A stretch of DNA of 64,000 nucleotides, taken from assembly GCA_025057115.1 (NCBI GenBank), contig JANWWZ010000001.1, forward strand, positions 124,001 through 188,000, in the 5' to 3' direction. Of this stretch, positions 1 to 64,000 are shown piece by piece; position 1 is the first letter of the stretch, and each line of letters opens with the position of its first letter. This DNA is from Bernardetiaceae bacterium (GTDB lineage: Bacteria > Bacteroidota > Bacteroidia > Cytophagales > Thermoflexibacteraceae). A program made the translations under genes and the position numbers. The notes beneath the pieces were generated by a model. It searched no databases. It had not been told where the DNA came from and saw only the letters and a list, made by a program, of their open reading frames with translations.

Positions 1-1
1 T

Positions 2-1423
2 GCCATAGAGGAACTTTGCCACTATAAATTGCTTGACCGAGTCAAACCCTTGAGTATTTCTGATGAACTTACAAGAGTAGAGGCTCTTTCAAGTCTCACG
101 AAAAAGCAGTTAGGTCAGCTGGCGGCTTGTTTACCTGGTGGATTTTGTCAGAAAGCGCGCAAGGTTGATTTAATAAAATTGCTAAACCAGTATCGAAATA
201 ATTCTTTTTCTGATGTTGAATTGATTTGGCAGATATCTGAGCGGGAGGTGGCATTCTGGCAATTTTTATTTTTTGGTTCTCTGGCAAAGGACAACATGGC
301 TCAGTTTGTCATTGATGCGTTGGGAAATGCTAAGTTCTATCGCTGGCAGGAAAAAGACTTTTCACCCGTAGCCAAATCAGCTCAAGAGGCACAGGATCAT
401 TTTGCGGCTCACTGGCATTACTACATATTCAAGAAGCACCTCCGCTACGGCAGTGAGCCATGTAAAGTTTTTGCATGGTTCGAGCAGTTGCCCAAACCGC
501 TATTTGCCTTTGCCATATTCGGCAAACTTTGCCTACGGCTTGGCAAGTGGTTGGAAAAAAATCAATTGCTGCAAGAAGCATTGACTGTTTATCGCCATAC
601 CTTACAACCGCCTTCGCGCAAGCAACAAGTGCGCATTTTGAGCCGACAGGGAAACATTTCAGAGGCGTTGGCTACCTGCTGGCACATAGTAGAACATCCT
701 AACTCTGTTGAAGAGGAAATTTTTGCTCGAGATTTTTTGCGCCGACACATGCAAAAGGACAATGATGTGCGTAACGTCCTTACTGACTATTTGCTAAAAG
801 CGCCTACTGTTTCCTTGCCCCAGCAATACAAAACTTGTGTAGAGCAAGGAGTTATAGAGTACTATCGGGCTAGGGGTTTCCAAGCAGCACACACGGAAAA
901 TTACATCTGGCGCGGCATTTTCGGACTTGTTTTTTGGCAAGTAATTTACCAGAATCCTCTTCAGGTACATCATCCCTTGCAGCGCTATCCTGCTGAGCTT
1001 TTTGACGAAAATTTTTACCTCTTGCGCGCTCAAGAGATTCAAGAACAACTAAATAGATTTGAGGATACTAAGGATTCTTGGCAATATGTGCAGGAAATTT
1101 ACTACCAATACAAGGGAATTGCCAATCCATTTGTCGGCTGGCATCCGAATTTTTTGCCGTTGGCAGAAGTTTACTTTGCCAGTTTACAATGGAAGCAAAT
1201 CAAGGCGGTGCTCTTGCAAATGGCTCGCTGTCCTAAGGAAAACAGTTGCGGTTTTCCCGACCTGACTGTATGGAATGAAAAAGAATTTTTCTTTGTAGAA
1301 ATCAAATCAACCACTGATCAACTCTCCGCACAGCAATATTTTTGGCTGGAGTTTTTTGCCCAACTTCAAGTGCCTTCGCAAATTCTGCGCGTCCATTGCA
1401 CGGAATCACTTCGCTTGCAGTAA
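2..1423 (+). CDS. VRR-NUC (FAN1-like) nuclease, 5' end cut off by the window
   Basis: The reading frame is already open at base 2, so the true start lies outside the window and the in-frame TTG at 29 is probably internal. The C-terminal part holds a VRR-NUC (PD-(D/E)xK) core: GFPDLTVW, then FVEIKS, then LSAQQYFWLEFF, matching the metal-binding Asp, the Glu-x-Lys pair and the Gln helix of FAN1-type structure-specific nucleases. The middle part is helical and repeat-rich, as in the FAN1 TPR region, and a SAP-like stretch lies near the visible N-terminus. The family cuts branched DNA during crosslink repair; that role here is inferred from the family. No partner gene is next to it. Confidence 0.8.
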   Translation, partial: AIEELCHYKLLDRVKPLSISDELTRVEALSSLTKKQLGQLAACLPGGFCQKARKVDLIKLLNQYRNNSFSDVELIWQISEREVAFWQFLFFGSLAKDNMAQFVIDALGNAKFYRWQEKDFSPVAKSAQEAQDHFAAHWHYYIFKKHLRYGSEPCKVFAWFEQLPKPLFAFAIFGKLCLRLGKWLEKNQLLQEALTVYRHTLQPPSRKQQVRILSRQGNISEALATCWHIVEHPNSVEEEIFARDFLRRHMQKDNDVRNVLTDYLLKAPTVSLPQQYKTCVEQGVIEYYRARGFQAAHTENYIWRGIFGLVFWQVIYQNPLQVHHPLQRYPAELFDENFYLLRAQEIQEQLNRFEDTKDSWQYVQEIYYQYKGIANPFVGWHPNFLPLAEVYFASLQWKQIKAVLLQMARCPKENSCGFPDLTVWNEKEFFFVEIKSTTDQLSAQQYFWLEFFAQLQVPSQILRVHCTESLRLQ

Positions 1424-1471
1424 ATTTGCAGTTTGCAGAAGAGGCTTTTAAAGCCTACTGTTCATTTTTTG

Positions 1472-1479
1472 TAACTTTG
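1472..1479 (+). promoter_or_regulatory. -7 box TAACTTTG of trhO, 4 bases before the ATG
   Basis: The box matches the Bacteroidota -7 consensus TAnnTTTG exactly. No TTG lies 17-23 bases upstream. A perfect dyad AGGCTTT-T-AAAGCCT overlaps where the -33 box would be. The distance to the start codon suggests a leaderless mRNA. Confidence 0.5.
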
Positions 1480-1483
1480 TCTT

Positions 1484-2464
1484 ATGATGGAACAAGCCTA
1501 TAACATACTGCTCTATTACTGCTACACCCAAATAGAAGATCCCGAAACATTCCGAGACCAGCATCACGAGCTTTGTTTGTTACTTAATTTGCGCGGAAGA
1601 ATTATCATAGCTGCAGAAGGACTCAATGGAACCGTCTCGGGACTCAAAGCCGATACGGAGCGCTACATGGAAATAGTTAAATCTGACCCGCGCTTTGCCA
1701 ATATCGATTTTAAAGTAGAACCTTATCACAAACACGTATTTGCCAAACTACATGTGCGCGTAAAACCCGAAATTGTTCACTCTGATTTGCATCACATTAA
1801 CCCCACTGTTAGAACGGGCATTCACCTTTCACCTGCAGAATTTAAAAAAATCAAAGATGCTGAAGACGTAGTCATCCTTGATGTGCGCTCTAAGTACGAA
1901 CATGCTATCGGCAAATTTAAAAATGCCATTACGCTGGATATTGAAAACTTTCGCGAGTTCCCCACTAAAATCCATGAATTGGAAAAGTACAAGAGCAAAA
2001 AAATTATAACCTATTGCACAGGAGGAATCAAATGCGAAAAAGCAAGTGCGTTTTTGTTAGAGCAAGGGTTTGAGAACGTGTATCAACTCCATGGGGGAAT
2101 TATTAAATACGCTTTAGAAGAGGGAGGAGAAGATTTTGAGGGCAAGTGTTATGTTTTCGACGGTCGCATAGTAGTGGATGTGAATAAAGTCAATCCGACA
2201 GTAATTTCTAAGTGCTACCTATGCGGAACGCCATGCGACCGCATGGTCAATTGCGCCAACCCTGAGTGCAATATGCACGTGCCTATTTGCGAAAAATGCG
2301 GCTGGGAGATGGAAGGAGCGTGCTCGGCTGCCTGCAAATCCCATCCTAAAAAACGCCCTTACGATGGAACTGGCTACTACCCAAAAGTAAGCAACGGTTA
2401 CAATCCCTATTTGCACTCAAAGCGGGCTAGAAAATTGCCAAAAGATATGGGCTGTTCCAATTAG
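1484..2464 (+). CDS. trhO: tRNA uridine(34) hydroxylase TrhO (rhodanese-like)
   Basis: The 326-residue protein matches the TrhO/YceA family, which makes 5-hydroxyuridine at position 34 of certain tRNAs in an oxygen-dependent reaction. The N-terminal acylphosphatase-like domain is followed by a rhodanese domain whose active loop reads CTGGIKCEKAS, with the first Cys as the catalytic residue. The C-terminus is rich in Cys pairs (CYLCGTPC, CANPEC, CEKCGW), probably a zinc-binding region. A second ATG lies directly after the first, so the start may be 1487. It stands alone and converges on the GH65 gene. Confidence 0.93.
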   Translation: MMEQAYNILLYYCYTQIEDPETFRDQHHELCLLLNLRGRIIIAAEGLNGTVSGLKADTERYMEIVKSDPRFANIDFKVEPYHKHVFAKLHVRVKPEIVHSDLHHINPTVRTGIHLSPAEFKKIKDAEDVVILDVRSKYEHAIGKFKNAITLDIENFREFPTKIHELEKYKSKKIITYCTGGIKCEKASAFLLEQGFENVYQLHGGIIKYALEEGGEDFEGKCYVFDGRIVVDVNKVNPTVISKCYLCGTPCDRMVNCANPECNMHVPICEKCGWEMEGACSAACKSHPKKRPYDGTGYYPKVSNGYNPYLHSKRARKLPKDMGCSN

Positions 2465-2473
2465 GTAAGTGCT

Positions 2474-2503
2474 GCCGTTGCTTGCTGGACTACAAGCAAC
2501 GGC
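2474..2503. terminator. 11-bp hairpin between convergent genes, no T-tract
   Basis: GCCGTTGCTTG pairs perfectly with CAAGCAACGGC around an 8-base loop, between the ends of trhO and the GH65 gene. Neither side has a run of T, so it may be an mRNA 3'-end stabiliser or a member of a dispersed repeat family rather than an intrinsic terminator. Confidence 0.45.
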
Positions 2504-2511
2504 GCGCCAGT

Positions 2512-4584
2512 TTAGTTTCGAACAAGAAACGTTTTTCGTTCTTTTCCTACTCCTTTGATGGTTAAGGATTTAATCTGAGGAGGTAACTTAGTTTTGAGCT
2601 GTACGATGCCTTGATCAGTAATGTCTATCCCGCCAAAGCCATTGATAACGGCTTGCAACATTCCTCCGGCACCCGTGGCAAAGTAAGGATTAGTGCCGCC
2701 GGCTGTTTCTGCTAGCACACCAAATGGAGGCACTTCGTTAGGCTGAAAGCTATCCAAAAACTGTTCGTATCCTTTTTCTACCTCGCCAAGGCGAGTGTTG
2801 AGAATACTAAAAATGGCTTGTGCCATTGCTGGGCTGCTCCCTTTGCGACCAGGAATATTGTCTCCCAATACTTTCCAGTAATAATCCAGATCTTTGCGGA
2901 TGGTTGCAGGGTCAGTGATTTGCTTTAAGGGATATGCTAGCAAATTTACATCGGCTTGTTTGATGGGTTCGCCGTTGTAGGTAGCATGCTCACGCGTGGT
3001 GCCATCAGGAAATTTGAGAATTACTAATCCTTCGGCAACGGCTTTCCAGGTAGGGTTTTCGGGTAATCCCAGTACTTTTGCTGCTGCATTGGCGTATGTG
3101 AGTACTTCTTTAGCCATGCCATTGGTAAAAGCATTATCGTCTACATTTTCAGCCCATTCATCAGCGCATACCACATTGCGAATGTGATATTTTCCGTCGC
3201 TATCTTTCTCTGCGCGGCTTGCCCAGAAATCGGCTACTTCTTTTAGTACGGGGTAACCGCGTTCGCGCAGCCAGTTTTTATCTTGGGTAACTTGGTAGTA
3301 CTTCCAAAAAGCAAATCCTACGCAACCGGTAATATGATGCTGAAACGGCCCTGTAAGTGCCCACACAGGAGTAGCCTCCTGACCGCTATCATCTGATTCC
3401 CAAGGAAACATTGCTCCTTTGTAGCCATGATTGCGGGCATTTTGTTTAGCTGCCTCTAGCCTTTGAAAACGGTATTCCAAAAGCGACTTGGCTATTTCGG
3501 GTTGCAGCAATAACAAAGGAGGAAACATCCATAGTTCGGTGTCCCAAAATACATGTCCATTGTAGCCCAGTCCAGAGAGCCCCATGGGAGAAAGACTGTA
3601 AGGGGTACCTTCGCGGGCAAAGCTATAAAGATGATACAAAGCAGAGCGCACCGCTCTTTGCACCATTAGATTGCCTTCTATTTCAATATCGCTTTGCCAG
3701 AGCTGCTCCCATGCTTGTAAATGCTTCTCAACGAGGCGCGGGCGCTTTTCTAAGGCAGCAAAAATAGTGAGCCGTTCGGCTTCGTTATGAGGGTCAGCTA
3801 CTTGCTCGGTAGAAATTACTGAACCTACTACGGCAAATTGGTAGGTTTGCCCTGCTTTCAATGTTTTAGTAAACTTGAGCCGATGCATGCCGTAATCCCA
3901 CTCTTCATGAATCAGAGGCGGCTCGTGGTTTCGGTGTTCTTCAAACAAAATACTATTGCTAGCTGCGATAGTGTGTTTGCCAGTAGGGCTTTTAGCTACA
4001 GAGGTCATTAGGGGAATAAGGGCATGAGGGCGATCTATGAGGTGGTAGCTATTTTTAACCTCTTGCAGCATCTCAGGAGCTTGGATGATGCTATATGCTG
4101 TAAAAGTGAGGTCTTTTTTGGCTTGAATAGCCAGTTCGATTAATGCCGTGTGTGGCAAGTGGCGCAGTGCCATGATGGTATGGGAAATGCTAGCTTTGTC
4201 GGCATAGTCAAAAGTAGTAGTGAAGGCAGCGCGTTTCATATCAAGAGTTTGTACGTAGTTGTGGATATTATGGCGCCCTATGCGAGTGTTGTCTATGTCT
4301 AGGTCCATATTAGCAAACTCGAATACCTTCATGAGGTTGCTCACGCGCCCGCGCCCGTAGGTATCAAATGCGCCGTTGAGCACTATTTCTTTGATTTTTA
4401 AGGGTTCAGGTGAAGAAATGATACCAATCATGCCGTTGGCTACGGTAACGCCAAAGTAGCGTTGAGGGTCTATGTTGCGCGCTTGGATGTGCCAGGGTGA
4501 GTCAGCTAATGACTGAGCGCCAGCAATGCCTACTTGTAGCAAAAGGCATAGAGTGGAAGTAAGTCGTGGTTTCATTTTCAACAT
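2512..4584 (-). CDS. Secreted glycoside hydrolase family 65 protein
   Basis: This 690-residue protein has a signal peptide ending near GIAGAQ, so it is exported. GH65 landmarks are clear: an N-terminal beta-sandwich, GHVFWDTELWMFPP near residue 341, FPWESDDSGQE near 375, and ADEWAENVDDNAFTN near 478, which carries the catalytic Glu. Known GH65 members are phosphorylases or hydrolases of alpha-glucosides (trehalose, maltose, kojibiose). Because phosphate-dependent forms are normally cytoplasmic, export favours a hydrolase such as an acid trehalase-like enzyme, but the substrate cannot be read from sequence. The usual DEY at the catalytic site is DEW. A second Met at residue 4 is an alternative start. 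No sugar transporter is adjacent. Confidence 0.88.
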   Translation of the reverse strand: MLKMKPRLTSTLCLLLQVGIAGAQSLADSPWHIQARNIDPQRYFGVTVANGMIGIISSPEPLKIKEIVLNGAFDTYGRGRVSNLMKVFEFANMDLDIDNTRIGRHNIHNYVQTLDMKRAAFTTTFDYADKASISHTIMALRHLPHTALIELAIQAKKDLTFTAYSIIQAPEMLQEVKNSYHLIDRPHALIPLMTSVAKSPTGKHTIAASNSILFEEHRNHEPPLIHEEWDYGMHRLKFTKTLKAGQTYQFAVVGSVISTEQVADPHNEAERLTIFAALEKRPRLVEKHLQAWEQLWQSDIEIEGNLMVQRAVRSALYHLYSFAREGTPYSLSPMGLSGLGYNGHVFWDTELWMFPPLLLLQPEIAKSLLEYRFQRLEAAKQNARNHGYKGAMFPWESDDSGQEATPVWALTGPFQHHITGCVGFAFWKYYQVTQDKNWLRERGYPVLKEVADFWASRAEKDSDGKYHIRNVVCADEWAENVDDNAFTNGMAKEVLTYANAAAKVLGLPENPTWKAVAEGLVILKFPDGTTREHATYNGEPIKQADVNLLAYPLKQITDPATIRKDLDYYWKVLGDNIPGRKGSSPAMAQAIFSILNTRLGEVEKGYEQFLDSFQPNEVPPFGVLAETAGGTNPYFATGAGGMLQAVINGFGGIDITDQGIVQLKTKLPPQIKSLTIKGVGKERKTFLVRN

Positions 4585-4615
4585 TCTATTTAGGAGCTCT
4601 AATTGACTAAGCCTT

Positions 4616-4643
4616 TAAATTTAATCTAACTCCCCTAATACAA
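4616..4643 (-). promoter_or_regulatory. Promoter of the GH65 gene (TTG-N17-TAAATTTA)
   Basis: Read on the minus strand, TTG is followed after 17 bases by TAAATTTA, one mismatch from TAnnTTTG. The start codon lies about 30 bases downstream. Confidence 0.45.
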
Positions 4644-4671
4644 GATGCATAGGGCTAATCAAAGAGGCTCA

Positions 4672-4702
4672 AAACAAAAAAGCCATCTCGTGGGGAGATG
4701 AC
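4672..4702 (-). terminator. Intrinsic terminator of trxA
   Basis: On the minus strand an 8-bp stem (GTCATCTC with GAGATGGC, one G-T pair) around CCCAC is followed by a run of T broken by a single G. It lies 31 bases beyond the trxA stop. Confidence 0.8.
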
Positions 4703-4732
4703 TTACAAGTTACTAGTGGCTTGTGCTTAAAT

Positions 4733-5053
4733 TTACAAATGCGGTTCAAGCATCTTGACTAATTCGCTTTTGGGAACGGCACCTATTTTCTTAGCCACTA
4801 CTTGACCTTTTTTAAAGACCATTAAAGTGGGAATGCTACGGATGTCGTATATAGCTGGAAGACGCGATTGAATATCCACGTTCACTTTGCCTACTATAGC
4901 TCTGCCTTCGTATTCGGCAGCTATTTGTTCAATTGCAGGTGCTATCATTTTGCAAGGTCCGCACCACTCTGCCCAGAAGTCCACCAGCACAGGGCGGTCT
5001 CCGTTGATATATTGCTCAAAATTGCTATCAGTTAATTCTATTGCCTTTGCCAT
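4733..5053 (-). CDS. trxA: Thioredoxin
   Basis: The 106-residue protein is a full-length cytoplasmic thioredoxin with the active site WCGPC (Cys31 and Cys34) and the conserved cis-Pro segment RSIPTLMVF. It reduces protein disulfides using electrons from thioredoxin reductase, which is not in the window. It is a single-gene unit with its own promoter and terminator. Confidence 0.96.
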   Translation of the reverse strand: MAKAIELTDSNFEQYINGDRPVLVDFWAEWCGPCKMIAPAIEQIAAEYEGRAIVGKVNVDIQSRLPAIYDIRSIPTLMVFKKGQVVAKKIGAVPKSELVKMLEPHL

Positions 5054-5072
5054 ATGCTTAATCTTTTAACTG

Positions 5073-5103
5073 TAAAGATAGGTGTGCTCCATTGATACAA
5101 CAA
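5073..5103 (-). promoter_or_regulatory. Promoter of trxA (TTG-N17 or N20-TATCTTTA)
   Basis: Minus-strand TTGTTG precedes TATCTTTA by 17 (second TTG) or 20 (first TTG) bases. The -7 box differs from consensus only in the last base. The leader would be about 15 bases. Confidence 0.55.
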
Positions 5104-5125
5104 CCTTCTGACCCGATAAGTTTTA

Positions 5126-5932
5126 TTATTTATTTCCAAAAGCCCATGTAAGGAAATCGGGGAAGGCTTTTGCCCAGGTATGTTGGTTGTGCTGTCCACC
5201 TTGAATTTCTACGTAGCGCACATCGGTGAGAAGGTTGTAACCCTTGTAATACAGTTCGGCAATAAGGTCTAACGTATCGTCGATAGCATCGATGATGCCA
5301 TTGCCATTGCGGTCTTCTGTTTCATCGGCTGTGCCAGCTTCGAACCAAAACTGCAGTCCTTCTTTGTGGTAGCCATTTCGCACTAGGCTGTGGATAATGC
5401 GGTCAAAATTGGCAAAGTTGTCATTAGCAGAGTGTCTGCGCCACCAAAAAGCTCCTGAGCAAACTCCAACTCGTTCAAATAACCATGCGTGATGCCAGGC
5501 TATGTCAAATGCTGAAAGTCCTCCTAATGAACAGCCAAAAATACCGCGACTAGTAGGCCTCGGAGTTAGATTAAACCGTTGTTCAAGGAGAGGAATGAGT
5601 TCTTCTATCAAAAAAGCGGTATATAAATGAGCTTTGCTGCCGCGTTTGGCATAATCTGGAACGTGAGCTGTGCCGTATTCCTGAAGGCGTTCTGTAGCAT
5701 GAACTGCAGCAATGATGATAGGTTGAATAATTTTTTGTCGAGTTAGTTGGTAAAGGGTTTCGCGCAGTTGCAATGCTGGAGCATCTTGACCGTCGTTTAC
5801 GATCAACAATCCGCATGCAAGTTCTGGATGGTAGTCATAAGGGAAGAACAAATCAATTCGTTTTTCAAGTTGTAAGTAAACTGAATCGGTGTAAATGATT
5901 AGGTCGGCGTAATCAGCTTCCGCATATTGCAT
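5126..5932 (-). CDS. Alpha/beta-hydrolase esterase with an EF-hand-like loop
   Basis: The protein (268 residues from the ATG at 5932; a TTG at 5944 is an alternative) belongs to the esterase D/enterochelin esterase-like group. GCSLGG is the nucleophile elbow and GGQHNQHTW carries the catalytic His. Between them sits DRNGNGIIDAID, which fits a calcium-binding EF-hand loop (ligand-type residues at positions 1, 3, 5, 9 and 12). No signal peptide is visible. It starts 18 bases after the S24 regulator gene, so the two are probably co-transcribed. The substrate is unknown. Confidence 0.75.
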   Translation of the reverse strand: MQYAEADYADLIIYTDSVYLQLEKRIDLFFPYDYHPELACGLLIVNDGQDAPALQLRETLYQLTRQKIIQPIIIAAVHATERLQEYGTAHVPDYAKRGSKAHLYTAFLIEELIPLLEQRFNLTPRPTSRGIFGCSLGGLSAFDIAWHHAWLFERVGVCSGAFWWRRHSANDNFANFDRIIHSLVRNGYHKEGLQFWFEAGTADETEDRNGNGIIDAIDDTLDLIAELYYKGYNLLTDVRYVEIQGGQHNQHTWAKAFPDFLTWAFGNK

Positions 5933-5950
5933 AAGCCAGCGCAAACAAAA

Positions 5951-6730
5951 TTACTCAATCGATTTAGTTTGCTTTGTGCGATGTTGTTTTTCTAGTTGCT
6001 CTAAGCGGGCTTCTATAGAGGCCAGTCTGTTTTCAAAGCTATCAGTAAGGGGACTTAGTTGATCAGTGAGCCGCCAATTTACTTTCCAGATTTCAATAAT
6101 TTCTTCATGAGGGATGTTCAGGGGCGGATGTTTAGGATTATCCGAAACAAGGGTAACATAATGGCTGTGAGATTTGTTTTTGATGCGCTTTACTTGCAAC
6201 CCTCGTTGAGAAACAATGACGCATATTTGCCCTTCGTTGAGATATTCCCATTCAGCTCGGTCAAGCAAATGGCAAATGAGATAGTCATTTTCGTATAAAG
6301 TGGGTTCCATGCTATCGCCAGTTACTTGCAGGGCATAGCAGCGCTTTCCCTTGACAAAATTGCGCGGCAAGTAAATATTTTCTAGCTCTTCAAAGTATTC
6401 CTGCGTGTGGTTGGCGGCAAGGTAGTTAGCAGCTGCCTTGCGATTGATGACGGGAATGGCTACACTTTCTGAATCGTTTTGTTTGAAGGCAAAAGAAGAT
6501 TCTTTTAACATATTTCCCTTTCCACTTAGCAGCCATTCAATATTGAGGGAAGGATAAGCAGCAGTTATTTTTTGCAGCACTTCAAAACCCGGTTTGCTTT
6601 GTTGCTTGCCTTTGGTGTAGTTATTAATCACCGCAGGTTTAACACCTACTGACTCGGCAAAGCGCTTTTCATTACCCCCTGAAAAATGTGCAATAATTTG
6701 AATCAGCCGTTCACTCACCGCACTTTCCAT
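5951..6730 (-). CDS. XRE/S24 LexA-like transcriptional repressor
   Basis: The N-terminal 65 residues form a helix-turn-helix (KRFAESVGVKPAVINNYTKG). The C-terminal half is an S24 peptidase fold with GDSMEPTL (nucleophile Ser) and the Lys in LQVKRIK, so self-cleavage on DNA damage is possible. A short coiled coil ends the protein. Such regulators are common as chromosomal genes in Bacteroidota and do not by themselves indicate a prophage. I chose ATG 6730 over ATG 6748 because a consensus promoter at 6766-6796 would leave almost no leader for the longer form. An inverted repeat at the predicted transcript start suggests autorepression. The esterase gene follows in the same unit. Confidence 0.85.
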   Translation of the reverse strand: MESAVSERLIQIIAHFSGGNEKRFAESVGVKPAVINNYTKGKQQSKPGFEVLQKITAAYPSLNIEWLLSGKGNMLKESSFAFKQNDSESVAIPVINRKAAANYLAANHTQEYFEELENIYLPRNFVKGKRCYALQVTGDSMEPTLYENDYLICHLLDRAEWEYLNEGQICVIVSQRGLQVKRIKNKSHSHYVTLVSDNPKHPPLNIPHEEIIEIWKVNWRLTDQLSPLTDSFENRLASIEARLEQLEKQHRTKQTKSIE

Positions 6731-6745
6731 AATTTTACACCATTT

Positions 6746-6760
6746 CAATAATAGTTATTG
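6746..6760. promoter_or_regulatory. Candidate operator CAATAA-TAG-TTATTG
   Basis: A perfect 6-bp inverted repeat with a 3-base centre lies just downstream of the -7 box of the S24 regulator gene, where a bound repressor would block transcription. Autoregulation is inferred. Confidence 0.5.
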
Positions 6761-6765
6761 CAAAG

Positions 6766-6796
6766 CAAAAGTAAGTAAATAATTCACCTCCATCAA
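6766..6796 (-). promoter_or_regulatory. Promoter of the S24 regulator (TTG-N20-TACTTTTG)
   Basis: Both boxes of the Bacteroidota consensus are exact on the minus strand, with a 20-base spacer. Transcription should start near 6760. Confidence 0.65.
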
Positions 6797-6976
6797 ATAG
6801 GCAATTGATTGATTTTCTTTTCAAAGCAAAAAATTTTATGCGTTGGATGAAAAATCCATCCAGGCAGTCATTTTGCAATCGGAAAAGGGCTTGGGCGAGT
6901 TATGTATTTCAACTTTGCGGGATTTGTGTGCTTTGATGCGTGCTCTCTTTTTCAGTTAAATTTTTGTCCCTTGCTC

Positions 6977-6984
6977 TATTTTTG
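6977..6984 (+). promoter_or_regulatory. -7 box TATTTTTG, 5 bases before the ATG
   Basis: This is an exact TAnnTTTG match so close to the start codon of the hydrolase gene that the mRNA would be nearly leaderless. No TTG is correctly placed upstream. Confidence 0.4.
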
Positions 6985-6989
6985 AACGC

Positions 6990-7778
6990 ATGGAACGGAT
7001 TCATTTGCATTGCAACGTTTTTGGCTCAGGTTCGCGGGCGTTGCTTGCGTTTCATGGCTTTGGGCAAGAGAGCAGTTGTTTTATGCCTCTTGCTACTGCC
7101 TTGCCTGATTACACTGTCTATGCTGTTGATTTATTTTTTCACGGACAAAGTCTTTGGCATCATCCTTTGCAGCCAGTAACGCGTACAAAGTGGAAGCAAC
7201 TTATATCGGAGTTGTTAGAACATCATCACATTGAGGAGTTTGACCTAATTGGATTTTCTATGGGAGGACGGATAGCTTTGGTTACTTATGAACTTTTCGC
7301 CGATTGCATAAAACAATTGTGGTTACTTGCCCCTGACGGCATTAAGTCCAACGCTTGGTATCGCTTGGCAACTCGCAGCCGACTCTTGCATGGGCTATTT
7401 CGTTACATCACTTCAGAAAAAAGTAATGCCTTCCACCACAGCATGAAAGTACTACACCGATATAAATTACTAAGTCCTACGCTGGCAAAAATAGTAAGCC
7501 AACAAATGCGCACCCCTGAACTAAGGAAGCGGGTTTATAATACTTGGATGGTCTATCGCCATTTAGAACCTGATTTGCAAGCCATTTACAAAGCAGCTTT
7601 GCAGTTTGGTCCCAAAATAATGATTGCCACCGGCAGCTACGACCGCATCATACGCCCGCACTACATGAAAAGGCTCACTAGGTTACTGAGCAATCTTTGC
7701 GTGCATAAAGTCTTTCCCTGTGGTCATCAAGATTTGTTGCAAGTATGGCTTAATGAAGTGAGTGCAGCCAATAAGTAA
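6990..7778 (+). CDS. Alpha/beta hydrolase
   Basis: The 262-residue cytoplasmic protein has the standard fold: the oxyanion motif HGFG near residue 20, the nucleophile elbow GFSMGG near residue 90, an Asp in TGSYDRI and the catalytic His in CGHQDLL near the C-terminus. The family includes esterases, C-C hydrolases and thioesterases, and I cannot assign a substrate. It is a single gene, divergent from the S24 regulator and convergent with the C1 peptidase only 7 bases away. Confidence 0.8.
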   Translation: MERIHLHCNVFGSGSRALLAFHGFGQESSCFMPLATALPDYTVYAVDLFFHGQSLWHHPLQPVTRTKWKQLISELLEHHHIEEFDLIGFSMGGRIALVTYELFADCIKQLWLLAPDGIKSNAWYRLATRSRLLHGLFRYITSEKSNAFHHSMKVLHRYKLLSPTLAKIVSQQMRTPELRKRVYNTWMVYRHLEPDLQAIYKAALQFGPKIMIATGSYDRIIRPHYMKRLTRLLSNLCVHKVFPCGHQDLLQVWLNEVSAANK

Positions 7779-7785
7779 GTGTCTT

Positions 7786-9198
7786 TTACCGCCGTTTCAT
7801 TTCTATAATGATGGGAACGGCTAAATTACTCACCTCATCTTGAAAAGAAGCAGAGGAGTACTCATACTTAATTTTTCCTTCTTCTTTAAGAAGCCCGTTT
7901 TGGCGCAAGACTTGTTTGATTCGCGCCTCTGGAGGTAAATTTTTAAGGCGCTGGACAGAAGCAATGATTTCCTCTAAAGAAATAGCTTTGCGGCTGAAAA
8001 TAAAATACATGTATTCGCTGCTAGGGGTATTGTCTATTTGAAAATACAACTTTTCTCCAGGAATAACCAAGTGAGCATAAGAATACCCTATTAAAGGGCT
8101 TTCCTGATTATGGCGGGGAAACATGCGGCTTATTCTTTCATATTTATCGATGCTAAAAGCATAAAAGTACATTTGTCCTTCTGTAGAAAGTTCAAACTGA
8201 AACTGCATGCCGGGCGGGTATGCTTTCTGGGTGTGATAAAGCCCTGCTTCATTTAAGTTGCGTACTAAAGGAATGAGTTCTTCACTTTTTTGTTTTATCC
8301 TTATGGAGGCACCAAACCTGGTACGGATGTTTTCAGGTGGAAAAGAAATGAGTTCATAGGCTTCTACGCATACGTACTTAAAATCTTCATATTTTATCCA
8401 GGCAAAACCACCATCGCCCCAGTGGGTGCCCCAACTGTTCATAATTTCAAAAGCGCCCCCTTCTAGGTCATCATCATAGCTCACTATGGCAACGGCGTGG
8501 TATCCATGTGCATTGTGGTAATATCCTTCTTTTTCTTCAGGGGAGAGTACCCACCATTTTTGAGCATCATCTAAGGAAGAAAGATAGCGCACAGAGCATA
8601 TCACGGGCTTTCCTTCGGCGAGGGCTTTTCTAACTCCATCTATTAGCGTTTGAGTATTGGTATTTGTTCTGGCATGGTACAAGCGATTGTATCCCTGAAT
8701 TACTTTGCTTCGAGCGCGCATTCTTTGTTCAAAGGAAATGGGTTTGTCGCAATCAAACCCGTATTCTTTATAAGGCAAAGCACCAGATTTTCTCAACACA
8801 TTCAAAGCATGAGGCAAGGTAGCTCCTTGTGTGCAGTTGTAGTCAGCGGGATTGCGAATTTGGTTGTAGATAAATGAAGGGGAAAAGGCTACTTGGTCTA
8901 TTCTTTTGCGGTCTGTAATGCCGTATTGTTGTGCTTCTATGATGGTGCGGGCTGCATAAGCCGATGCCCATCCTGTACATGTTCCCGTATCTCCTTGGTC
9001 GCCAGGAGTGGGACAATACATTTTTAACGAAGCCCTTCTGTGCAAATCATAATCCCCACGAGTGAGAGCAATTTCGGGAACGCTTTCTGCCAGTGCAGAA
9101 TCGTAAAGGCAACCTGCTGAGCGTCGTTGAGCGTGAAGTAAAACCGTGGATAGAGACAACGAGGTTAAAAGTGCCACGTGGTGAAAGGACACCTTCAT
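7786..9198 (-). CDS. Secreted C1 (papain-like) cysteine peptidase
   Basis: A signal peptide ends near VLLHAQ. The catalytic set is complete: Gln in GDQGDTGTC, Cys in TGTCTGWAS, His in GYHAVAIV and Asn in NSWGTHWG. The last 170 residues form an extra domain of unknown function with no recognisable type IX sorting tail. The 470-residue protein would act in the periplasm or outside the cell. It is transcribed divergently from pssA across a 42-base gap, so the two genes share regulatory space. Confidence 0.9.
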   Translation of the reverse strand: MKVSFHHVALLTSLSLSTVLLHAQRRSAGCLYDSALAESVPEIALTRGDYDLHRRASLKMYCPTPGDQGDTGTCTGWASAYAARTIIEAQQYGITDRKRIDQVAFSPSFIYNQIRNPADYNCTQGATLPHALNVLRKSGALPYKEYGFDCDKPISFEQRMRARSKVIQGYNRLYHARTNTNTQTLIDGVRKALAEGKPVICSVRYLSSLDDAQKWWVLSPEEKEGYYHNAHGYHAVAIVSYDDDLEGGAFEIMNSWGTHWGDGGFAWIKYEDFKYVCVEAYELISFPPENIRTRFGASIRIKQKSEELIPLVRNLNEAGLYHTQKAYPPGMQFQFELSTEGQMYFYAFSIDKYERISRMFPRHNQESPLIGYSYAHLVIPGEKLYFQIDNTPSSEYMYFIFSRKAISLEEIIASVQRLKNLPPEARIKQVLRQNGLLKEEGKIKYEYSSASFQDEVSNLAVPIIIEMKRR

Positions 9199-9205
9199 AT
9201 TTGGG

Positions 9206-9213
9206 TAAATTTG
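9206..9213 (+). promoter_or_regulatory. -7 box TAAATTTG of pssA
   Basis: This is an exact TAnnTTTG match 27 bases upstream of pssA. The -33 position would fall inside the start of the divergent peptidase gene, and no TTG is correctly spaced. Confidence 0.45.
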
Positions 9214-9240
9214 CCAGTAGCTGAAAGATAGCTAAAAATT

Positions 9241-9927
9241 ATGCCAAAGGTTTTCTGGGTGATAAAAAAGCAAATCCCTAATGCACTTACATGTGCCAAT
9301 TTGCTATGGGGTTGCATAGGTACTGCATTGGTGTTTCAGGACTCTGCCCAAGTGGCGGCTTGGTGCATCTACATTGCCGCTTTTTTCGATTTTGCCGATG
9401 GCTGGGTGGCAAGATGGCTTCAAGTAAGCAGTCCACTGGGTAAACAACTCGACTCTTTAGCAGATGTAATCAGTTTCGGACTTTTGCCAGGGATGATTCT
9501 TTTCCAACTCATACACCAAAACCAGCCTACTAGTTGGGCTTATCTATCTTTCTCGATACCCATTTTTTCGGCTTTGCGGCTGGCTCGGTTCAATATAGAT
9601 TTGCGCCAAACCAAGGGGTTTATTGGATTGCCTACCCCTGCTAATGCCTTGTTTATCAGCGGGCTGCCTTTTGCTGGTGAGCTGTTTCCTCCTCTAGTTA
9701 GCTCAGCTTCGCTTCTTATTATTGCCGTAAGTTTATCGGTCCTTATGGTAGCAAACTTCCCTTTAATGGCATTTAAGTTCGATGGCTGGAGTTGGCAGCA
9801 ATACAGGTTTCAATACTTAATGTTGCTAGTGGCAGCAGTTTTGCTCTTTGCCTTTAAATTTGCAGCCATGCCACTGGTAGTGGTACTTTACGTGGTGCTT
9901 TCTATTGTGCAAAACATAGCCGCATGA
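9241..9927 (+). CDS. pssA: CDP-diacylglycerol-serine O-phosphatidyltransferase
   Basis: The 228-residue membrane protein makes phosphatidylserine from CDP-diacylglycerol and serine, the first committed step to phosphatidylethanolamine. The CDP-alcohol phosphotransferase signature is complete: DGWVAR from residue 53, then GKQLDSLAD. About six to seven hydrophobic segments follow. Its last bases overlap the purS start (ATGA), so the three genes pssA, purS and the small membrane protein form one unit. Confidence 0.93.
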   Translation: MPKVFWVIKKQIPNALTCANLLWGCIGTALVFQDSAQVAAWCIYIAAFFDFADGWVARWLQVSSPLGKQLDSLADVISFGLLPGMILFQLIHQNQPTSWAYLSFSIPIFSALRLARFNIDLRQTKGFIGLPTPANALFISGLPFAGELFPPLVSSASLLIIAVSLSVLMVANFPLMAFKFDGWSWQQYRFQYLMLLVAAVLLFAFKFAAMPLVVVLYVVLSIVQNIAA

Positions 9928-10181
9928 AATTTATAGCTGAAATTCAGGTAATGCCTCAGAAGGAAATTTTAGACCCACAAGGCAAAGCCGTATTGATGGG
10001 CTTGAAAAACTTGGGCATTCACAATGTCACGGATGTACGCGTAGGCAAGCACATACGCATGGAACTAGAAGCTGCTGATGAGGAAACAGCCCGGCAGGAA
10101 GTGGAAATGACTTGTCGCAAATTATTAGCAAACTTGATTGTAGAGGACTATACCTACCACATCTATCCTTCCCAAACATGA
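9924..10181 (+). CDS. purS: Phosphoribosylformylglycinamidine synthase subunit PurS
   Basis: The 85-residue protein fits the PurS family in length and pattern (VMPQKEILDPQGKAV, VRVGKHIRMELEA). PurS joins small PurL and PurQ to make formylglycinamidine ribonucleotide in purine synthesis. Its presence implies a three-subunit enzyme; purL and purQ are not in this window. It overlaps pssA by 4 bases and the next gene by 4 bases, so translation is probably coupled. Confidence 0.92.
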   Translation: MKFIAEIQVMPQKEILDPQGKAVLMGLKNLGIHNVTDVRVGKHIRMELEAADEETARQEVEMTCRKLLANLIVEDYTYHIYPSQT

Positions 10182-10429
10182 AAGAGGAAATTCGCCGTTT
10201 GTATAGAAAATGGTTGATAATGGCTCCTTTAGGGTTAGTGCTAACAGGTTTAGGACTTAGCTTGTTAGGCGATGCTGCAACGGCAAAATATGCAGGAGCG
10301 AGTTTTTGGCATTGGTTCATATACGGCACTGTTAGTTTGGTCATATTTAACGCTGGTTTATCGGTATTTGGCGAGGCAGTAGTATCGCGCAGCCGTTATA
10401 TGGCAATGAAAGACCGTGAAAAAAATTAG
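10178..10429 (+). CDS. Small membrane protein of unknown function
   Basis: The start ATG overlaps the purS stop (ATGA), giving an 83-residue protein. It has two predicted transmembrane helices (about residues 14-32 and 44-65) and charged ends (MKEEIRRLYRKW and MAMKDREKN). I recognise no family. Tight coupling to pssA-purS argues that it is real. Confidence 0.7.
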   Translation: MKEEIRRLYRKWLIMAPLGLVLTGLGLSLLGDAATAKYAGASFWHWFIYGTVSLVIFNAGLSVFGEAVVSRSRYMAMKDREKN

Positions 10430-10471
10430 CTTTTCTGGCTATCTTTCGCAGGACAAACTAATCCTGTAAGC

Positions 10472-11365
10472 ATGATAGCCTCCAAGACTTTTCTCAAGTG
10501 TGTTGCTTTTTTAGCAGCGCTGGTTTCTGTTAGCACTAATGCGTTTGCCCAGAGCGGTCAGGTACTGGAAAGCCTGAAGATGAATAGCAAAATATTAGGT
10601 CGCGAAGTAAAGTACACCCTCTACCTTCCCCCAGATTACAACACTTCTCAAAGGCGTTATCCTGTGTTGTACTTGTTGCATGGGTATACAGGAACAGATA
10701 CAGACTGGATACAGTTTGGCGAAGCCAATCGTACTGCAGACAAAGCCATTGCCGAAGGCGATATTCCTCCCATGATTATTGTCATGCCTGATGGACGCAA
10801 TGACTGGTATGCTAATGATTATCAAGGAAAGAACCGATGGGAAGACATGTTCATTCAAGAAATGATACCTTTCATTGATGCCACTTATCGGACTCGCGCT
10901 CAGAAAGAATTTCGGGCTCTTGCAGGGCTTTCCATGGGTGGATATGGTTCGCTGCACTTGGCTGCCAAAAATCCAGATCTATTTGCTGCCGTAGCTGCTT
11001 TTAGCCCAGCAGTGCACACCGAGCAAGAATTCATAGAAATGAGTGCAGAGCGCTATAACCGCGCTTTTGCTCCCGTCTTTGGACCGGCGGAAGGAACTGC
11101 TCGCATCAGCGACCACTGGCGAAAATACAGCGTACTGGACCTAATGAAAACCATACCTGCTGAGAAGTTGAAATCAGTGAGATGGTATATTGATTGCGGG
11201 GATGATGATTTTCTCTACAAAGGCAATGACGCCTTACACACTACTATGCGCGACCAAAACATCCCTCACGAATATCGCGTTCGCGAAGGGGCTCATAACT
11301 GGACTTATTGGCGCACTTATCTCATAGAAGGACTCAAATTTGTAGGGCAGAGCTTTCGCCGCTGA
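10472..11365 (+). CDS. Secreted esterase (esterase D/acetylxylan esterase-like)
   Basis: A signal peptide ends near STNAFAQ. The alpha/beta-hydrolase fold shows LHGYTG (oxyanion region), the nucleophile elbow GLSMGGYG near residue 153, Asp residues in DCGDDDF near 243 and the catalytic His in EGAHNWTYW near 273. Relatives hydrolyse acyl esters, including acetyl or feruloyl groups on polysaccharides and S-formylglutathione. Export favours an extracytoplasmic ester substrate. It is a second, clearly different esterase from the one at 5126. Confidence 0.85.
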   Translation: MIASKTFLKCVAFLAALVSVSTNAFAQSGQVLESLKMNSKILGREVKYTLYLPPDYNTSQRRYPVLYLLHGYTGTDTDWIQFGEANRTADKAIAEGDIPPMIIVMPDGRNDWYANDYQGKNRWEDMFIQEMIPFIDATYRTRAQKEFRALAGLSMGGYGSLHLAAKNPDLFAAVAAFSPAVHTEQEFIEMSAERYNRAFAPVFGPAEGTARISDHWRKYSVLDLMKTIPAEKLKSVRWYIDCGDDDFLYKGNDALHTTMRDQNIPHEYRVREGAHNWTYWRTYLIEGLKFVGQSFRR

Positions 11366-11450
11366 CAAACTAATATTTACTTTTTTGCGTTGTTGGAAAA
11401 AAGTCAAGTAAATGGAAAAACGTTTACAAAGCTCTTAAATTTTGTCGAGT

Positions 11451-13118
11451 ATGAAAGTTCGCAAAAAATTAGCCCTCATTGCGGTAGGGACGTTAGCAGC
11501 ACTCTCCTTTGCTTTTACAAATCCCGACGAAAAATATTTTGAAATAGCCAAGAATCTCGAAATTTTCGCTTCCTTGTTCAAGGAAGTGAACATGTTTTAC
11601 GTAGATGAAATTAATCCTCAAGAACTGATTCAGCACGGCATTGAGTCCATGCTCAACAGTTTAGACCCATACACCAATTACATTCCCGAAGAACAGATAG
11701 AGGACTACCGCGTAATGACCACAGGGCAATATGGTGGTATTGGAGCTAACGTAGGCATGCGCGTAGATCCAGTGACAAAAAAGGAAAAAGTGGTCATTAT
11801 CATGCCTATGGAGGGATTTCCTGCACACAAAGCAGGTTTGCTCATCGGCGATGAAATTATTAAAATAGATGATATCAACGTAGAGAAAAAGGACAGCGAA
11901 GAGGTAAGCCAGTTGCTCAAAGGACAGGCGGGGACTTCTATCAAACTCACCATTCGCCGACCAGGAGTAGAAAAACCACTGGATTTTGTCATCAAGCGCG
12001 AGAAAATTACTATTTCTAATGTGCCTTACTATGGCATGGTTACTCCTGAAGTAGGAATTATTCAACTTACTGATTTTACTCAAAATGCTGGCAGAGAAGT
12101 TCGCGATGCGTTAATTAAACTCAAAGAACAAGGAGCTAAAAACATCATTTTAGATTTGCGCGATAACCCCGGCGGATTGCTCAGCGAAGCTGTCAACGTT
12201 TCTAACTTATTCATCCCAAAAGGAAAAGATGTGGTGAGCACCAAAGGAAAAGTAAAAGAATGGAACAAAACCTATGTAGCTTCCAACAATCCTGAAGATA
12301 CTGAAATCCCTCTGATTGTGCTGACCAATAGCAGTAGTGCCTCAGCAGCTGAAATTGTCTCTGGGGTTGTGCAAGATTATGACCGCGGCATTATTGTGGG
12401 GCAAAACAGTTTTGGAAAGGGCTTAGTGCAGGCTACTCGTTCTTTGTCGCACAATTGTAAACTTAAAATTACAGTTGCCAAATACTACATTCCAAGTGGT
12501 AGATGCATCCAAGCCATCGACTACAGCCATCGCAACCCCGATGGAAGTGTAGGCAAAATTCCTGACTCCTTGCGCCGAGCTTTCAAAACAGCTGGAGGAC
12601 GAGTAGTATATGATGGAGGTGGCGTAAAGCCTGATGTAGAAGTACCTCGTCCTAACTACGCCCCTATTACGAAAAATCTTCTTTCAAAAGGATTTATTTT
12701 TGAATACGCTTCTTATTATCGCCAAAAGCGTCCTTCTATTCCTTCTCCGCGCGAATTTAAGCTCACCGATGCTGAGTATGCTGACTTTGTCAAATGGCTC
12801 AGCGATAAGGATTATGATTACACCACCCAAGTAGAAAAAACCATTGACGAACTTGCCGAAACAGCCAAAGCAGAAAGGTATTACGAAGATATCAAAACTC
12901 AGTTAGAGGAGTTGCGCCGCAAGGTATCGCACAACAAAGAACAGGATTTGATAAAATTTAAGTCAGAAATTTGTCAGTTGTTGGAAAAGGAAATTGCCTC
13001 GAGGTATTACTTAGAAAAAGGAGCTATAGAAGCTACTTTTGATGACGACCCAGATATTCAAACAGCATTAGCTTTGTTTAAAGACCCTGCTCGGTTCCGC
13101 AAAATCTTAGGAAAGTAA
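11451..13118 (+). CDS. C-terminal processing peptidase (S41 family, PDZ)
   Basis: I chose ATG 11451 over the TTG at 11442. An N-terminal membrane anchor or signal segment is followed by a CTP N-domain (YVDEINPQELIQHGIESML), a PDZ domain (about residues 85-165, with GQYGGIGANVG) and the S41 protease core. The catalytic Ser lies in SSSASAAEI near residue 295 and Lys in SFGKGLVQ near 320. The 555-residue enzyme cleaves periplasmic proteins near the C-terminus. A strong terminator follows. Confidence 0.93.
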   Translation: MKVRKKLALIAVGTLAALSFAFTNPDEKYFEIAKNLEIFASLFKEVNMFYVDEINPQELIQHGIESMLNSLDPYTNYIPEEQIEDYRVMTTGQYGGIGANVGMRVDPVTKKEKVVIIMPMEGFPAHKAGLLIGDEIIKIDDINVEKKDSEEVSQLLKGQAGTSIKLTIRRPGVEKPLDFVIKREKITISNVPYYGMVTPEVGIIQLTDFTQNAGREVRDALIKLKEQGAKNIILDLRDNPGGLLSEAVNVSNLFIPKGKDVVSTKGKVKEWNKTYVASNNPEDTEIPLIVLTNSSSASAAEIVSGVVQDYDRGIIVGQNSFGKGLVQATRSLSHNCKLKITVAKYYIPSGRCIQAIDYSHRNPDGSVGKIPDSLRRAFKTAGGRVVYDGGGVKPDVEVPRPNYAPITKNLLSKGFIFEYASYYRQKRPSIPSPREFKLTDAEYADFVKWLSDKDYDYTTQVEKTIDELAETAKAERYYEDIKTQLEELRRKVSHNKEQDLIKFKSEICQLLEKEIASRYYLEKGAIEATFDDDPDIQTALALFKDPARFRKILGK

Positions 13119-13145
13119 AGGTCATTCCTGTAAGTTTAATTTTCC

Positions 13146-13178
13146 GTCGTTGGCTAGCTGCCAACGACTATTTTTTTG
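13146..13178 (+). terminator. Intrinsic terminator after the S41 peptidase
   Basis: GTCGTTGGC pairs perfectly with GCCAACGAC around TAGCT and is followed by a run of seven T. Confidence 0.88.
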
Positions 13179-13480
13179 TTTTCGTGCATGGAGTGCAAGA
13201 GTGAAAATAAGAATTAGGAGCAATTGGCTATCAAGGATTGGGGAATTCTTGCAAAGCTTTTTAAACTCTTGGTTTGCCCTAAGTGGAATTTAACCACTAT
13301 AAATTGAGTTGCCTTGTAAAAGGCTCGTTTTTCAAAGTGCGATTGCGCTGGTCAATTCTTGCTGATTTTTTTGCATTTACTTGGCTGAACGCTCCATTTT
13401 TCTTGATGGATCAACAAAGCTAAAACGCGTCTCTTTGCAATTACTGTTCTTGCCAGTTCCTTAAAATTTTTAAAGTGTGC
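13179..13480. other. Gene-free stretch between two converging terminators
   Basis: I see no convincing reading frame, tRNA or repeat here. The base composition is A+T-rich and the stretch separates the S41 peptidase from the end of the rplC-rplD-rplW unit. This is where rplB, rpsS, rplV and rpsC would be expected in an intact S10 operon; no trace of them was found. Confidence 0.6.
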
Positions 13481-13481
13481 C

Positions 13482-13514
13482 AAAAAAAAACAGGCTACTT
13501 TTTGCAGTAGCCTG
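13482..13514 (-). terminator. Intrinsic terminator of rplC-rplD-rplW
   Basis: On the minus strand CAGGCTACT pairs with AGTAGCCTG around a 6-base loop, followed by nine T. It ends the short ribosomal unit 30 bases after the rplW stop. Confidence 0.92.
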
Positions 13515-13544
13515 TCGCTTCAAAGCTGTTGCATTCAGCTTTTT

Positions 13545-13832
13545 TCACTGATCACCATAAAAGTCAATTACTTCTCCTTCAGCAAGTTGAACGATGGCTT
13601 TTTTGTATTTTGGGGTGCGTCCTGTAGCAAAGCCGCGTTTCGTATAGCGAATTTTTCTTTTTCCGGGCACAATCATGGTGCGCACATCAGCTACATTAAC
13701 CCCGTACATCTCCTCTACGGCTTGCTTAATTTGTATTTTGTTGGCTTTCAAGGCCACTTGAAAGGTATAGATGCCCTTTTCGTTTTGCAGTGAACTTTTT
13801 TCGGTAATAATGGGCTTGATGAGAATTTCCAT
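13545..13832 (-). CDS. rplW: 50S ribosomal protein L23
   Basis: The 95-residue protein matches L23 (IIKPIITEKSS, NKIQIKQAVEEMYGV, then KRKIRYTKRG). L23 sits at the ribosome exit tunnel and docks trigger factor and SRP. It is the last gene of the unit, 21 bases after rplD, and is followed by a terminator instead of the usual rplB. Confidence 0.96.
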   Translation of the reverse strand: MEILIKPIITEKSSLQNEKGIYTFQVALKANKIQIKQAVEEMYGVNVADVRTMIVPGKRKIRYTKRGFATGRTPKYKKAIVQLAEGEVIDFYGDQ

Positions 13833-13853
13833 TTGTCAAGTTGTTTTGAATAG

Positions 13854-14486
13854 TTACTCTTGGCCAAGGATTTGGTTAATAATAGGCACTGCACCTTCGC
13901 AGATGACGAGTTGGTCGCAGTTCATCACGTCGTACGTATTCAAGCTAGAGGCTTGCACCACTTTGGTATTTTGCAAGTTTCTGGAAGAAAGGTAGAAATT
14001 AAGATTAGGTTCAGGAAGCACTACTAAAGTTTTTTTGTCTGCCAAAGAAAGGGCTTGCATCATTTTTACGTACTGCTTGGTTTTGGGAGCGGCAAACACT
14101 GGATTTTCCAGTATGTGAATGGCATTAGCTCTTGCTTTGTAGGTCAAGGCGGAGCGGCGCGCCAGTTGTTTGACTTTTTTGTTGAGTTTAAAGCTATAAT
14201 CACGAGGACGAGGACCAAATATCCGACCTCCTCCTATAAAGATGGGAGCTTTAATACTGCCGTGGCGAGCTCCTCCTGTTCCTTTTTGCTTGATGATTTT
14301 CTTAGTTGAACCAGATACTTCACTGCGCTCTTTGGTCTTGTGCGTGCCTTGGCGTTGATTAGCTAAGTACTGTTTTACGTCAAGGTATATTGCGTGATTG
14401 TTGGGCTCTATGTTAAATACGGAGTCGGCTAGCACTACAGTTCTGCCGGTGTAGTCTCCTTGTATATTTTTTACAGGTAGTTCCAT
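13854..14486 (-). CDS. rplD: 50S ribosomal protein L4
   Basis: The 210-residue protein shows the L4 loop that reaches the exit tunnel ([18 protein letters not shown], with [13 protein letters not shown]). In other bacteria L4 represses its own S10 operon. Here it controls at most rplC-rplD-rplW, because the rest of the operon is elsewhere. It lies 21 bases after rplC. Confidence 0.96.
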
Positions 14487-14507
14487 ATTCGATAGCTTAA
14501 AGATTGC

Positions 14508-15128
14508 CTATTTTTGAATTAAAACGAATGAATTTTTGGCTCCTGGAACAGAACCAGAAACAACGAGCAGATTGGCTTCAGGCATTACTTTGAGTACTTT
14601 CAAGTTTTGGATTTTCACTCGGTTGCCTCCCATGCGTCCTGCCATGCGCAAGCCTTTGAAAACCCGCGAGGGGAATGAGCAAGCTCCCACCGAACCAGGG
14701 TGCCTTTGCCGATTGTGCTGACCGTGAGTTGATTCTCCTACCCCGCTAAAGCCATGTCGTTTCACTACTCCCTGAAAGCCTCTACCTTTGGAAGTACCTA
14801 CTACATCCACAAAATCCCCTTCTTTGAAAACATCACCCACTGTAATGATATCGCCTAACTGAAAAGGTCGGTCAAACTCGCGAAACTCAGCCAGCTTGCG
14901 CTTAGGGGTGGTGTTTGCTTTCTTAAAGTGGCCTAACAGTGGCTTGGTAGTGTTTTTTTCTTTTTTCTCGCCAAAGCCCAACTGAATGGCTTCGTAACCG
15001 TCTTTCTCTTTGGTTTTTACTTGCGTTACTACGCAAGGACCAGCTTGTATTACTGTGCATGGCACCATCCGTCCATCGGCACTTACAAGGCTAGTCATTC
15101 CAATTTTTCTCCCTATTAAGCCAGACAT
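14508..15128 (-). CDS. rplC: 50S ribosomal protein L3
   Basis: The 206-residue protein begins [14 protein letters not shown] and holds the typical central loop [16 protein letters not shown] and [15 protein letters not shown], which reaches toward the peptidyl-transferase centre. It is the first gene of its unit; rpsJ, which normally precedes it, is replaced by a divergent phospholipase-like gene. Confidence 0.97.
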
Positions 15129-15164
15129 GTTGATAAGGATTTACAACCAGCTAAAATGAGAGCG

Positions 15165-15194
15165 CAAATTTAGGCATCATTCTTACCTAAACAA
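15165..15194 (-). promoter_or_regulatory. Promoter of rplC-rplD-rplW (TTG-N19-TAAATTTG)
   Basis: Both boxes are exact on the minus strand with the preferred 19-base spacer. The leader would be about 30 bases. TTTAGG and CCTAAA form an inverted repeat (11-base centre) across the spacer and -7 box (15169-15191). Confidence 0.75.
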
Positions 15195-15207
15195 GCTCTT
15201 TTTCAAT

Positions 15208-15215
15208 TATTTTTG
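15208..15215 (+). promoter_or_regulatory. -7 box TATTTTTG, 3 bases before the ATG
   Basis: This is an exact TAnnTTTG match immediately upstream of the phospholipase-like gene, consistent with a leaderless mRNA. No TTG is correctly placed. Confidence 0.4.
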
Positions 15216-15218
15216 AGA

Positions 15219-16250
15219 ATGCTTTACAGCCGAGCAACCCTTCTATCAATTACATGGCTTTGCGTTGCTTTTTCGCCTAAAGGGCTGGCATGGGGCTTTT
15301 ACGCCCACCAGCGAATCAACCGCTATGCGGTCTTTTTGCTACCTCCAGAGATGATAGGATTTTACAAAAAACACATTCAGTTTATTACGGAAAAAGCCGT
15401 TAATCCCGATAAGCGCCGTTATGTGGTAGTAGGCGAAGCCGAACGCCATTACATCGATTTAGATGTATATGGCGATAGTGCGTTTTACAAAATGCCGCGC
15501 CGGTGGGAAGATGCTCTTGTGCGTTACAGCGAAGATACCCTGCGTACTTATGGGATTCTTCCTTGGAATATCCTCTGGGTCAAGTTACAGCTGACTGATG
15601 CCTTCCAGCGCAAAGACATACCCGCTATTTTACGGCTTTCTGCAGACTTGGGACATTATATTGGCGATGCCAACGTTCCTTTGCACACCACTGAAAATTA
15701 CAATGGTCAAAAAACGGGTCAGCATGGCATTCATGGCTTTTGGGAGTCTAGGTTGCCGGAACTATTTGCCGATAGCTATGACTTTTTCATAGGACGCGCT
15801 CAGTACGAGCCGCACCCCCTTTCTAGAGCATGGAAAGCCATCGGTGAGGCGCATTTTGCTTTAGATAGCGTGTTGAGATTTGAGCGCGAGCTTACTTTGA
15901 AAATGGGTCAAGACCGCAAGTATAGCTATGAAACTCGGAATGGACTTACTGTAAAGGTATATTCCAAAGAGTTTTCAACCGCATACCATGTAATGCTGGC
16001 AGGGCAGGTAGAACGCCGCATGCGGGCTTCCATTCAAATGGTAGCGGACTTTTGGTACACTTGTTGGGTAGATGCTGGTCAACCTGATTTAAACCAGCTC
16101 CTCCAACAACCTTTTGAGGAGCCTCAAGAACCAGCCTCTACAGGAGAGCCCTTGCCTGTGCGTCCTCATGAAGGCATGCCTTTTGGTTGGAAAAAGTTTA
16201 ATCCCTTGGGCTGTTGCTCTGAACCTTTGTGGGCTGTGGTGGAAAAGTAA
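15219..16250 (+). CDS. Secreted zinc-dependent phospholipase C/S1-P1 nuclease-like protein
   Basis: I chose ATG 15219; a TTG at 15213 is in frame. A signal peptide ends near GLAWG, leaving the WGFYAHQRIN motif at the mature N-terminus, where Trp and His bind zinc in this fold. The central segment LGHYIGDANVPLH and GIHGFWE supplies further His, Asp and Glu ligands. The fold covers phospholipase C and S1/P1 nucleases, and sequence alone does not separate them. The 343-residue protein ends with a Pro- and Glu-rich tail. It is divergent from rplC. Confidence 0.8.
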   Translation: MLYSRATLLSITWLCVAFSPKGLAWGFYAHQRINRYAVFLLPPEMIGFYKKHIQFITEKAVNPDKRRYVVVGEAERHYIDLDVYGDSAFYKMPRRWEDALVRYSEDTLRTYGILPWNILWVKLQLTDAFQRKDIPAILRLSADLGHYIGDANVPLHTTENYNGQKTGQHGIHGFWESRLPELFADSYDFFIGRAQYEPHPLSRAWKAIGEAHFALDSVLRFERELTLKMGQDRKYSYETRNGLTVKVYSKEFSTAYHVMLAGQVERRMRASIQMVADFWYTCWVDAGQPDLNQLLQQPFEEPQEPASTGEPLPVRPHEGMPFGWKKFNPLGCCSEPLWAVVEK

Positions 16251-16324
16251 CAAATCTGGCGTGCTTTAGATAGCAAATCCATATGCCTTCAAGCAAAGGC
16301 GAGATTTTTCAAGATAAAGGTTCA

Positions 16325-16332
16325 TAGCTTTG
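16325..16332 (+). promoter_or_regulatory. -7 box TAGCTTTG, 4 bases before the ATG
   Basis: This is an exact TAnnTTTG match next to the start codon of the permease gene, again predicting a leaderless mRNA. A correctly spaced TTG is missing. Confidence 0.4.
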
Positions 16333-16336
16333 CCTT

Positions 16337-17593
16337 ATGTGGCTTACGATAAGGTTAATTTACGAAAGTTTTCTCTTTGCCTTGGGCGCTCTACGGGAAA
16401 ATTTATTGCGCACTATTCTTTCCTTGCTAGGGGTAACTATTGGCATTTTTGCTATCATTGGTGTGCTGACTATAGTAGATGCCTTAGAAAAGGGCATTCG
16501 GCAAAGTTTAGCTTTTATAGGCGATAAGGTAATTTACGTAGATGTATTTCCTTGGAACTTTACTGAACGAGATTATCCCTGGTGGAAGTACTTTCAGCGA
16601 CCCAATCCTACCTACGATGAATTTAAGTTTTTGGAACGCAACCTAACACAGGCAAGTGCAGTGGCAGTCTTTGCGGTTCGGACAGGCAACACGGTCAAGT
16701 TTCGAAACAATAGCCTGACAGGAGTGAATATTTTAGGGGTTTCGCAACAGTACAATCAAGCCAGCAAGGTAGATATAGAAAAGGGGCGATATTTTAATCC
16801 CCAAGAAAACGAGAGTGGTCGGAATGTGGTCATACTAGGTCATACAGTGGCGAAGGAACTCTTCGGCGAGCTAGACCCCATCGGGCAGCCAGTGGTTTTA
16901 AAAGGCATCCGATTTAATGTAATTGGGGTGATGAAACGCCAAGGAAGTACCTTGCTCAACACTCCCAGTACTGACAATGTGTGCATGATTCCTTACACAG
17001 CGATGACTAAAATGTTTAGCACGGGCAGGCGCCGCGGTCTGCGTCCCCAAATTATGCTGAAGGGATACGAGGAAGACACAGGGCTCATACTACTGGAAAA
17101 TGAAGCTCGCGGCTTGCTTCGCGCTTACCGCGGGCTTAAACCTAAAGAAGAAGACAACTTTGCCCTTAACCGACCTGAAGCCTTTGCAGTCCTGCTAGAT
17201 AGCATCATCGCGGTAATGACTTCAGCGGGTTGGTTTATTAGTATTTTCTCCATGTTAGTGGGAGGCTTTGGCATTGCAAATATTATGTTCGTTTCTGTAA
17301 AGGAGCGCACTAACTTGATAGGTATACAAAAGTCACTTGGTGCAAAAAATTTCTTTATACTTTTTCAGTTCCTTTACGAAGCCATTTTACTTTGTCTCAT
17401 TGGCGGAGTAGCGGGATTGGCACTGGTTTCTATGCTTACTTTTTTTTCTACAGAAAGTTTTGAAATTAGCCTAAGGGTAAACCGAGTGATTCTAGGTCTT
17501 GTCTTGGCTTCTGTAATTGGGATTCTCTCGGGGATTGCTCCTGCAATTGTTGCTGCGCGCATGGACCCAGTAGAAGCCATACGTTCCAAGTAA
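16337..17593 (+). CDS. ABC transporter permease (MacB/FtsX type)
   Basis: The 418-residue protein has the MacB layout: one N-terminal membrane helix (LLRTILSLLGVTIGIFAIIG), a periplasmic domain of about 230 residues and three C-terminal helices of the FtsX domain (GWFISIFSMLVGGFGIANI onward) with the conserved RMDPVEAIRSK end. Such permeases pair with an ATPase for lipoprotein or macrolide export or act mechanically. No ATPase gene is adjacent, so its partner is encoded elsewhere. No terminator is visible after it. Confidence 0.9.
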   Translation: MWLTIRLIYESFLFALGALRENLLRTILSLLGVTIGIFAIIGVLTIVDALEKGIRQSLAFIGDKVIYVDVFPWNFTERDYPWWKYFQRPNPTYDEFKFLERNLTQASAVAVFAVRTGNTVKFRNNSLTGVNILGVSQQYNQASKVDIEKGRYFNPQENESGRNVVILGHTVAKELFGELDPIGQPVVLKGIRFNVIGVMKRQGSTLLNTPSTDNVCMIPYTAMTKMFSTGRRRGLRPQIMLKGYEEDTGLILLENEARGLLRAYRGLKPKEEDNFALNRPEAFAVLLDSIIAVMTSAGWFISIFSMLVGGFGIANIMFVSVKERTNLIGIQKSLGAKNFFILFQFLYEAILLCLIGGVAGLALVSMLTFFSTESFEISLRVNRVILGLVLASVIGILSGIAPAIVAARMDPVEAIRSK

Positions 17594-17837
17594 ACGCAGG
17601 TTACTTTTTTGAGTGACAAACAAATTGGAAAGTTTTTAAAAAAGTTTGTCTTGCATTGCTGTTCAGTAAACTTTACAAGTCACAAGCCCTTAGCAAGCAG
17701 CCATTTTCTCGATAGCTCAAAAGATTTTTTCCACTACCGAAGGGAAAAGATAGCAAGTAAAAATTTTTTCAGCCCACGCCAAACTTTAGTGCAACATTTC
17801 AAAGTCAGCTGCGTTATTACACATGTAATAAATTTTT

Positions 17838-18248
17838 ATGAACGTCTCAAAATTCATCACTTTTCAGTACGATTCGCCTAATCGATTACTAATTAGTTGT
17901 TGGCTTACTACTGCCCAAATGAGCGACGAAGAATATCGCCAAGTGGCAATGGCATATCGGGAAGCATGTGAAATCTATCGTCCTTTTCGTTCGTTGATTG
18001 ATGGTCGTCGCGCTTGTTACGTCATCCCGCCACAAACTCAGCTTTGGCTTAGTGACAATATTTATCCCCAGTGCATAAAAGCAGGAGTGCATAAATTAGC
18101 CTTTCTAGTGGCAAAAGATTTTTATACTCAAATTAGTCTTGAACTGACAGTGTTGGAATCAGAAGAAAAAATTAGAACAAACCTCCAAAAGCTTCAGCAG
18201 TTCTTCTTCGCTGACTTTGACAAAGCCAAAGCGTGGCTCCTATCTTAG
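17838..18248 (+). CDS. STAS/SpoIIAA-like domain protein of unknown function
   Basis: The 136-residue protein resembles the short STAS-like proteins common in Cytophaga-type bacteria: an N-terminal beta hairpin, FRSLIDGRRACYVIPP in the middle, then VHKLAFLVAKDFYTQISLE, with an acidic DFDKAKAWL end. Members are thought to be small cytoplasmic regulators, but no function is established. The last codon is 2 bases before the first copy of the direct repeat that brackets the palindromic array. Confidence 0.6.
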   Translation: MNVSKFITFQYDSPNRLLISCWLTTAQMSDEEYRQVAMAYREACEIYRPFRSLIDGRRACYVIPPQTQLWLSDNIYPQCIKAGVHKLAFLVAKDFYTQISLELTVLESEEKIRTNLQKLQQFFFADFDKAKAWLLS

Positions 18249-18249
18249 C

Positions 18250-18277
18250 ACTGCTGTCTTTCAGCGTATTGAATAAA
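18250..18277 (+). repeat. Left copy of a 28-base direct repeat
   Basis: It matches 18714-18741 at 25 of 28 positions in the same orientation. The two copies bracket the palindromic repeat array. Confidence 0.75.
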
Positions 18278-18290
18278 ATGTCCCCTCGCC

Positions 18291-18546
18291 GTTGTTCGCG
18301 TTTCCTCGCCGTTGTTCCTGTCTCCACGAACTCCCTCGCCGTTGTTCGTGTCTTCACGAACAACTTCTCTTGCCGTTGTTCGCGTCCCCTTTCCATTGTT
18401 CGCGTTTCCTCGCCGTTGTTCGTGTCTTCACGAACAACTTCTCTTGCCGTTGTTCGTGTCCCCTTTCTATTGTTCGCGTTTCCTCGCCGTTGTTCGTGTC
18501 TTCACGAACAACCTCTCTTGCCGTTGTTCGTGTCCCCACGAACAAC
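18291..18546. repeat. Palindromic tandem repeat array (74-base unit)
   Basis: The array contains ten copies of the box RTTGTTCGYG, one degenerate, starting at 18291, 18311, 18341, 18375, 18395, 18415, 18449, 18469, 18489 and 18523. The spacing repeats 34, 20, 20. Four boxes are followed after 4 bases by the exact complement CACGAACAAC (18355, 18429, 18503, 18537), making 10-bp hairpins with TCTT or TCCC loops; a degenerate fifth lies at 18311-18334. Units 18341-18414 and 18415-18488 differ at only 2 of 74 bases. Because 74 is not a multiple of 3, all frames stay open through it, which creates false reading frames on both strands. It is not coding and is not a CRISPR array, because it lacks unique spacers. 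Confidence 0.9.
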
Positions 18547-18713
18547 CTCTTTGTATACGCAAAAAGCAAGGATAACCCGAATGTACACTTTTCAAAGAAG
18601 ATACTCGCTGCCATGCTGCTGGGTTGTTTTTCGGGACAGGGACAAGGCACATTGTTCATAAAGAGGCCAACAACGGCAAAAATGACCTTATAAAAACCTA
18701 CACACCTACTAAT

Positions 18714-18741
18714 ACTGCTGTATTTCAGTGTATTGAACAAA
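18714..18741 (+). repeat. Right copy of the 28-base direct repeat
   Basis: It differs from 18250-18277 at three positions. It ends 6 bases before a -7-like TATCTTTG (18748-18755) of the next gene, so the repeat forms part of that promoter region. The segment between the array and this copy (18547-18713) holds an inverted CAACGGCA and no gene. Confidence 0.7.
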
Positions 18742-18782
18742 GCTAACTATCTTTGCTGCTAGGTTTGTAAACCTTGCTTTAC

Positions 18783-20321
18783 ATGGCAAAGTGGTGTTAT
18801 CAAGCGGTATTTTTGCTGGCATGTCATTGGGTGGGTGCCCAATCTTATCAGGAGTTTGCCAATAGCTTTCAGCTAGGGAAAAAACTCATAGATGAAAAGA
18901 ATTACGCAAGCGCTAAAGTTCCTCTTGTCAATTTATTGAAAGACACTCCTCAAAATCCCTACTATAAATACGGTGCTTATTTTTATGCTCTGGCAAGTTA
19001 TTACACGAGTGATTTTTTGCGCTGCGAGCAAGTGCTTACCGAGCTGCTCAATCGCTATCCTCATTGGGAGCAAGCCGATGAAGCCCGTTTGCTACTTGCC
19101 TTGTCACACTTAGCTACTAACAACGTAACTGCTGCCAATGCAGTGGCTAGCAGCATCAAAAATGGGCAGGTGCGCAAAGTGTTCAACAATGCCAAAGCAG
19201 CCTCGAGCCATCAAGCTATTTCATCAACGAGTAATCATCAATCTTCTCTGGTGGCTCACGTCAAAAAAAAGCACTACCATGTTGCTTTGCTGTTGCCCTT
19301 TATGCTCAGTGAAACAGATGCTTCCAAGCCTGTGCGGCGCTTTCAGTTTGTTTATGACATGTACGAAGGCATGAAATTAGCACAAGAAGACCTTGCCAGC
19401 GAAGGCATTGACGTTCAATTATATCCTTACGACACTCAACGCAGCACGGTTACCACTACAGAGCAACTCACCCGACAAAAGGGCATCGACTTGCTTATCG
19501 GTCCCTTGTATAGCAACAATTTACAACCCCTATCGGACTATGCGGCGCAGCATCGAATTACTATTGTCAATCCTCTAGGAACGGGAGAGGAGTTGCTCAA
19601 GGACAACCACACCCTCCTTGTTCAGCCCACCGGAGCTATTATGGCACAGCAAGCGGCTTTATTTGCTGCTACGCGTTTTCAAGGCAAAACAGCTATCGTA
19701 TACCATGACAAAAATCCAGAAGATTCCACAATGGCATATGCCTATAAAAGCGCCTATGAACGCAATGGCGGTTTTGTTCATTTGATTCGCTCCTTGAGCA
19801 ACAAATCTAGTTTTCAACGAATAGTAGATGAATTGCAGAATGCCCCACGTACTGACTCTTTACATGTATTCGTAGCGGCTCGCCAACCTGCTATAGCCAT
19901 CAGTTTGGTAAGTGCTCTTCTTTCTTGTAAGCGCTCTATTCCTGCTATTACTACTCAAGAATGGCTTTATTACGACCAACTTAGTTACGAGCAGTTACAA
20001 CTAGCCCAAGTGCATTTCCTTATCCCTGATTTTGTCCGCAATACTTCTACTAAAAGCCGCCTAGACAAACTCATCGTAGAGCGCACTAACATGGTACCTT
20101 CTAAATTCAACTACGTGGGTTATGAAACGTTATATTTTTTTGGCAAGATGCTGCATAAGTATGGTCCTGCATTTCGGCAGTACTTGGGACAAGAGCCTGT
20201 GTATGAAGGGCTAATTTTGCCTGGCTTCGATTTCCGCAATGGAAAGGAAAATGCTTGCCTAGCAATTTGTACCTTTAACAACGGCGTTCTTGAACAAGTT
20301 TTTCCCCAGCCAGGAAGTTAA
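18783..20321 (+). CDS. TPR plus periplasmic-binding-fold (type 1) exported protein
   Basis: I chose ATG 18783. A signal peptide ends near CHWVGAQ. Residues of about 25-130 form TPR-like helices (KLIDEKNYASAKVPLVNLLK), as in outer-membrane assembly proteins. After a Ser-rich linker, residues of about 160-510 form a Leu/Ile/Val-binding-type fold (HVALLLPFML, LLIGPLYSNN, TAIVYHDKN). The combination recalls LpoA, an outer-membrane activator of peptidoglycan synthase, but the lipobox expected for a lipoprotein is absent. An envelope role is likely; the ligand is unknown. Confidence 0.75.
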   Translation: MAKWCYQAVFLLACHWVGAQSYQEFANSFQLGKKLIDEKNYASAKVPLVNLLKDTPQNPYYKYGAYFYALASYYTSDFLRCEQVLTELLNRYPHWEQADEARLLLALSHLATNNVTAANAVASSIKNGQVRKVFNNAKAASSHQAISSTSNHQSSLVAHVKKKHYHVALLLPFMLSETDASKPVRRFQFVYDMYEGMKLAQEDLASEGIDVQLYPYDTQRSTVTTTEQLTRQKGIDLLIGPLYSNNLQPLSDYAAQHRITIVNPLGTGEELLKDNHTLLVQPTGAIMAQQAALFAATRFQGKTAIVYHDKNPEDSTMAYAYKSAYERNGGFVHLIRSLSNKSSFQRIVDELQNAPRTDSLHVFVAARQPAIAISLVSALLSCKRSIPAITTQEWLYYDQLSYEQLQLAQVHFLIPDFVRNTSTKSRLDKLIVERTNMVPSKFNYVGYETLYFFGKMLHKYGPAFRQYLGQEPVYEGLILPGFDFRNGKENACLAICTFNNGVLEQVFPQPGS

Positions 20322-21075
20322 TCTTGTGCCTGTTGCACGTCATTGGCAATGGTATTTTCATGAAAAATATTTTTTGGTCTCGTTGTCGTTTTTTTTGATA
20401 CTGAAGAAATAAGAGTCAATTTCCAGAGTTAACCTTCCTAAGGACGAGAAAAATCGACAGAGTAAAATTCTTGCGCTAAGGCTCTGGCAAAGATAAGCCG
20501 CACCCAAGCAGTAAGCACTACGGTAAATAGATTAAGCAAAACAAAGACTAACTAAGAGCATGTCTAAAAAAGGGCAAAAATTGCGGATAAAGTTGAATAA
20601 AGAGGAGAATCGGCTAACCTTAAGGATCTAACAGCAGTATGTAATGGTGGGATCCACTTGGATTGCCACATGTAGACATGGTTACAGGAACCCCTCTAAA
20701 AGATGCCAACAGGGTTGAAATCATCAAAATCGGAGGAAAATCCACCAGAGCCAAGCTTTTAACAGAGTCCAGCCAAAAGTACAAAATCGTAAAAGAATCT
20801 GCCAGGCAATTGGGATTGGATTTTGAACAAGAACCATTGTAAAACAGCAGCCCCCTCACTGGTTTTCGGCTTTAAAGGGTATGGGCTGTAAATGTAGGGT
20901 TTGTTTTTTGGCAGCGAAAAATCCTTAACGGGAGGAATTCCAACTTGTTTAGTCATTTGGCAAACTTGTCTTCTGACAAAAGATCGAAACGACAAGCTAA
21001 AAAATTTACCGTTTTTGGCTTTAAATAAAGCCGCCTGCTGACTAAATTACCTCAATAGTTAGCACTAGATTGATT
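20322..21075. other. Gene-poor stretch with decayed coding traces
   Basis: No intact gene, tRNA or strong terminator is visible in these 754 bases. The only coding-like traces lie at 20560-20842. A GAGCATGTCTAAAAAAG segment at 20556-20572 resembles the ends of some insertion sequences, but no matching inverted end was found. Confidence 0.55.
20560..20842 (+). pseudogene. Possible gene remnant in two frames
   Basis: An ATG at 20560 opens a Lys-rich 23-codon frame (MSKKGQKLRIKLNKEENR) that stops at 20631. A second frame is open from 20645 to the stop at 20842 and reads like real protein (WWDPLGLPHVDMVTGTPL, then ARQLGLDFEQEPL). A frameshift or deletion between them would explain a broken small gene. 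I recognise no family. Chance open frames cannot be excluded. Confidence 0.3.
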
Positions 21076-23463
21076 ATGCGCCTCAAAGGTTGGATAGTGT
21101 GGCTTTGGATTCTGCTGGCTTATGATGCGGTTTCCCAGTCAAATTTAGTGCAAAACATTCGCGGCATTGTAGTGGATAAAGAAACCCACACCCCTCTTCC
21201 AGGAGCAGTCATTACCCTGCAGCAAGAAAGCCATTTGACCCGCCAAACGGTAAGCACCAGCGAAGGATTTTTTCAATTTGACAAAGTGCCCATTGGGCGC
21301 TATCAACTGCAAGTGCAATTCATAGGCTATGAAACCTACACAAGCGAAGTATTTCTAAGCTCGGCAGCTAAAGAAGTAACATTTCGCATTCCGCTTGCTG
21401 AAAAAGTAAGGCAGCTAAGTGAAATAGAAGTAAAAGGAAATGCCAGAGCCTCGCAAGCGGTCAATGAGATGGCTTCGGTAAGTGTGCGCTCCTTCTCTGC
21501 CAGTACGCTTAACCGCTATCCTTTTTCCTTAGGCGACCCTGCAAGGATGGTAACTGTATTTGCAGGGGTCAATAGCGCTGGAGACCTTACTAATGAAATA
21601 GTCATCAGGGGCAATCCCCCCAACGGCTTGCTTTGGCGACTGCAAGGAGTAGATATTCCCTCTCCTAACCATTTTACCAACGAGGGAGGCTCAGGAGGAG
21701 GAGTGAGCATTATCAGCCCTCAGGTTTTAGGTACTTCGGACTTTATGACGGGAGCTTTCGCCGCCGAGTATGGCAATGCTATCTCCGGCGTGTTTGATAT
21801 CAACCTGCGCCGCGGAAACGATGCAAAGCGAGAATTTACCGCTCAAATTAGCGGGGTAGGAATCGACATAGCCGCTGAAGGACCTTTCCGCCGACGCAAA
21901 CCGCATGGACCTTCCTTTCTGTTCAACTACCGCTATTCTACTGTAGACCTAGTGCGCCGCTTGAACATCCCCTTGCCTGATGGCATTCTGGTTTTTCAAG
22001 ACTTATCTTTTCATTGCCATCTGCCTGCTGGAAAAATAGGAGTCTTTTCTGTATTTGGGCTGGGAGGATTGAGTGCTCAAAAACGAATTGCCCTGCGCGA
22101 CTCTGCCCGCTGGCGCAACAACCACATAGATCGCACCGATAGAATCTATGATTTTCAAACGGGGGTTGGAGGCATTTCCCACGAGGTAACCCTAGCAAAA
22201 AAAATGTTCCTTCGGCAAACTTTTGCCCTTACTTATGGAGGCAACGGAGAGTATGAAGCTCGTCTAGGTCCTCGCTACGTGGTCCAACCCCTGCGCGATA
22301 ACGACTATAGCGAGCAAAAATTCGCATGGGCAAGCAGCCTCAACTACAAAATTAATTCCCAGCTAATGCTAAAAGGAGGTATCTTCCTCAATCAACTGGC
22401 GTACGATTTAAACACTCGAAGAGCACCCACGGCTGGCAGGCCGCTTGTAACCCAACTGCAAGAAAAAAATAGCGCCCTCCTGTTGCAAACTTACCTTCAA
22501 GGCAAATGGCGAATCAGGGAAAACATTACTGCCCTTGCAGGGATGCATTTTACGCATCTGGGTATTAACGGCAGGCAAGCCCTAGAGCCAAGAGCCTCCC
22601 TGCAGTGGCAGGCTACTCAGCAACATTCCTTTACCCTTGCCTATGGAAGGCACAGCCGCATGCTGCCTTTGGGAACTTACTTTGCCTGGCAAATAGATCG
22701 CCAGCAGCGCATTAGCCAACCTAATAAAAACTTAGATTTTATCAGGGCTATCCACTGGGTAGGGGCATGGGAGTGGCAGCCAGCTGTGCAGTGGCAAGTT
22801 AAGACAGAACTGTACTATCAGCGTCTATTTAGTGTGCCTGTGCGCCCTTTGCCAGGCAATACCTTTTCTATGCTCAATCAAGCCAGCGGGTTTGTATCTG
22901 ATAGCCTTGCCAACGCAGGAGCGGGAAAAAACTACGGCGTTGAGCTTACCATAGAGCGCCACTTTGATGGTAACTGGCATTTGCTCAATGCGCTTTCCAT
23001 TTACAGTTCGCGCTATGCTACTGCTGAGGGTCTCTGGCGAAACACGCGCTTTAATGGCGGGCATGTGTGGAACTTTGTAGCAGGAAAAGATTTTTCCAAG
23101 ACTAAACAAGATAAGCAAGGCAATGCTCTTCAACGCGTGGTTAGCATAAGTGTTCGCTGGGTATGGTCAGGTGGTTTTCGCTATACGCCAATTGATGAAG
23201 CTCGCTCCTTGCGCGACAATGCTGAGCGAAGAATAGAAAGCCGCGCTTTTGAAGAACAACTTCCCGATTACTTTCGCTTGGACTTGCGCATTTCCCTGCG
23301 AAAAAACCGCCCCCATTATAGCAGTGTGCTATCGCTAGATTTGCAAAATGTAACCAACCGAAAAAATGTGGCTCGTTACTACTACGATAGCACCAGACAG
23401 GCTATTCATACGGAGTACTGGCTGCCGTTTTTGCCTATTCCTGCTTTTCGCGTTGAGTTTTAA
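21076..23463 (+). CDS. TonB-dependent outer-membrane receptor
   Basis: I chose ATG 21076 (an upstream TTG at 21070 is in frame). A signal peptide ends near YDAVSQ. A carboxypeptidase-like regulatory domain follows (RGIVVDKETHTPLPGAVI), then a plug domain (SLGDPARMVTVFAGVNSAGD, IVIRGNPPNGLLWRLQGVDIP) and a beta-barrel of about 580 residues ending in an aromatic F (AFRVEF). It should import a large or scarce nutrient using TonB energy. No SusD partner is adjacent, so it is probably not a polysaccharide-locus SusC; the substrate is unknown. Confidence 0.9.
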   Translation: MRLKGWIVWLWILLAYDAVSQSNLVQNIRGIVVDKETHTPLPGAVITLQQESHLTRQTVSTSEGFFQFDKVPIGRYQLQVQFIGYETYTSEVFLSSAAKEVTFRIPLAEKVRQLSEIEVKGNARASQAVNEMASVSVRSFSASTLNRYPFSLGDPARMVTVFAGVNSAGDLTNEIVIRGNPPNGLLWRLQGVDIPSPNHFTNEGGSGGGVSIISPQVLGTSDFMTGAFAAEYGNAISGVFDINLRRGNDAKREFTAQISGVGIDIAAEGPFRRRKPHGPSFLFNYRYSTVDLVRRLNIPLPDGILVFQDLSFHCHLPAGKIGVFSVFGLGGLSAQKRIALRDSARWRNNHIDRTDRIYDFQTGVGGISHEVTLAKKMFLRQTFALTYGGNGEYEARLGPRYVVQPLRDNDYSEQKFAWASSLNYKINSQLMLKGGIFLNQLAYDLNTRRAPTAGRPLVTQLQEKNSALLLQTYLQGKWRIRENITALAGMHFTHLGINGRQALEPRASLQWQATQQHSFTLAYGRHSRMLPLGTYFAWQIDRQQRISQPNKNLDFIRAIHWVGAWEWQPAVQWQVKTELYYQRLFSVPVRPLPGNTFSMLNQASGFVSDSLANAGAGKNYGVELTIERHFDGNWHLLNALSIYSSRYATAEGLWRNTRFNGGHVWNFVAGKDFSKTKQDKQGNALQRVVSISVRWVWSGGFRYTPIDEARSLRDNAERRIESRAFEEQLPDYFRLDLRISLRKNRPHYSSVLSLDLQNVTNRKNVARYYYDSTRQAIHTEYWLPFLPIPAFRVEF

Positions 23464-23465
23464 GG

Positions 23466-24404
23466 TTACTTGTATTTCTCAGCCAATCGGCTCACGGTGG
23501 CCATGTCTTCTTCGCTGAGGTTTTTGGGCGAGTAGATTTGTAGGGTTACGTACAAGTCCCCGCGCTGGGAGGGATTGTCGTACACAGGCATGCCTTTGCC
23601 TTTTAAGCGAAATATCTTGCCACTATCGCTATGTTTGGGAATTGGAAAAGTGATTTCTGAGCCTAGAACATTAATAGTTACCTTGCCGCCCGCAATAGCA
23701 GTAAAGCTATTGATAGGCAGTTTATAGTAAAGGTCATTGCCTTTGCGCTCAAAAAGTCGGTGAGGTTTTATTTTTACCTTTACGAATAAATCGCCTTTTT
23801 GTCCGCCAGGTACACTGCTTTCCCCTCCTTGACCAGAGAGTTTGAGCACTTGTCCATCTGCAATGCCAGGTTTGATCTTAAGCCTAAATTTTTTACCACC
23901 TACGGCGAGAATTTTCGTTGCACCATTAGCAGCTTCTTCTAAGGAAATTTCCATTTCGGTTTCGTAGTCCTGACCGCGCGCATGAGAAGTACGTTGGGAA
24001 GCGCGCTCTCCTCCTCCGAAGAAAAATTTAAAGAAGTCAGAGAAGCCTCCTTCGCCAAAAATATCTTCAAAGCTAAACTTGCCTTTGTCTCCGAAGGTAG
24101 TATAAGTCCATGTGCGGGAGCCATTGCCGTATCCTTGCTGACGCATGAACTCTTCTGGATTGCCACCGTATTGAGCATATTTTGCCCAATCTGCGCCTAG
24201 CTGATCGTAGTACTTGCGCTTTTCAGGATCGCTAAGCACTTCGTAAGCCTCGCTAATTTCCTTGAACTTGGCTTCTGCAGCTTTGTTGCCCGGATTTTTG
24301 TCTGGATGATACTGCTTAGCCAAGTTGCGATAGGCTTTTTTTATCTCGTCAGCAGTGGCGTTTTTGTTTACGCCAAGAATTTTGTAATAGTCCTTATATT
24401 CCAT
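23466..24404 (-). CDS. DnaJ-family co-chaperone without zinc finger (CbpA/DnaJ class B)
   Basis: I chose ATG 24404 ([16 protein letters not shown]). The J domain covers residues 1-70 with the HPD triad at 33-35, which stimulates the ATPase of DnaK. A Gly/Phe-rich region with [10 protein letters not shown] follows, then two C-terminal substrate-binding domains. The CxxCxGxG zinc repeats are missing, so it is a CbpA-like class B protein of 312 residues. It converges on the TonB receptor and lies 64 bases after the WD40-OmpA gene on the same strand. Confidence 0.92.
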
Positions 24405-24468
24405 TTGTTGGAAGTTAATCAACACACAGCTTCGCTCTATAAACGAAGCCAGTGCGTTTTAAGTTCAT

Positions 24469-26025
24469 TTACATGCTGAGGATTTTCATTTCTACGCGTC
24501 GGTTTTTTTGTCTGCCTGCTTCTGTGCTATTGTCAGCAATAGGCATAGTGCCGCCAAAAGCTGCCGTTTTAATGCGGCTTTCTTCAATGCCCTTTTGAAG
24601 GAGGTAGTTTTTCACTGCAAGTACGCGCCTTTCGGAAAGAATTTGGTTTTTCATGGGGTCGCCTACGTTGTCGGTATGTCCACGAAGCTCAATCATTACC
24701 GTAGGATTCTCCTTTAAAAACGCAACTAGCTTATCCAGTTCAGCATAGGACTCGCGGCGCAGGATGAAACTGCTCTGCTCAAAGAGAATGTTAGATAGCT
24801 GAATGGTCTTGCCTACTTCTACTTTTTCGTTTTTGAAAGTAAGGTCGCTTTCTTTGGGGGTGCTATTGTCAGAAGTGGAGTTGTTGGAAGGCTGGGAAGG
24901 TTCTGGAACGGGAGCAGGGCGAGGAGGTTCAGGGCGAGGGGTTGGTTGCTGAGTAACTACAGGCTCTTGAGCTTCGGGCTTTTTCATGCGCCAGAGCTTT
25001 ACCGTGCCATCATAACTAGCCGAGGCAATCAAATCTTCTGTAGGGCTAAAGCGCGATATGCGAACAATTTGTCTGTGTCCGCTCAGGGTGGCAATCAGTT
25101 TGCCGGTACTTAAATCCCATACTCTTACTGAGGTTCCATAGGTGGAGGTTACCATGAGTTTGCCATCACGGCTAAAAGACGCACCACTATAGTTTTCGGG
25201 ATTGGTTACTTGTAAGCTAGTAATGACGCGTCCATTAGTAGCATTCCATATAGTTACTTTGCCGTCATAGCTCCATGTAGCAATGCTGTTGGGATAGGGT
25301 CCGTTTACCACGTCATTGAGATAATGGTTATCGTAGCGGAATTGCCGTATCATGAGCCCATCATCCAAATCAATGAATTTGACCCAATTACCTACAGTAA
25401 CCACCAAAGATTTTTCATCTTGAGAAACCGTTCCTCCCGTAACGGTGCTGTACCATCTTCCGCTAGGTTCGTTAGTGGAGTGAATTACCTCTGCTGGTTG
25501 CACTTGACCGCTAACGGCTTTTGTCAAATCGGCTTTCATGATATAGCCATTATCTCCACTGAAGTAGATATAGCGGCTATTGGGAGAAAATACCACAAAA
25601 GAAACCGATATGAGTTCTTGACGGAGCACACCTGCAAACATAGGAAAAGGCTTGTTCTGGAAGCAACCTATGTTTTTGCCCGTTGCCACTTCCCACACAC
25701 AAGCAGTGCCTTCCTCACCAGCGCTGGCAAGTAATTTTCCATCTTTGCTAAAGGTAACTTCATACACTGTTTTGGCATGTCCCTTTATCTTGTGTAAAAT
25801 TTTTCCGCTGGCAACCTCCCAAATGATAATGCGACCGTCAGAGCCTCCTCCCGCCAATAGTTTTCCATTAGGACTAAAGCGAATATTTTGCACTTGTCCT
25901 TCATGACCTTGTAACGTGCGCTCAAGTTGGAATTCTTGCCCATATCCAACATGAGCTACAAAAGACCATCCAATAATTAAGATAGCGAACTGACTGCAGC
26001 GTATTGTTTTCATGATCGCTTTCAT
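24469..26025 (-). CDS. Exported WD40 propeller fused to an OmpA peptidoglycan-binding domain
   Basis: A signal peptide ends near HVGYGQ. Residues of about 30-355 hold seven WD40-like blades (GHEGQVQNIRFSPNGKLLAG, LIASASYDGTVKLWRM). A Pro-rich linker (QQPTPRPEPPRPAPVPEP) leads to an OmpA C-terminal domain with GHTDNVGD and RQKNRRVEM, which binds peptidoglycan. The protein should sit in the periplasm, anchored to the cell wall and offering a propeller as a docking platform. The type IX component PorE has a similar core but also TPRs, which are missing here. An alternative start is ATG 26013. Confidence 0.88.
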   Translation of the reverse strand: MKAIMKTIRCSQFAILIIGWSFVAHVGYGQEFQLERTLQGHEGQVQNIRFSPNGKLLAGGGSDGRIIIWEVASGKILHKIKGHAKTVYEVTFSKDGKLLASAGEEGTACVWEVATGKNIGCFQNKPFPMFAGVLRQELISVSFVVFSPNSRYIYFSGDNGYIMKADLTKAVSGQVQPAEVIHSTNEPSGRWYSTVTGGTVSQDEKSLVVTVGNWVKFIDLDDGLMIRQFRYDNHYLNDVVNGPYPNSIATWSYDGKVTIWNATNGRVITSLQVTNPENYSGASFSRDGKLMVTSTYGTSVRVWDLSTGKLIATLSGHRQIVRISRFSPTEDLIASASYDGTVKLWRMKKPEAQEPVVTQQPTPRPEPPRPAPVPEPSQPSNNSTSDNSTPKESDLTFKNEKVEVGKTIQLSNILFEQSSFILRRESYAELDKLVAFLKENPTVMIELRGHTDNVGDPMKNQILSERRVLAVKNYLLQKGIEESRIKTAAFGGTMPIADNSTEAGRQKNRRVEMKILSM

Positions 26026-26121
26026 TTAAAGCAAAAAGGAATGTAGGTGTATATATTTGTTTGGGCAACTAAGTCCCGCTGACATAGTGTTTTCAACAAA
26101 TTTCCTGCCTATTGAATAAAC

Positions 26122-26152
26122 AAAAAAACCTCAAGGATTAAGTTCCTTGAGG
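26122..26152 (-). terminator. Intrinsic terminator of rplU-rpmA
   Basis: On the minus strand CCTCAAGGA pairs perfectly with TCCTTGAGG around a 6-base loop, followed by seven T. Confidence 0.9.
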
Positions 26153-26178
26153 GTACGGTTGCTAAGGAGAATACTTGG

Positions 26179-26442
26179 TTAAGAAGAGCGTGGTACAGGC
26201 TCAACCGATACGTAAGAACGGTCGTGCTTGCGCTTAAAGGTTACGATGCCATCGATGAGGGCATAGAGAGTATGGTCTTTGCCCATGCCTACATTTCTGC
26301 CAGGGTGGTGCTTAGTTCCGCGCTGGCGCACGATGATGTTACCTGCTGTTGCGTATTGCCCTCCAAAGATTTTGACCCCCAGCCGCTTGCTTTCTGATTC
26401 GCGTCCGTTTTTGGTACTACCTACGCCTTTTTTATGTGCCAT
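26179..26442 (-). CDS. rpmA: 50S ribosomal protein L27
   Basis: The 87-residue protein begins [20 protein letters not shown] and keeps the L27 core [11 protein letters not shown]. Its N-terminal tail reaches the peptidyl-transferase centre; there is no Firmicutes-type leader peptide to cleave. It follows rplU by 12 bases. Confidence 0.97.
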
Positions 26443-26454
26443 AGTCCCTAAAGT

Positions 26455-26766
26455 TTATGCGTTAATTGCTTCAATCAAAACTTTTGTGTAAAGCTGGCGA
26501 TGTCCTCTGCGTCTTACATAGTCCTTACGCCGCTTTTTCTTAAAGACAATGATTTTTTCGCCTTTTACATGAGCCAGTATTTTGCCCACTACACTTGCCC
26601 CTGCTACAGTGGGCGTGCCAACGTTGACGGTGCCGTTATTCTCCACCAGTAATACGCGGTCAAAAGTGACAGTATCGCCTTCTGCCGCTTGCAAACGGTG
26701 GGTGTAAATATAACGGTCTTTTTCTACCTTGAACTGTTGTCCAGCAATTTCTACAATGGCGTACAT
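26455..26766 (-). CDS. rplU: 50S ribosomal protein L21
   Basis: I chose ATG 26766 ([17 protein letters not shown]), giving 103 residues, the normal L21 length; an open frame continues upstream but overlaps the promoter. The conserved end [19 protein letters not shown] is present. L21 binds 23S rRNA domain II and is paired with L27, as in most bacteria. Confidence 0.96.
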
Positions 26767-26796
26767 TTTCTCGACTGTTAAAGGAAAAAAACAAGG

Positions 26797-26827
26797 CAAA
26801 GTTAGCTTGTTCATTTTGAACAGGCAA
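26797..26827 (-). promoter_or_regulatory. Promoter of rplU-rpmA (TTG-N20-TAACTTTG) with an internal dyad
   Basis: Both boxes are exact on the minus strand. A perfect inverted repeat (TGTTCA and TGAACA with a 3-base centre, 26808-26822) fills the spacer, an operator-like position. Confidence 0.7.
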
Positions 26828-26845
26828 GAAGTTTTATCCATCAGG

Positions 26846-28777
26846 CTACAGTTTATACCTTACAAAAGCCTCGATAGCTTCGTATTCTGCCAGACCTAAT
26901 TTGTCGTACATCACTGCAGTGGCTCGGTTGCGGTCTTCGGCTCGTTGCCAAAACTCGCGTGCATCGGCTCCAGGAAACAAAGGACGGTCTTTTTGGGATT
27001 GATGTTTAAAAATAGCTCGCCGTTTGCGCAAAAGCTCTTGTGGACTAAGGGGGACTGCCATTTCTATTTGGTCGATGTCCCATTCTTGCCAAGCGCCGCG
27101 ATATAACCAAATGTAGCAATCTTTCATCCACTTTTCATTTTTAAGCCGTTGGCAGGCTTCTAGCACCACTTGTAAACAAACTCGGTGAGTGCCATGGGGG
27201 TCAGATAAGTCGCCCGCTGCATAAATTTGATGGGGTTTGACGGACTCAAGCAAATCAATGGTAATTTGAATATCCTCCTGACTAAGTGGTTTTTTTCTCA
27301 CTCTTCCAGTTTCGTAGAAGGGCAAGTCTAAAAAATGGACATTTTTCTCAGGGATACCGCAATAACGACAGGCAGCCTTAGCCTCGCCGCGGCGTATCAT
27401 CCCCTTGATCATCTGCACTTCGGGAATATCTACTTGCCCAGGTTGCTTATTGCGGATAAATTCTGCAACCGTGTTGAACCAATTTTTTACTGCATCGCCT
27501 TGCATGTTGATATACTTGCTAATATCGTTTACAAAGTCAGCAAAGCGAAGGGCGTCGTCGTCAAAGACAGCGATATTGCCAGATGTTTGGTAGGCTACGT
27601 GTACTTCGTGCCCTTGATCCACAAGTCGCAACAGGGTACCCCCCATAGAGATGACGTCATCGTCAGGGTGAGGACTGAAAATGACCACTCGCTTGGGAAA
27701 TGGCTTAGCTCGTTCAGGTCGGTTGGTGTCGTCGGCATTGGGCTTGCCGCCAGGCCATCCTGTAATAGTGTGCTGCAACTGGTTGAAAACTTGGATGTTG
27801 ATATTATAGGCTGGTCCTTGTTGGGTAATTAACTCGCTCATGCCATGTTCGGTATAGTCGTTGTCAGTGAGTTTTAAAATGGGCTTATTGACTCGCTGAC
27901 AGAGCCACACCACAGCGCGGCGAATGAGTTTGGGGTCATTCCAGCGGCAAGGACCAATTAGCCATGGTGTTTTGATGCGCGTCAGTTCGGCTGCGGCTGC
28001 TTCGTCTAGCACTACCACGCTATTGGGATGGGACTGAAGAAAAGAAGCAGGCAGCATCTCCGTCATAGGACCTTCTACAGCACTTTTGATTACTTTGGCT
28101 TTGCCTTCCCCCCAAGCCATGAGGATGATTTTTCGAGCTTTTAAAATGGTTCCTACGCCCATGGTGATAGCTCGCCGAGGTACGTTCTCTTCGCCAAAAA
28201 AGTCGCTGGCGGCATCGATGCGCGTCAAGCGGTCAAGGGTGATCAAGCGCGTAATTGACTCCCGCGAAGAACCTGGCTCATTAAAACCAATATGCCCCGT
28301 CCTTCCGATGCCTAATATTTGTATATCGATGCCTCCTGCTGCGACAATTTTTTGTTCATAGGCTTGGCAGTAGGCATCTACTTGTTCAAGGGGAAGAGTT
28401 CCATCGGGAATGTGGATGTTTTCTCGAGGAATATCCACATGGTCAAATAAATGCTCATTCATAAAACGCACATAGCTCTGGAGGGAATCGGGCTGCATGG
28501 GGTAGTATTCATCTAAATTAAAAGTAATTACGTTGGAAAAACTGAGCCCTTCTTCGCGATGCATGCGCACCAATTCGCTGTAAAGTTTGGTAGGAGTCGA
28601 GCCCGTTGCTAGCCCCAATACTGCTATTTCGCCTTTCTTTTGTTTGATCTTAATCAGGGCAGCAATCTCTTGGGCAACGGCTTTGGAAGCCTCCTCGGCA
28701 TCGATATAAATTTCCACTGGAATTTTTTCAAATTTTCGCAGTTGCCCTAACTCAGCAGTGGTGCGGTACTGTCCCAT
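26846..28777 (-). CDS. nagB: Glucosamine-6-phosphate deaminase-like domain fused to a PIG-L/LmbE deacetylase domain
   Basis: I chose ATG 28777, giving 643 residues; a longer frame extends to 28915. Residues of about 20-290 match NagB, which turns glucosamine-6-phosphate into fructose-6-phosphate and ammonia: LDEYY (Asp89), GHIGFNEPGSS (His162, Glu167). The residue matching E. coli Asp141 is Thr160 (GIGRTGH), which may change catalysis. From about residue 395 a PIG-L/LmbE domain follows (FSPHPDDDVISMGGTL and DPHGTHR), a zinc fold that removes N-acetyl groups from sugars. The fusion suggests deacetylation and deamination of amino sugars in one polypeptide, but activity is not proven. Confidence 0.85.
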   Translation of the reverse strand: MGQYRTTAELGQLRKFEKIPVEIYIDAEEASKAVAQEIAALIKIKQKKGEIAVLGLATGSTPTKLYSELVRMHREEGLSFSNVITFNLDEYYPMQPDSLQSYVRFMNEHLFDHVDIPRENIHIPDGTLPLEQVDAYCQAYEQKIVAAGGIDIQILGIGRTGHIGFNEPGSSRESITRLITLDRLTRIDAASDFFGEENVPRRAITMGVGTILKARKIILMAWGEGKAKVIKSAVEGPMTEMLPASFLQSHPNSVVVLDEAAAAELTRIKTPWLIGPCRWNDPKLIRRAVVWLCQRVNKPILKLTDNDYTEHGMSELITQQGPAYNINIQVFNQLQHTITGWPGGKPNADDTNRPERAKPFPKRVVIFSPHPDDDVISMGGTLLRLVDQGHEVHVAYQTSGNIAVFDDDALRFADFVNDISKYINMQGDAVKNWFNTVAEFIRNKQPGQVDIPEVQMIKGMIRRGEAKAACRYCGIPEKNVHFLDLPFYETGRVRKKPLSQEDIQITIDLLESVKPHQIYAAGDLSDPHGTHRVCLQVVLEACQRLKNEKWMKDCYIWLYRGAWQEWDIDQIEMAVPLSPQELLRKRRAIFKHQSQKDRPLFPGADAREFWQRAEDRNRATAVMYDKLGLAEYEAIEAFVRYKL

Positions 28778-28903
28778 GATTTTTTCTCGATTTGGTTGAT
28801 GGCAAAAAGTTACTCCAATCATTTTTGAGTGCGCAATATATGACCTTTCCTCTGTAAGGCAAGAGGAGAGAAGCTTTGCACTTTTTTTACTCTGTTTGTG
28901 AGC

Positions 28904-28911
28904 TAAATTTG
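28904..28911 (+). promoter_or_regulatory. -7 box TAAATTTG of fumC
   Basis: This is an exact TAnnTTTG match 28 bases before the fumC ATG, in the divergent gap with nagB. The nearest TTG is 25 bases upstream, longer than usual. Confidence 0.45.
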
Positions 28912-28939
28912 TCAAGCATCAACCGAAAGTATTTTTAGC

Positions 28940-30349
28940 ATGAATTACCGCATTGAACGCGATACCATGGGCGAAGTACAAGTGCCCGCTGAAAAGTACT
29001 GGGGTGCTCAAACTGAGCGCTCTCGAAATAACTTTCGCATCGGTCCAGAGGGGTCCATGCCCAAAGAAATCATTTATGCATTTGCTTATCTGAAGAAAGC
29101 TGCTGCGATGGCTAACCATCAACTAGGGGTCCTTAGCAAGGAAAAAGCCGAGCTCATTGCTCAAGTATGCGATGAAATACTAGCAGGCAAATTAGATGAC
29201 CAATTCCCTTTAGTGATTTGGCAAACAGGCTCGGGTACGCAAACTAACATGAACGTCAACGAAGTGATCGCCTACCGTGCTCACGTACTCAATGGAGGAA
29301 AACTTACTGATGAGAAAAAAATATTGCATCCCAATGACGATGTAAATAAATCGCAATCCTCTAACGATACTTTCCCCACAGCCATGCATATTGCTGCTTA
29401 CAAACTGGTCAAAGAAGTAACCTTGCCAGGTTTGCAGCGCTTGCATGACAGTTTGGCAGCTAAGTCCAAAGCCTTTATGCACGTGGTCAAAACTGGACGA
29501 ACCCACTTTATGGATGCTACGCCGCTTACCTTAGGGCAGGAGTTTAGTGGTTATGTTCAACAAATACACATGAGCATGCGAGCTATCGAAAATGCTCTAG
29601 AAGCGGTCAGGCAGTTAGCCTTAGGTGGTACGGCAGTAGGGACTGGACTTAATGCTCCTAAAGGGTATGATGTGCTGGTAGCGCAAATCATTGCGGAATT
29701 GACAGGGTATCCTTTTGTAACAGCCCCTAATAAATTTGAAGCCTTGGCGGCACACGATGCAATGGTGGAACTCAGTGGGGCACTTAAAAGAACGGCGGTA
29801 GCGTTGATGAAAATTGCCAATGATATTCGCATGCTGGCTTCGGGTCCTCGCTGCGGCATTGGCGAAATCCTCATTCCAGACAATGAACCAGGGTCTTCTA
29901 TTATGCCTGGTAAAGTCAATCCCACTCAGCCTGAAGCCCTTACAATGGTTTGCGCCCAAGTCATTGGCAATGATGTAGCCGTAAGTGTGGGAGGTTCGAT
30001 GGGGCATTTTGAGCTAAATGTATTCAAACCCCTGATTGCAGCTAATGTGTTGCAATCTGCTCGCTTGCTTGGAGAAGCCTGCGTATCGTTTGCTGAGAAA
30101 TGTGCCGATGGCATCGAGCCCAATTATCCCGTCATTGCTCGCCACCTTGAAAACTCACTCATGTTAGTAACGGCTCTTAATCCGCACATTGGTTATGACA
30201 ATGCTGCCAAAATTGCCAAAAAAGCACACAAAGAAGGTATTTCCTTGCGCGAAGCTGCCATTGCGTTAGGATTGCTTACCAGTGAAGAATACGACCAGTG
30301 GGTTAATCCTGCTAAAATGGTAGGTCAGTTGCCAGGAAGTTCTTCTTGA
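28940..30349 (+). CDS. fumC: Class II fumarate hydratase
   Basis: The 469-residue protein converts fumarate to malate in the citric acid cycle. The superfamily signature [11 protein letters not shown] lies near residue 317, with [14 protein letters not shown] near 100 and the catalytic His region [16 protein letters not shown] near 190. It is an iron-free, oxygen-stable tetramer in the cytoplasm. Only 21 bases separate it from the SPOR-protein gene, so the two are probably co-transcribed up to the terminator at 31085. Confidence 0.96.
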
Positions 30350-30370
30350 ATTTGGTTTTTGGCTTAATAT

Positions 30371-31060
30371 ATGCTAATTATGAGTAAAAATCATCCAGCA
30401 AAGGCTATGAGACCAGTCTATGCGTTCTTCATGCTGGCTTTTTTAAGTGCAGTGATGGCGGCTCCAGCTCAAGGTCAGAAAAAAGCCGATGAGAAAAAGA
30501 ATAAGGAAGAAATTAGAAAGTGGAAAAAAAGGAAAAACGAACTTGATCCATTGGCTTACCGCGACTTAGTAAATAGCAAAGCTGAGCTAGCAGGCGAGGT
30601 AGAAGGCATGAAACGCCAGCTAGTAAATCTGGGTAAAGTAATTGCCGACAAAGATGCTGAAATTGAAGCCTTGCGCAATGAAGTTGCCCAATTGCGCAAA
30701 AACTGCGTTTCCATCAGCCGCGACTCCAACGAAGTAGAAGCCTCGCGCCAGCCTGATTATACGAAAGGAGTTTGGTTCCGCGTCCAAATTGGCGTGTATA
30801 GCAAAATAGATGCTAGCATGTTCAAGGACAACAATAAAAACTTTGCCGTAGAGCAAGATGCTGATGGCAATTTCAAATATACGCTCGGACACTTCCGCGA
30901 TTATTGGGAAGCAGACAACTTTAAAAAATACCTGCGCAAAATGGGCGTGAAAGATGCTTGGATTGTAGCCTACAAGGACAATCAACGCATGAACATCAAA
31001 GATGTACTTGAGGCGAAAGAGATTGAAAAAATCCAAAACGCCAAACGAGAACAAGACTAA
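30371..31060 (+). CDS. Exported coiled-coil protein with a SPOR-like domain
   Basis: The 229-residue protein has a signal peptide ending near APAQGQ, a very charged segment, a coiled coil of about 45 residues (LAGEVEGMKRQLVNLGKVIA) and a C-terminal SPOR-like domain (VWFRVQIGVYSK, YTLGHFRDYWEADNFKKYL). SPOR domains bind denuded peptidoglycan at division sites. A periplasmic cell-wall role is inferred. A second Met at 30380 may be the true start. Confidence 0.75.
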   Translation: MLIMSKNHPAKAMRPVYAFFMLAFLSAVMAAPAQGQKKADEKKNKEEIRKWKKRKNELDPLAYRDLVNSKAELAGEVEGMKRQLVNLGKVIADKDAEIEALRNEVAQLRKNCVSISRDSNEVEASRQPDYTKGVWFRVQIGVYSKIDASMFKDNNKNFAVEQDADGNFKYTLGHFRDYWEADNFKKYLRKMGVKDAWIVAYKDNQRMNIKDVLEAKEIEKIQNAKREQD

Positions 31061-31084
31061 CTTGCTAACGGTTACTTTGTTGAG

Positions 31085-31119
31085 TGTTGTTGCTAAACAT
31101 AAAGCAACAACATTTTTTT
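31085..31119 (+). terminator. Intrinsic terminator after fumC and the SPOR gene
   Basis: TGTTGTTGCT pairs perfectly with AGCAACAACA around an 8-base loop, followed by seven T. Confidence 0.92.
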
Positions 31120-31191
31120 AGCTGCCTAACTAAAAAGTTTGGTAAACGATAGTGAAACCTTCGCCTCTACTAAGCCTTGCTGGTGTAAGGC

Positions 31192-31220
31192 TTGCCTCTT
31201 GCCAGAAATTGATAAACTTG
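31192..31220 (+). promoter_or_regulatory. Promoter of the thioesterase gene (TTG-N18-TAAACTTG)
   Basis: The -7 box has one mismatch. A 7-bp inverted repeat (AAGCCTT and AAGGCTT, 31172-31193) overlaps the -33 box and could be a regulator site. The leader would be about 15 bases. Confidence 0.5.
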
Positions 31221-31239
31221 CAGCAAAAACGCTCATCAG

Positions 31240-31764
31240 ATGCAAAAGAAAAAATTTGCTCGCGAGTCAGAAGTGGTCATGACGCAAATGGTGCTGCCTA
31301 ATGATACCAATACGTTGGGCAACCTCATGGGTGGCAGAATGATGCATTTTATCGATATTGCTTCAGCAATTGCTGCTCAAAAACATTCTAACCGAACTGT
31401 GGTTACCGCATCCATGGATAGCGTTTCTTTTGAAAAACCTATCAAGTTAGGCAATGTGGTAACTATCAGAGCAAAGGTAACGCGTGCTTTTAACTCTTCT
31501 ATGGAGGTATATGCCGAAGTAAGTGCCGAAGACATTCCCACAGGAACTAAGCAAATTACTAATAAAGCATTTAGCACTTTTGTGGCAGTGGACCAGTCAG
31601 GCAATCCCATCCAAGTACCGGAGGTTATTCCCGAAACTCCTGAAGAACATCGGCTATACAAGGGGGCTTTGCGTCGGCGTCAGTTGCGTCTTATCCTTGC
31701 AGGGCGCATGAAACCCGATGATGCTACCGAACTTAAATCGCTTTTTTTCGACAACGACCCGTAA
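31240..31764 (+). CDS. Acyl-CoA thioesterase (hotdog fold, YciA-like)
   Basis: The 174-residue protein has the acyl-CoA hydrolase pattern: NTLGNLMGGRMMHFIDIASA with the catalytic Asp, then SFEKPIKLGNVVTIRAKV. The family hydrolyses medium- to long-chain or branched acyl-CoA. It is cytoplasmic and stands alone, converging on prfA with a 25-base gap. Confidence 0.88.
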   Translation: MQKKKFARESEVVMTQMVLPNDTNTLGNLMGGRMMHFIDIASAIAAQKHSNRTVVTASMDSVSFEKPIKLGNVVTIRAKVTRAFNSSMEVYAEVSAEDIPTGTKQITNKAFSTFVAVDQSGNPIQVPEVIPETPEEHRLYKGALRRRQLRLILAGRMKPDDATELKSLFFDNDP

Positions 31765-31789
31765 TGTTGGGTGCCGCAAGGCGATTGTA

Positions 31790-32875
31790 TCAATCCTCTG
31801 CCTTGCTCAAGGCACCTTCTTGCAATTTTTTAGCATTATCGGCGATGCGTAACTGCTCAATAAATTCGCCGATGTTGCCATCCATCACGGAAGGCAAGTT
31901 ATAAACAGTGTAACCGATGCGATGGTCTGTTACGCGACTTTGAGGATAGTTGTAGGTGCGGATTTTGTCGGAGCGGTCGCCGCTGCCTATCATGGCGCGC
32001 CGCTGAGAGTCAATTGCCTCCTGTTGCTTTCTTAGCTCCATTTCGTAGAGGCGCGAACGAAGTACTTTAAGGGCTTTCTCGAAATTCTTAATTTGAGACT
32101 TTTCATCTTGGCAAGAAACGACAATGCCAGTAGGAATGTGAGTCAATCGCACTGCAGAGTAAGTAGTATTCACCGACTGTCCTCCAGGACCAGAGGAACA
32201 GAAAGTATCTTTCCGAATGTCGTTCATATTAATTTCTACTTCTACTTCTTCAGCTTCAGGTAGCACGGCAACGCTGGCGGCAGAGGTGTGAATGCGACCT
32301 TGTGTTTCAGTGGCGGGTACGCGCTGCACGCGGTGCACGCCTGATTCGTATTTAAGCATGCCGTACACATCTTCACCTGAAATGCTACAAATAATTTCTT
32401 TGTAGCCTCCTGCTGCTCCTTCGGTATAGTCTATGAGCTCTACTTTCCAGCCTTGCTGCTCGGCAAAGCGCTGATACATGCGCATTAAGTCGCCAGCAAA
32501 GAGGGCGGCTTCATCTCCTCCAGTTCCTGCGCGTATCTCCAAGATGACATTCCTGCTATCGTTGGGGTCTTTGGGAATCAGCATTTGCTTGAGTTCTTCC
32601 TCTATAGCTTCTCGCTTGGGTTGCAACTCTTCTAGCTCTGCTTTTGCCATTTGGCGGAAATCAGGGTCTTTCTCGGTATGCAGCACTTGGCGGGCGCTTT
32701 CTATATTGGCAAGAATGCGTTCATATTCTTCATACTTGCGCACAATTTTTTCCAGTTCTTTGTATTCTTTGTTTAACTTGGCGTAGGCTTTCCTATCAGC
32801 CATGCTCTCTGGCTGAATAATTAACTGTGCTACCTCTTCAAAACGCTTTTTGATTTCTTTGAGCTTGTCTATCAT
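31790..32875 (-). CDS. prfA: Peptide chain release factor 1
   Basis: The 361-residue protein holds the stop-codon reading motif PAT in [14 protein letters not shown] and the catalytic GGQ in SGPGGQSVN near residue 228, whose Gln is normally methylated. It releases peptides at UAA and UAG. A TAnnTTTG box (32895-32902) lies about 20 bases upstream. Confidence 0.97.
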
Positions 32876-32894
32876 GAGGGCAATTTTAAACGCG

Positions 32895-32902
32895 CAAAAT
32901 TA
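32895..32902 (-). promoter_or_regulatory. -7 box TAATTTTG of prfA
   Basis: This is an exact -7 consensus match on the minus strand, 19 bases before the start codon. No TTG is correctly spaced. The rest of the 250-base gap to rnr holds a 12-base palindrome CTACTTAAGTAG (33063-33074) of unknown role. Confidence 0.4.
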
Positions 32903-33125
32903 CAAAAAAGCGCTTTTGCTTATCTGTAACTTCAACGCCTCCAGCAAAAGCAACAGCACATTGGCACCACCGCGCAAAACTAGTATTTTTAGGCTTTGCC
33001 ATTAGAGTAAGGGCAAACAAAACAAAAATGTGCGTATTTTCAGGCTTTCAGAAAGGACCACCTCTACTTAAGTAGCTGGTTTGCCTCTTTAGTGGCTAAA
33101 AAAACGACTTACTTTTTTTGCCCAT

Positions 33126-35309
33126 ATGAAGAAACGGAAACAAAAAGATAGCTCGAAGAAGTCTCATTCTCAGGTAGTTGATTTTGACCCCAAAGATCTC
33201 CAGCAGCAGATCACCGCCATTTGCGCCAGTGCAAAAAATCAATCTTGTACGCAAAAACAACTTTTAAAGAAGCTCCGTGCCAGCAGTGGGCAAGCGCGGG
33301 CGCTAGTAGAAACTACAGTTGACTTGTTGGTTCGCCAAGGCAAGCTACAGCGCAAAGGCAATCGGGTGGTGCTTGCGGAAGAGGAACCAGAAATCCACAT
33401 TGGAAGAGTGGACTATGTCAGTCCAGATTTTCTCTATGTAGTAAGCCAAGAGGGGGCTTTTCCCAACATATGGGTGAGCCGTCGCCACGCTGGAACCGCT
33501 CTCGATGGGGATACAGTGCGGGTAAAGATTCATCATTATAGCCATAGCAAGCAGCCTGAAGGAGAAATTATAGAAATTGTCAAGCGATTTCGCACTGAGT
33601 TTGTTGGAGTGATTCAATTTACACCGCGCTTTGCTTTTGTCATTCCAGATAAGCGAAAAATGTATCACGACATTTTCGTGCGCCTTTCCGATACCAGTGG
33701 AGCAAAGCACGGAGAAAAAGTAGTAGTAGCAATCACAGATTGGGACCGAGCAGGGGAGATTCCTTACGGGGTGGTAGTAAAAGTACTGGGAAAAGCAGGA
33801 GAACACGAAACAGAAATGCATGCTATCATGGCAGAGTACGATCTGCCGATGGAATTTCCTCCTGACGTCATTGCCGAAGCAGAGCGAATTAGCGATGTAA
33901 TTCCTAGAAGCGAACTTGCCAAGCGAAGAGATTTTCGCGGTATCCCTACCTTTACCATCGACCCCGAAGATGCACAAGATTTTGACGACGCTCTCTCTGT
34001 GCGCAAACTAGAAAATGGAAATTACGAGGTAGGAGTGCATGTGGCTGATGTAACGCATTACGTCAAACCCGACTCTTTGCTGGAGCGCGAAGCCTACCGA
34101 AGAGCCACCTCGGTCTATTTGGTAGATAGATGCGTGCCTATGTTGCCTGAAAAACTTTCTAATTTTCTCTGTTCTCTGCGACCTAATGAAGAAAAACTCA
34201 CTTTTTCAGCCGTTTTTGAAATCACGCCGCGCGGGAAAGTAGTAAGCCAATGGTTCGGCAAGACTATTATACGCTCCTTGCGACGCTTTACCTACGAAGA
34301 AGCCCAACAAATACTAGACACTGGAAAAGGCGAATTGGCTCAGGAATTACTTGCCCTTAATCGATTAGCTAAAATTTTTCAGCGCAAGCGCATCCAAGCA
34401 GGAGCCATTTTGTTTGAAACAACAGAGGTAAAATTCAAACTTGACGAGCATAAAAAACCCATTGCTGTTTACACCAAAGTGCGCAAAGATGCCCACAAGC
34501 TCATTGAAGAATTTATGTTGCTGGCTAATCGGCACGTAGCGGAATTTGTGTACCAAATGCGCAAGGGGAAGGAACACCCTGTAATGGTTTACCGCACCCA
34601 CGACCGCCCTGATGAAGAAAAAGTACAAAACTTTGCCAATTTTGCCAGACAGTTCGGTCATAGCATCAAAACTGATGGAAAGGATCTAGCCCGTTCTCTC
34701 AACGCGTTAGCTATCTTTTTAGAAGGACGCCCAGAGCAAAATGTATTGCAAACTCTTGCCATCAGAGCAATGGCAAAAGCCAAGTATACTACTGAACCGC
34801 TACCCCACTTTGGACTTGCCTTTAAGCACTATACCCACTTTACTTCCCCTATCAGGCGCTATCCTGATATGATGGTGCACCGACTTTTGTATCACTACCT
34901 TAACGGAGGCGGACCTGTTAATCGCCAAGAGTATGAGGAACGCTGCAAACACAGCAGCGCTATGGAAAAACGCGCTGCCGATGCTGAACGCGCCAGTATT
35001 AGATACAAACAAGTAGAACTAATTGAGGAATTACAAAAAGCTGGCAAATTGCGTGGCAAACTACTTCCTGGAATAGTGACAGGCGTTACAGAATGGGGCA
35101 TTTACGTAGAACTTCTTGATACCCGTTGCGAAGGAATGGTGCGCATAAGCGATATTCCAGGAGACTATTACGAACACGACCCCAACAACTACTGCCTTGT
35201 AGGCAGAAGATACAAGCGAATAATTAAGCTGGGTGATATAGTGCAGGTGCGCATTAAAGCAACCAGCTTGGAAAAACGCACTATAGATTTGCTAATGGAG
35301 GAGTTTTGA
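33126..35309 (+). CDS. rnr: Ribonuclease R
   Basis: The 727-residue exoribonuclease degrades structured RNA from the 3' end. In order it has an N-terminal winged-helix region, cold-shock domains (IHIGRVDYVSPDFLYVVS), the RNB catalytic domain with the four-Asp motif IDPEDAQDFDDALS near residue 280, and a C-terminal S1 domain (LPGIVTGVTEWGIYVELLD). It lacks the long Lys-rich tail of the E. coli enzyme. Its last 29 bases overlap the convergent gene at 35281. Confidence 0.96.
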   Translation: MKKRKQKDSSKKSHSQVVDFDPKDLQQQITAICASAKNQSCTQKQLLKKLRASSGQARALVETTVDLLVRQGKLQRKGNRVVLAEEEPEIHIGRVDYVSPDFLYVVSQEGAFPNIWVSRRHAGTALDGDTVRVKIHHYSHSKQPEGEIIEIVKRFRTEFVGVIQFTPRFAFVIPDKRKMYHDIFVRLSDTSGAKHGEKVVVAITDWDRAGEIPYGVVVKVLGKAGEHETEMHAIMAEYDLPMEFPPDVIAEAERISDVIPRSELAKRRDFRGIPTFTIDPEDAQDFDDALSVRKLENGNYEVGVHVADVTHYVKPDSLLEREAYRRATSVYLVDRCVPMLPEKLSNFLCSLRPNEEKLTFSAVFEITPRGKVVSQWFGKTIIRSLRRFTYEEAQQILDTGKGELAQELLALNRLAKIFQRKRIQAGAILFETTEVKFKLDEHKKPIAVYTKVRKDAHKLIEEFMLLANRHVAEFVYQMRKGKEHPVMVYRTHDRPDEEKVQNFANFARQFGHSIKTDGKDLARSLNALAIFLEGRPEQNVLQTLAIRAMAKAKYTTEPLPHFGLAFKHYTHFTSPIRRYPDMMVHRLLYHYLNGGGPVNRQEYEERCKHSSAMEKRAADAERASIRYKQVELIEELQKAGKLRGKLLPGIVTGVTEWGIYVELLDTRCEGMVRISDIPGDYYEHDPNNYCLVGRRYKRIIKLGDIVQVRIKATSLEKRTIDLLMEEF

Positions 35310-35703
35310 AATATAGCGTTGAAACTTTTGCACAAATCAAATCGCGAATTCTGGCAAACTGTGGCACCACTTGCCGAGCATAATTGCTAAATTTTTCTGC
35401 TAAAGTTTGCTCCCCTGCTGATTTATTTACTGAAAAAACTCCTTGCCATGAGGCTACTGTCCGGTCAGTCTTTTCGTAAATCAACCATAACATTACTACA
35501 AACTGATCCGCTAGCTGGGGAGGCAGTGGGGAGAAAAAAGGCACCTCAATATACACGTGCTCGGGATAGGTTTCTCTAAGCTGGCACTCAACTGACTCAT
35601 TAAGGCAAAGATGGCAGAAAAGCGGCAAAAACTCTTCCTCCGCTAGCTGCTGGCAAAATTTGCAACGCGATGCAAGTAGCTCGATCTGTTTTTCGGTAAG
35701 CAT
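35281..35703 (-). CDS. Small CxxC-pair protein of unknown function
   Basis: I chose ATG 35703, giving 140 residues. CKFC and CHLC near the N-terminus, 13 residues apart, could bind one zinc ion. The rest is an alpha/beta segment without a known motif. The last nine codons overlap the 3' end of rnr on the other strand. I do not recognise the family; the frame is long and uninterrupted outside the overlap. Confidence 0.55.
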   Translation of the reverse strand: MLTEKQIELLASRCKFCQQLAEEEFLPLFCHLCLNESVECQLRETYPEHVYIEVPFFSPLPPQLADQFVVMLWLIYEKTDRTVASWQGVFSVNKSAGEQTLAEKFSNYARQVVPQFARIRDLICAKVSTLYFKTPPLANL

Positions 35704-35883
35704 AGTGAAATAAGTTTTGCATCGTGGAAGCAATGCTAAAGTTACTATTTAATTAGGCAAAACTTCCTTTCTGGTGGCGGTGATTTTTGGCTGCAAGCAA
35801 GTAAACAAGCAAGTAAAAAAGAGATGGCACAAAGTGATGAGGCAGTCGCCCAAAGAAGTTGAATCGAAGTGCTGCATGACAGT

Positions 35884-35921
35884 AAAAAATAGTAGTAAGT
35901 GGGGAGATATCCACTTACTAC
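35884..35921 (-). terminator. Intrinsic terminator of prpB-prpC-prpD
   Basis: On the minus strand GTAGTAAGTGG pairs with CCACTTACTAC (11 bp) around 8 bases, followed by TATTTTTTA. It lies just past the prpD stop. Confidence 0.88.
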
Positions 35922-35930
35922 CTTGTTTGA

Positions 35931-37382
35931 CTAAATGACCATCATGTCCACAAACTCATGCACGGGCGTTGCGATGAGCTTATCGTAATCTAAAGCCAGT
36001 TGGAGAATTTGTTGGCGTTGTTTTTCTGGGAATCGCCGTGCAAGATTAGTTTTAAACTTTTCTATCAGGATGGGAATGCCTTCCTGCCGACGGCGCCTGT
36101 GACCAATGGGATATTCTACCACTACTTCGTCAAGTACAGTGCCGTCATCCAGTTCTACGGTCAGAGCGTTGGCAATAGAGCGCTTGTCTGGGTCGTGATA
36201 ATCCTTCGTAAACTGGGGATCTTCCCTACAGGTAATTTTCTCTCGCAAAGCATCGATTCGTGGATCAGCTGCTACGTCATCTTCGTAATCGGCCGCAGTG
36301 AGTCGCCCAAAGATAAGGGGCACAGCTACCATGTATTGAATGCAATGGTCGCGGTCAGCGGGATTGTACAGTGGACCTTTTTTATCAATAATTCGGATAG
36401 CTGCCTCATGAGTGCGAATGGCAATGCGCCGAATGTGTTGGCTGGACTTGCCCATTTCTTTAAGGCGGTGGTAAATAATCATGGCAGCTTCTACAGCAGT
36501 TTGTGCGTGGAACTCAGCAGGGAAAGAAATCTTAAACAAGACATTTTCCATTACATAAGAGCCAAAATCGCGTTGGAACTTAAACGAATTGCCTCTAAAG
36601 AGCACCTCGTAAAAGCCCCATGTTTTGGCAGTAAGCACAGAAGGATAGCCCATTTCTCCCGTTTTAGCAATTAGTGCCAGGCGAACTGCTCGTGAAGTGG
36701 CATCGCCTGCCGCCCAAGATTTTCGACTGCCTGTATTGGGAGCATGGCGATAGGTGCGCAGCGGATGTCCGTCCACAAACGCCAAGGAAAGAGCGTTAAT
36801 AATTTCTTCCCGTGAAAGACCCAGCAACTTGCTTACCACTGCTGTAGAAGCTATTTTCACTAAAATGACATGGTCTAAGCCTACACGATTAAAGGCATTT
36901 TCCAGTGCAAGAACGCCTTGAATTTCATGAGCGCGAATCATGGCATCGAGAACGTCCTTGACCCGTACGGGGGCTTTGCCGTTGGCTACTGCTGTTCTGG
37001 AAAGCCAATCCGCAGTGGCTAAAATGCCTCCTAGGTTGTCTGACGGATGTCCCCATTCTGCAGCCAGCCATGTGTCGTTAAAATCCAGCCAGCGGATCAT
37101 AGCACCGATGTTGAAGGCTGCCTGCACGGGGTCTAGTTGAAACTGCGTGCCAGGTACTTTAGCGCCATTGGGCACGATGGTTCCCTGTACGATGGGACCA
37201 AGTAGCTTTGTACAAGCTGGATAAGAAAGAGCTTCAAAGCCGCATCCTAGCGTATCTAGCAAGCAGTAATGCGCCGTTTGCCATGCAAGAGGACTTTCTA
37301 TCTGGTAGTTGAGTACATAGTCCGCAATCCGAACTAATACCTCATCGGGTTGTGGTCGTTCATTGGAAATGTAGGATGCCAT
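35931..37382 (-). CDS. prpD: 2-methylcitrate dehydratase (MmgE/PrpD family)
   Basis: The 483-residue protein matches PrpD along its length ([39 protein letters not shown]). It dehydrates 2-methylcitrate to 2-methyl-cis-aconitate in the propionate-degrading methylcitrate cycle; hydration to methylisocitrate would use an aconitase encoded elsewhere. It is the last gene of the operon, 23 bases after prpC. Confidence 0.93.
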
Positions 37383-37405
37383 AAAATCTACATTTGTTTA
37401 ACCGT

Positions 37406-38560
37406 TTAACCACGTTGGTCAATAGGAACAAAAGTTTGATTATCTGGACCGATGTAATTAGCACTAGGGCGTATAATTTTGCCGTCCATCCTTTGCTCGA
37501 TGATGTGAGCGCTCCAGCCTGCTGTTCTAGAAAGCACGAAAATAGGCGTAAACATCAGCTTGGGAATTCCCATTTGATGATATGATACTGCTGAAAACCA
37601 ATCCAAATTGGGAAACATTTTCTTTTCATTCCACATGAGAGACTCTATGCGCTCAGCGATGCGGTAAAGCAAAGTATTATTGGCTTCTTGTGAAAGTTGA
37701 TAAGCTACCTGTTTAATGATCTCGTTGCGCGGGTCGGAGATAGTATAGACGGGGTGCCCAAAGCCGATAATAATTTCTTTGTTGGCAAGCCGCTGACGGA
37801 TGTCGTTTTCTGCTTCTTCTGGACTGTTGTAGCGCATTTGGATATCTAAAGCTACTTCGTTTGCTCCTCCATGTTTAGGTCCTTTCAATGCTCCGATAGC
37901 TCCTGTGATGCAGGAATAAAAGTCGGATGCCGTTCCAGCAATTACGCGACTGGTAAAGGTAGAAGCATTAAACTCGTGTTCTGCATACAATATTAAGGAA
38001 ATATGCATGGCTTTTACCCAGCTAGCGGGAGGTTTTTCTCCGTGTAGCAGGTGGAGAAAATGCCCTCCGATGCTGTCTTGGTCGGTCTGCAACTGGATTT
38101 CTTTTCCGTTGTGGGAATAGTGATGCCAATAAAGCAAGGCGGAACTCAAAGAAGCCAGTAAACGGTCAGCAATTTGGCGTGCACCAGCAGGTGTATAAGG
38201 CTCGCTTTCTGGTAATATGCACCCCATCGTAGAAACGGCTGTGCGCAATACATCCATAGGGTGAGTATGCGCTGGCAACTGCCGCAACACGTTTTTTACC
38301 ACTGCAGGGAGCTCTCTGAAAGACTTAAGTTTGTTTTTATAAGCCGCCAATTGTGAAGCAGTAGGCAAAGAGCCATGTATAAGCAGATAGGCAACTTCTT
38401 CAAACTCACAGTGTTGGGCTAAATCAATGATGTTATAGCCGCGATAGTGGAGCTCTTTTCCGCTTCTGCCAACGGTACAAATGGCAGTATTGCCAGCGAT
38501 AACTCCAGAAAGTGCAACGCTCTTTTTAGATTTGGGAGTAGTTACTTGTTCTTCAGCCAT
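37406..38560 (-). CDS. prpC: 2-methylcitrate synthase/citrate synthase
   Basis: The 384-residue protein has the citrate synthase catalytic residues: His in GPKHGGANE, His in IIGFGHPVY and Asp in [16 protein letters not shown]. Its place between prpB and prpD shows that propionyl-CoA plus oxaloacetate is the likely substrate pair. The short form without an N-terminal extension is typical of PrpC. Its start overlaps the end of prpB by 8 bases. Confidence 0.93.
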
Positions 38561-39455
38561 GATTTTGCTTTTTAAATAAGTTATCTAATTTGCGTTCATA
38601 TTCGTAGTAGCCAATGCATTGGTAGAGTTCTTCTCGCGTTTGCATGGTATGAAGGACGTTTTTTTGCGTGCCTTCTCGGCGAATGTGCTCATATACATTT
38701 AAAGCAGCTTTATTAGCAGCGCGAAAAGCTGAAAGAGGATATAGAACCATTGCCACTCCTACTGAGCGGAGTTCTTCCACTGTGTAAAGCGGCGTTTTGC
38801 CAAACTCAGTAATATTTGCCAAAATGGGCGCTCCTGTAGCTTCTACAAATGCTCGGTAGTGCTCTAGCTTAGTTACTGCTTCGGCAAAAATAAAATCAGC
38901 CCCTGCTTCTTTGTATGCTACAGCGCGCTCTAAAGTAAGTTCAAGTCCTTCGCTGGCAAGGGCATCGGTGCGCGCTCCGATGAGAAAGTTGGCATCTGTG
39001 CGAGCATCTACAGCAGCTTTTATCCTATCTATCATTTCTTCTTTGCTTACCAATTCCTTACCTGGACGGTGTCCACAGCGCTTAGCACCTACTTGGTCTT
39101 CTATGTGGAGAGCAGCCGCACCCGCCTTGATAAGCGATTTAACTGTGCGGGCAATGTTAAAAGCCGAAGGACCAAATCCTGTATCTACATCTACTAATAA
39201 AGGTGTATCAGTTACGTTAGTGATTCGGTACACATCGGTAAGTACATCGTCTAAAGTAGTAATGCCCAAATCGGGAATGCCTAAAGAGCCAGCCGCCACT
39301 CCTCCTCCTGAAAGATATATGGCTTTGAATCCGCATTGAGTGGCTAACAAAGCATGGTTAGCGTTAATAGCCCCTACAATTTGGAGCGGGAATTCGGCTT
39401 GCATAGCTTCTCTAAAGCGACGCCCTGCAGCACGGTCATAAGTTGACTGAGACAT
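38553..39455 (-). CDS. prpB: Methylisocitrate lyase
   Basis: I chose ATG 39455 ([18 protein letters not shown]) rather than the GTG at 39485. The isocitrate lyase/PEP mutase fold shows [12 protein letters not shown], the catalytic Cys loop, and [16 protein letters not shown]. The enzyme splits 2-methylisocitrate into pyruvate and succinate. It is the first gene of prpB-prpC-prpD; no prpR regulator is present. Confidence 0.94.
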
Positions 39456-39524
39456 ATTTTTTGGTTGTTGGTTTAAGTCAGACACTTGGGAAGTGAGTTA
39501 GTTGGATGTTTCCGATGTGCTTTA

Positions 39525-39554
39525 CAAAAATAAAACCGAGTAGGCTAAGTGCAA
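39525..39554 (-). promoter_or_regulatory. Promoter of prpB-prpC-prpD (TTG-N19-TATTTTTG)
   Basis: Both boxes are exact with a 19-base spacer on the minus strand. The leader is about 60 bases and contains a small inverted repeat CACTT-GGG-AAGTG (39483-39495) that could be an operator. Confidence 0.72.
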
Positions 39555-39721
39555 GGCTTCGGCAAAATTTGCTTTTGTGATCAGCTTTTCGCTTTTCCAC
39601 TGCAGTCATATAGGAGTTCGCCACTCCTGATGATACCTGTAGCTATGCGGCTGAAGAATTATTTTCGCAACTTGGGTAAAAAACGTTTCTTGCTTATCTT
39701 AAAGTAGCTTTATACTCACAA

Positions 39722-42721
39722 ATGCCGATGAAATATTACAATTACTTGCTAATTGCACTTGCATGGGGCATGTTTGGTTGTCTCCCTGCGAAAGCTCAGC
39801 GGAAATCTACAAGTAATGCAACTACCGCTACCTACGCTCCTACTTCTGCCCTACGTCGCTTGGAATCTTTTCAGATTCGCCAACGCTTGCAAGAAGGTTC
39901 TATAGTTGCTAATATTCCCTTTAAGAGCATAGGTCCCACGGTGATGAGTGGGCGCGTAACCGATTTAGACGTTTGCCCTGCAGACCCTTCTCATTTTCTG
40001 GTAGCTTATGCTTCGGGAGGCTTGTGGTACACTACTGCTAACGGCACTCAAATGACTCCTCTGTTTGACCATCAAGCCAGCATGACCATTGGCGATATAG
40101 CTGTGCAGTGGCAGGGCACTACTCCTTCCGCAATTTGGGTGGGCACAGGAGAAAATAACTCTAGCCGTTCTTCTTATGCAGGTACGGGTATTTACAAAAG
40201 TACCGACGGAGGCAAAACATGGCAGCACCTTGGATTGGAAGAAACACATCACATTGGCAGGATCGTGCTCGACCCTACCGACCCTAATACCGTTTGGGTG
40301 GCAGCTATTGGACATTTGTATTCTTCTAATCCAGAACGAGGTGTTTTCAAAACTACTGATGGAGGTAAAACATGGCGCAAAACCCTCTTTGTGGATGATA
40401 ATACGGGCGCTATCGATCTTGTTATAGACCCTTCTAATCCCAAAATACTCTATGCAGCTACCTGGGAGCGCTCTCGGCAGGCATGGAATTTTAAAGGCTC
40501 GGGCAAAGGTTCAGGCATTTACAAAAGTACAGATGGAGGTGAAAATTGGACTTTGCTCACCACCCCAACCAGTGGATTCCCTACAGGAGAAGGAGTAGGA
40601 AGAATAGGATTAAACGTATTTGCTGGAAATACTAACATTATCTATGCCGTAGTGGACAATCAAGAAAAACGACCCAGCGAAAAACCTGTTGCTAAGGAAG
40701 TTATTAAGCCTTCAGCGTTTCGCACCATGACGGCAGAGGAATTTGCCAAACTGCCTGATGAAGACCTGCAAGCCTATTTTGAGCGCTATGGTTTCCCTTC
40801 TAAGTATACGCCGCAGTCAGTAAAGAGGGATATTGCCGAGAAAAAGTATCCCGTGAGTGCATTGGCAGATTTTATCAACGCTAATGACGATTTGTTTGAA
40901 ATTGAGGTAAAGGGTGCTGAAGTATATCGCTCAGAAGATGGTGGCAAAACGTGGCGCAAGACCCATGACAAACCTCTTGATGGCTTGTTTTTTACCTATG
41001 GTTATTATTTTGGTCAAATTCGCATTGATCCCCGAAATGCAGAAAGGGTTTACTTGCTGGGTGTGCCTCTGATTCGCTCAGAAGACGGCGGCAAAACGTG
41101 GAAGTCCATTAATGGCGACAATGTCCACGCTGATCATCACGCTCTTTGGATTAACCCTAACCGAGCAGGACATCTTATTGCAGGCAATGACGGCGGCGTA
41201 AATATTAGCTACGACGATGGAGAGAGTTGGCATAAACTCAATACCGTACCCGTAGGTCAGTTTTATGCCATTAATGTAGATATGGCACAACCGTTTAACG
41301 TATATGGAGGTTTACAAGACAATGGCGTTTGGTATGGACCTGCTACTTATCAATACAGTTCTAACTGGCATGATACAGGGCGCTATCCTTATCAGCTCTT
41401 ACTGGGCGGCGATGGCATGCAAGTAGAAATAGACACTCGCGATAACGCCACTGTTTACACAGGATTTCAGTTTGGCAATTATTTTCGAATTAACACTAAA
41501 ACAGGAGAACGCAAATCTATCACTCCTCGCCATGAATTAGGTCAGACTCCTTACCGATGGAACTGGCAAACTCCTATTCACTTATCAAGGCATAACCAAG
41601 ATGTGCTCTACATGGGCTCGCATCGCTTTCATCGTTCTTTGGACAAGGGCGAGACCATGCAAACCCTTTCTCAAGACTTGACCGCAGGCGGCATAAAGGG
41701 AAATGTACCTTATGGAACTCTCACCACTATTGACGAATCGCCTCTGCGGTTTGGGCTCATTTATGTGGGTTCAGACGATGGATTTGTGCACCTTTCAAAA
41801 GACGGCGGCTATACTTGGACGCGCATTTCCGACCCTTTGCCGCAAAAACTATGGGTGAGCCGAGTGGTAGCTTCTCACCATGCAGAAGGGCGCGTGTTCG
41901 TATCGCTCAACGGCTATCGCTATGACCATTTTGAGCCTTATTTATACGTTTCGGACAACTACGGACAAGACTGGAAGCGCATTGGAACTAACTTGCCAGC
42001 CGAACCCATTAATGTGGTGCGCGAAGATCCCCTCAACGACCAAATTCTCTACGTAGGCACCGATCACGGTGTTTACATTTCTTTTGACCGAGGCACTTCT
42101 TTTTCTGCCATGAGCAAGGGCTTGCCTGCGGTGGCGGTGCATGATTTGCGCATCCATCCTCGAGAAAAAAAGCTGGTGGTGGGTACGCATGGCAGATCAA
42201 TTTACATAGCAGATGTCCAACATATTCAACAACTTAACCAAGAGATACTCCTTAAACCTCTACATGCTTTTGCCATCGCTCCTGTTACAGCCTCAGAATC
42301 ATGGGGAAGGCAGCGCAATTTTGCCGAGCCTATCACGCCAGAAGTTGAAATAGTTTTCTATCTCAACTATACTATCAAGAGCGCTATTAGCAACATACGC
42401 ATTTTTTCTGCAGGGGGAGTAGTACTCAAAGAGCTTAGCGATGAAAGTGAAGCGGGGCTTAACGTTGTCAAATATGATTTAACCCTAGAAGAACATGCCG
42501 TAGCTGATTTGCGCAAAGAACTGGAAGATAAAACTGGCAAAAGCGTTGTACTTTCAGCGGCAGAGAATGGAAAATATTATCTACCTCCAGGGGAGTACAC
42601 GGTAGAAATTCGCGCTAGTGATTCTACCGTCAAGCAAACTTTGAAAGTAGAGCTACCTCGTGAAAGAAGCAGACGTCCAGAGCCTTTGGCTGAACCAGAA
42701 GAAGAAACACAAAAATATTAA
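39722..42721 (+). CDS. Large exported Asp-box (BNR/sortilin-like) beta-propeller protein
   Basis: A signal peptide ends near LPAKAQ. The 999-residue protein has at least seven Asp-box repeats of the SxDGGxTW type (YKSTDGGKTWQHL, FKTTDGGKTWRKT, YRSEDGGKTWRKT, LSKDGGYTWTRI, and weaker copies), which mark sialidase- or Vps10/sortilin-type propellers. The C-terminal 150 residues form a separate beta-rich domain ending in an acidic tail. Sialidase catalytic residues are not evident, so a binding or scaffold role outside the cytoplasm is more likely. The next gene starts 16 bases downstream. Confidence 0.85.
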   Translation: MPMKYYNYLLIALAWGMFGCLPAKAQRKSTSNATTATYAPTSALRRLESFQIRQRLQEGSIVANIPFKSIGPTVMSGRVTDLDVCPADPSHFLVAYASGGLWYTTANGTQMTPLFDHQASMTIGDIAVQWQGTTPSAIWVGTGENNSSRSSYAGTGIYKSTDGGKTWQHLGLEETHHIGRIVLDPTDPNTVWVAAIGHLYSSNPERGVFKTTDGGKTWRKTLFVDDNTGAIDLVIDPSNPKILYAATWERSRQAWNFKGSGKGSGIYKSTDGGENWTLLTTPTSGFPTGEGVGRIGLNVFAGNTNIIYAVVDNQEKRPSEKPVAKEVIKPSAFRTMTAEEFAKLPDEDLQAYFERYGFPSKYTPQSVKRDIAEKKYPVSALADFINANDDLFEIEVKGAEVYRSEDGGKTWRKTHDKPLDGLFFTYGYYFGQIRIDPRNAERVYLLGVPLIRSEDGGKTWKSINGDNVHADHHALWINPNRAGHLIAGNDGGVNISYDDGESWHKLNTVPVGQFYAINVDMAQPFNVYGGLQDNGVWYGPATYQYSSNWHDTGRYPYQLLLGGDGMQVEIDTRDNATVYTGFQFGNYFRINTKTGERKSITPRHELGQTPYRWNWQTPIHLSRHNQDVLYMGSHRFHRSLDKGETMQTLSQDLTAGGIKGNVPYGTLTTIDESPLRFGLIYVGSDDGFVHLSKDGGYTWTRISDPLPQKLWVSRVVASHHAEGRVFVSLNGYRYDHFEPYLYVSDNYGQDWKRIGTNLPAEPINVVREDPLNDQILYVGTDHGVYISFDRGTSFSAMSKGLPAVAVHDLRIHPREKKLVVGTHGRSIYIADVQHIQQLNQEILLKPLHAFAIAPVTASESWGRQRNFAEPITPEVEIVFYLNYTIKSAISNIRIFSAGGVVLKELSDESEAGLNVVKYDLTLEEHAVADLRKELEDKTGKSVVLSAAENGKYYLPPGEYTVEIRASDSTVKQTLKVELPRERSRRPEPLAEPEEETQKY

Positions 42722-42736
42722 CTAAGATAAGCTGTT

Positions 42737-43639
42737 ATGATTTTCATCGATCCGCATATCCATATGGTCTCCCGCACCACGGATGACTATCAAGCTATGC
42801 GGGCTGCTGGAATTGTAGCTGTAATAGAGCCAGCTTTTTGGCAAGGGCAGCCCAGAACGGAAGTAGGTACGTACAAAGATTACTTAAGCATGCTCATAGG
42901 GTGGGAACGCTTTAGAGCGAGTCAGTTTGGCATTCGGCATTACTGCACTGTAGGGCTGAATGCTAAAGAGGCTAATCATGAAGTCTTAGCAGAAGGCGTT
43001 ATGGAGTTACTTCCACTATTTTTAATGAAAGAAGGCGTTTTAGGAATTGGTGAGATTGGTTTTGATGAGCAAACCCCTTTGGAAGAAAAATATTTCCGCG
43101 CTCAATTGGAAATGGCTAAAGAACTCGACCTACTGGTGCAAGTTCACACTCCTCACCGAGACAAGAAACGCGGTACAAGCCGCAGCATGGATCTATGTAT
43201 CGAACACGGGCTTTCACCCCAAAAAGTTATTATAGACCACAACAACGAAGAAACTGTGCAAGAAGTTCTTGATAGAGGTTTTTGGGCTGCTTTTAGCATT
43301 TATCCCCACAGTAAAATGGGCAATGAGCGCATGATAGAAATTGTGCGTCGTTATGGTTCAGAACGCATTTTTATTAACAGCGCCGCCGATTGGGGCATTA
43401 GCGACCCGTTGGCAGTTCCCAAAACCGCCAGTTTAATGCTGGAAAGGGGTATCAGTCCCACTGATGTGCGTAAGGTTTGCTATCAGAACGCCCTTGAAGC
43501 CTTTGGGCAGAGTGGGCAAATCCATGAGAGTGATTGGCTGGAAGGAATCACAATAGACCAAAGGCAACTCTTTAACGGCAATTCTATTTTACGCGGCGGA
43601 CAAACTCCTTTGATTACAGACAGCCGAATTATTGCATAA
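42737..43639 (+). CDS. TatD-like metal-dependent hydrolase (Ebo-cluster type)
   Basis: The 300-residue TIM-barrel protein has metal ligands in DPHIHM, GEIGFDE, VQVHTPH and NSAADWG. It resembles the TatD-like protein that accompanies ebo gene clusters, but no other ebo genes are here. The substrate is unknown. It is probably co-transcribed with the Asp-box protein. Confidence 0.75.
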   Translation: MIFIDPHIHMVSRTTDDYQAMRAAGIVAVIEPAFWQGQPRTEVGTYKDYLSMLIGWERFRASQFGIRHYCTVGLNAKEANHEVLAEGVMELLPLFLMKEGVLGIGEIGFDEQTPLEEKYFRAQLEMAKELDLLVQVHTPHRDKKRGTSRSMDLCIEHGLSPQKVIIDHNNEETVQEVLDRGFWAAFSIYPHSKMGNERMIEIVRRYGSERIFINSAADWGISDPLAVPKTASLMLERGISPTDVRKVCYQNALEAFGQSGQIHESDWLEGITIDQRQLFNGNSILRGGQTPLITDSRIIA

Positions 43640-43720
43640 CTAGCTACATATTCAAAAAAATTCCGAACTTGAGCCCAACTTCGTAATTGCTTTTTTGACA
43701 CACAAACAATTTTGTTCATT

Positions 43721-44767
43721 ATGGCAAAAATCAATTTTGGTGGAGTAATTGAAGAGGTAGTAACGCGAGAAGAATTTCCGCTGGCACATGCTCGCCAAGT
43801 ACTTCAAGGTGAGACAATAGCCGTTATTGGCTATGGAGTACAAGGTCCTGGTCAGGCTCTCAACCTGCGCGACAACGGCTTCAACGTAATTGTAGGACAG
43901 CGCAAAGGCACTAAAACGTGGGACAAAGCCCTCGCCGATGGCTGGGTAGAAGGACACACCTTATTTACTATTGAAGAAGCCTGTAGTCGAGGCACCATTA
44001 TCCAATATTTGCTCTCTGATGCAGGACAAATTGCCATGTGGCCTACCGTAAGCCCTTACCTAACTCCAGGAAAGGCACTTTATTTTTCTCACGGCTTCGG
44101 CATTACTTACAACGACCAAACAGGCATTATCCCTCCTAAAGATATAGATGTAATTTTGGTAGCTCCTAAGGGATCAGGCACTAGCTTGCGCCGTTTATTC
44201 TTGGCAGGGGAAGGGCTCAACGCTAGTTATGCCATCTATCAAGACGCCACAGGACGTGCTCGCGAGCGCGTAATTGCTCTAGGAATCGGCATCGGTTCGG
44301 GATATTTGTTTGAGACTACTTTTGAAAAAGAAGTTTTTAGCGACCTTACAGGCGAGCGCGGTGTCCTTATGGGAGCTTTAGCAGGCATTATGGAGGCTCA
44401 ATACAACATTCTAAGAGAAAAAGGACACAGCCCTAGCGAAGCCTTTAATGAAACAGTAGAAGAGCTCACGCAAAGCCTTATTCGGCTGGTAGGAGAAAAC
44501 GGCATGGATTGGATGTATGCCAACTGCTCCACGACTGCTCAGCGCGGTGCATTGGACTGGCGCCATCGTTTTCGCGAGGCTACAGCTCCAGTGTTCAGAG
44601 ATTTGTACGAAAGTGTAGCTAGTGGAAAAGAAGCCGCTATTGTTATCAAAGCCAACTCCCGCCCTGATTATCGCCAACGCCTCGAAGAAGAACTTGCTGC
44701 CATGCGCAATTCCGAAATGTGGCAGGCAGGTCGCCAAGTGCGCGCCTTGCGTCCTAAAGGTGCTTGA
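43721..44767 (+). CDS. ilvC: Ketol-acid reductoisomerase
   Basis: I chose ATG 43721, giving 348 residues, the length of the short class I enzyme. The Rossmann motif GYGVQGPGQALNLRDNG and the following QRKGTKTW, with basic residues that favour NADPH, are present, as is the metal-binding C-terminal domain (DLTGERGVLMGALAG). It catalyses the second step of valine and isoleucine synthesis. No other ilv or leu gene is in the window, so it is an orphan of that pathway here, ended by its own terminator. Confidence 0.95.
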   Translation: MAKINFGGVIEEVVTREEFPLAHARQVLQGETIAVIGYGVQGPGQALNLRDNGFNVIVGQRKGTKTWDKALADGWVEGHTLFTIEEACSRGTIIQYLLSDAGQIAMWPTVSPYLTPGKALYFSHGFGITYNDQTGIIPPKDIDVILVAPKGSGTSLRRLFLAGEGLNASYAIYQDATGRARERVIALGIGIGSGYLFETTFEKEVFSDLTGERGVLMGALAGIMEAQYNILREKGHSPSEAFNETVEELTQSLIRLVGENGMDWMYANCSTTAQRGALDWRHRFREATAPVFRDLYESVASGKEAAIVIKANSRPDYRQRLEEELAAMRNSEMWQAGRQVRALRPKGA

Positions 44768-44811
44768 TCCCTTGCAACAATTTTTGAAAATTTGCTATAC
44801 TCCAATCCATG

Positions 44812-44860
44812 TACTGCCAGAGATCCAGCGAAAAACTTGCAAAGCTCTGGCAGTAATTTT
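44812..44860 (+). terminator. Long-loop intrinsic terminator of ilvC
   Basis: TACTGCCAGAG pairs perfectly with CTCTGGCAGTA (11 bp) around an unusually large 22-base loop, followed by ATTTTT. Confidence 0.8.
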
Positions 44861-44887
44861 TATGCCCAATTCGAGGTAATCAGTAGA

Positions 44888-46441
44888 CTATTTAGGAATT
44901 AATGCTACATAGGGAATTATCATTTCTTCCAAAGAAATGCCGCCGTGCTGAAAGGTATCTTTGTAATACTTTACGTAGTGATTGAAGTTGTTGGGATAGG
45001 CAAAGAAATAGTCTTCTGTTGCAAAGACATAAGAAGTGGAGACGTTGTAGCGCGGCAAATGAAGCGCTTCTGGCTTTTTGCACACAAATACATATTTGGG
45101 ATCGTAGTCTAGGCTTTTGCCTTGTTTGTAGCGCAGGTTGGTATTGGTATTTTTATCGCCGATGATTCTGTAAGGCTTAGTAGTGCGGATAGTACCATGG
45201 TCGGTAGTAATCACTAAACGGCATTTTTTCTCGGCAATTCTGCGCACCATTTCTACTACAGGAGAGTGGGCAAACCATGAGCGAGTAATAGAGCGATAGG
45301 CTGCTTCATCGGGTGCCAGCTCGCGGATCATTTCAGTGTCGGTGCGGGCATGGGAAAGCATATCTACAAAGTTGTATACGATAACATTAAGCTGGTTGTG
45401 CAACAGATTATTAAACGATTCTACCAACCCCTTGCCCTGATGGTGATGAATCACTTTGTGATAGCTAAAACGCAAGCCCTCAAGCCGATTGCGTTTTAAT
45501 TGGTATTGAAGTAGTTCTTTTTCGTTGTTGTTTTTAGCGCCTTCATCCTCGTCATCTTTCCAAAACTGGGGAATTATTTTCTCAATTTCAGTAGGAAGTA
45601 CACCAGCGAAAATGGCATTTCTGGCAAAAGCAGTGGTGGTGGGCAAAATGGAATAATAAGCTGTCTCTTGTTCTATGTTGAAATATTGAGTGAATAAAGG
45701 TTCAAGGGCTTTCCACTGGTCATATCGAAGATTGTCTATTAGCAGAAAAAAGGTAGTTTCACCATTGAGTTTAGGGAAGAGCTTTTTGCGCAACAACTGA
45801 TGAGACATCAGAGGTTTTTCTACCTCTGGATCATTGAGCCAATCTTCGTAGTGCTTCATGACAAACTTGGCAAAGTTGGTGTTGGCTTCGCTTTTTTGCA
45901 TTTGCAGGACTTCGGACATGCTTTGATTGTTGCTGTTTTCTATTTCTAACTCCCAATAAATGAGCTTTTTATATACTTCTGTCCACGCCTGATGGTCGAG
46001 TTCCTCGCTGAAAGCCATCATGATATTGCGGAAATCTTGTTGATAGCTTTGAGTGATCTTTTCGCTGATGATGCGCTTTTGATCAAGGAGCTTTTTAATG
46101 GAAAGAATAATTTGGCTGGGGTTTACTGGTTTGATGAGATAGTCATCAATCTTAGAGCCGATGGCTTCTTCCATGATGCTTTCTTCTTCACTTTTGGTAA
46201 TCATTACTATTGGCACGTGAGGGCGCATGGTTTTCATTTGGGATAAAGTTTCTAGCCCGCTCATGCCTGGCATGTTCTCATCTAAAAATACTACGTCAAA
46301 GGAATGAGTAGCAAACTTCTCTAGCGCATCAGCTCCACTGTTGACAGGAGTAACATCATATCCTTTCTGTGAAAGAAAAAGAATATACGGCTTGAGCAAC
46401 TCAATTTCATCATCTGCCCAAAGAATGCTGTATCGTTGCAT
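44888..46441 (-). CDS. porX: PorX: response regulator with a PglZ domain
   Basis: I chose ATG 46441 (MQRYSILWADDE), giving 517 residues, the normal PorX length. Residues 1-120 form a receiver domain with phospho-acceptor Asp54 (VVFLDENMPG). A helical linker leads to a PglZ domain of the alkaline phosphatase superfamily (FFLLIDNLRYDQWKAL, LPTTTAFARN, VITTDHGTIR). PorX works with the sensor kinase PorY to control the type IX secretion system in Bacteroidota. PorY and T9SS structural genes are not in the window. Confidence 0.93.
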   Translation of the reverse strand: MQRYSILWADDEIELLKPYILFLSQKGYDVTPVNSGADALEKFATHSFDVVFLDENMPGMSGLETLSQMKTMRPHVPIVMITKSEEESIMEEAIGSKIDDYLIKPVNPSQIILSIKKLLDQKRIISEKITQSYQQDFRNIMMAFSEELDHQAWTEVYKKLIYWELEIENSNNQSMSEVLQMQKSEANTNFAKFVMKHYEDWLNDPEVEKPLMSHQLLRKKLFPKLNGETTFFLLIDNLRYDQWKALEPLFTQYFNIEQETAYYSILPTTTAFARNAIFAGVLPTEIEKIIPQFWKDDEDEGAKNNNEKELLQYQLKRNRLEGLRFSYHKVIHHHQGKGLVESFNNLLHNQLNVIVYNFVDMLSHARTDTEMIRELAPDEAAYRSITRSWFAHSPVVEMVRRIAEKKCRLVITTDHGTIRTTKPYRIIGDKNTNTNLRYKQGKSLDYDPKYVFVCKKPEALHLPRYNVSTSYVFATEDYFFAYPNNFNHYVKYYKDTFQHGGISLEEMIIPYVALIPK

Positions 46442-46605
46442 AGGTTTAACGGTTTGAAGCAAGTATTACGCAAGGTACATACGTAAAAAAGCTTTTTTGG
46501 AGGGGAGTTTTTGCTCAAATTAACAAAATTCTGAGGGAAACCTGCTGCATTGCAACGCCTTTCCACGGACGTGGCAAGTTTTTCTAATAATATTTCAGAC
46601 AGAAT

Positions 46606-46635
46606 TTGCATAGTACAAATAGTGTACTAACTTTG
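46606..46635 (+). promoter_or_regulatory. Promoter of the rplP-rplQ operon (TTG-N19-TAACTTTG)
   Basis: Both boxes are exact with a 19-base spacer. Transcription should start near 46640, about 175 bases before rplP. It explains how rplP is expressed when cut off from the S10 genes. Confidence 0.8.
46611..46629. promoter_or_regulatory. Candidate operator TAGTACA-AATAG-TGTACTA
   Basis: A perfect 7-bp inverted repeat fills the spacer of the rplP promoter and overlaps the -7 box. A dimeric regulator bound here would block RNA polymerase. No regulator is identified. Confidence 0.5.
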
Positions 46636-46639
46636 CAGT

Positions 46640-46814
46640 CCTAAAAATGCAAGCGATGGGAAACTCTGCTTGTAAATGACACGGGCAAAAGTCCCGTCGC
46701 ATAGCCGAGTAAAAAGATGGGTAAATTAAAAGAAGTTGGGTATTGCTCAATTACGGCAAGACCTAAATAAAGGCGAGTTTTGTGAGTTTGCTATAATCAA
46801 ATCCTGAAGAAGTC
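46640..46814 (+). promoter_or_regulatory. Long 5' leader of the rplP operon
   Basis: The predicted leader holds two consecutive hairpins: a 7-bp stem (TGCAAGC with GCTTGTA, one G-T pair) and ACGGG with CCCGT. A ten-codon frame MQAMGNSACK starts inside the first stem. Its length is unusual in a window where other leaders are about 15-60 bases, so ribosomal-protein autoregulation is possible. Confidence 0.4.
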
Positions 46815-47240
46815 ATGTTACAGCCTAAAAGGACTAAATTCAGAAAGCAGCAGAAAGGGCGCGTAAAAGGCATTGCGCAGCGCGGTCATACGTTAGCTTT
46901 TGGTCAGTATGGCATTAAAGCCTTAGAGCCTGGGTGGATTACAGCGCGCCAAATAGAAGCTGCTCGCATTGCAATGACGCGTGCCATGAAACGCGAAGGG
47001 CAGGTGTGGATTCGCATTTTTCCCGATAAGCCTGTTACCAAAAAACCTGCTGAAGTGCGCATGGGAAAGGGAAAGGGCTCACCCGAGTATTGGGTAGCTC
47101 CCGTAAAGCCTGGCACTATCTTATTTGAAGCAGGTGGAGTAGATAAAGCCCTTGCACAGGAGGCTTTGCGGCTGGCTGCTCACAAGCTGCCCATCGTTAC
47201 CAAGTTCGTCGTTGCCAATGAGTTAAAAGCTAACCAATAA
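46815..47240 (+). CDS. rplP: 50S ribosomal protein L16
   Basis: The 141-residue protein begins [19 protein letters not shown] and holds [20 protein letters not shown]16 organises the A-site side of the large subunit. It is the first gene of this unit; rpsC, which normally precedes it, is absent. Confidence 0.97.
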
Positions 47241-47251
47241 TCTGCGCTCTT

Positions 47252-47461
47252 ATGAAAAAGCATGCCCATTTGCATCAGCTTTCTGTTGAAGAACTAGAAA
47301 AAAGAATTCAGGAAGCTACTCTAACCTTGCGCAGATTGCGTTTTGCTCATGCAGTTTCTAAGTTGGAAAATCCCATGCAACTGCGCAACACAAAGCGCGA
47401 AATTGCAAGATTAAAAACCATTTTGACTGCTAAGAAAAAACAAGCTACTACCCAGAAGTAA
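47252..47461 (+). CDS. rpmC: 50S ribosomal protein L29
   Basis: The 69-residue two-helix protein has the L29 pattern ([29 protein letters not shown]). It sits near the exit tunnel beside L23. It is 11 bases after rplP. Confidence 0.94.
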
Positions 47462-47465
47462 AACA

Positions 47466-47723
47466 ATGGAAAAAAGGAATCAAAGAAAAGTTCGCATAGG
47501 AGTGGTGGTCAGCAATAAGATGGACAAATCGATTGTCGTGGCAGTGGAGCGGCGGGTCAAGCACCCAGTGTACGGCAAGTTCATGAAGAAAACCACTAAG
47601 TTTTATGCCCACGATGAGAAAAACGAGTGCTTAGAAGGAGATACTGTAAAAATCATGGAAACTCGTCCACTAAGCAAGCTCAAGCGCTGGCGTTTAGTGG
47701 AAATCATTGAGCGCGCAAAGTAA
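47466..47723 (+). CDS. rpsQ: 30S ribosomal protein S17
   Basis: The 85-residue protein matches S17 ([44 protein letters not shown]). It is an early 16S rRNA binder. It starts 4 bases after rpmC. Confidence 0.96.
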
Positions 47724-47741
47724 CCTTAACTTTACAAAGCA

Positions 47742-48110
47742 ATGATACAGCAAGAATCCAGACTCAACGTAGCAGATAACAGCGGCGCTAAAGAAGTACT
47801 CGTCATTCGCGTATTGGGAGGTACGCGCAAACGCTATGCTACTGTAGGAGATAAAGTAGTAGTTACTGTGAAGTCTGCTCTTTCTTCGAGCAGCATTAAA
47901 AAAGGCACTGTAGTAAGAGCAGTAGTAGTCCGTACAAAAAAAGAAGTGCGCCGCAAGGATGGTTCTTACATCCGCTTTGATGACAATGCCGTAGTGCTGC
48001 TGAACAACCAAGACGAGCCGCGCGGTACGCGTATTTTCGGACCCGTAGCCCGCGAATTGCGCGAAAAGCAGTTTATGAAAATCATCTCCTTAGCTCCTGA
48101 GGTTCTTTAA
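47742..48110 (+). CDS. rplN: 50S ribosomal protein L14
   Basis: The 122-residue protein begins [19 protein letters not shown] and ends [10 protein letters not shown], as in L14. It forms an intersubunit bridge next to L19. It opens the classical spc gene order. Confidence 0.97.
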
Positions 48111-48123
48111 ACTGTCAAAAAAC

Positions 48124-48474
48124 ATGAAAAAAAACCTTCAAAAGCCTCAAAAATTTCACGTTAGGCGCGGAGATAAGGTAATGGTAATTGCTGGGGATGA
48201 AAAAGGCAAAATAGGCACTATCACTAAAATCATTACCAAAAAACAACGCGCTATCGTAGAAGGACTGAACATCGTAAAGCGAGCTGTAAAACCTTCTAAT
48301 GACAACCCAGAAGGCGGATTTATAGAAAAAGAAGCGGGCATCCACATTAGCAACCTCATGCTAATCGATCCCAAAACGGGAGAACCTACCCGAATTGGGC
48401 GCCGTAGAAATGCGGCTGGTAAGCTAGAAAGGTATTCTAAAAAGTCAGGTGAAACTATCATTAGCCAACAATGA
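48124..48474 (+). CDS. rplX: 50S ribosomal protein L24
   Basis: The 116-residue protein has a KOW motif ([20 protein letters not shown]). It initiates large-subunit assembly. Its stop overlaps the rplE start (ATGA), so translation is coupled. Confidence 0.95.
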
Positions 48475-49025
48475 TTAAACCGAGATTAAAGGAAAAATAC
48501 TTTCGCGAAGTCGTTCCGGCGTTAAAGGAAAAGTTTGCCTATAAGTCTGTCATGCAAGTGCCTAGACTGGTAAAAATATGTATTAACAAAGGCATCGGTC
48601 AGGCGGTAGCAGACAAAAAGCTCATTGAAATAGGCATAGAAGAAATCACTGCCATCGCCGGACAAAGAGCCGTACCCACCAGAGCACGCAAAGCAATTTC
48701 TAATTTTAAATTGCGGGAAAATATGCCGATCGGAGTACGTGTTACCTTGCGAGGCGACCGCATGTACGAATTTTTAGACCGCTTAGTTACTATTGCTCTT
48801 CCTCGCGTGCGCGACTTTAGAGGCGTTAGCGACAGCGGCTTCGATGGACGCGGCAACTATACCTTGGGCATCAAAGAGCAAATCATATTCCCCGAAATCA
48901 GCATCGACAAGGTAAACAAAATTTCGGGCATGGATATTACCTTCGTTACCACTGCAAAAACTGACGAAGAAGGACGTGCCCTGCTGGCAGCACTCGGAAT
49001 GCCGTTTAGAAATCAAAACAAATAA
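48471..49025 (+). CDS. rplE: 50S ribosomal protein L5
   Basis: The 184-residue protein shows the L5 signature region ([45 protein letters not shown]). It binds 5S rRNA and contacts tRNA in the P site. The start overlaps rplX by 4 bases. Confidence 0.97.
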
Positions 49026-49028
49026 TAT

Positions 49029-49298
49029 ATGGCAAAGAAATCCGTAATAGCGCGTGAAGCAAAGAGAGCGCGTTTGGTAGCCAAATACGCAAAAAAAAGA
49101 GAAGAACTCAAAAAAGCAGGAAACTGGGAAGCCCTCGATAAACTGCCTCGTAATGCTTCTCCAGTGCGCTTGCACAACCGTTGCAAAATTACAGGCAGAC
49201 CGCGTGGATACATGCGCAAGTTCGGTGTTTGTCGCGTTATCTTCCGAGAAATGGCTTCTGACGGTAGAATTCCAGGCATTACTAAAGCAAGCTGGTAA
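49029..49298 (+). CDS. rpsN: 30S ribosomal protein S14 (zinc-free form)
   Basis: The 89-residue form lacks the CxxC pairs of the short zinc-binding S14. The end [19 protein letters not shown] is diagnostic. It starts 3 bases after rplE. Confidence 0.96.
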
Positions 49299-49360
49299 CA
49301 ATTGTCCTTTTTTATTGTCCGTGTAAAAGCGCACCAATTCAGTAAAAAATCTAAAAGACA

Positions 49361-49756
49361 ATGACCGATCCGATAGCTGACTATCTGACAAGAATAAGAA
49401 ATGCCATCCGTGCAAGACATCGGGTGGTTGAAATTCCTTCCTCTAAAATGAAGAAGGAAATTACCAAGTTGTTGTACGAAAAAGGGTATATTCAAAAATA
49501 CAAGTTTGAGGACCATGGTGCGTATGGCACAATTAAAATTGCCCTAAAGTACCACCCTGTCACTAAACAACCTGCCATAGTTCACTTAGAAAGAGTCAGC
49601 AAACCTGGTTTGCGCAAATATGTCAAATCTAACGCCTTGCCTAGAGTGCTCAATGGGCTAGGCATTGCCATTATCTCTACTTCCAAAGGGGTGATTACAG
49701 ACAAAGAAGCCAGAGAACTTAACGTAGGTGGTGAAGTAATTTGTTACGTGTACTAA
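49361..49756 (+). CDS. rpsH: 30S ribosomal protein S8
   Basis: The 131-residue protein begins [18 protein letters not shown] and ends with the S8 signature [14 protein letters not shown]. In other bacteria S8 represses the spc operon by binding its mRNA. The 62-base gap before it is the largest in this half of the operon. Confidence 0.97.
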
Positions 49757-49768
49757 CTTAAAGGGAAT

Positions 49769-50326
49769 ATGTCGCGCATAGGAAATAAACCCATAGCACT
49801 TCCTGCGGGTGTGTCAGTTCAAATAGCCGCTGATAATACAGTGACTGTTAAAGGTCCTAAAGGTACGCTGAGCCAGAAAATAGACCCCGACATTAGTGTT
49901 AAAGTAGAGGAGGGTAAAATTCTGGTGCAGCGCCCAACTGACCAAAAACGCCACAAAGCATTACACGGTCTCTATCGAGCCTTGCTCAATAATATGGTAA
50001 TTGGCGTATCACAGGGCTTTAAAAAGCAATTAGAACTAATAGGAGTAGGTTATAAAGCAGAAGCAAAAGGGCAGCTGTTACAACTTAGTTTAGGGTACTC
50101 TCACGGTATTGTCTTTGCCGTTCCTAATGAAGTTAAAGTAACTGCTGAAACTCCTAAGGGCAAGGCACCGCTTATTACGCTAGAGAGCATAGACAAGCAA
50201 TTGCTAGGGCAGATTGCAGCTAAAATACGCTCTTTCCGCAAACCTGAGCCTTACAAGGGCAAAGGTGTTAAGTACGTAGATGAAGTAATTCGCCGCAAAG
50301 CAGGCAAAACTGCTGCTAAGAAATAG
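49769..50326 (+). CDS. rplF: 50S ribosomal protein L6
   Basis: The 185-residue protein begins MSRIGNKPIALPAGVSV and has two L6 repeats, with the rRNA-binding end RSFRKPEPYKGKGVKYVDE. It lies near the sarcin-ricin loop. It follows rpsH by 12 bases. Confidence 0.97.
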   Translation: MSRIGNKPIALPAGVSVQIAADNTVTVKGPKGTLSQKIDPDISVKVEEGKILVQRPTDQKRHKALHGLYRALLNNMVIGVSQGFKKQLELIGVGYKAEAKGQLLQLSLGYSHGIVFAVPNEVKVTAETPKGKAPLITLESIDKQLLGQIAAKIRSFRKPEPYKGKGVKYVDEVIRRKAGKTAAKK

Positions 50327-50338
50327 TACTTTGTTTGT

Positions 50339-50689
50339 ATGATAAGCAAGAAAATACTTAGAAGGCTAAAAATTAAAAAGCGCATCCGTGCCCGCGTTCG
50401 GGGTACGGCAAGTGTGCCAAGGCTGAGCGTTTTTCGAAGCAATACAGCTATTTACGCCCAGCTCATAGATGATGACCGCGGAGTTACGCTCGCCAGTGCT
50501 TCCTCGCGCGAGTTCAACAGCAAGCGTTCTATTAATGTGGCCATTTCCAGAGAAGTAGGCAAACGAATCGCTGAACGAGCCCTTCAGCAAGGAATTGAGC
50601 GAATTGTGTTTGACCGCAATGGTTATTTGTACCATGGAAATGTAAAATCTCTTGCAGAAGGAGCACGCGAAGCAGGTCTTAAATTCTAA
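50339..50689 (+). CDS. rplR: 50S ribosomal protein L18
   Basis: The 116-residue protein has the basic N-terminus and the core [40 protein letters not shown]. It binds 5S rRNA together with L5. Confidence 0.96.
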
Positions 50690-50702
50690 AAAAAACAAAA
50701 CA

Positions 50703-51221
50703 ATGTCTCAGGCAAATATCAAAAGTATCAAAGCTAGTGAAATAGAGCTTTTCGATAGGGTAGTAGCTATCAAACGCGTAGCCAAGGTGGTAAAAGGAGG
50801 ACGGCGTTTTAGCTTTTCTGCCATTGTGGTAGTAGGAGATAAAAAAGGCATCGTTGGCTACGGTTTAGGCAAGGCAAATGAAGTAAGCGACGCTGTCACC
50901 AAAGCAATAGACGATGCCAAAAAACACCTCATTAAAGTACCTATAATTAAAGATACCGTGCCGCATGAAATGGAAGGCAAGTTTTGTGGTAGCAAGGTAC
51001 TGCTCAAGCCTGCCGCTCCAGGAACAGGAGTCATTGCTGGCGGTGCGATGCGAGCAGTTTTGGAATCTGCTGGCATTACTAATGTACTGGCAAAGTCCAA
51101 GGGATCTTCTAACCCACACAATGTGGTAAAAGCCACTATCGATGCGTTAAGTAAAATGCGAGACCCCAAAACAGTTGCAGAACACAGAGGAGTGAGCTTG
51201 CGCAAAGTATTCAATGGGTAA
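50703..51221 (+). CDS. rpsE: 30S ribosomal protein S5
   Basis: I chose ATG 50703 ([10 protein letters not shown]); the open frame continues upstream into rplR. The 172-residue protein has the S5 signature [20 protein letters not shown] and helps decoding accuracy with S4. Confidence 0.96.
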
Positions 51222-51226
51222 GTATT

Positions 51227-51412
51227 ATGGCTAAAATAAGAATTACTCAAGTGAGAAGCACTATTAACCGACCCAAGAATCAAAAAGCGACGATAAAAGC
51301 TCTTGGGTTGGGAAAAATCAATCGCACTGTAGAAAAAGAAGCAACCCCTCAAATTATGGGCATGGTGCGCACAGTAGCGCATTTGGTGCGAGTAGAGCAA
51401 GTAGAACAGTAG
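51227..51412 (+). CDS. rpmD: 50S ribosomal protein L30
   Basis: The 61-residue protein is a typical bacterial L30 ([31 protein letters not shown]). It starts 5 bases after rpsE. Confidence 0.94.
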
Positions 51413-51446
51413 TTTTTTTGGGTTATCTAAAACATGCAAATACAAA

Positions 51447-51893
51447 ATGAGACTCCACGAAATAAAACCTGCTAAAGGCTCAGTTTTCAATAAAGTTCGC
51501 CTAGGGCGTGGTCCTGGTTCTGGCAAAGGCGGAACCTCTACGCGCGGACATAAAGGGGATAAGTCCCGTTCTGGCTATAAACGCAAAATAGGCTTCGAAG
51601 GAGGTCAAATGCCTCTTTATCGCCGTATTCCTAAGTTCGGCTTTAAGAACATTAACCGCATAGAATACAAACCAGTGAACTTGGACGATATTCAAGCGCT
51701 GGTTGAAAAGACAGGTGTTACTACGATTACACCAGAATTTTTGTATCAGCATGGCATGGTAGCTAAAAAAGATTTGATCAAAATTCTTAGCAGAGGAACT
51801 CTTACTTCTGCTGTGGAGATAAGTGCTCACGCATTTTCTGCCTCTGCTATCGCCAATATTGAGAAAGTCGGAGGCAAGGCGATTAAAATATAA
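51447..51893 (+). CDS. rplO: 50S ribosomal protein L15
   Basis: The 148-residue protein has the Gly-rich L15 N-terminus ([20 protein letters not shown]) and the middle motif [15 protein letters not shown]. It is a late assembly protein, 34 bases after rpmD. Confidence 0.97.
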
Positions 51894-51916
51894 CTTTTAA
51901 ACCATTCGAGCCGCTT

Positions 51917-53269
51917 ATGAAAAGGTTCATCACTACCATCAAAAATATCTTTTCGATTGAGGAGCTAAAAAACCGAATTCTATTTACGCTAGGGCTACTA
52001 ATCATTTTCCGACTAGGTTCTTACATCGTCTTGCCTGGTCTAGATCCAACTTTGCTTTCAAGCGGCGGCTCTTCAAAAGGAATTTTAGGGTTACTAGATA
52101 CTTTGCTAGGGGGGGCGTTCTCGCGTGCTTCCATCTTCGCCTTGGGCATTATGCCTTACATCTCAGCCTCCATTGTGATCCAATTGCTCACGGTGGCGGT
52201 CCCCTATTTTCAAAAAATGCAAAAAGAAGGCGAGTCGGGGCGCAAGAAAATGAACCAAATCACTCGCGTGCTCACCATTTTGATTACTTTAGTCCAATCT
52301 TCTGCTTACATTGCAGGCACTATTATTCAACCCCAGCCAGAAGCGGTAATAATTAACCGAACCTTTTTCACCTTCAGTGCAATGATTATCCTTACTGCAG
52401 GAACTATTTTCTGCATGTGGATGGGTGAAAGAATTACAGAAAAAGGTATCGGTAACGGCATTTCGATGCTTATCATGATTGGCATTGTATCGCGCTTTCC
52501 TGCTGCACTAATAGCCGAAGGGGCTTCAAGAGGTTCTGCAGGGCTGTTGCTGTTTTTGATTGAGTTAGTAGCGCTGTTTTTTGTTGTCATGGGCGTGGTG
52601 CTAGTAACTCAAGCAGTTCGGCGAATTCCCGTGCAGTACGCTAAGCAAATAGCAGGTAGTGGACCGCGTAGCAAAAAACTGACTATGTTAGGAGCCCAGC
52701 GCTCTTATTTGCCCTTGAAAATCAATGCAGCGGGTGTAATGCCCATTATTTTTGCTCAATCGCTTATGTTTTTGCCCTCTTTATTGGCTTCTACATTGGC
52801 AGATAGATACGACTGGGCAAATTACATCGCCACTACCTTTTCTGACTTTACTTCATGGCAATATAACTTGCTTTTTGCTATTTTGATTGTAGTGTTTACG
52901 TTTTTCTACACAGCTATTATAGTCAATCCAACGCAGCTAGCTGATGAAATGAAACGCAATGGCGGTTTTATCCCTGGGGTAAAACCCGGCGAAGACACTG
53001 CTAACTACATCAGCCATATCATTGACCGAATTACTCTTCCTGGGGCTCTGTTCCTTGCGGTGATTGCCATCTTACCTGCTTTTGCTAGCATTGCAGGAAT
53101 AAACATGGAATTTGCTCAGTTCTATGGAGGTACCTCCTTACTCATTATGGTAGGAGTGATTCTTGACACGTTGCAGCAAATAGAAAGTTTCTTGCTCATG
53201 CGCCACTATGAAGGAATGATGAAAACGGGTAAGGTAAAAGGGCGCACTGGTAACGTGGCTGTTGCTTAG
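51917..53269 (+). CDS. secY: Protein translocase subunit SecY
   Basis: The 450-residue protein has ten membrane helices and forms the channel of the Sec pathway with SecE and SecG. The signature GIMPYISASIVIQLL lies near residue 75, and the cytoplasmic loops before helices 7 and 9 carry the SecA- and ribosome-binding residues. It is in the usual spc position and follows rplO by 23 bases. Confidence 0.97.
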   Translation: MKRFITTIKNIFSIEELKNRILFTLGLLIIFRLGSYIVLPGLDPTLLSSGGSSKGILGLLDTLLGGAFSRASIFALGIMPYISASIVIQLLTVAVPYFQKMQKEGESGRKKMNQITRVLTILITLVQSSAYIAGTIIQPQPEAVIINRTFFTFSAMIILTAGTIFCMWMGERITEKGIGNGISMLIMIGIVSRFPAALIAEGASRGSAGLLLFLIELVALFFVVMGVVLVTQAVRRIPVQYAKQIAGSGPRSKKLTMLGAQRSYLPLKINAAGVMPIIFAQSLMFLPSLLASTLADRYDWANYIATTFSDFTSWQYNLLFAILIVVFTFFYTAIIVNPTQLADEMKRNGGFIPGVKPGEDTANYISHIIDRITLPGALFLAVIAILPAFASIAGINMEFAQFYGGTSLLIMVGVILDTLQQIESFLLMRHYEGMMKTGKVKGRTGNVAVA

Positions 53270-53270
53270 T

Positions 53271-54044
53271 ATGATTTACTACAAAAGTGCAGCAGATTTA
53301 GAGGGGATTAAAAAAAGTGCCGAACTACTCAGCAGGGTACACGGCGAAATTGCTAAGTTAATTGTTGAGGGAGTTACTACTAAAGAGCTCGACAAAAGAG
53401 CAGAAGAGTTTATAAGAGACCATGGAGCAGTGCCTTCGTTTTATAACTATAACGGCTATCCCGCTTCATTATGTATTTCAGTCAATGAAACAGTAGTTCA
53501 TGGTATTCCTAGCAATTATCGGCTAAAGTCGGGAGATATAGTATCCATCGACTGCGGTGTATACATGAATGGCTACCATGCCGACTGTGCATACACCTAT
53601 CCAGTGGGTGAAGTAAGTGCTCATGTAATGGAGCTGCTCAAAGTAACTAAGCAAGCTCTTTACGAAGGGATAGCGCAAGTAGCCCCTGGCAAGCGAATTG
53701 GTGATATTGGATATGCTATTCAAAGCTATGTACAGGCAAGAGGCTTTTCAGTAGTGAGAGAATTAGTGGGGCATGGAGTGGGAAAAAACCTGCATGAAGA
53801 TCCACAAGTGCCTAATTACGGAAAACGAGGCACGGGAGCTAAAATACAAAATGGCATGGTAATCGCCATAGAACCCATGATTAACATGGGCAAACGCGAG
53901 GTAGTACACGAGGCAGACGGATGGACTATTCGCACCAAAGACCGAAAGCCTTCCGCCCATTTTGAACATACGGTAGCTTTGTATAACAACAAAACAGAAA
54001 TACTAACTACTTTTCAATACATAGAGCAGATATTCAAATTTTAG
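53271..54044 (+). CDS. map: Methionine aminopeptidase, type I
   Basis: I chose ATG 53271, which starts directly after the secY stop codon. The 257-residue enzyme removes the initiator Met. The metal ligands lie in [17 protein letters not shown], in [16 protein letters not shown], and in IEPM and FEHTV. The placement of map between secY and infA is common in Bacteroidota and Firmicutes. Confidence 0.95.
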
Positions 54045-54052
54045 CATACTAT

Positions 54053-54271
54053 ATGCCCAAGCAAGAAAACATAGAGCTAGATGGCACTATTGTGGAGGCA
54101 CTTTCCAACGCAATGTTTCGCGTTGAGTTGGAAAATGGTCACCAAATTATTGCTCATATTTCTGGGAAAATGCGCATGAATTATGTGCGCATTTTGCCCG
54201 GTGATAAAGTGAGGCTGGAAATGTCGCCTTACGATTTGACCAAAGGAAGAATCATTCAACGCTATAAGTAA
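54053..54271 (+). CDS. infA: Translation initiation factor IF-1
   Basis: The 72-residue S1-like protein has the full IF-1 pattern ([40 protein letters not shown]). It occupies the A site during initiation. It follows map by 8 bases. Confidence 0.97.
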
Positions 54272-54286
54272 TAAACCTCATTGCCC

Positions 54287-54403
54287 ATGAAAGTTAAAGC
54301 ATCGATTAAGAAGCGCAGTCCTGAATGCAAGATCATTCGCCGCAAAGGGAAGCTATACGTCATTAACAAAAAGAATCCCAAGTTTAAGCAAAGACAAGGT
54401 TAA
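54287..54403 (+). CDS. rpmJ: 50S ribosomal protein L36
   Basis: This 38-codon gene begins [20 protein letters not shown] and ends NPKFKQRQG. It has only one Cys, so it is the zinc-free form. It lies between infA and rpsM as usual. Confidence 0.95.
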
Positions 54404-54421
54404 TTTAAATCCAAATACGCT

Positions 54422-54802
54422 ATGGCAAGGATTGCAGGAGTTGACATTCCAGATAACAAGCGCGGAGAGATAGCTCTTACCTACATCTATGGCATAGGCA
54501 GGTCTTCGGCAAGGAAGATTTTAGCCAAAGCAGGTATCGATTTCAACCGCAAAGTATTTACCTGGAACGATGCAGAATCAAAAGCGGTTCGCGAAATTAT
54601 CAACAGGGAGTATAAGGTAGAGGGAGAGCTCAAGTCCGAGGTGCAACTGAACATTAAACGCCTTATGGATATTGGTTGCTATCGCGGTTTGCGGCATCGC
54701 AAGGGACTTCCCGTAAGAGGACAAAGAACTAGAACCAATGCTCGTACGCGCAAAGGCAAGCGCAAAACAGTACCTAATAAGAAAATGGCAACTAAGAAAT
54801 AA
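54422..54802 (+). CDS. rpsM: 30S ribosomal protein S13
   Basis: The 126-residue protein begins [20 protein letters not shown] and has the basic end [19 protein letters not shown]. It forms bridges to the large subunit and contacts the P-site tRNA. It opens the alpha operon part. Confidence 0.97.
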
Positions 54803-54807
54803 GTTAT

Positions 54808-55209
54808 ATGGCAACACAACAAGGCAAAAGAAAGGACAAAGCAAGAAAACGCGTGGTTCAGGTAGAGCCTATAGGGCAAGTGCACATAAAAGCCTCTTTT
54901 AACAACATTATTATTTCTATTACCAACAATGCAGGTCAGGTCATTGCCTGGTCTTCTGCAGGAAAGATGGGCTTCAAAGGCTCTAAAAAGAATACTCCTT
55001 ATGCAGCTCAAGTAGCTGCTGCTGATTGTGCCAAAGCCGCTTATGACTTGGGTGTGCGCAAGGCAGAAGTACTGGTAAAAGGTCCAGGAGCAGGGCGAGA
55101 GTCTGCTATAAGAACTATTCAAAGTTCAGGCATAGAAATTACAGCAATTAAAGATGTAACGCCGCTGCCTCACAATGGTTGCCGTCCACCTAAGAAGCGC
55201 CGCGTGTAA
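54808..55209 (+). CDS. rpsK: 30S ribosomal protein S11
   Basis: The 133-residue protein has the S11 signature region ([36 protein letters not shown]). It lies on the platform near the Shine-Dalgarno site and follows rpsM by 5 bases. Confidence 0.97.
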
Positions 55210-55276
55210 TTTACTTTGCATCTTTCTTTTTTCTACTGAAAGAGCAATTACTTAGAAAACAAACAGTAACAATCCA

Positions 55277-55879
55277 ATGGCAAGATATACTGGTCCCAAA
55301 TCAAAAATATCCAGACGCTACGGCGAGTCTATTTTTGGCTACTGCAAGGCTTTGAAGAATAAGAAATATCCTCCTGGTCAGCATGGCAGAGGAAAAAAAC
55401 GCAAGCTCTCCGAGTATGCTGTGCAATTGATGGAAAAACAAAAAGCCAAATACATTTATGGCATTTTAGAACGCCAGTTTCGCCGCATCTTTGCCCGCGC
55501 CTCTCGCATGGGAGGGGTAACAGGTGAGAACTTGTTGCAACTTTTGGAAGCGCGCCTAGATAATATGGTATATCGCCTAGGCATTGCTCCTACTCGCAGA
55601 GCAGCGCGGCAATTGGTCTGTCACAGACATATTACTGTAAATGGGCAAGTGGTGAATATTCCTTCTTATACTTTGCGACCTGGAGACGTAGTAGCCGTTA
55701 GAGAAAAATCAAAAACTTTAGAAGTAATTACAAAGTCGGTTTCAGGGCATGTCAATCGCTACCCTTGGCTAGAATGGAACGCTACAGAACTCTCAGGCAA
55801 GTTCATCTACATGCCTGAACGAAGAGAAATCCCAGAAAATATCAAAGAGCAACTCATCGTAGAGCTCTACTCAAAATAA
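55277..55879 (+). CDS. rpsD: 30S ribosomal protein S4
   Basis: The 200-residue protein begins [20 protein letters not shown] and has an S4 RNA-binding domain ([20 protein letters not shown]). In E. coli S4 represses the alpha operon. The N-terminal zinc Cys set is absent. A 67-base gap precedes it. Confidence 0.97.
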
Positions 55880-55935
55880 CCTCTTATTTTCTTGCTTTTT
55901 GCTTAACAGGTTGCGTAACAAAAAGTGTTTAAACT

Positions 55936-56925
55936 ATGTCTATTCTCACATTTCAAATGCCTGACAAAGTGGTAATGGAGAAGGCAGACGAGTTTTATGG
56001 TCTGTTCGAATTCAAACCACTTGAAAAAGGGTACGGCGTAACAATTGGCAATGCATTGCGCCGTGTGTTGCTTTCTTCACTAGAAGGTTACGCAATTATC
56101 GGCATTAAAATACGTGGAGTGCTTCACGAGTTTTCAACCATAGAAGGGGTTGTAGAAGACGTGTCAGAAATCGTCTTAAACCTTAAAATGGTGCGTTTCA
56201 AGCGTCTGGTAGACAATCCCGACTTGAAGTTTACTGTTTCTGTCAGGGGGCAAACTGCTCTCAAAGCCGGCGACTTTAGCAGGTTTACTAGCCACTTCCA
56301 AATTCTTAATCCAGATCACGTCATTTGCACTATGGATCCTTCAGTATCCCTTGAAATGGATATATACTTAGACAAAGGGCGTGGCTATGTACCAGCGGAA
56401 GAAAATCGAGTGGCAGACAACAGCTTTGGCTACATCCCCATCGATGCCATTTTCACCCCTATTCGCAATGTGAAGTACAGCGTAGAAAACACTCGCGTAG
56501 AACAAAAAACTGACTACGAACGGCTTGTAATAGAAGTACAGACCGATGGTTCTATCCATCCCGAAGAAGCACTTAAGGGAGCAGCTAATATCCTCATTAA
56601 GCACTTTATGCTCTTCTCTGACCAAACCATGACCTTTGAATCCTCCAAGCAAGAAGAAGAAGAAACGGTGGATGAGGAATTTTTGCACATGCGCAAGCTG
56701 CTCAAGACACCTCTTTCTGAACTTGACCTTTCAGTGCGGGCTTATAATTGCCTAAAAGCAGCTGATATCAAGACGCTGGGCGACCTAGTACAGCTAGAAA
56801 TTTCCGAAATGATGAAATTCCGCAACTTTGGTCGCAAATCTTTAACCGAACTGGAGCAGTTGGTTGCTTCCAAGAACCTTACTTTTGGCATGGATGTATC
56901 CAAATACAGGCTAGACGAAGACTAA
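55936..56925 (+). CDS. rpoA: DNA-directed RNA polymerase subunit alpha
   Basis: The 329-residue protein has the N-terminal assembly domain ([20 protein letters not shown]) and a C-terminal DNA- and activator-binding domain ([20 protein letters not shown]) joined by an acidic linker (EEEETVDEE). It is in its usual place between rpsD and rplQ. Confidence 0.97.
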
Positions 56926-56931
56926 TCACCT

Positions 56932-57411
56932 ATGAGACACGGAAGAAAAGTGAATCATTTAGGGCGAACAGCCTCTCACCGCAAGGCTTTATTGGCTAAT
57001 TTGGCTGTAGCGCTCATTCTTCATAAAAGAATCAACACCACAGTAGCAAAAGCAAAGGCACTGCGCAAGTTCGTGGAGCCTTTGATTACCAGGTCAAAAA
57101 CTGATACCACGCACTCCAGGCGCATGGTGTTTGCTTACTTGCAAAATAAAGAAGCAGTGCGCATTTTGTTCGATGAAATTGCGCGCAAAGTCGCTGACCG
57201 ACCAGGTGGATATACACGCATCCTCAGGACAGAGCTCCGCCGAGGGGATAACGCTGAGATGTGCATGATGGAGCTGGTGGATTACAACACCGTAATGCTA
57301 GCCTCTGAAAAGGCTAAAGTAAAAAAGACTCGTCGTGGAGGCAAAAAATCCACTTCTTCTTCAGCAGGTTCATCCACTGCACCCGTTGCTGAAACTCCAA
57401 CTACGGAGTAA
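56932..57411 (+). CDS. rplQ: 50S ribosomal protein L17 with a C-terminal extension
   Basis: Residues 1-118 match L17 ([20 protein letters not shown]). The remaining 40 residues are Lys-rich, then Ser/Thr/Ala-rich ([17 protein letters not shown]), a tail seen in many Bacteroidota L17 proteins. It is the last gene of the operon. Confidence 0.96.
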
Positions 57412-57441
57412 GCCTTTTACCTTTGCTTAGCCGAAATTCAG

Positions 57442-57471
57442 AAGGATTTGACTTTATGTCAAGTCCTTTTT
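57442..57471 (+). terminator. Intrinsic terminator of the rplP-rplQ operon
   Basis: AAGGATTTGAC pairs with GTCAAGTCCTT (11 bp, one G-T pair) around TTTAT, followed by a T-run. Confidence 0.9.
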
Positions 57472-57486
57472 AATTTATCTATCTTG

Positions 57487-57879
57487 ATGAAAGTACTTGT
57501 TTATTTTCTTTGTTTTCAGTTGCTGCTGAGCTCCTGCCGACTGATAAGTCCAGCAAAAACCTATCAGGAATTAGTCGGCACTTGGAAAGAAGAATGGGGC
57601 GCTAGCGATGTAACTTATCGCGATGTGTACCAGATAGCTTATTTGCCTAATAAACAGTTGATAATTACCTGTAAAGACCGGCCTAATTACCTGGTGCGCA
57701 AAGTGCATTACAATGGCAACATCCTGCAGTTGGAAATAGAAATCCGCGATGAAAAATATAACACTGGTTCGGCAAACTTATATTATCAACTTCGCTTTGT
57801 GAAAGACTTGCAAATCCTCACTGGAACGGCTATCAATCACGAAAATAAAGTAATTCCCGTCAAGTGGCTCAAGCAATAA
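57487..57879 (+). CDS. Small lipoprotein of unknown function
   Basis: I chose ATG 57487. The N-terminus (MKVLVYFLCFQLLLSSCRL) is a lipoprotein signal with lipobox LSSC, leaving a mature protein of about 113 residues that looks lipocalin-like in length and beta content (ELVGTWKEEWG, VRKVHYNGNILQLEIEI). No family is recognised. Its last 16 bases overlap mutY, so the two are translationally linked. Confidence 0.65.
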   Translation: MKVLVYFLCFQLLLSSCRLISPAKTYQELVGTWKEEWGASDVTYRDVYQIAYLPNKQLIITCKDRPNYLVRKVHYNGNILQLEIEIRDEKYNTGSANLYYQLRFVKDLQILTGTAINHENKVIPVKWLKQ

Positions 57880-59003
57880 CCAATTTACCTTTCTTTGGCA
57901 AACTGCTCAGAGAATGGTATCAGGGCAATAAACGCAATTTGCCGTGGCGCCATACAAGCGATCCCTACCTAATATGGCTTTCGGAAGTAATTTTGCAGCA
58001 GACTCGCGTAGCACAAGGCTTACCTTACTACGAAAAATTGGTTGCTGCTTTTCCTACCGTCCATCATTTAGCTGCTGCTTCGGAAGAAGAAGTGCTGCGC
58101 CTTTGGCAAGGATTAGGCTACTACTCCCGAGCTCGGCATATGCACGCTACAGCTCGGCTAATTGTGCAGCGATACAATGGAAAATTTCCCATTTCCTACA
58201 AAGAGTTGCTTCAACTCAAAGGAATAGGACCCTATACTGCAGCAGCCATCGCCTCTTTTGCTTATAACGAACCCATAGCGGTAGTGGATGGCAATGTTTA
58301 CCGCGTACTAGCGAGAATTTTTGGCATTACTGACGATATCTCTTCTACCAAAGGCAAAAAAATTTTTGCACAATATGCCCAGCAATTATTGGAGCAGAGT
58401 GTGTCGGTGGTAGCTCCCTCGCTGTACAATCAAGCCATTATGGAGTTTGGAGCTATTCAGTGCACTCCCCTTGCTCCAGCGTGTTCTTGTTGCATTTTCT
58501 CTCATTGCTGTTATGCTTATCTTCACCAGCAACAACAGCAACTGCCTGTAAAAGAAAAAAAACTAAAGACTAAGCAACGCCACTGGATTTATCTGATTAT
58601 AGAACATCAAGGTTATGTATTGGTAAAAATGCGGCAAAGTGGTGATATCTGGCAAGGGTTATACGATTTTCCATTAGTAGAAGAACGATCCTTGTCCTTG
58701 TCGCATTCGCTTTTAGGTCAAATTTACAGTGAAGTACAACCTATGTTATCCTTAACAGGACTAGCAAAAGGGGTCAAATTACCGAGTTTGCCTGTAGAGG
58801 TATGCAATATTTCAGATGTTTACAAACACCCACTTACGCACCAAGTATTACAAGTGCGCTTTGTGCATTTGGTAGTTCTTTGCAAGGAGTTGTGGCAGGA
58901 ACTGCAAGGTATCTCAGCGCTCAAGGTAGTAAGTTGGAAAGAATTGGATCAGTTACCCAAACCTATTTTAGTAGTTAATTATTTGCGCAAGGCGTTTTTT
59001 TAG
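57864..59003 (+). CDS. mutY: A/G-specific adenine glycosylase MutY
   Basis: The 379-residue enzyme removes adenine opposite 8-oxoguanine. Visible are the catalytic Glu in SEVILQQTRV, the helix-hairpin-helix LKGIGPYTAAAIASFAYN with Asp in VVDGNVYRV, and the iron-sulfur Cys set C-x6-C-x2-C-x5-C near residues 199-216. The C-terminal domain is NUDIX-like. The start is a GTG inside the lipoprotein gene; no ATG gives a complete N-terminus. It begins the conserved mutY-ssb-gldE-gldD order. Confidence 0.94.
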   Translation: MAQAITNLPFFGKLLREWYQGNKRNLPWRHTSDPYLIWLSEVILQQTRVAQGLPYYEKLVAAFPTVHHLAAASEEEVLRLWQGLGYYSRARHMHATARLIVQRYNGKFPISYKELLQLKGIGPYTAAAIASFAYNEPIAVVDGNVYRVLARIFGITDDISSTKGKKIFAQYAQQLLEQSVSVVAPSLYNQAIMEFGAIQCTPLAPACSCCIFSHCCYAYLHQQQQQLPVKEKKLKTKQRHWIYLIIEHQGYVLVKMRQSGDIWQGLYDFPLVEERSLSLSHSLLGQIYSEVQPMLSLTGLAKGVKLPSLPVEVCNISDVYKHPLTHQVLQVRFVHLVVLCKELWQELQGISALKVVSWKELDQLPKPILVVNYLRKAFF

Positions 59004-59028
59004 TATCTTTATACAAATTCAATGGCGT

Positions 59029-59547
59029 ATGGTCAATAAAGCGATTTTAATAGGTTACATAGGTAGAGATCCGCTAGTGAGGCATACTAATAATGGCATC
59101 CCAGTAGCTACTTTTTCAGTGGCTACTTCTGAATCTTACAAAGATGAAAACGGTGAGCGAAAGGAACTTACCGAGTGGCACAATATTGTGCTGTGGCGCC
59201 ACAATGCGGAATTTGCCGAAAAGTACCTTAAAAAGGGCATGAAAGTGTATATAGAAGGCAAAATCACTACTCGCGAGTATGAGCAAGATGGAATTAAAAA
59301 ATACATTACTGAAATTGTAGGCAATAATGTACAAATATTAAGCAGCCCTGCTAGCATAGCAGACCGCCCTGACAGGGAAATTCCGCTACCTCAAGAGCCA
59401 CCCTATTTCAAGAAATCTAGCGATGCTTCTACAAAACTATCCGAAAAGTCAGGAAGTGCTGAAAAATCAGAGGATAGTTCTTTGGATGCCGCTACTAATT
59501 ATCCAAGTTTATCCTCAGAGACAGGAGAAGATGAACTTCCTTTCTAA
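59029..59547 (+). CDS. ssb: Single-stranded DNA-binding protein
   Basis: The 172-residue protein has an OB fold (VNKAILIGYIGRDPLVRHT, TEWHNIVLWRHNAEFAEKYL), a Ser-rich linker and the acidic tip DELPF that recruits repair and replication partners. It lies 25 bases after mutY. Confidence 0.95.
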   Translation: MVNKAILIGYIGRDPLVRHTNNGIPVATFSVATSESYKDENGERKELTEWHNIVLWRHNAEFAEKYLKKGMKVYIEGKITTREYEQDGIKKYITEIVGNNVQILSSPASIADRPDREIPLPQEPPYFKKSSDASTKLSEKSGSAEKSEDSSLDAATNYPSLSSETGEDELPF

Positions 59548-59574
59548 TCTAAGATGGCAGATAGTTAGGGTAAT

Positions 59575-60888
59575 ATGGCTATTGCTTCTCATTGGTTAGT
59601 TTACCTAGTGGAAAGCGTAGTATTATGCCTTTTATTGATAGGCTCGGCACTGATTTCTGGCTCGGAAGTAGCCTTTTTTTCTCTCAAGCCGCAGCAGCTA
59701 TCTCAGTGCCGAGATAGCCACCTTCAAACAGAACGGGATATTGCCATTTTGCTCAACGATCCGCGCAGATTGCTGGCAACGGTGCTAATATTGAACAACT
59801 TAGTCAATATTAGCATAGTTACTCTCTCTTCTTACATGCTAATAGACATCATTGGCAAGGACAGCCCCCAAGCTACCTTAGCAATTTCCGCTCTTACCTT
59901 AGTGGTTACTTTCATGATTGTGTTTTTTGGCGAGGTAGTGCCAAAGGTATACGCCAATCAACGAGCACTGTATTTTGCTCGTTTTACAGCCACTTCTATT
60001 TTGTGGCTAAGCAATCTCTTGTACCCTATTTCCTTTGTTTTACTCCAGTTGAGCCGTCTAGTGGAAAGCAGGATCAAGCGCAAAGGATATGAAGTATCCA
60101 TTGAAGAGCTCAATCAAGCCTTAGAACTGACCACTACCTCAGAGAAAACAAGCCAAGAGCAAAAGGAAATTCTCAAGGGCATTGTCAATTTTAGCACCAT
60201 CACTGTACGGCAAATTATGCAGGTGCGCATGGATATTTGTGCAGCTAATTTAGAGTGGAACTTTCACAAATTATTAGACTACATCCATGAAATGGGTTAT
60301 TCGCGCCTGCCAGTCTATTCAGAGACTATTGACAATATTGAAGGCATTTTGTATGTAAAAGACATCCTGCCATATTTGCAAGAAGACAACAATTTCGACT
60401 GGCGCAAACTTATCCGCCGAGACGTCTTTTTCGTGCCTGAAAATAAGCGCATTGACCAACTCTTAAAGGATTTTCAAGCAAGGCGAGTGCACATGGCTAT
60501 TGTGGTGGATGAATATGGCGGTATCGTAGGATTGATTACCATGGAAGATATTATTGAAGAAATCGTAGGTGAAATTAACGACGAGTTTGATACGCAAGAC
60601 TTACAGTATAAAAAAATCAACGAAAATACGTACATATTTGAAGGAAAAACCCTACTAATAGACTTTTGCCGCGTGTTAAACATCGATATTAACCTTTTTG
60701 AAGAGGTGCAAGGAGAAAGTGAATCTTTAGGGGGGCTACTTTTGGAACTTTTTGCACGTATGCCTAAGGTAGGAGAAAAAAAGCGCTTTAAAAATTTTGT
60801 CTTTACTGTTATGTCGGTGGACAAAAAGCGAATTAAAAATGTCAAAGTATTTATCAAAAAGCAAGCTCCAGCTGAAAGCACTGTATAG
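59575..60888 (+). CDS. gldE: Gliding motility protein GldE (CNNM/CorC-like)
   Basis: The 437-residue membrane protein has a DUF21 domain with about four helices (residues 5-190), two CBS motifs (RQIMQVRMDICAANLEW, VDEYGGIVGLITMEDIIEE) and a CorC/HlyC domain at the end. In Flavobacterium it supports gliding together with GldD. Its 3' end overlaps gldD by 50 bases. Confidence 0.92.
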   Translation: MAIASHWLVYLVESVVLCLLLIGSALISGSEVAFFSLKPQQLSQCRDSHLQTERDIAILLNDPRRLLATVLILNNLVNISIVTLSSYMLIDIIGKDSPQATLAISALTLVVTFMIVFFGEVVPKVYANQRALYFARFTATSILWLSNLLYPISFVLLQLSRLVESRIKRKGYEVSIEELNQALELTTTSEKTSQEQKEILKGIVNFSTITVRQIMQVRMDICAANLEWNFHKLLDYIHEMGYSRLPVYSETIDNIEGILYVKDILPYLQEDNNFDWRKLIRRDVFFVPENKRIDQLLKDFQARRVHMAIVVDEYGGIVGLITMEDIIEEIVGEINDEFDTQDLQYKKINENTYIFEGKTLLIDFCRVLNIDINLFEEVQGESESLGGLLLELFARMPKVGEKKRFKNFVFTVMSVDKKRIKNVKVFIKKQAPAESTV

Positions 60889-61471
60889 TTTGGCAATATG
60901 GATAACTTTGTCAGTTGGCTGTTCTTCAGAAAAAGATTTTAAACCCAAGCCTAAAGGTTATCATTACATTCACCTGCCTCCTCATCAATACGTTCCTACC
61001 CCTGACTCGCTGCCATATAGTTTTGAGTACTCTGCTCATGCGAAATTACTCAACGATACTTCTTTCATGGCAGAGCGGTTTTGGACGGAAATTTACTACC
61101 CTACTTTTACTGCTACTATCAACGTTTCTTTCAAAATCATCCGAAGCCCCAAAGACCTGCGCGACTATGTAAATGATTGCTACAAACTTGCTCAAAAACA
61201 CAACATTCGTGCAGAGTCTATTGAGGAAGTCATTACTAAGACTCCTAGCGGCATGACGGCTGTCATGTACCAACTAGAAGGGGATGTGCCTACAACATTC
61301 CAGTTTTACGTAACTGACTCGGTGCGTTACTTTTTTCGCACCTCGCTTTATTTTCCCACCTCACAAAAAAACGATTCTCTGGCTCCTTTAATTCGCTACA
61401 CTACGGAGGATATGATACACATCCTTAATACCCTTCGCTGGAATCACAAAGTAGCTGATAAACTCAGGTAG
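60839..61471 (+). CDS. gldD: Gliding motility lipoprotein GldD
   Basis: I chose ATG 60839 (MSKYLSKSKLQLKALYSLAI), which gives a lipoprotein signal with lipobox LSVGC. The mature part matches GldD (YHYIHLPPHQYVP, ERFWTEIYYPTFTATINVSF). GldD is required for gliding and type IX secretion in Flavobacterium. The 50-base overlap with gldE is unusually long and implies coupled translation. Confidence 0.92.
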   Translation: MSKYLSKSKLQLKALYSLAIWITLSVGCSSEKDFKPKPKGYHYIHLPPHQYVPTPDSLPYSFEYSAHAKLLNDTSFMAERFWTEIYYPTFTATINVSFKIIRSPKDLRDYVNDCYKLAQKHNIRAESIEEVITKTPSGMTAVMYQLEGDVPTTFQFYVTDSVRYFFRTSLYFPTSQKNDSLAPLIRYTTEDMIHILNTLRWNHKVADKLR

Positions 61472-61495
61472 GCTTGCAAGTAAACTCAGTTGGTA

Positions 61496-61530
61496 CTGCC
61501 GTTGCCATTCAAAAAATTTAACAACGGCAG
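61496..61530. terminator. 9-bp hairpin between convergent genes, no T-tract
   Basis: CTGCCGTTG pairs with CAACGGCAG around a 17-base A+T-rich loop, between the ends of gldD and the thiolase gene. It lacks a T-run and shares TGCCGTTG with the hairpin at 2474 and the array at 18.3 kb. Confidence 0.4.
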
Positions 61531-61544
61531 AAAACAGAGCGTAT

Positions 61545-62720
61545 TTAGTAGATTAACTCGTAAATGCCTGCTACGCCTTGTCCGCCTCCTACGCAAGCGG
61601 TTACCATGCCATATTTTAACTTGCGGCGGCGCATCTCATTGAATAACTGAATAGAAAGTTTTGTACCTGTGCATCCCAGAGGATGACCTAAGGCAATGGC
61701 TCCTCCATTGACATTGGTAATTTCAGGATTTAAGTCCAGTTCTTGCATTACTGCTAAGGTCTGTGCAGCAAAGGCTTCGTTGAGTTCTATTAATTCTATG
61801 TGGCTAAGTTTTAAGTTAGCTTGTTTAAGCGCTTTAGGAACTGCTGCCACGGGACCGATGCCCATAATGCGAGGATGAACTCCTTCAGCAGCGTAGGCTA
61901 CCATGCGAGCAATAGGTTGTAAGCCAAGTTCGTTTACCATGCGTTCCGACATGACAAGGACAAATGCTGCACCATCAGAAGTTTGGGAAGAATTTCCCGC
62001 TGTTACCTGACCATTGGCTGCAAAAACGGGTTTGAGTTTCGCCAATGCTTCCAAAGATGTATCTGCTCGTGGACCTTCGTCAGTATCTACTACAAACTGC
62101 CGCTGTTTTTTCTTGCCAGTTTCGTCGATATAGGTTTCTGTTACAGGAATAGGAACAATTTCCTCCTTAAACTTACCCGCTGCGATGGCGGCAAGGGCTT
62201 TTTGATGGGAGTAGTAGGAAAACTCGTCTGCTTTTTGGCGGCTAATTTTGAATTCTATGGCAACTTGTTCAGCAGTAAGCCCCATGCTTAGGTAATAGTC
62301 AGGATGTTTTTCGGCTATTTTCCAGTTTAGAGCGGTTTTCCAGCCTGTAGTAGGTACTAATGACATGGATTCTGTGCCGCCAGCGATGATGCACTCAGCT
62401 TGTCCAGCTCTGATTTTAGCCGTTGCCATGGCAATAGCTTCCACTCCCGAACCGCAATAGCGGTTAATAGTAACTCCTGGCACATTCATCGGCAAGGAAA
62501 GCAGGGCAATCATGCGAGCAATTTGCATGCCCTGTTCGGCTTCGGGTACGGCGTTCCCTACGATGAGGTCATCTATGCGTTTAGGGTCGAGATGAGGAAC
62601 GGAAGCCACTAAATGCTTAATCACTTCGGCTGCCAGATCGTCAGGGCGAGTGAAGCGAAAGCCACCACGATTGGCTTTGCCTACAGCGGTGCGGTAACCT
62701 GCTACAATATATGCCTCCAT
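61545..62720 (-). CDS. Acetyl-CoA acyltransferase (thiolase)
   Basis: The 391-residue enzyme has all thiolase residues: the acyl-accepting Cys in NRYCGSGVEA near residue 88, NEAFAAQ, His in GGAIALGHPLG and the second Cys in VTACVGGGQG. It splits 3-ketoacyl-CoA (beta-oxidation) or condenses acetyl-CoA. No other fad genes are adjacent. It has its own consensus promoter. Confidence 0.94.
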   Translation of the reverse strand: MEAYIVAGYRTAVGKANRGGFRFTRPDDLAAEVIKHLVASVPHLDPKRIDDLIVGNAVPEAEQGMQIARMIALLSLPMNVPGVTINRYCGSGVEAIAMATAKIRAGQAECIIAGGTESMSLVPTTGWKTALNWKIAEKHPDYYLSMGLTAEQVAIEFKISRQKADEFSYYSHQKALAAIAAGKFKEEIVPIPVTETYIDETGKKKQRQFVVDTDEGPRADTSLEALAKLKPVFAANGQVTAGNSSQTSDGAAFVLVMSERMVNELGLQPIARMVAYAAEGVHPRIMGIGPVAAVPKALKQANLKLSHIELIELNEAFAAQTLAVMQELDLNPEITNVNGGAIALGHPLGCTGTKLSIQLFNEMRRRKLKYGMVTACVGGGQGVAGIYELIY

Positions 62721-62739
62721 ATTACAAGTTGAATTTATG

Positions 62740-62769
62740 CAAATCTAGCTATCTGGGCAGATGAAGCAA
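62740..62769 (-). promoter_or_regulatory. Promoter of the thiolase gene (TTG-N19-TAGATTTG)
   Basis: Both boxes are exact with a 19-base spacer on the minus strand. The spacer contains the inverted repeat ATCTG-CC-CAGAT. The leader is about 15 bases. Confidence 0.75.
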
Positions 62770-62808
62770 AGGATTTATCAAAAAATATTATGCAAGCCGA
62801 GTATTTTC

Positions 62809-64000
62809 CTACAGTGTAGAAAAAAAGTTGATGCTTTGGGCTGGTAGCGTTACTCTCAACTTACCCGATTTGAGCTTAATGAGAATTTTCTCAAAATTGG
62901 GGTCATCGTTATTGGCACTATCCATCATTACTTGTTGGGCATTCCAGTTGGATATTTCTATCTCTCTTGGTTGGTAGGCAATGTTGATAATTTGCATTAC
63001 TATTTTTCCCTTATTGTCTTTGCCTGCTAATACCCACAAGTCAGCGTCGTCGGTGATGGCGTTGATAAGAGTAATGCTTGGTTTAAAGTGCTTTACTAAT
63101 CTGTTGAGGTAGTGGAAGGCGGGGTAGATGGTGAGCGTATCAGGCGAAGCTAAAGGATAGTGATCTTGAAAAGTCCAATAGTAGGCTGAAGTTACATTGC
63201 TGTAGCGCAATAGGCGGTGATAGGTGCGAGCAGTTTCCCATGCGTGTTGCCAAGTACTAAAATGCTCGGTTGAATTGCCTAAATGGGCATTGTACCCTAC
63301 TTCGGTACACCATAGAGGTAATTGGTATTGCTTGGCTATAGTGGGAATTTTTTCGAGAATCGCATTAGGCAGTTCGGGCAATTGCCAACTGTGAAAGGCA
63401 ATAGGTCCCATGTATTGGCGCAGCGACTCTTCTGCCCAAAGTTGGTTAAGGTATTGACTGATTGCGTCTATCTTGCGGACATCTCCGACAATAAATTTTA
63501 CCGACACGCCCATTTTTTCTATAATAGGCATGGCTAATTTGATAAAATTTGCTAATTCTTGCGGAGAAAAGGATAAACAGTTGCCTGCATCAGGTTCATT
63601 AATTGAAATGTAAGTTACCTCCACGCCATATTTTCCTTTAGCATGGCGCAGAAAGGTAGCAATGCTTTCTGCTAGTTCAGGGTACATTTCAGGGCTAATT
63701 TTTCTTTGTGTTTTCTGGTGTGGATTGGTTACTAGCCACTCGGGTAAGTCCCAAATAGTTCCGATAAAGGTTTGGACGCCGTATTGCTTTTTCATAGTGC
63801 GCAAAAAGCGAAATAGCGATTCTACTACTCCCACGTCCTTAAATCCAGGCCAATACACTTGGTCAGTAAACGGGTTATCATTTCGCGGCTCCCAGTGAGA
63901 CAAAGGAATATGAAACCTTATACTTTGAGGCTTAAGCCGATTAAGTACACATATGCCAATGGCATCTTCAGCTTTGTCGGCATACTGGGTGCGATAAAAG
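62809..64000 (-). CDS. Clan GH-A glycoside hydrolase, 5' end cut off by the window
   Basis: The frame stays open to the window edge (reading RTQYADKAEDAIGICVLN and SIRFHIPLSHWEPRNDNPF before the first listed start codon, a TTG at 63903), so the N-terminus is outside. The TIM barrel shows the acid/base Glu in YISINEPD and the probable nucleophile Glu in LWCTEVGYN, plus a C-terminal beta-sandwich, as in GH30/GH39-type enzymes. The substrate cannot be read. No signal peptide is visible because of the truncation. Confidence 0.75.
   Translation of the reverse strand, partial: FYRTQYADKAEDAIGICVLNRLKPQSIRFHIPLSHWEPRNDNPFTDQVYWPGFKDVGVVESLFRFLRTMKKQYGVQTFIGTIWDLPEWLVTNPHQKTQRKISPEMYPELAESIATFLRHAKGKYGVEVTYISINEPDAGNCLSFSPQELANFIKLAMPIIEKMGVSVKFIVGDVRKIDAISQYLNQLWAEESLRQYMGPIAFHSWQLPELPNAILEKIPTIAKQYQLPLWCTEVGYNAHLGNSTEHFSTWQHAWETARTYHRLLRYSNVTSAYYWTFQDHYPLASPDTLTIYPAFHYLNRLVKHFKPSITLINAITDDADLWVLAGKDNKGKIVMQIINIAYQPREIEISNWNAQQVMMDSANNDDPNFEKILIKLKSGKLRVTLPAQSINFFSTL

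Follow-up and report, generated by a model that had tools for sequence, protein, structure and literature searches.

The window, which is the whole stretch of 64,000 nt that was analyzed, covers positions 124001–188000 of contig C11 in a draft genome of 3.0 Mb and 86 contigs. On its minus strand, an array of REP-type hairpin units at 18288–18546 was defined by a box scan, unit identity, a tandem-repeat search and model scores. The scan, which allowed at most one mismatch to RTTGTTCGYG, detected ten boxes starting at 18291, 18311, 18341, 18375, 18395, 18415, 18449, 18469, 18489 and 18523, with box-to-box spacings of 20, 30, 34, 20, 20, 34, 20, 20 and 34 nt; the box at 18311 is degenerate. Reverse-complement boxes at 18355, 18429, 18503 and 18537 complete four perfect 10-bp hairpins, which lie in four complete 27-nt units with a GGC foot on the minus strand (18338–18364, 18412–18438 and 18486–18512, with 48.5 bits each, and 18520–18546, with 47.7 bits). 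These scores correspond to E values of 1–2e-13, which chance does not explain, in a 27-nt model made from units of other loci, some of them identical in sequence to units of the array. The tandem units of 74 nt at 18334–18407 and 18408–18481 differ at 2 of 74 positions (97% identity), and a third one at 18482–18555 has a diverged end and is 77% identical to the first; Tandem Repeats Finder returned a period of 74, with 2.8 copies and 97% match. The boxes, the hairpins and the near-identity of the 74-base units agree with what had been described in an earlier, sequence-only reading of this DNA, which had also held that the array fits no CRISPR. The repeat architecture agrees with this, as the sequence between the boxes is itself repeated, unlike the unique spacers between the identical repeats of a CRISPR. 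When the region 18280–18700 was folded as single-stranded DNA, the z score was −7.9, and none of 100 shuffles folded as well. Elsewhere in the window, at 2474–2503, there is a related hairpin with a weak score (23.6 bits), GCCGTTGCTTG..CAAGCAACGGC, which carries a GCC/GGC foot on either side.

The repeated unit is a 27-nt hairpin with the form GTTGTTCGTG-NNGA-CACGAACAAC-GGC. A BLAST search with the array matched 91 places in the same genome, and 163 units passed a hairpin test in its loci around about 30 clusters. All ten pairs are formed in 116 of these units, while the GGC foot, a conserved unpaired foot on one side, is present in 138. Thirty clusters were placed relative to genes: 24 are located between called ORFs, 5 at contig edges and 1 inside a called ORF. 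A degenerate 27-mer pattern occurred 82 times in the genome and not once when read backwards. In the covariation and search model, built from 48 units, both sides had changed at 7 of the 10 pairs, with 41 such cells compared to 8.9 in shuffles, and the signal was lost when the pairing partner was slid. The hairpin is thus dispersed, covaries, lies mainly between genes and carries a GGC foot. With a threshold of E ≤ 1e-3, the model matched at least 155 places in this genome and from 2 to 64 in each of 12 other genomes of the family, so that the unit is present in 13 of 13 family genomes; 150 candidates were scored per genome, and the high counts are lower bounds. At E ≤ 1e-6, with 19 candidates scored per genome, it was detected in 99 of 390 genomes of the order. 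The exact pattern was found in none of 394 other genomes sampled from the class; no further member of the family was listed in that sample. The search of the genome and its relatives that the sequence-only reading had called for thus revealed a unit that is dispersed genome-wide and also present in the family and the order. Copy numbers are lower bounds, because the assembly is a draft in which arrays lie at the ends of contigs C11, C12, C15, C25 and C86. Contigs of this genome end in or near hairpin arrays at loci L015, L018, L019, L024 and L034, and therefore the repeats have probably broken the assembly.

The unit behaves as a REP/REPIN repeat. It is a short palindrome with many intergenic copies (163 units), and it forms inverted doublets, 16 of the 24 inverted neighbor pairs at 60–220 nt being of the GCC..GGC type. 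The foot, GGC/GCC, differs from GTAG and CGTC, which characterize the two REP super-families that have been described. The suggestion that the array is a BIME-like element was therefore right in kind, since REP-type hairpins occur here as inverted pairs and tandem clusters, while the claim that it fits no known element is not upheld, because the array falls with REP/REPIN repeats. In another genome, G506, inverted doublets of 75 bp were present at 6 of 13 loci (L248, L249, L253, L255, L256 and L257); this is the classic REPIN form, and flanking direct repeats were not detected there. A longer tandem unit was observed at L280 in G488, a member of another genus, in which four identical hairpins are 288–290 bp apart. 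On contig C2, two 513-bp array segments about 30 kb apart (L011 and L012) are 84% alike in opposite orientation, and three core copies are 99–100% identical; as judged from these likenesses, this suggests recent exchange between arrays on that contig.

The array is only a part of a larger element. The sequence-only reading, which had marked 18291–18546, located the array correctly, but the whole inserted element extends over about 18278–18709 on the minus strand, with its 5′ (TTA-side) end at 18709, as determined from repeat edges and a terminus scan. In this element the array is followed by a core of about 100 bp between the hairpin ends (18547–18650, minus strand), in which 18593–18632 matches, with 85% identity (E = 3.6e-5), a 92-bp core present at other places of this genome. 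Next to it is a degenerate second-end hairpin, ATTGTTCATA..CCAACAAC, at 18651–18677 on the plus strand, which was read by eye, has an intact GGC foot and is absent from the model-search matches. The conserved terminus at 18678–18709 (minus strand, score 27 against the terminus consensus) is preceded by ATTA, so that the 5′ end of the element follows TTA. In the window copy the G-type end has grown into an array and the other hairpin has decayed.

The same organization was seen at other loci, where hairpins are arranged in tandem runs and in inverted pairs of the order GCC-hairpin..hairpin-GGC. A common core of about 90 bp was recognized by eye in 13 of the 16 inverted pairs, while the pair in L021 and two pairs in L032 differ. 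Matches to the core numbered 32 in this genome, while the three congeners had none. A complete element has the order terminus of about 35 nt, hairpin, core, hairpin, GGC. The terminus lies outside the A- or C-type end hairpin, where about half of 15 outer flanks showed it by eye; beyond the G-type end hairpin (25 flanks) conservation drops within about four bases past the GGC foot. At 8 of 10 termini the last four host bases contain TTA, and at all 10 the base at −1 is A. This set comprises the 10 of 17 matches that scored at least 18, the other seven abutting another hairpin or having no clear end; the consensus was built from the scored sequences, and the flanking TTA is outside the consensus. 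A coding role of the region (ORFs 18233–18661 and 18292–18693) was rejected because core copies differ by 1-nt indels.

The element in the window is flanked by direct repeats. The left copy covers 28 bp by BLAST at 18250–18277 (18246–18277 with the TTA boundary), and the right copy is located at 18714–18741 (18710–18741 with the TTA boundary); they are identical at 25 of 28 positions, and their length is 28–32 bp depending on the boundary chosen. Among 29 loci of this genome the left copy matches only the copy at 18714–18741, and each of the other flanking repeats likewise matches only its partner. With hairpins masked, direct repeats of 28–181 bp and 82–96% identity were found around 13 of the 28 testable arrays, and not around the other 15; four of the 32 arrays are at contig edges, and clusters were defined so that no hairpin was detected within 400 nt outside them. 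In controls, such repeats were found at 1 of 400 random positions, at 0 of 59 intergenic gaps in the loci of this genome and at 0 of 173 in the congener G001. An unmasked first pass had given 13 of 31 arrays with a longest repeat of 191 bp, but it included array-derived matches (e.g., at L018 and L031), and the masked test was used instead. At L013, L023 and the L033 copy at 7087 the left repeat covers the last 50, 28 and 67 nt, respectively, of a long open frame. In 7 of 12 arrays a hairpin foot and a repeat copy are no more than 6 bp apart, a count that excludes the window, where the limits were set by hand. The TTA-side terminus is within 1 bp of a repeat edge at both L033 copies and at L017 and L021, the edges at the latter two coming from the unmasked pass, while the masked test puts them 13 and 11 bp elsewhere. 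The earlier proposal of a recent amplification holds for the 74-base units only; the insertions look older, because identity between flanking repeats is only 82–96% at the 13 arrays.

In other genomes, two tests detected direct repeats at 4 of 57 and 6 of 37 hairpin clusters, and six of these ten were weak, with 68–80% identity. The stronger ones were L267, L277 and L278 (32 bp) in G442, and L279 in G488, where repeats of 77 bp with 99% identity lie 17 and 373 bp from the hairpin. L267 and L277 were rejected as target duplications, because by eye their flanks are apparently one sequence in opposite orientation and thus part of a repeat. Since repeats at clusters elsewhere are few and mostly weak, long target duplication is shown for this genome only.

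A direct comparison with an empty site was possible at L033 7087–7430, the only locus compared in full in this way. The two genes next to this copy are also adjacent in the congeners G001, G002 and G003, and the gap between them is longer in this genome by 270–271 nt, while the element (194 nt) together with one repeat (75 nt) makes 269 nt. After removal of the element and one repeat the sequence aligned to the congeners with small gaps only, and G001, G002 and G003 each have a single copy of the repeat stretch. Hence, three congeners have an empty site at this position, and the excess consists of the element and one 75-bp repeat. In 780 kb of G001 both flanks were near each other for two arrays only, which were L023 2524, where this genome has 2.2–2.3 kb of extra DNA compared to G001, and L029, where G001 is without the element and has a gap of 106 instead of 554 nt, in which the repeat region does not align. 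At the window locus the downstream gene is kept in the congeners, while neither of the two upstream genes was detected within 1.5 kb of it.

RAYTs are REP-associated Y1 transposases. No Y1 transposase was detected in this genome at E ≤ 0.001, and no cognate RAYT was found there. The only RAYT-like trace in it is a possible Y1-transposase relic, KAFVIMVNHIHGIL, a 28-residue HUH-motif fragment at G000:C21:8970-9053 (L238 1501–1584; E = 0.03), with a weak hairpin (23.5 bits) at a distance of about 140 bp. By eye, no transposase was seen beside the hairpins in the ORF lists of L018, L019 and L024 of this genome or of L084, L085 and L088 of its relatives. Of 12 other genomes searched, 9 had RAYTs, three of them above the curated cut-off; the congeners G002 and G003 both carry the hairpin, but no RAYT was found in them.

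Hairpins of this general form were present beside a RAYT at five distinct loci (L116, L109, which is the same as L124, L072, L092 and L189). Model matches at E ≤ 1e-3 were obtained at 4 of 28 distinct RAYT loci in one set and at 3 of 80 in the other, the latter count including L124, with the same gene as L109, and L187, with hairpins 1.3 kb away. Only L072 has the standard form with a 4-nt loop and a GGC foot. At L116 (G007) five hairpins with 3-nt loops surround an open RAYT of 178 residues, at L092 and L189 the loops are longer, and at L109 (G005) the foot is GGA. The L116 protein scored 71.9 with the NCBIfam RAYT model, below the curated cut-off of 80, and had no Pfam match at E ≤ 0.01, while L109 scored 103.8. 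At L072 3500–4097 (G032) the RAYT is broken by an in-frame stop, and the hairpin starts 18 bases past the stop codon, with 17 bases between. About 1.1 kb upstream in L072 there is a second RAYT, and the hairpin after it has a longer loop but shares the GGC foot. L109 and L116 share the motifs NH[IV]H, WQ, YIH.NP and SS, and in L109 the distance from H60 to Y144 is 84 residues. Subclass 2.6 RAYTs, which correspond to Bertels group 5, are from Bacteroidetes and have a median H-to-Y distance of 82 residues, according to the available parts of Quentin 2018 (PMC6006769). As judged by motifs only, this subclass would be the class nearest to L109 and L116. A general pairing of the hairpin with group-5 RAYTs was rejected, because a strict scan found it at 1 of 80 named RAYT loci.

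Around the 80 Bacteroidota RAYTs, 112 hairpins of at least 9 bp were counted in 46,128 bp within 300 bp of the genes, compared to 77 in 291,244 bp more than 900 bp away. This density is about nine times that far away, and 55 of the 80 loci have such a hairpin. The commonest three-base feet near these genes were AGC (28), AGT (16), TTT (16) and AAC (13). GGC is not typical there, with 3 of 112 hairpins near and 4 of 77 far. One Bacteroidota-type RAYT (L163) is on a contig labeled as a Bifidobacterium breve MAG, which is probably a binning error.

We propose, with a probability of about 75%, that the array arose by local amplification of one end of a REP/REPIN-type mobile element, small and non-autonomous, which would have been inserted in a RAYT-type HUH reaction with duplication of upstream DNA, the enzyme being lost later. 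A RAYT-type HUH (Y1) enzyme acting on single strands would have recognized the hairpins and joined the 5′ end of the element 3′ of TTA. At the hairpin foot, the opposite end would have been resolved 28–190 bp upstream, which would have duplicated that stretch. The 74-nt tandem array could then have grown out of the hairpins by slippage or unequal exchange, with loss of the enzyme from this genome as a later step. The mobilizer is the part that we infer, because no RAYT was found in this genome. The more specific reading, in which one end placed precisely 3′ of TTA, another end 28–190 bp upstream and long, variable target duplications are the footprints of RAYT/HUH-type insertion, is tentative, and we would give it somewhat less than even odds.

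The repeats could also have arisen by replication template switching without any transposase, if a nascent strand copied the repeat elsewhere and returned upstream of its point of departure. This rather doubtful alternative is consistent with the variable repeat length and with the failure to find a transposase in this genome, but the recurrent element ends and the TTA preference point to an enzyme cutting at fixed sites. The main rival reading, which we consider unlikely, is that a REP was duplicated in tandem together with its flank in the ordinary way, so that the flanking repeats would not be target duplications arising from insertion. The available parts of Bertels and Rainey 2011 (PMC3116915) describe REPIN clusters in tandem with flanking sequence included, and the arrays of this genome clearly undergo tandem duplication. 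However, tandem duplication would leave an element past the second flank copy, while no hairpin was detected within 400 nt outside the clusters, and the excess at L033 7087–7430 over three congeners is one element with one flank copy. The close fit between repeat edges and element ends, to within 1 bp on the TTA side (both L033 copies and, by one edge set, L017 and L021) and to within 6 bp at the foot in 7 of 12 arrays, also argues against it.

It is very improbable that the array is kept for a host function, as a structured-RNA source, a terminator or a protein-binding array. The strong fold and the conservation of the hairpins would fit such a role, but copy number varies from 2 to at least 155 among relatives, and a search of 17400–19400 against Rfam at E ≤ 1 gave a single match, of 13.3 bits at 17628–17711, which is under the cut-off of 44 and outside the array. 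Genes around the clusters, from home-made ORF calls, have no clear orientation bias (9 tandem, 9 convergent and 6 divergent compared to 8, 6 and 5 in the window), and a terminator role is not supported because of this. The RNA source considered in the sequence-only reading, whose interpretation is overall partly supported, is not called for by Rfam, fold or gene orientation. The least probable alternative is a DDE-type MITE, which would also be small, dispersed and non-coding with recurrent ends, but which would have inverted repeats at its termini and a short target duplication of fixed length, in contrast to the unlike ends (a terminus of about 35 nt and a hairpin foot) and the variable repeats of 28–181 bp observed here.

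How such repeats spread is an unsolved question, and the location of copies between duplicated local DNA at about half of the testable places is a clue to it. The recurrent ends, the TTA target, the long duplications and the empty site in three congeners provide a concrete, testable handle on that question; if the proposal is true, TTA-precise insertion with a long variable duplication would be a way for REPs to spread whose traces are directly visible in genome sequence. The available parts of PMC6006769, PMC8266576, PMC3116915, PMC2817692, PMC3520747 and PMC3733652 hold no description of it. A literature search with the 10-mer box gave no title on such repeats among the matches listed. Neither the hairpin family nor the long duplications were described in the titles and abstract openings found on REPs or MITEs with target duplication, or on REPs in Bacteroidetes or Cytophagales, a scope outside which supplements and most subscription papers fall.

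Among known systems, the IS200/IS605 family and its non-autonomous derivatives (PATEs) share several properties with the element. IS200/IS605 elements insert 3′ of a short fixed target, and the element here similarly follows TTA at 8 of 10 termini, has hairpins near both ends and, if the RAYT reading holds, would depend on the same Y1 enzyme class. It differs in that this genome has no Y1 gene at the threshold used and in its long flanking duplications, seen as repeats at 13 of 28 arrays and one empty site, while IS200/IS605 make no larger target duplication, according to the available parts of PMC2817692. The REPs with GTAG or CGTC tags, as far as described in the available parts of Di Nocera 2013 (PMC3733652), are similarly tagged palindromes of 20–40 bp that form dimers and are mostly intergenic, and the CGTC ones were reported in Bacteroidetes without an associated transposase; the tag here is different. 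"Atypical secondary structures" without GT[AG]G were reported around subclass 2.6 RAYTs in the parts available of PMC6006769, and sequences can now be given for them, with AGC, AGT, TTT and AAC feet, while the family described here has GGC. The closest likeness is to the REP/REPIN/BIME repeats and their RAYTs, with which the element shares high-copy short intergenic palindromes, inverted pairs, tandem clusters and, in some cases, a position beside RAYT genes, while the lack of a detected RAYT in this genome is a difference. Hence, the element belongs to the known REP/REPIN kind, and the GGC foot and, in this genome, the asymmetric ends, the TTA target and the long flanking direct repeats set it apart.
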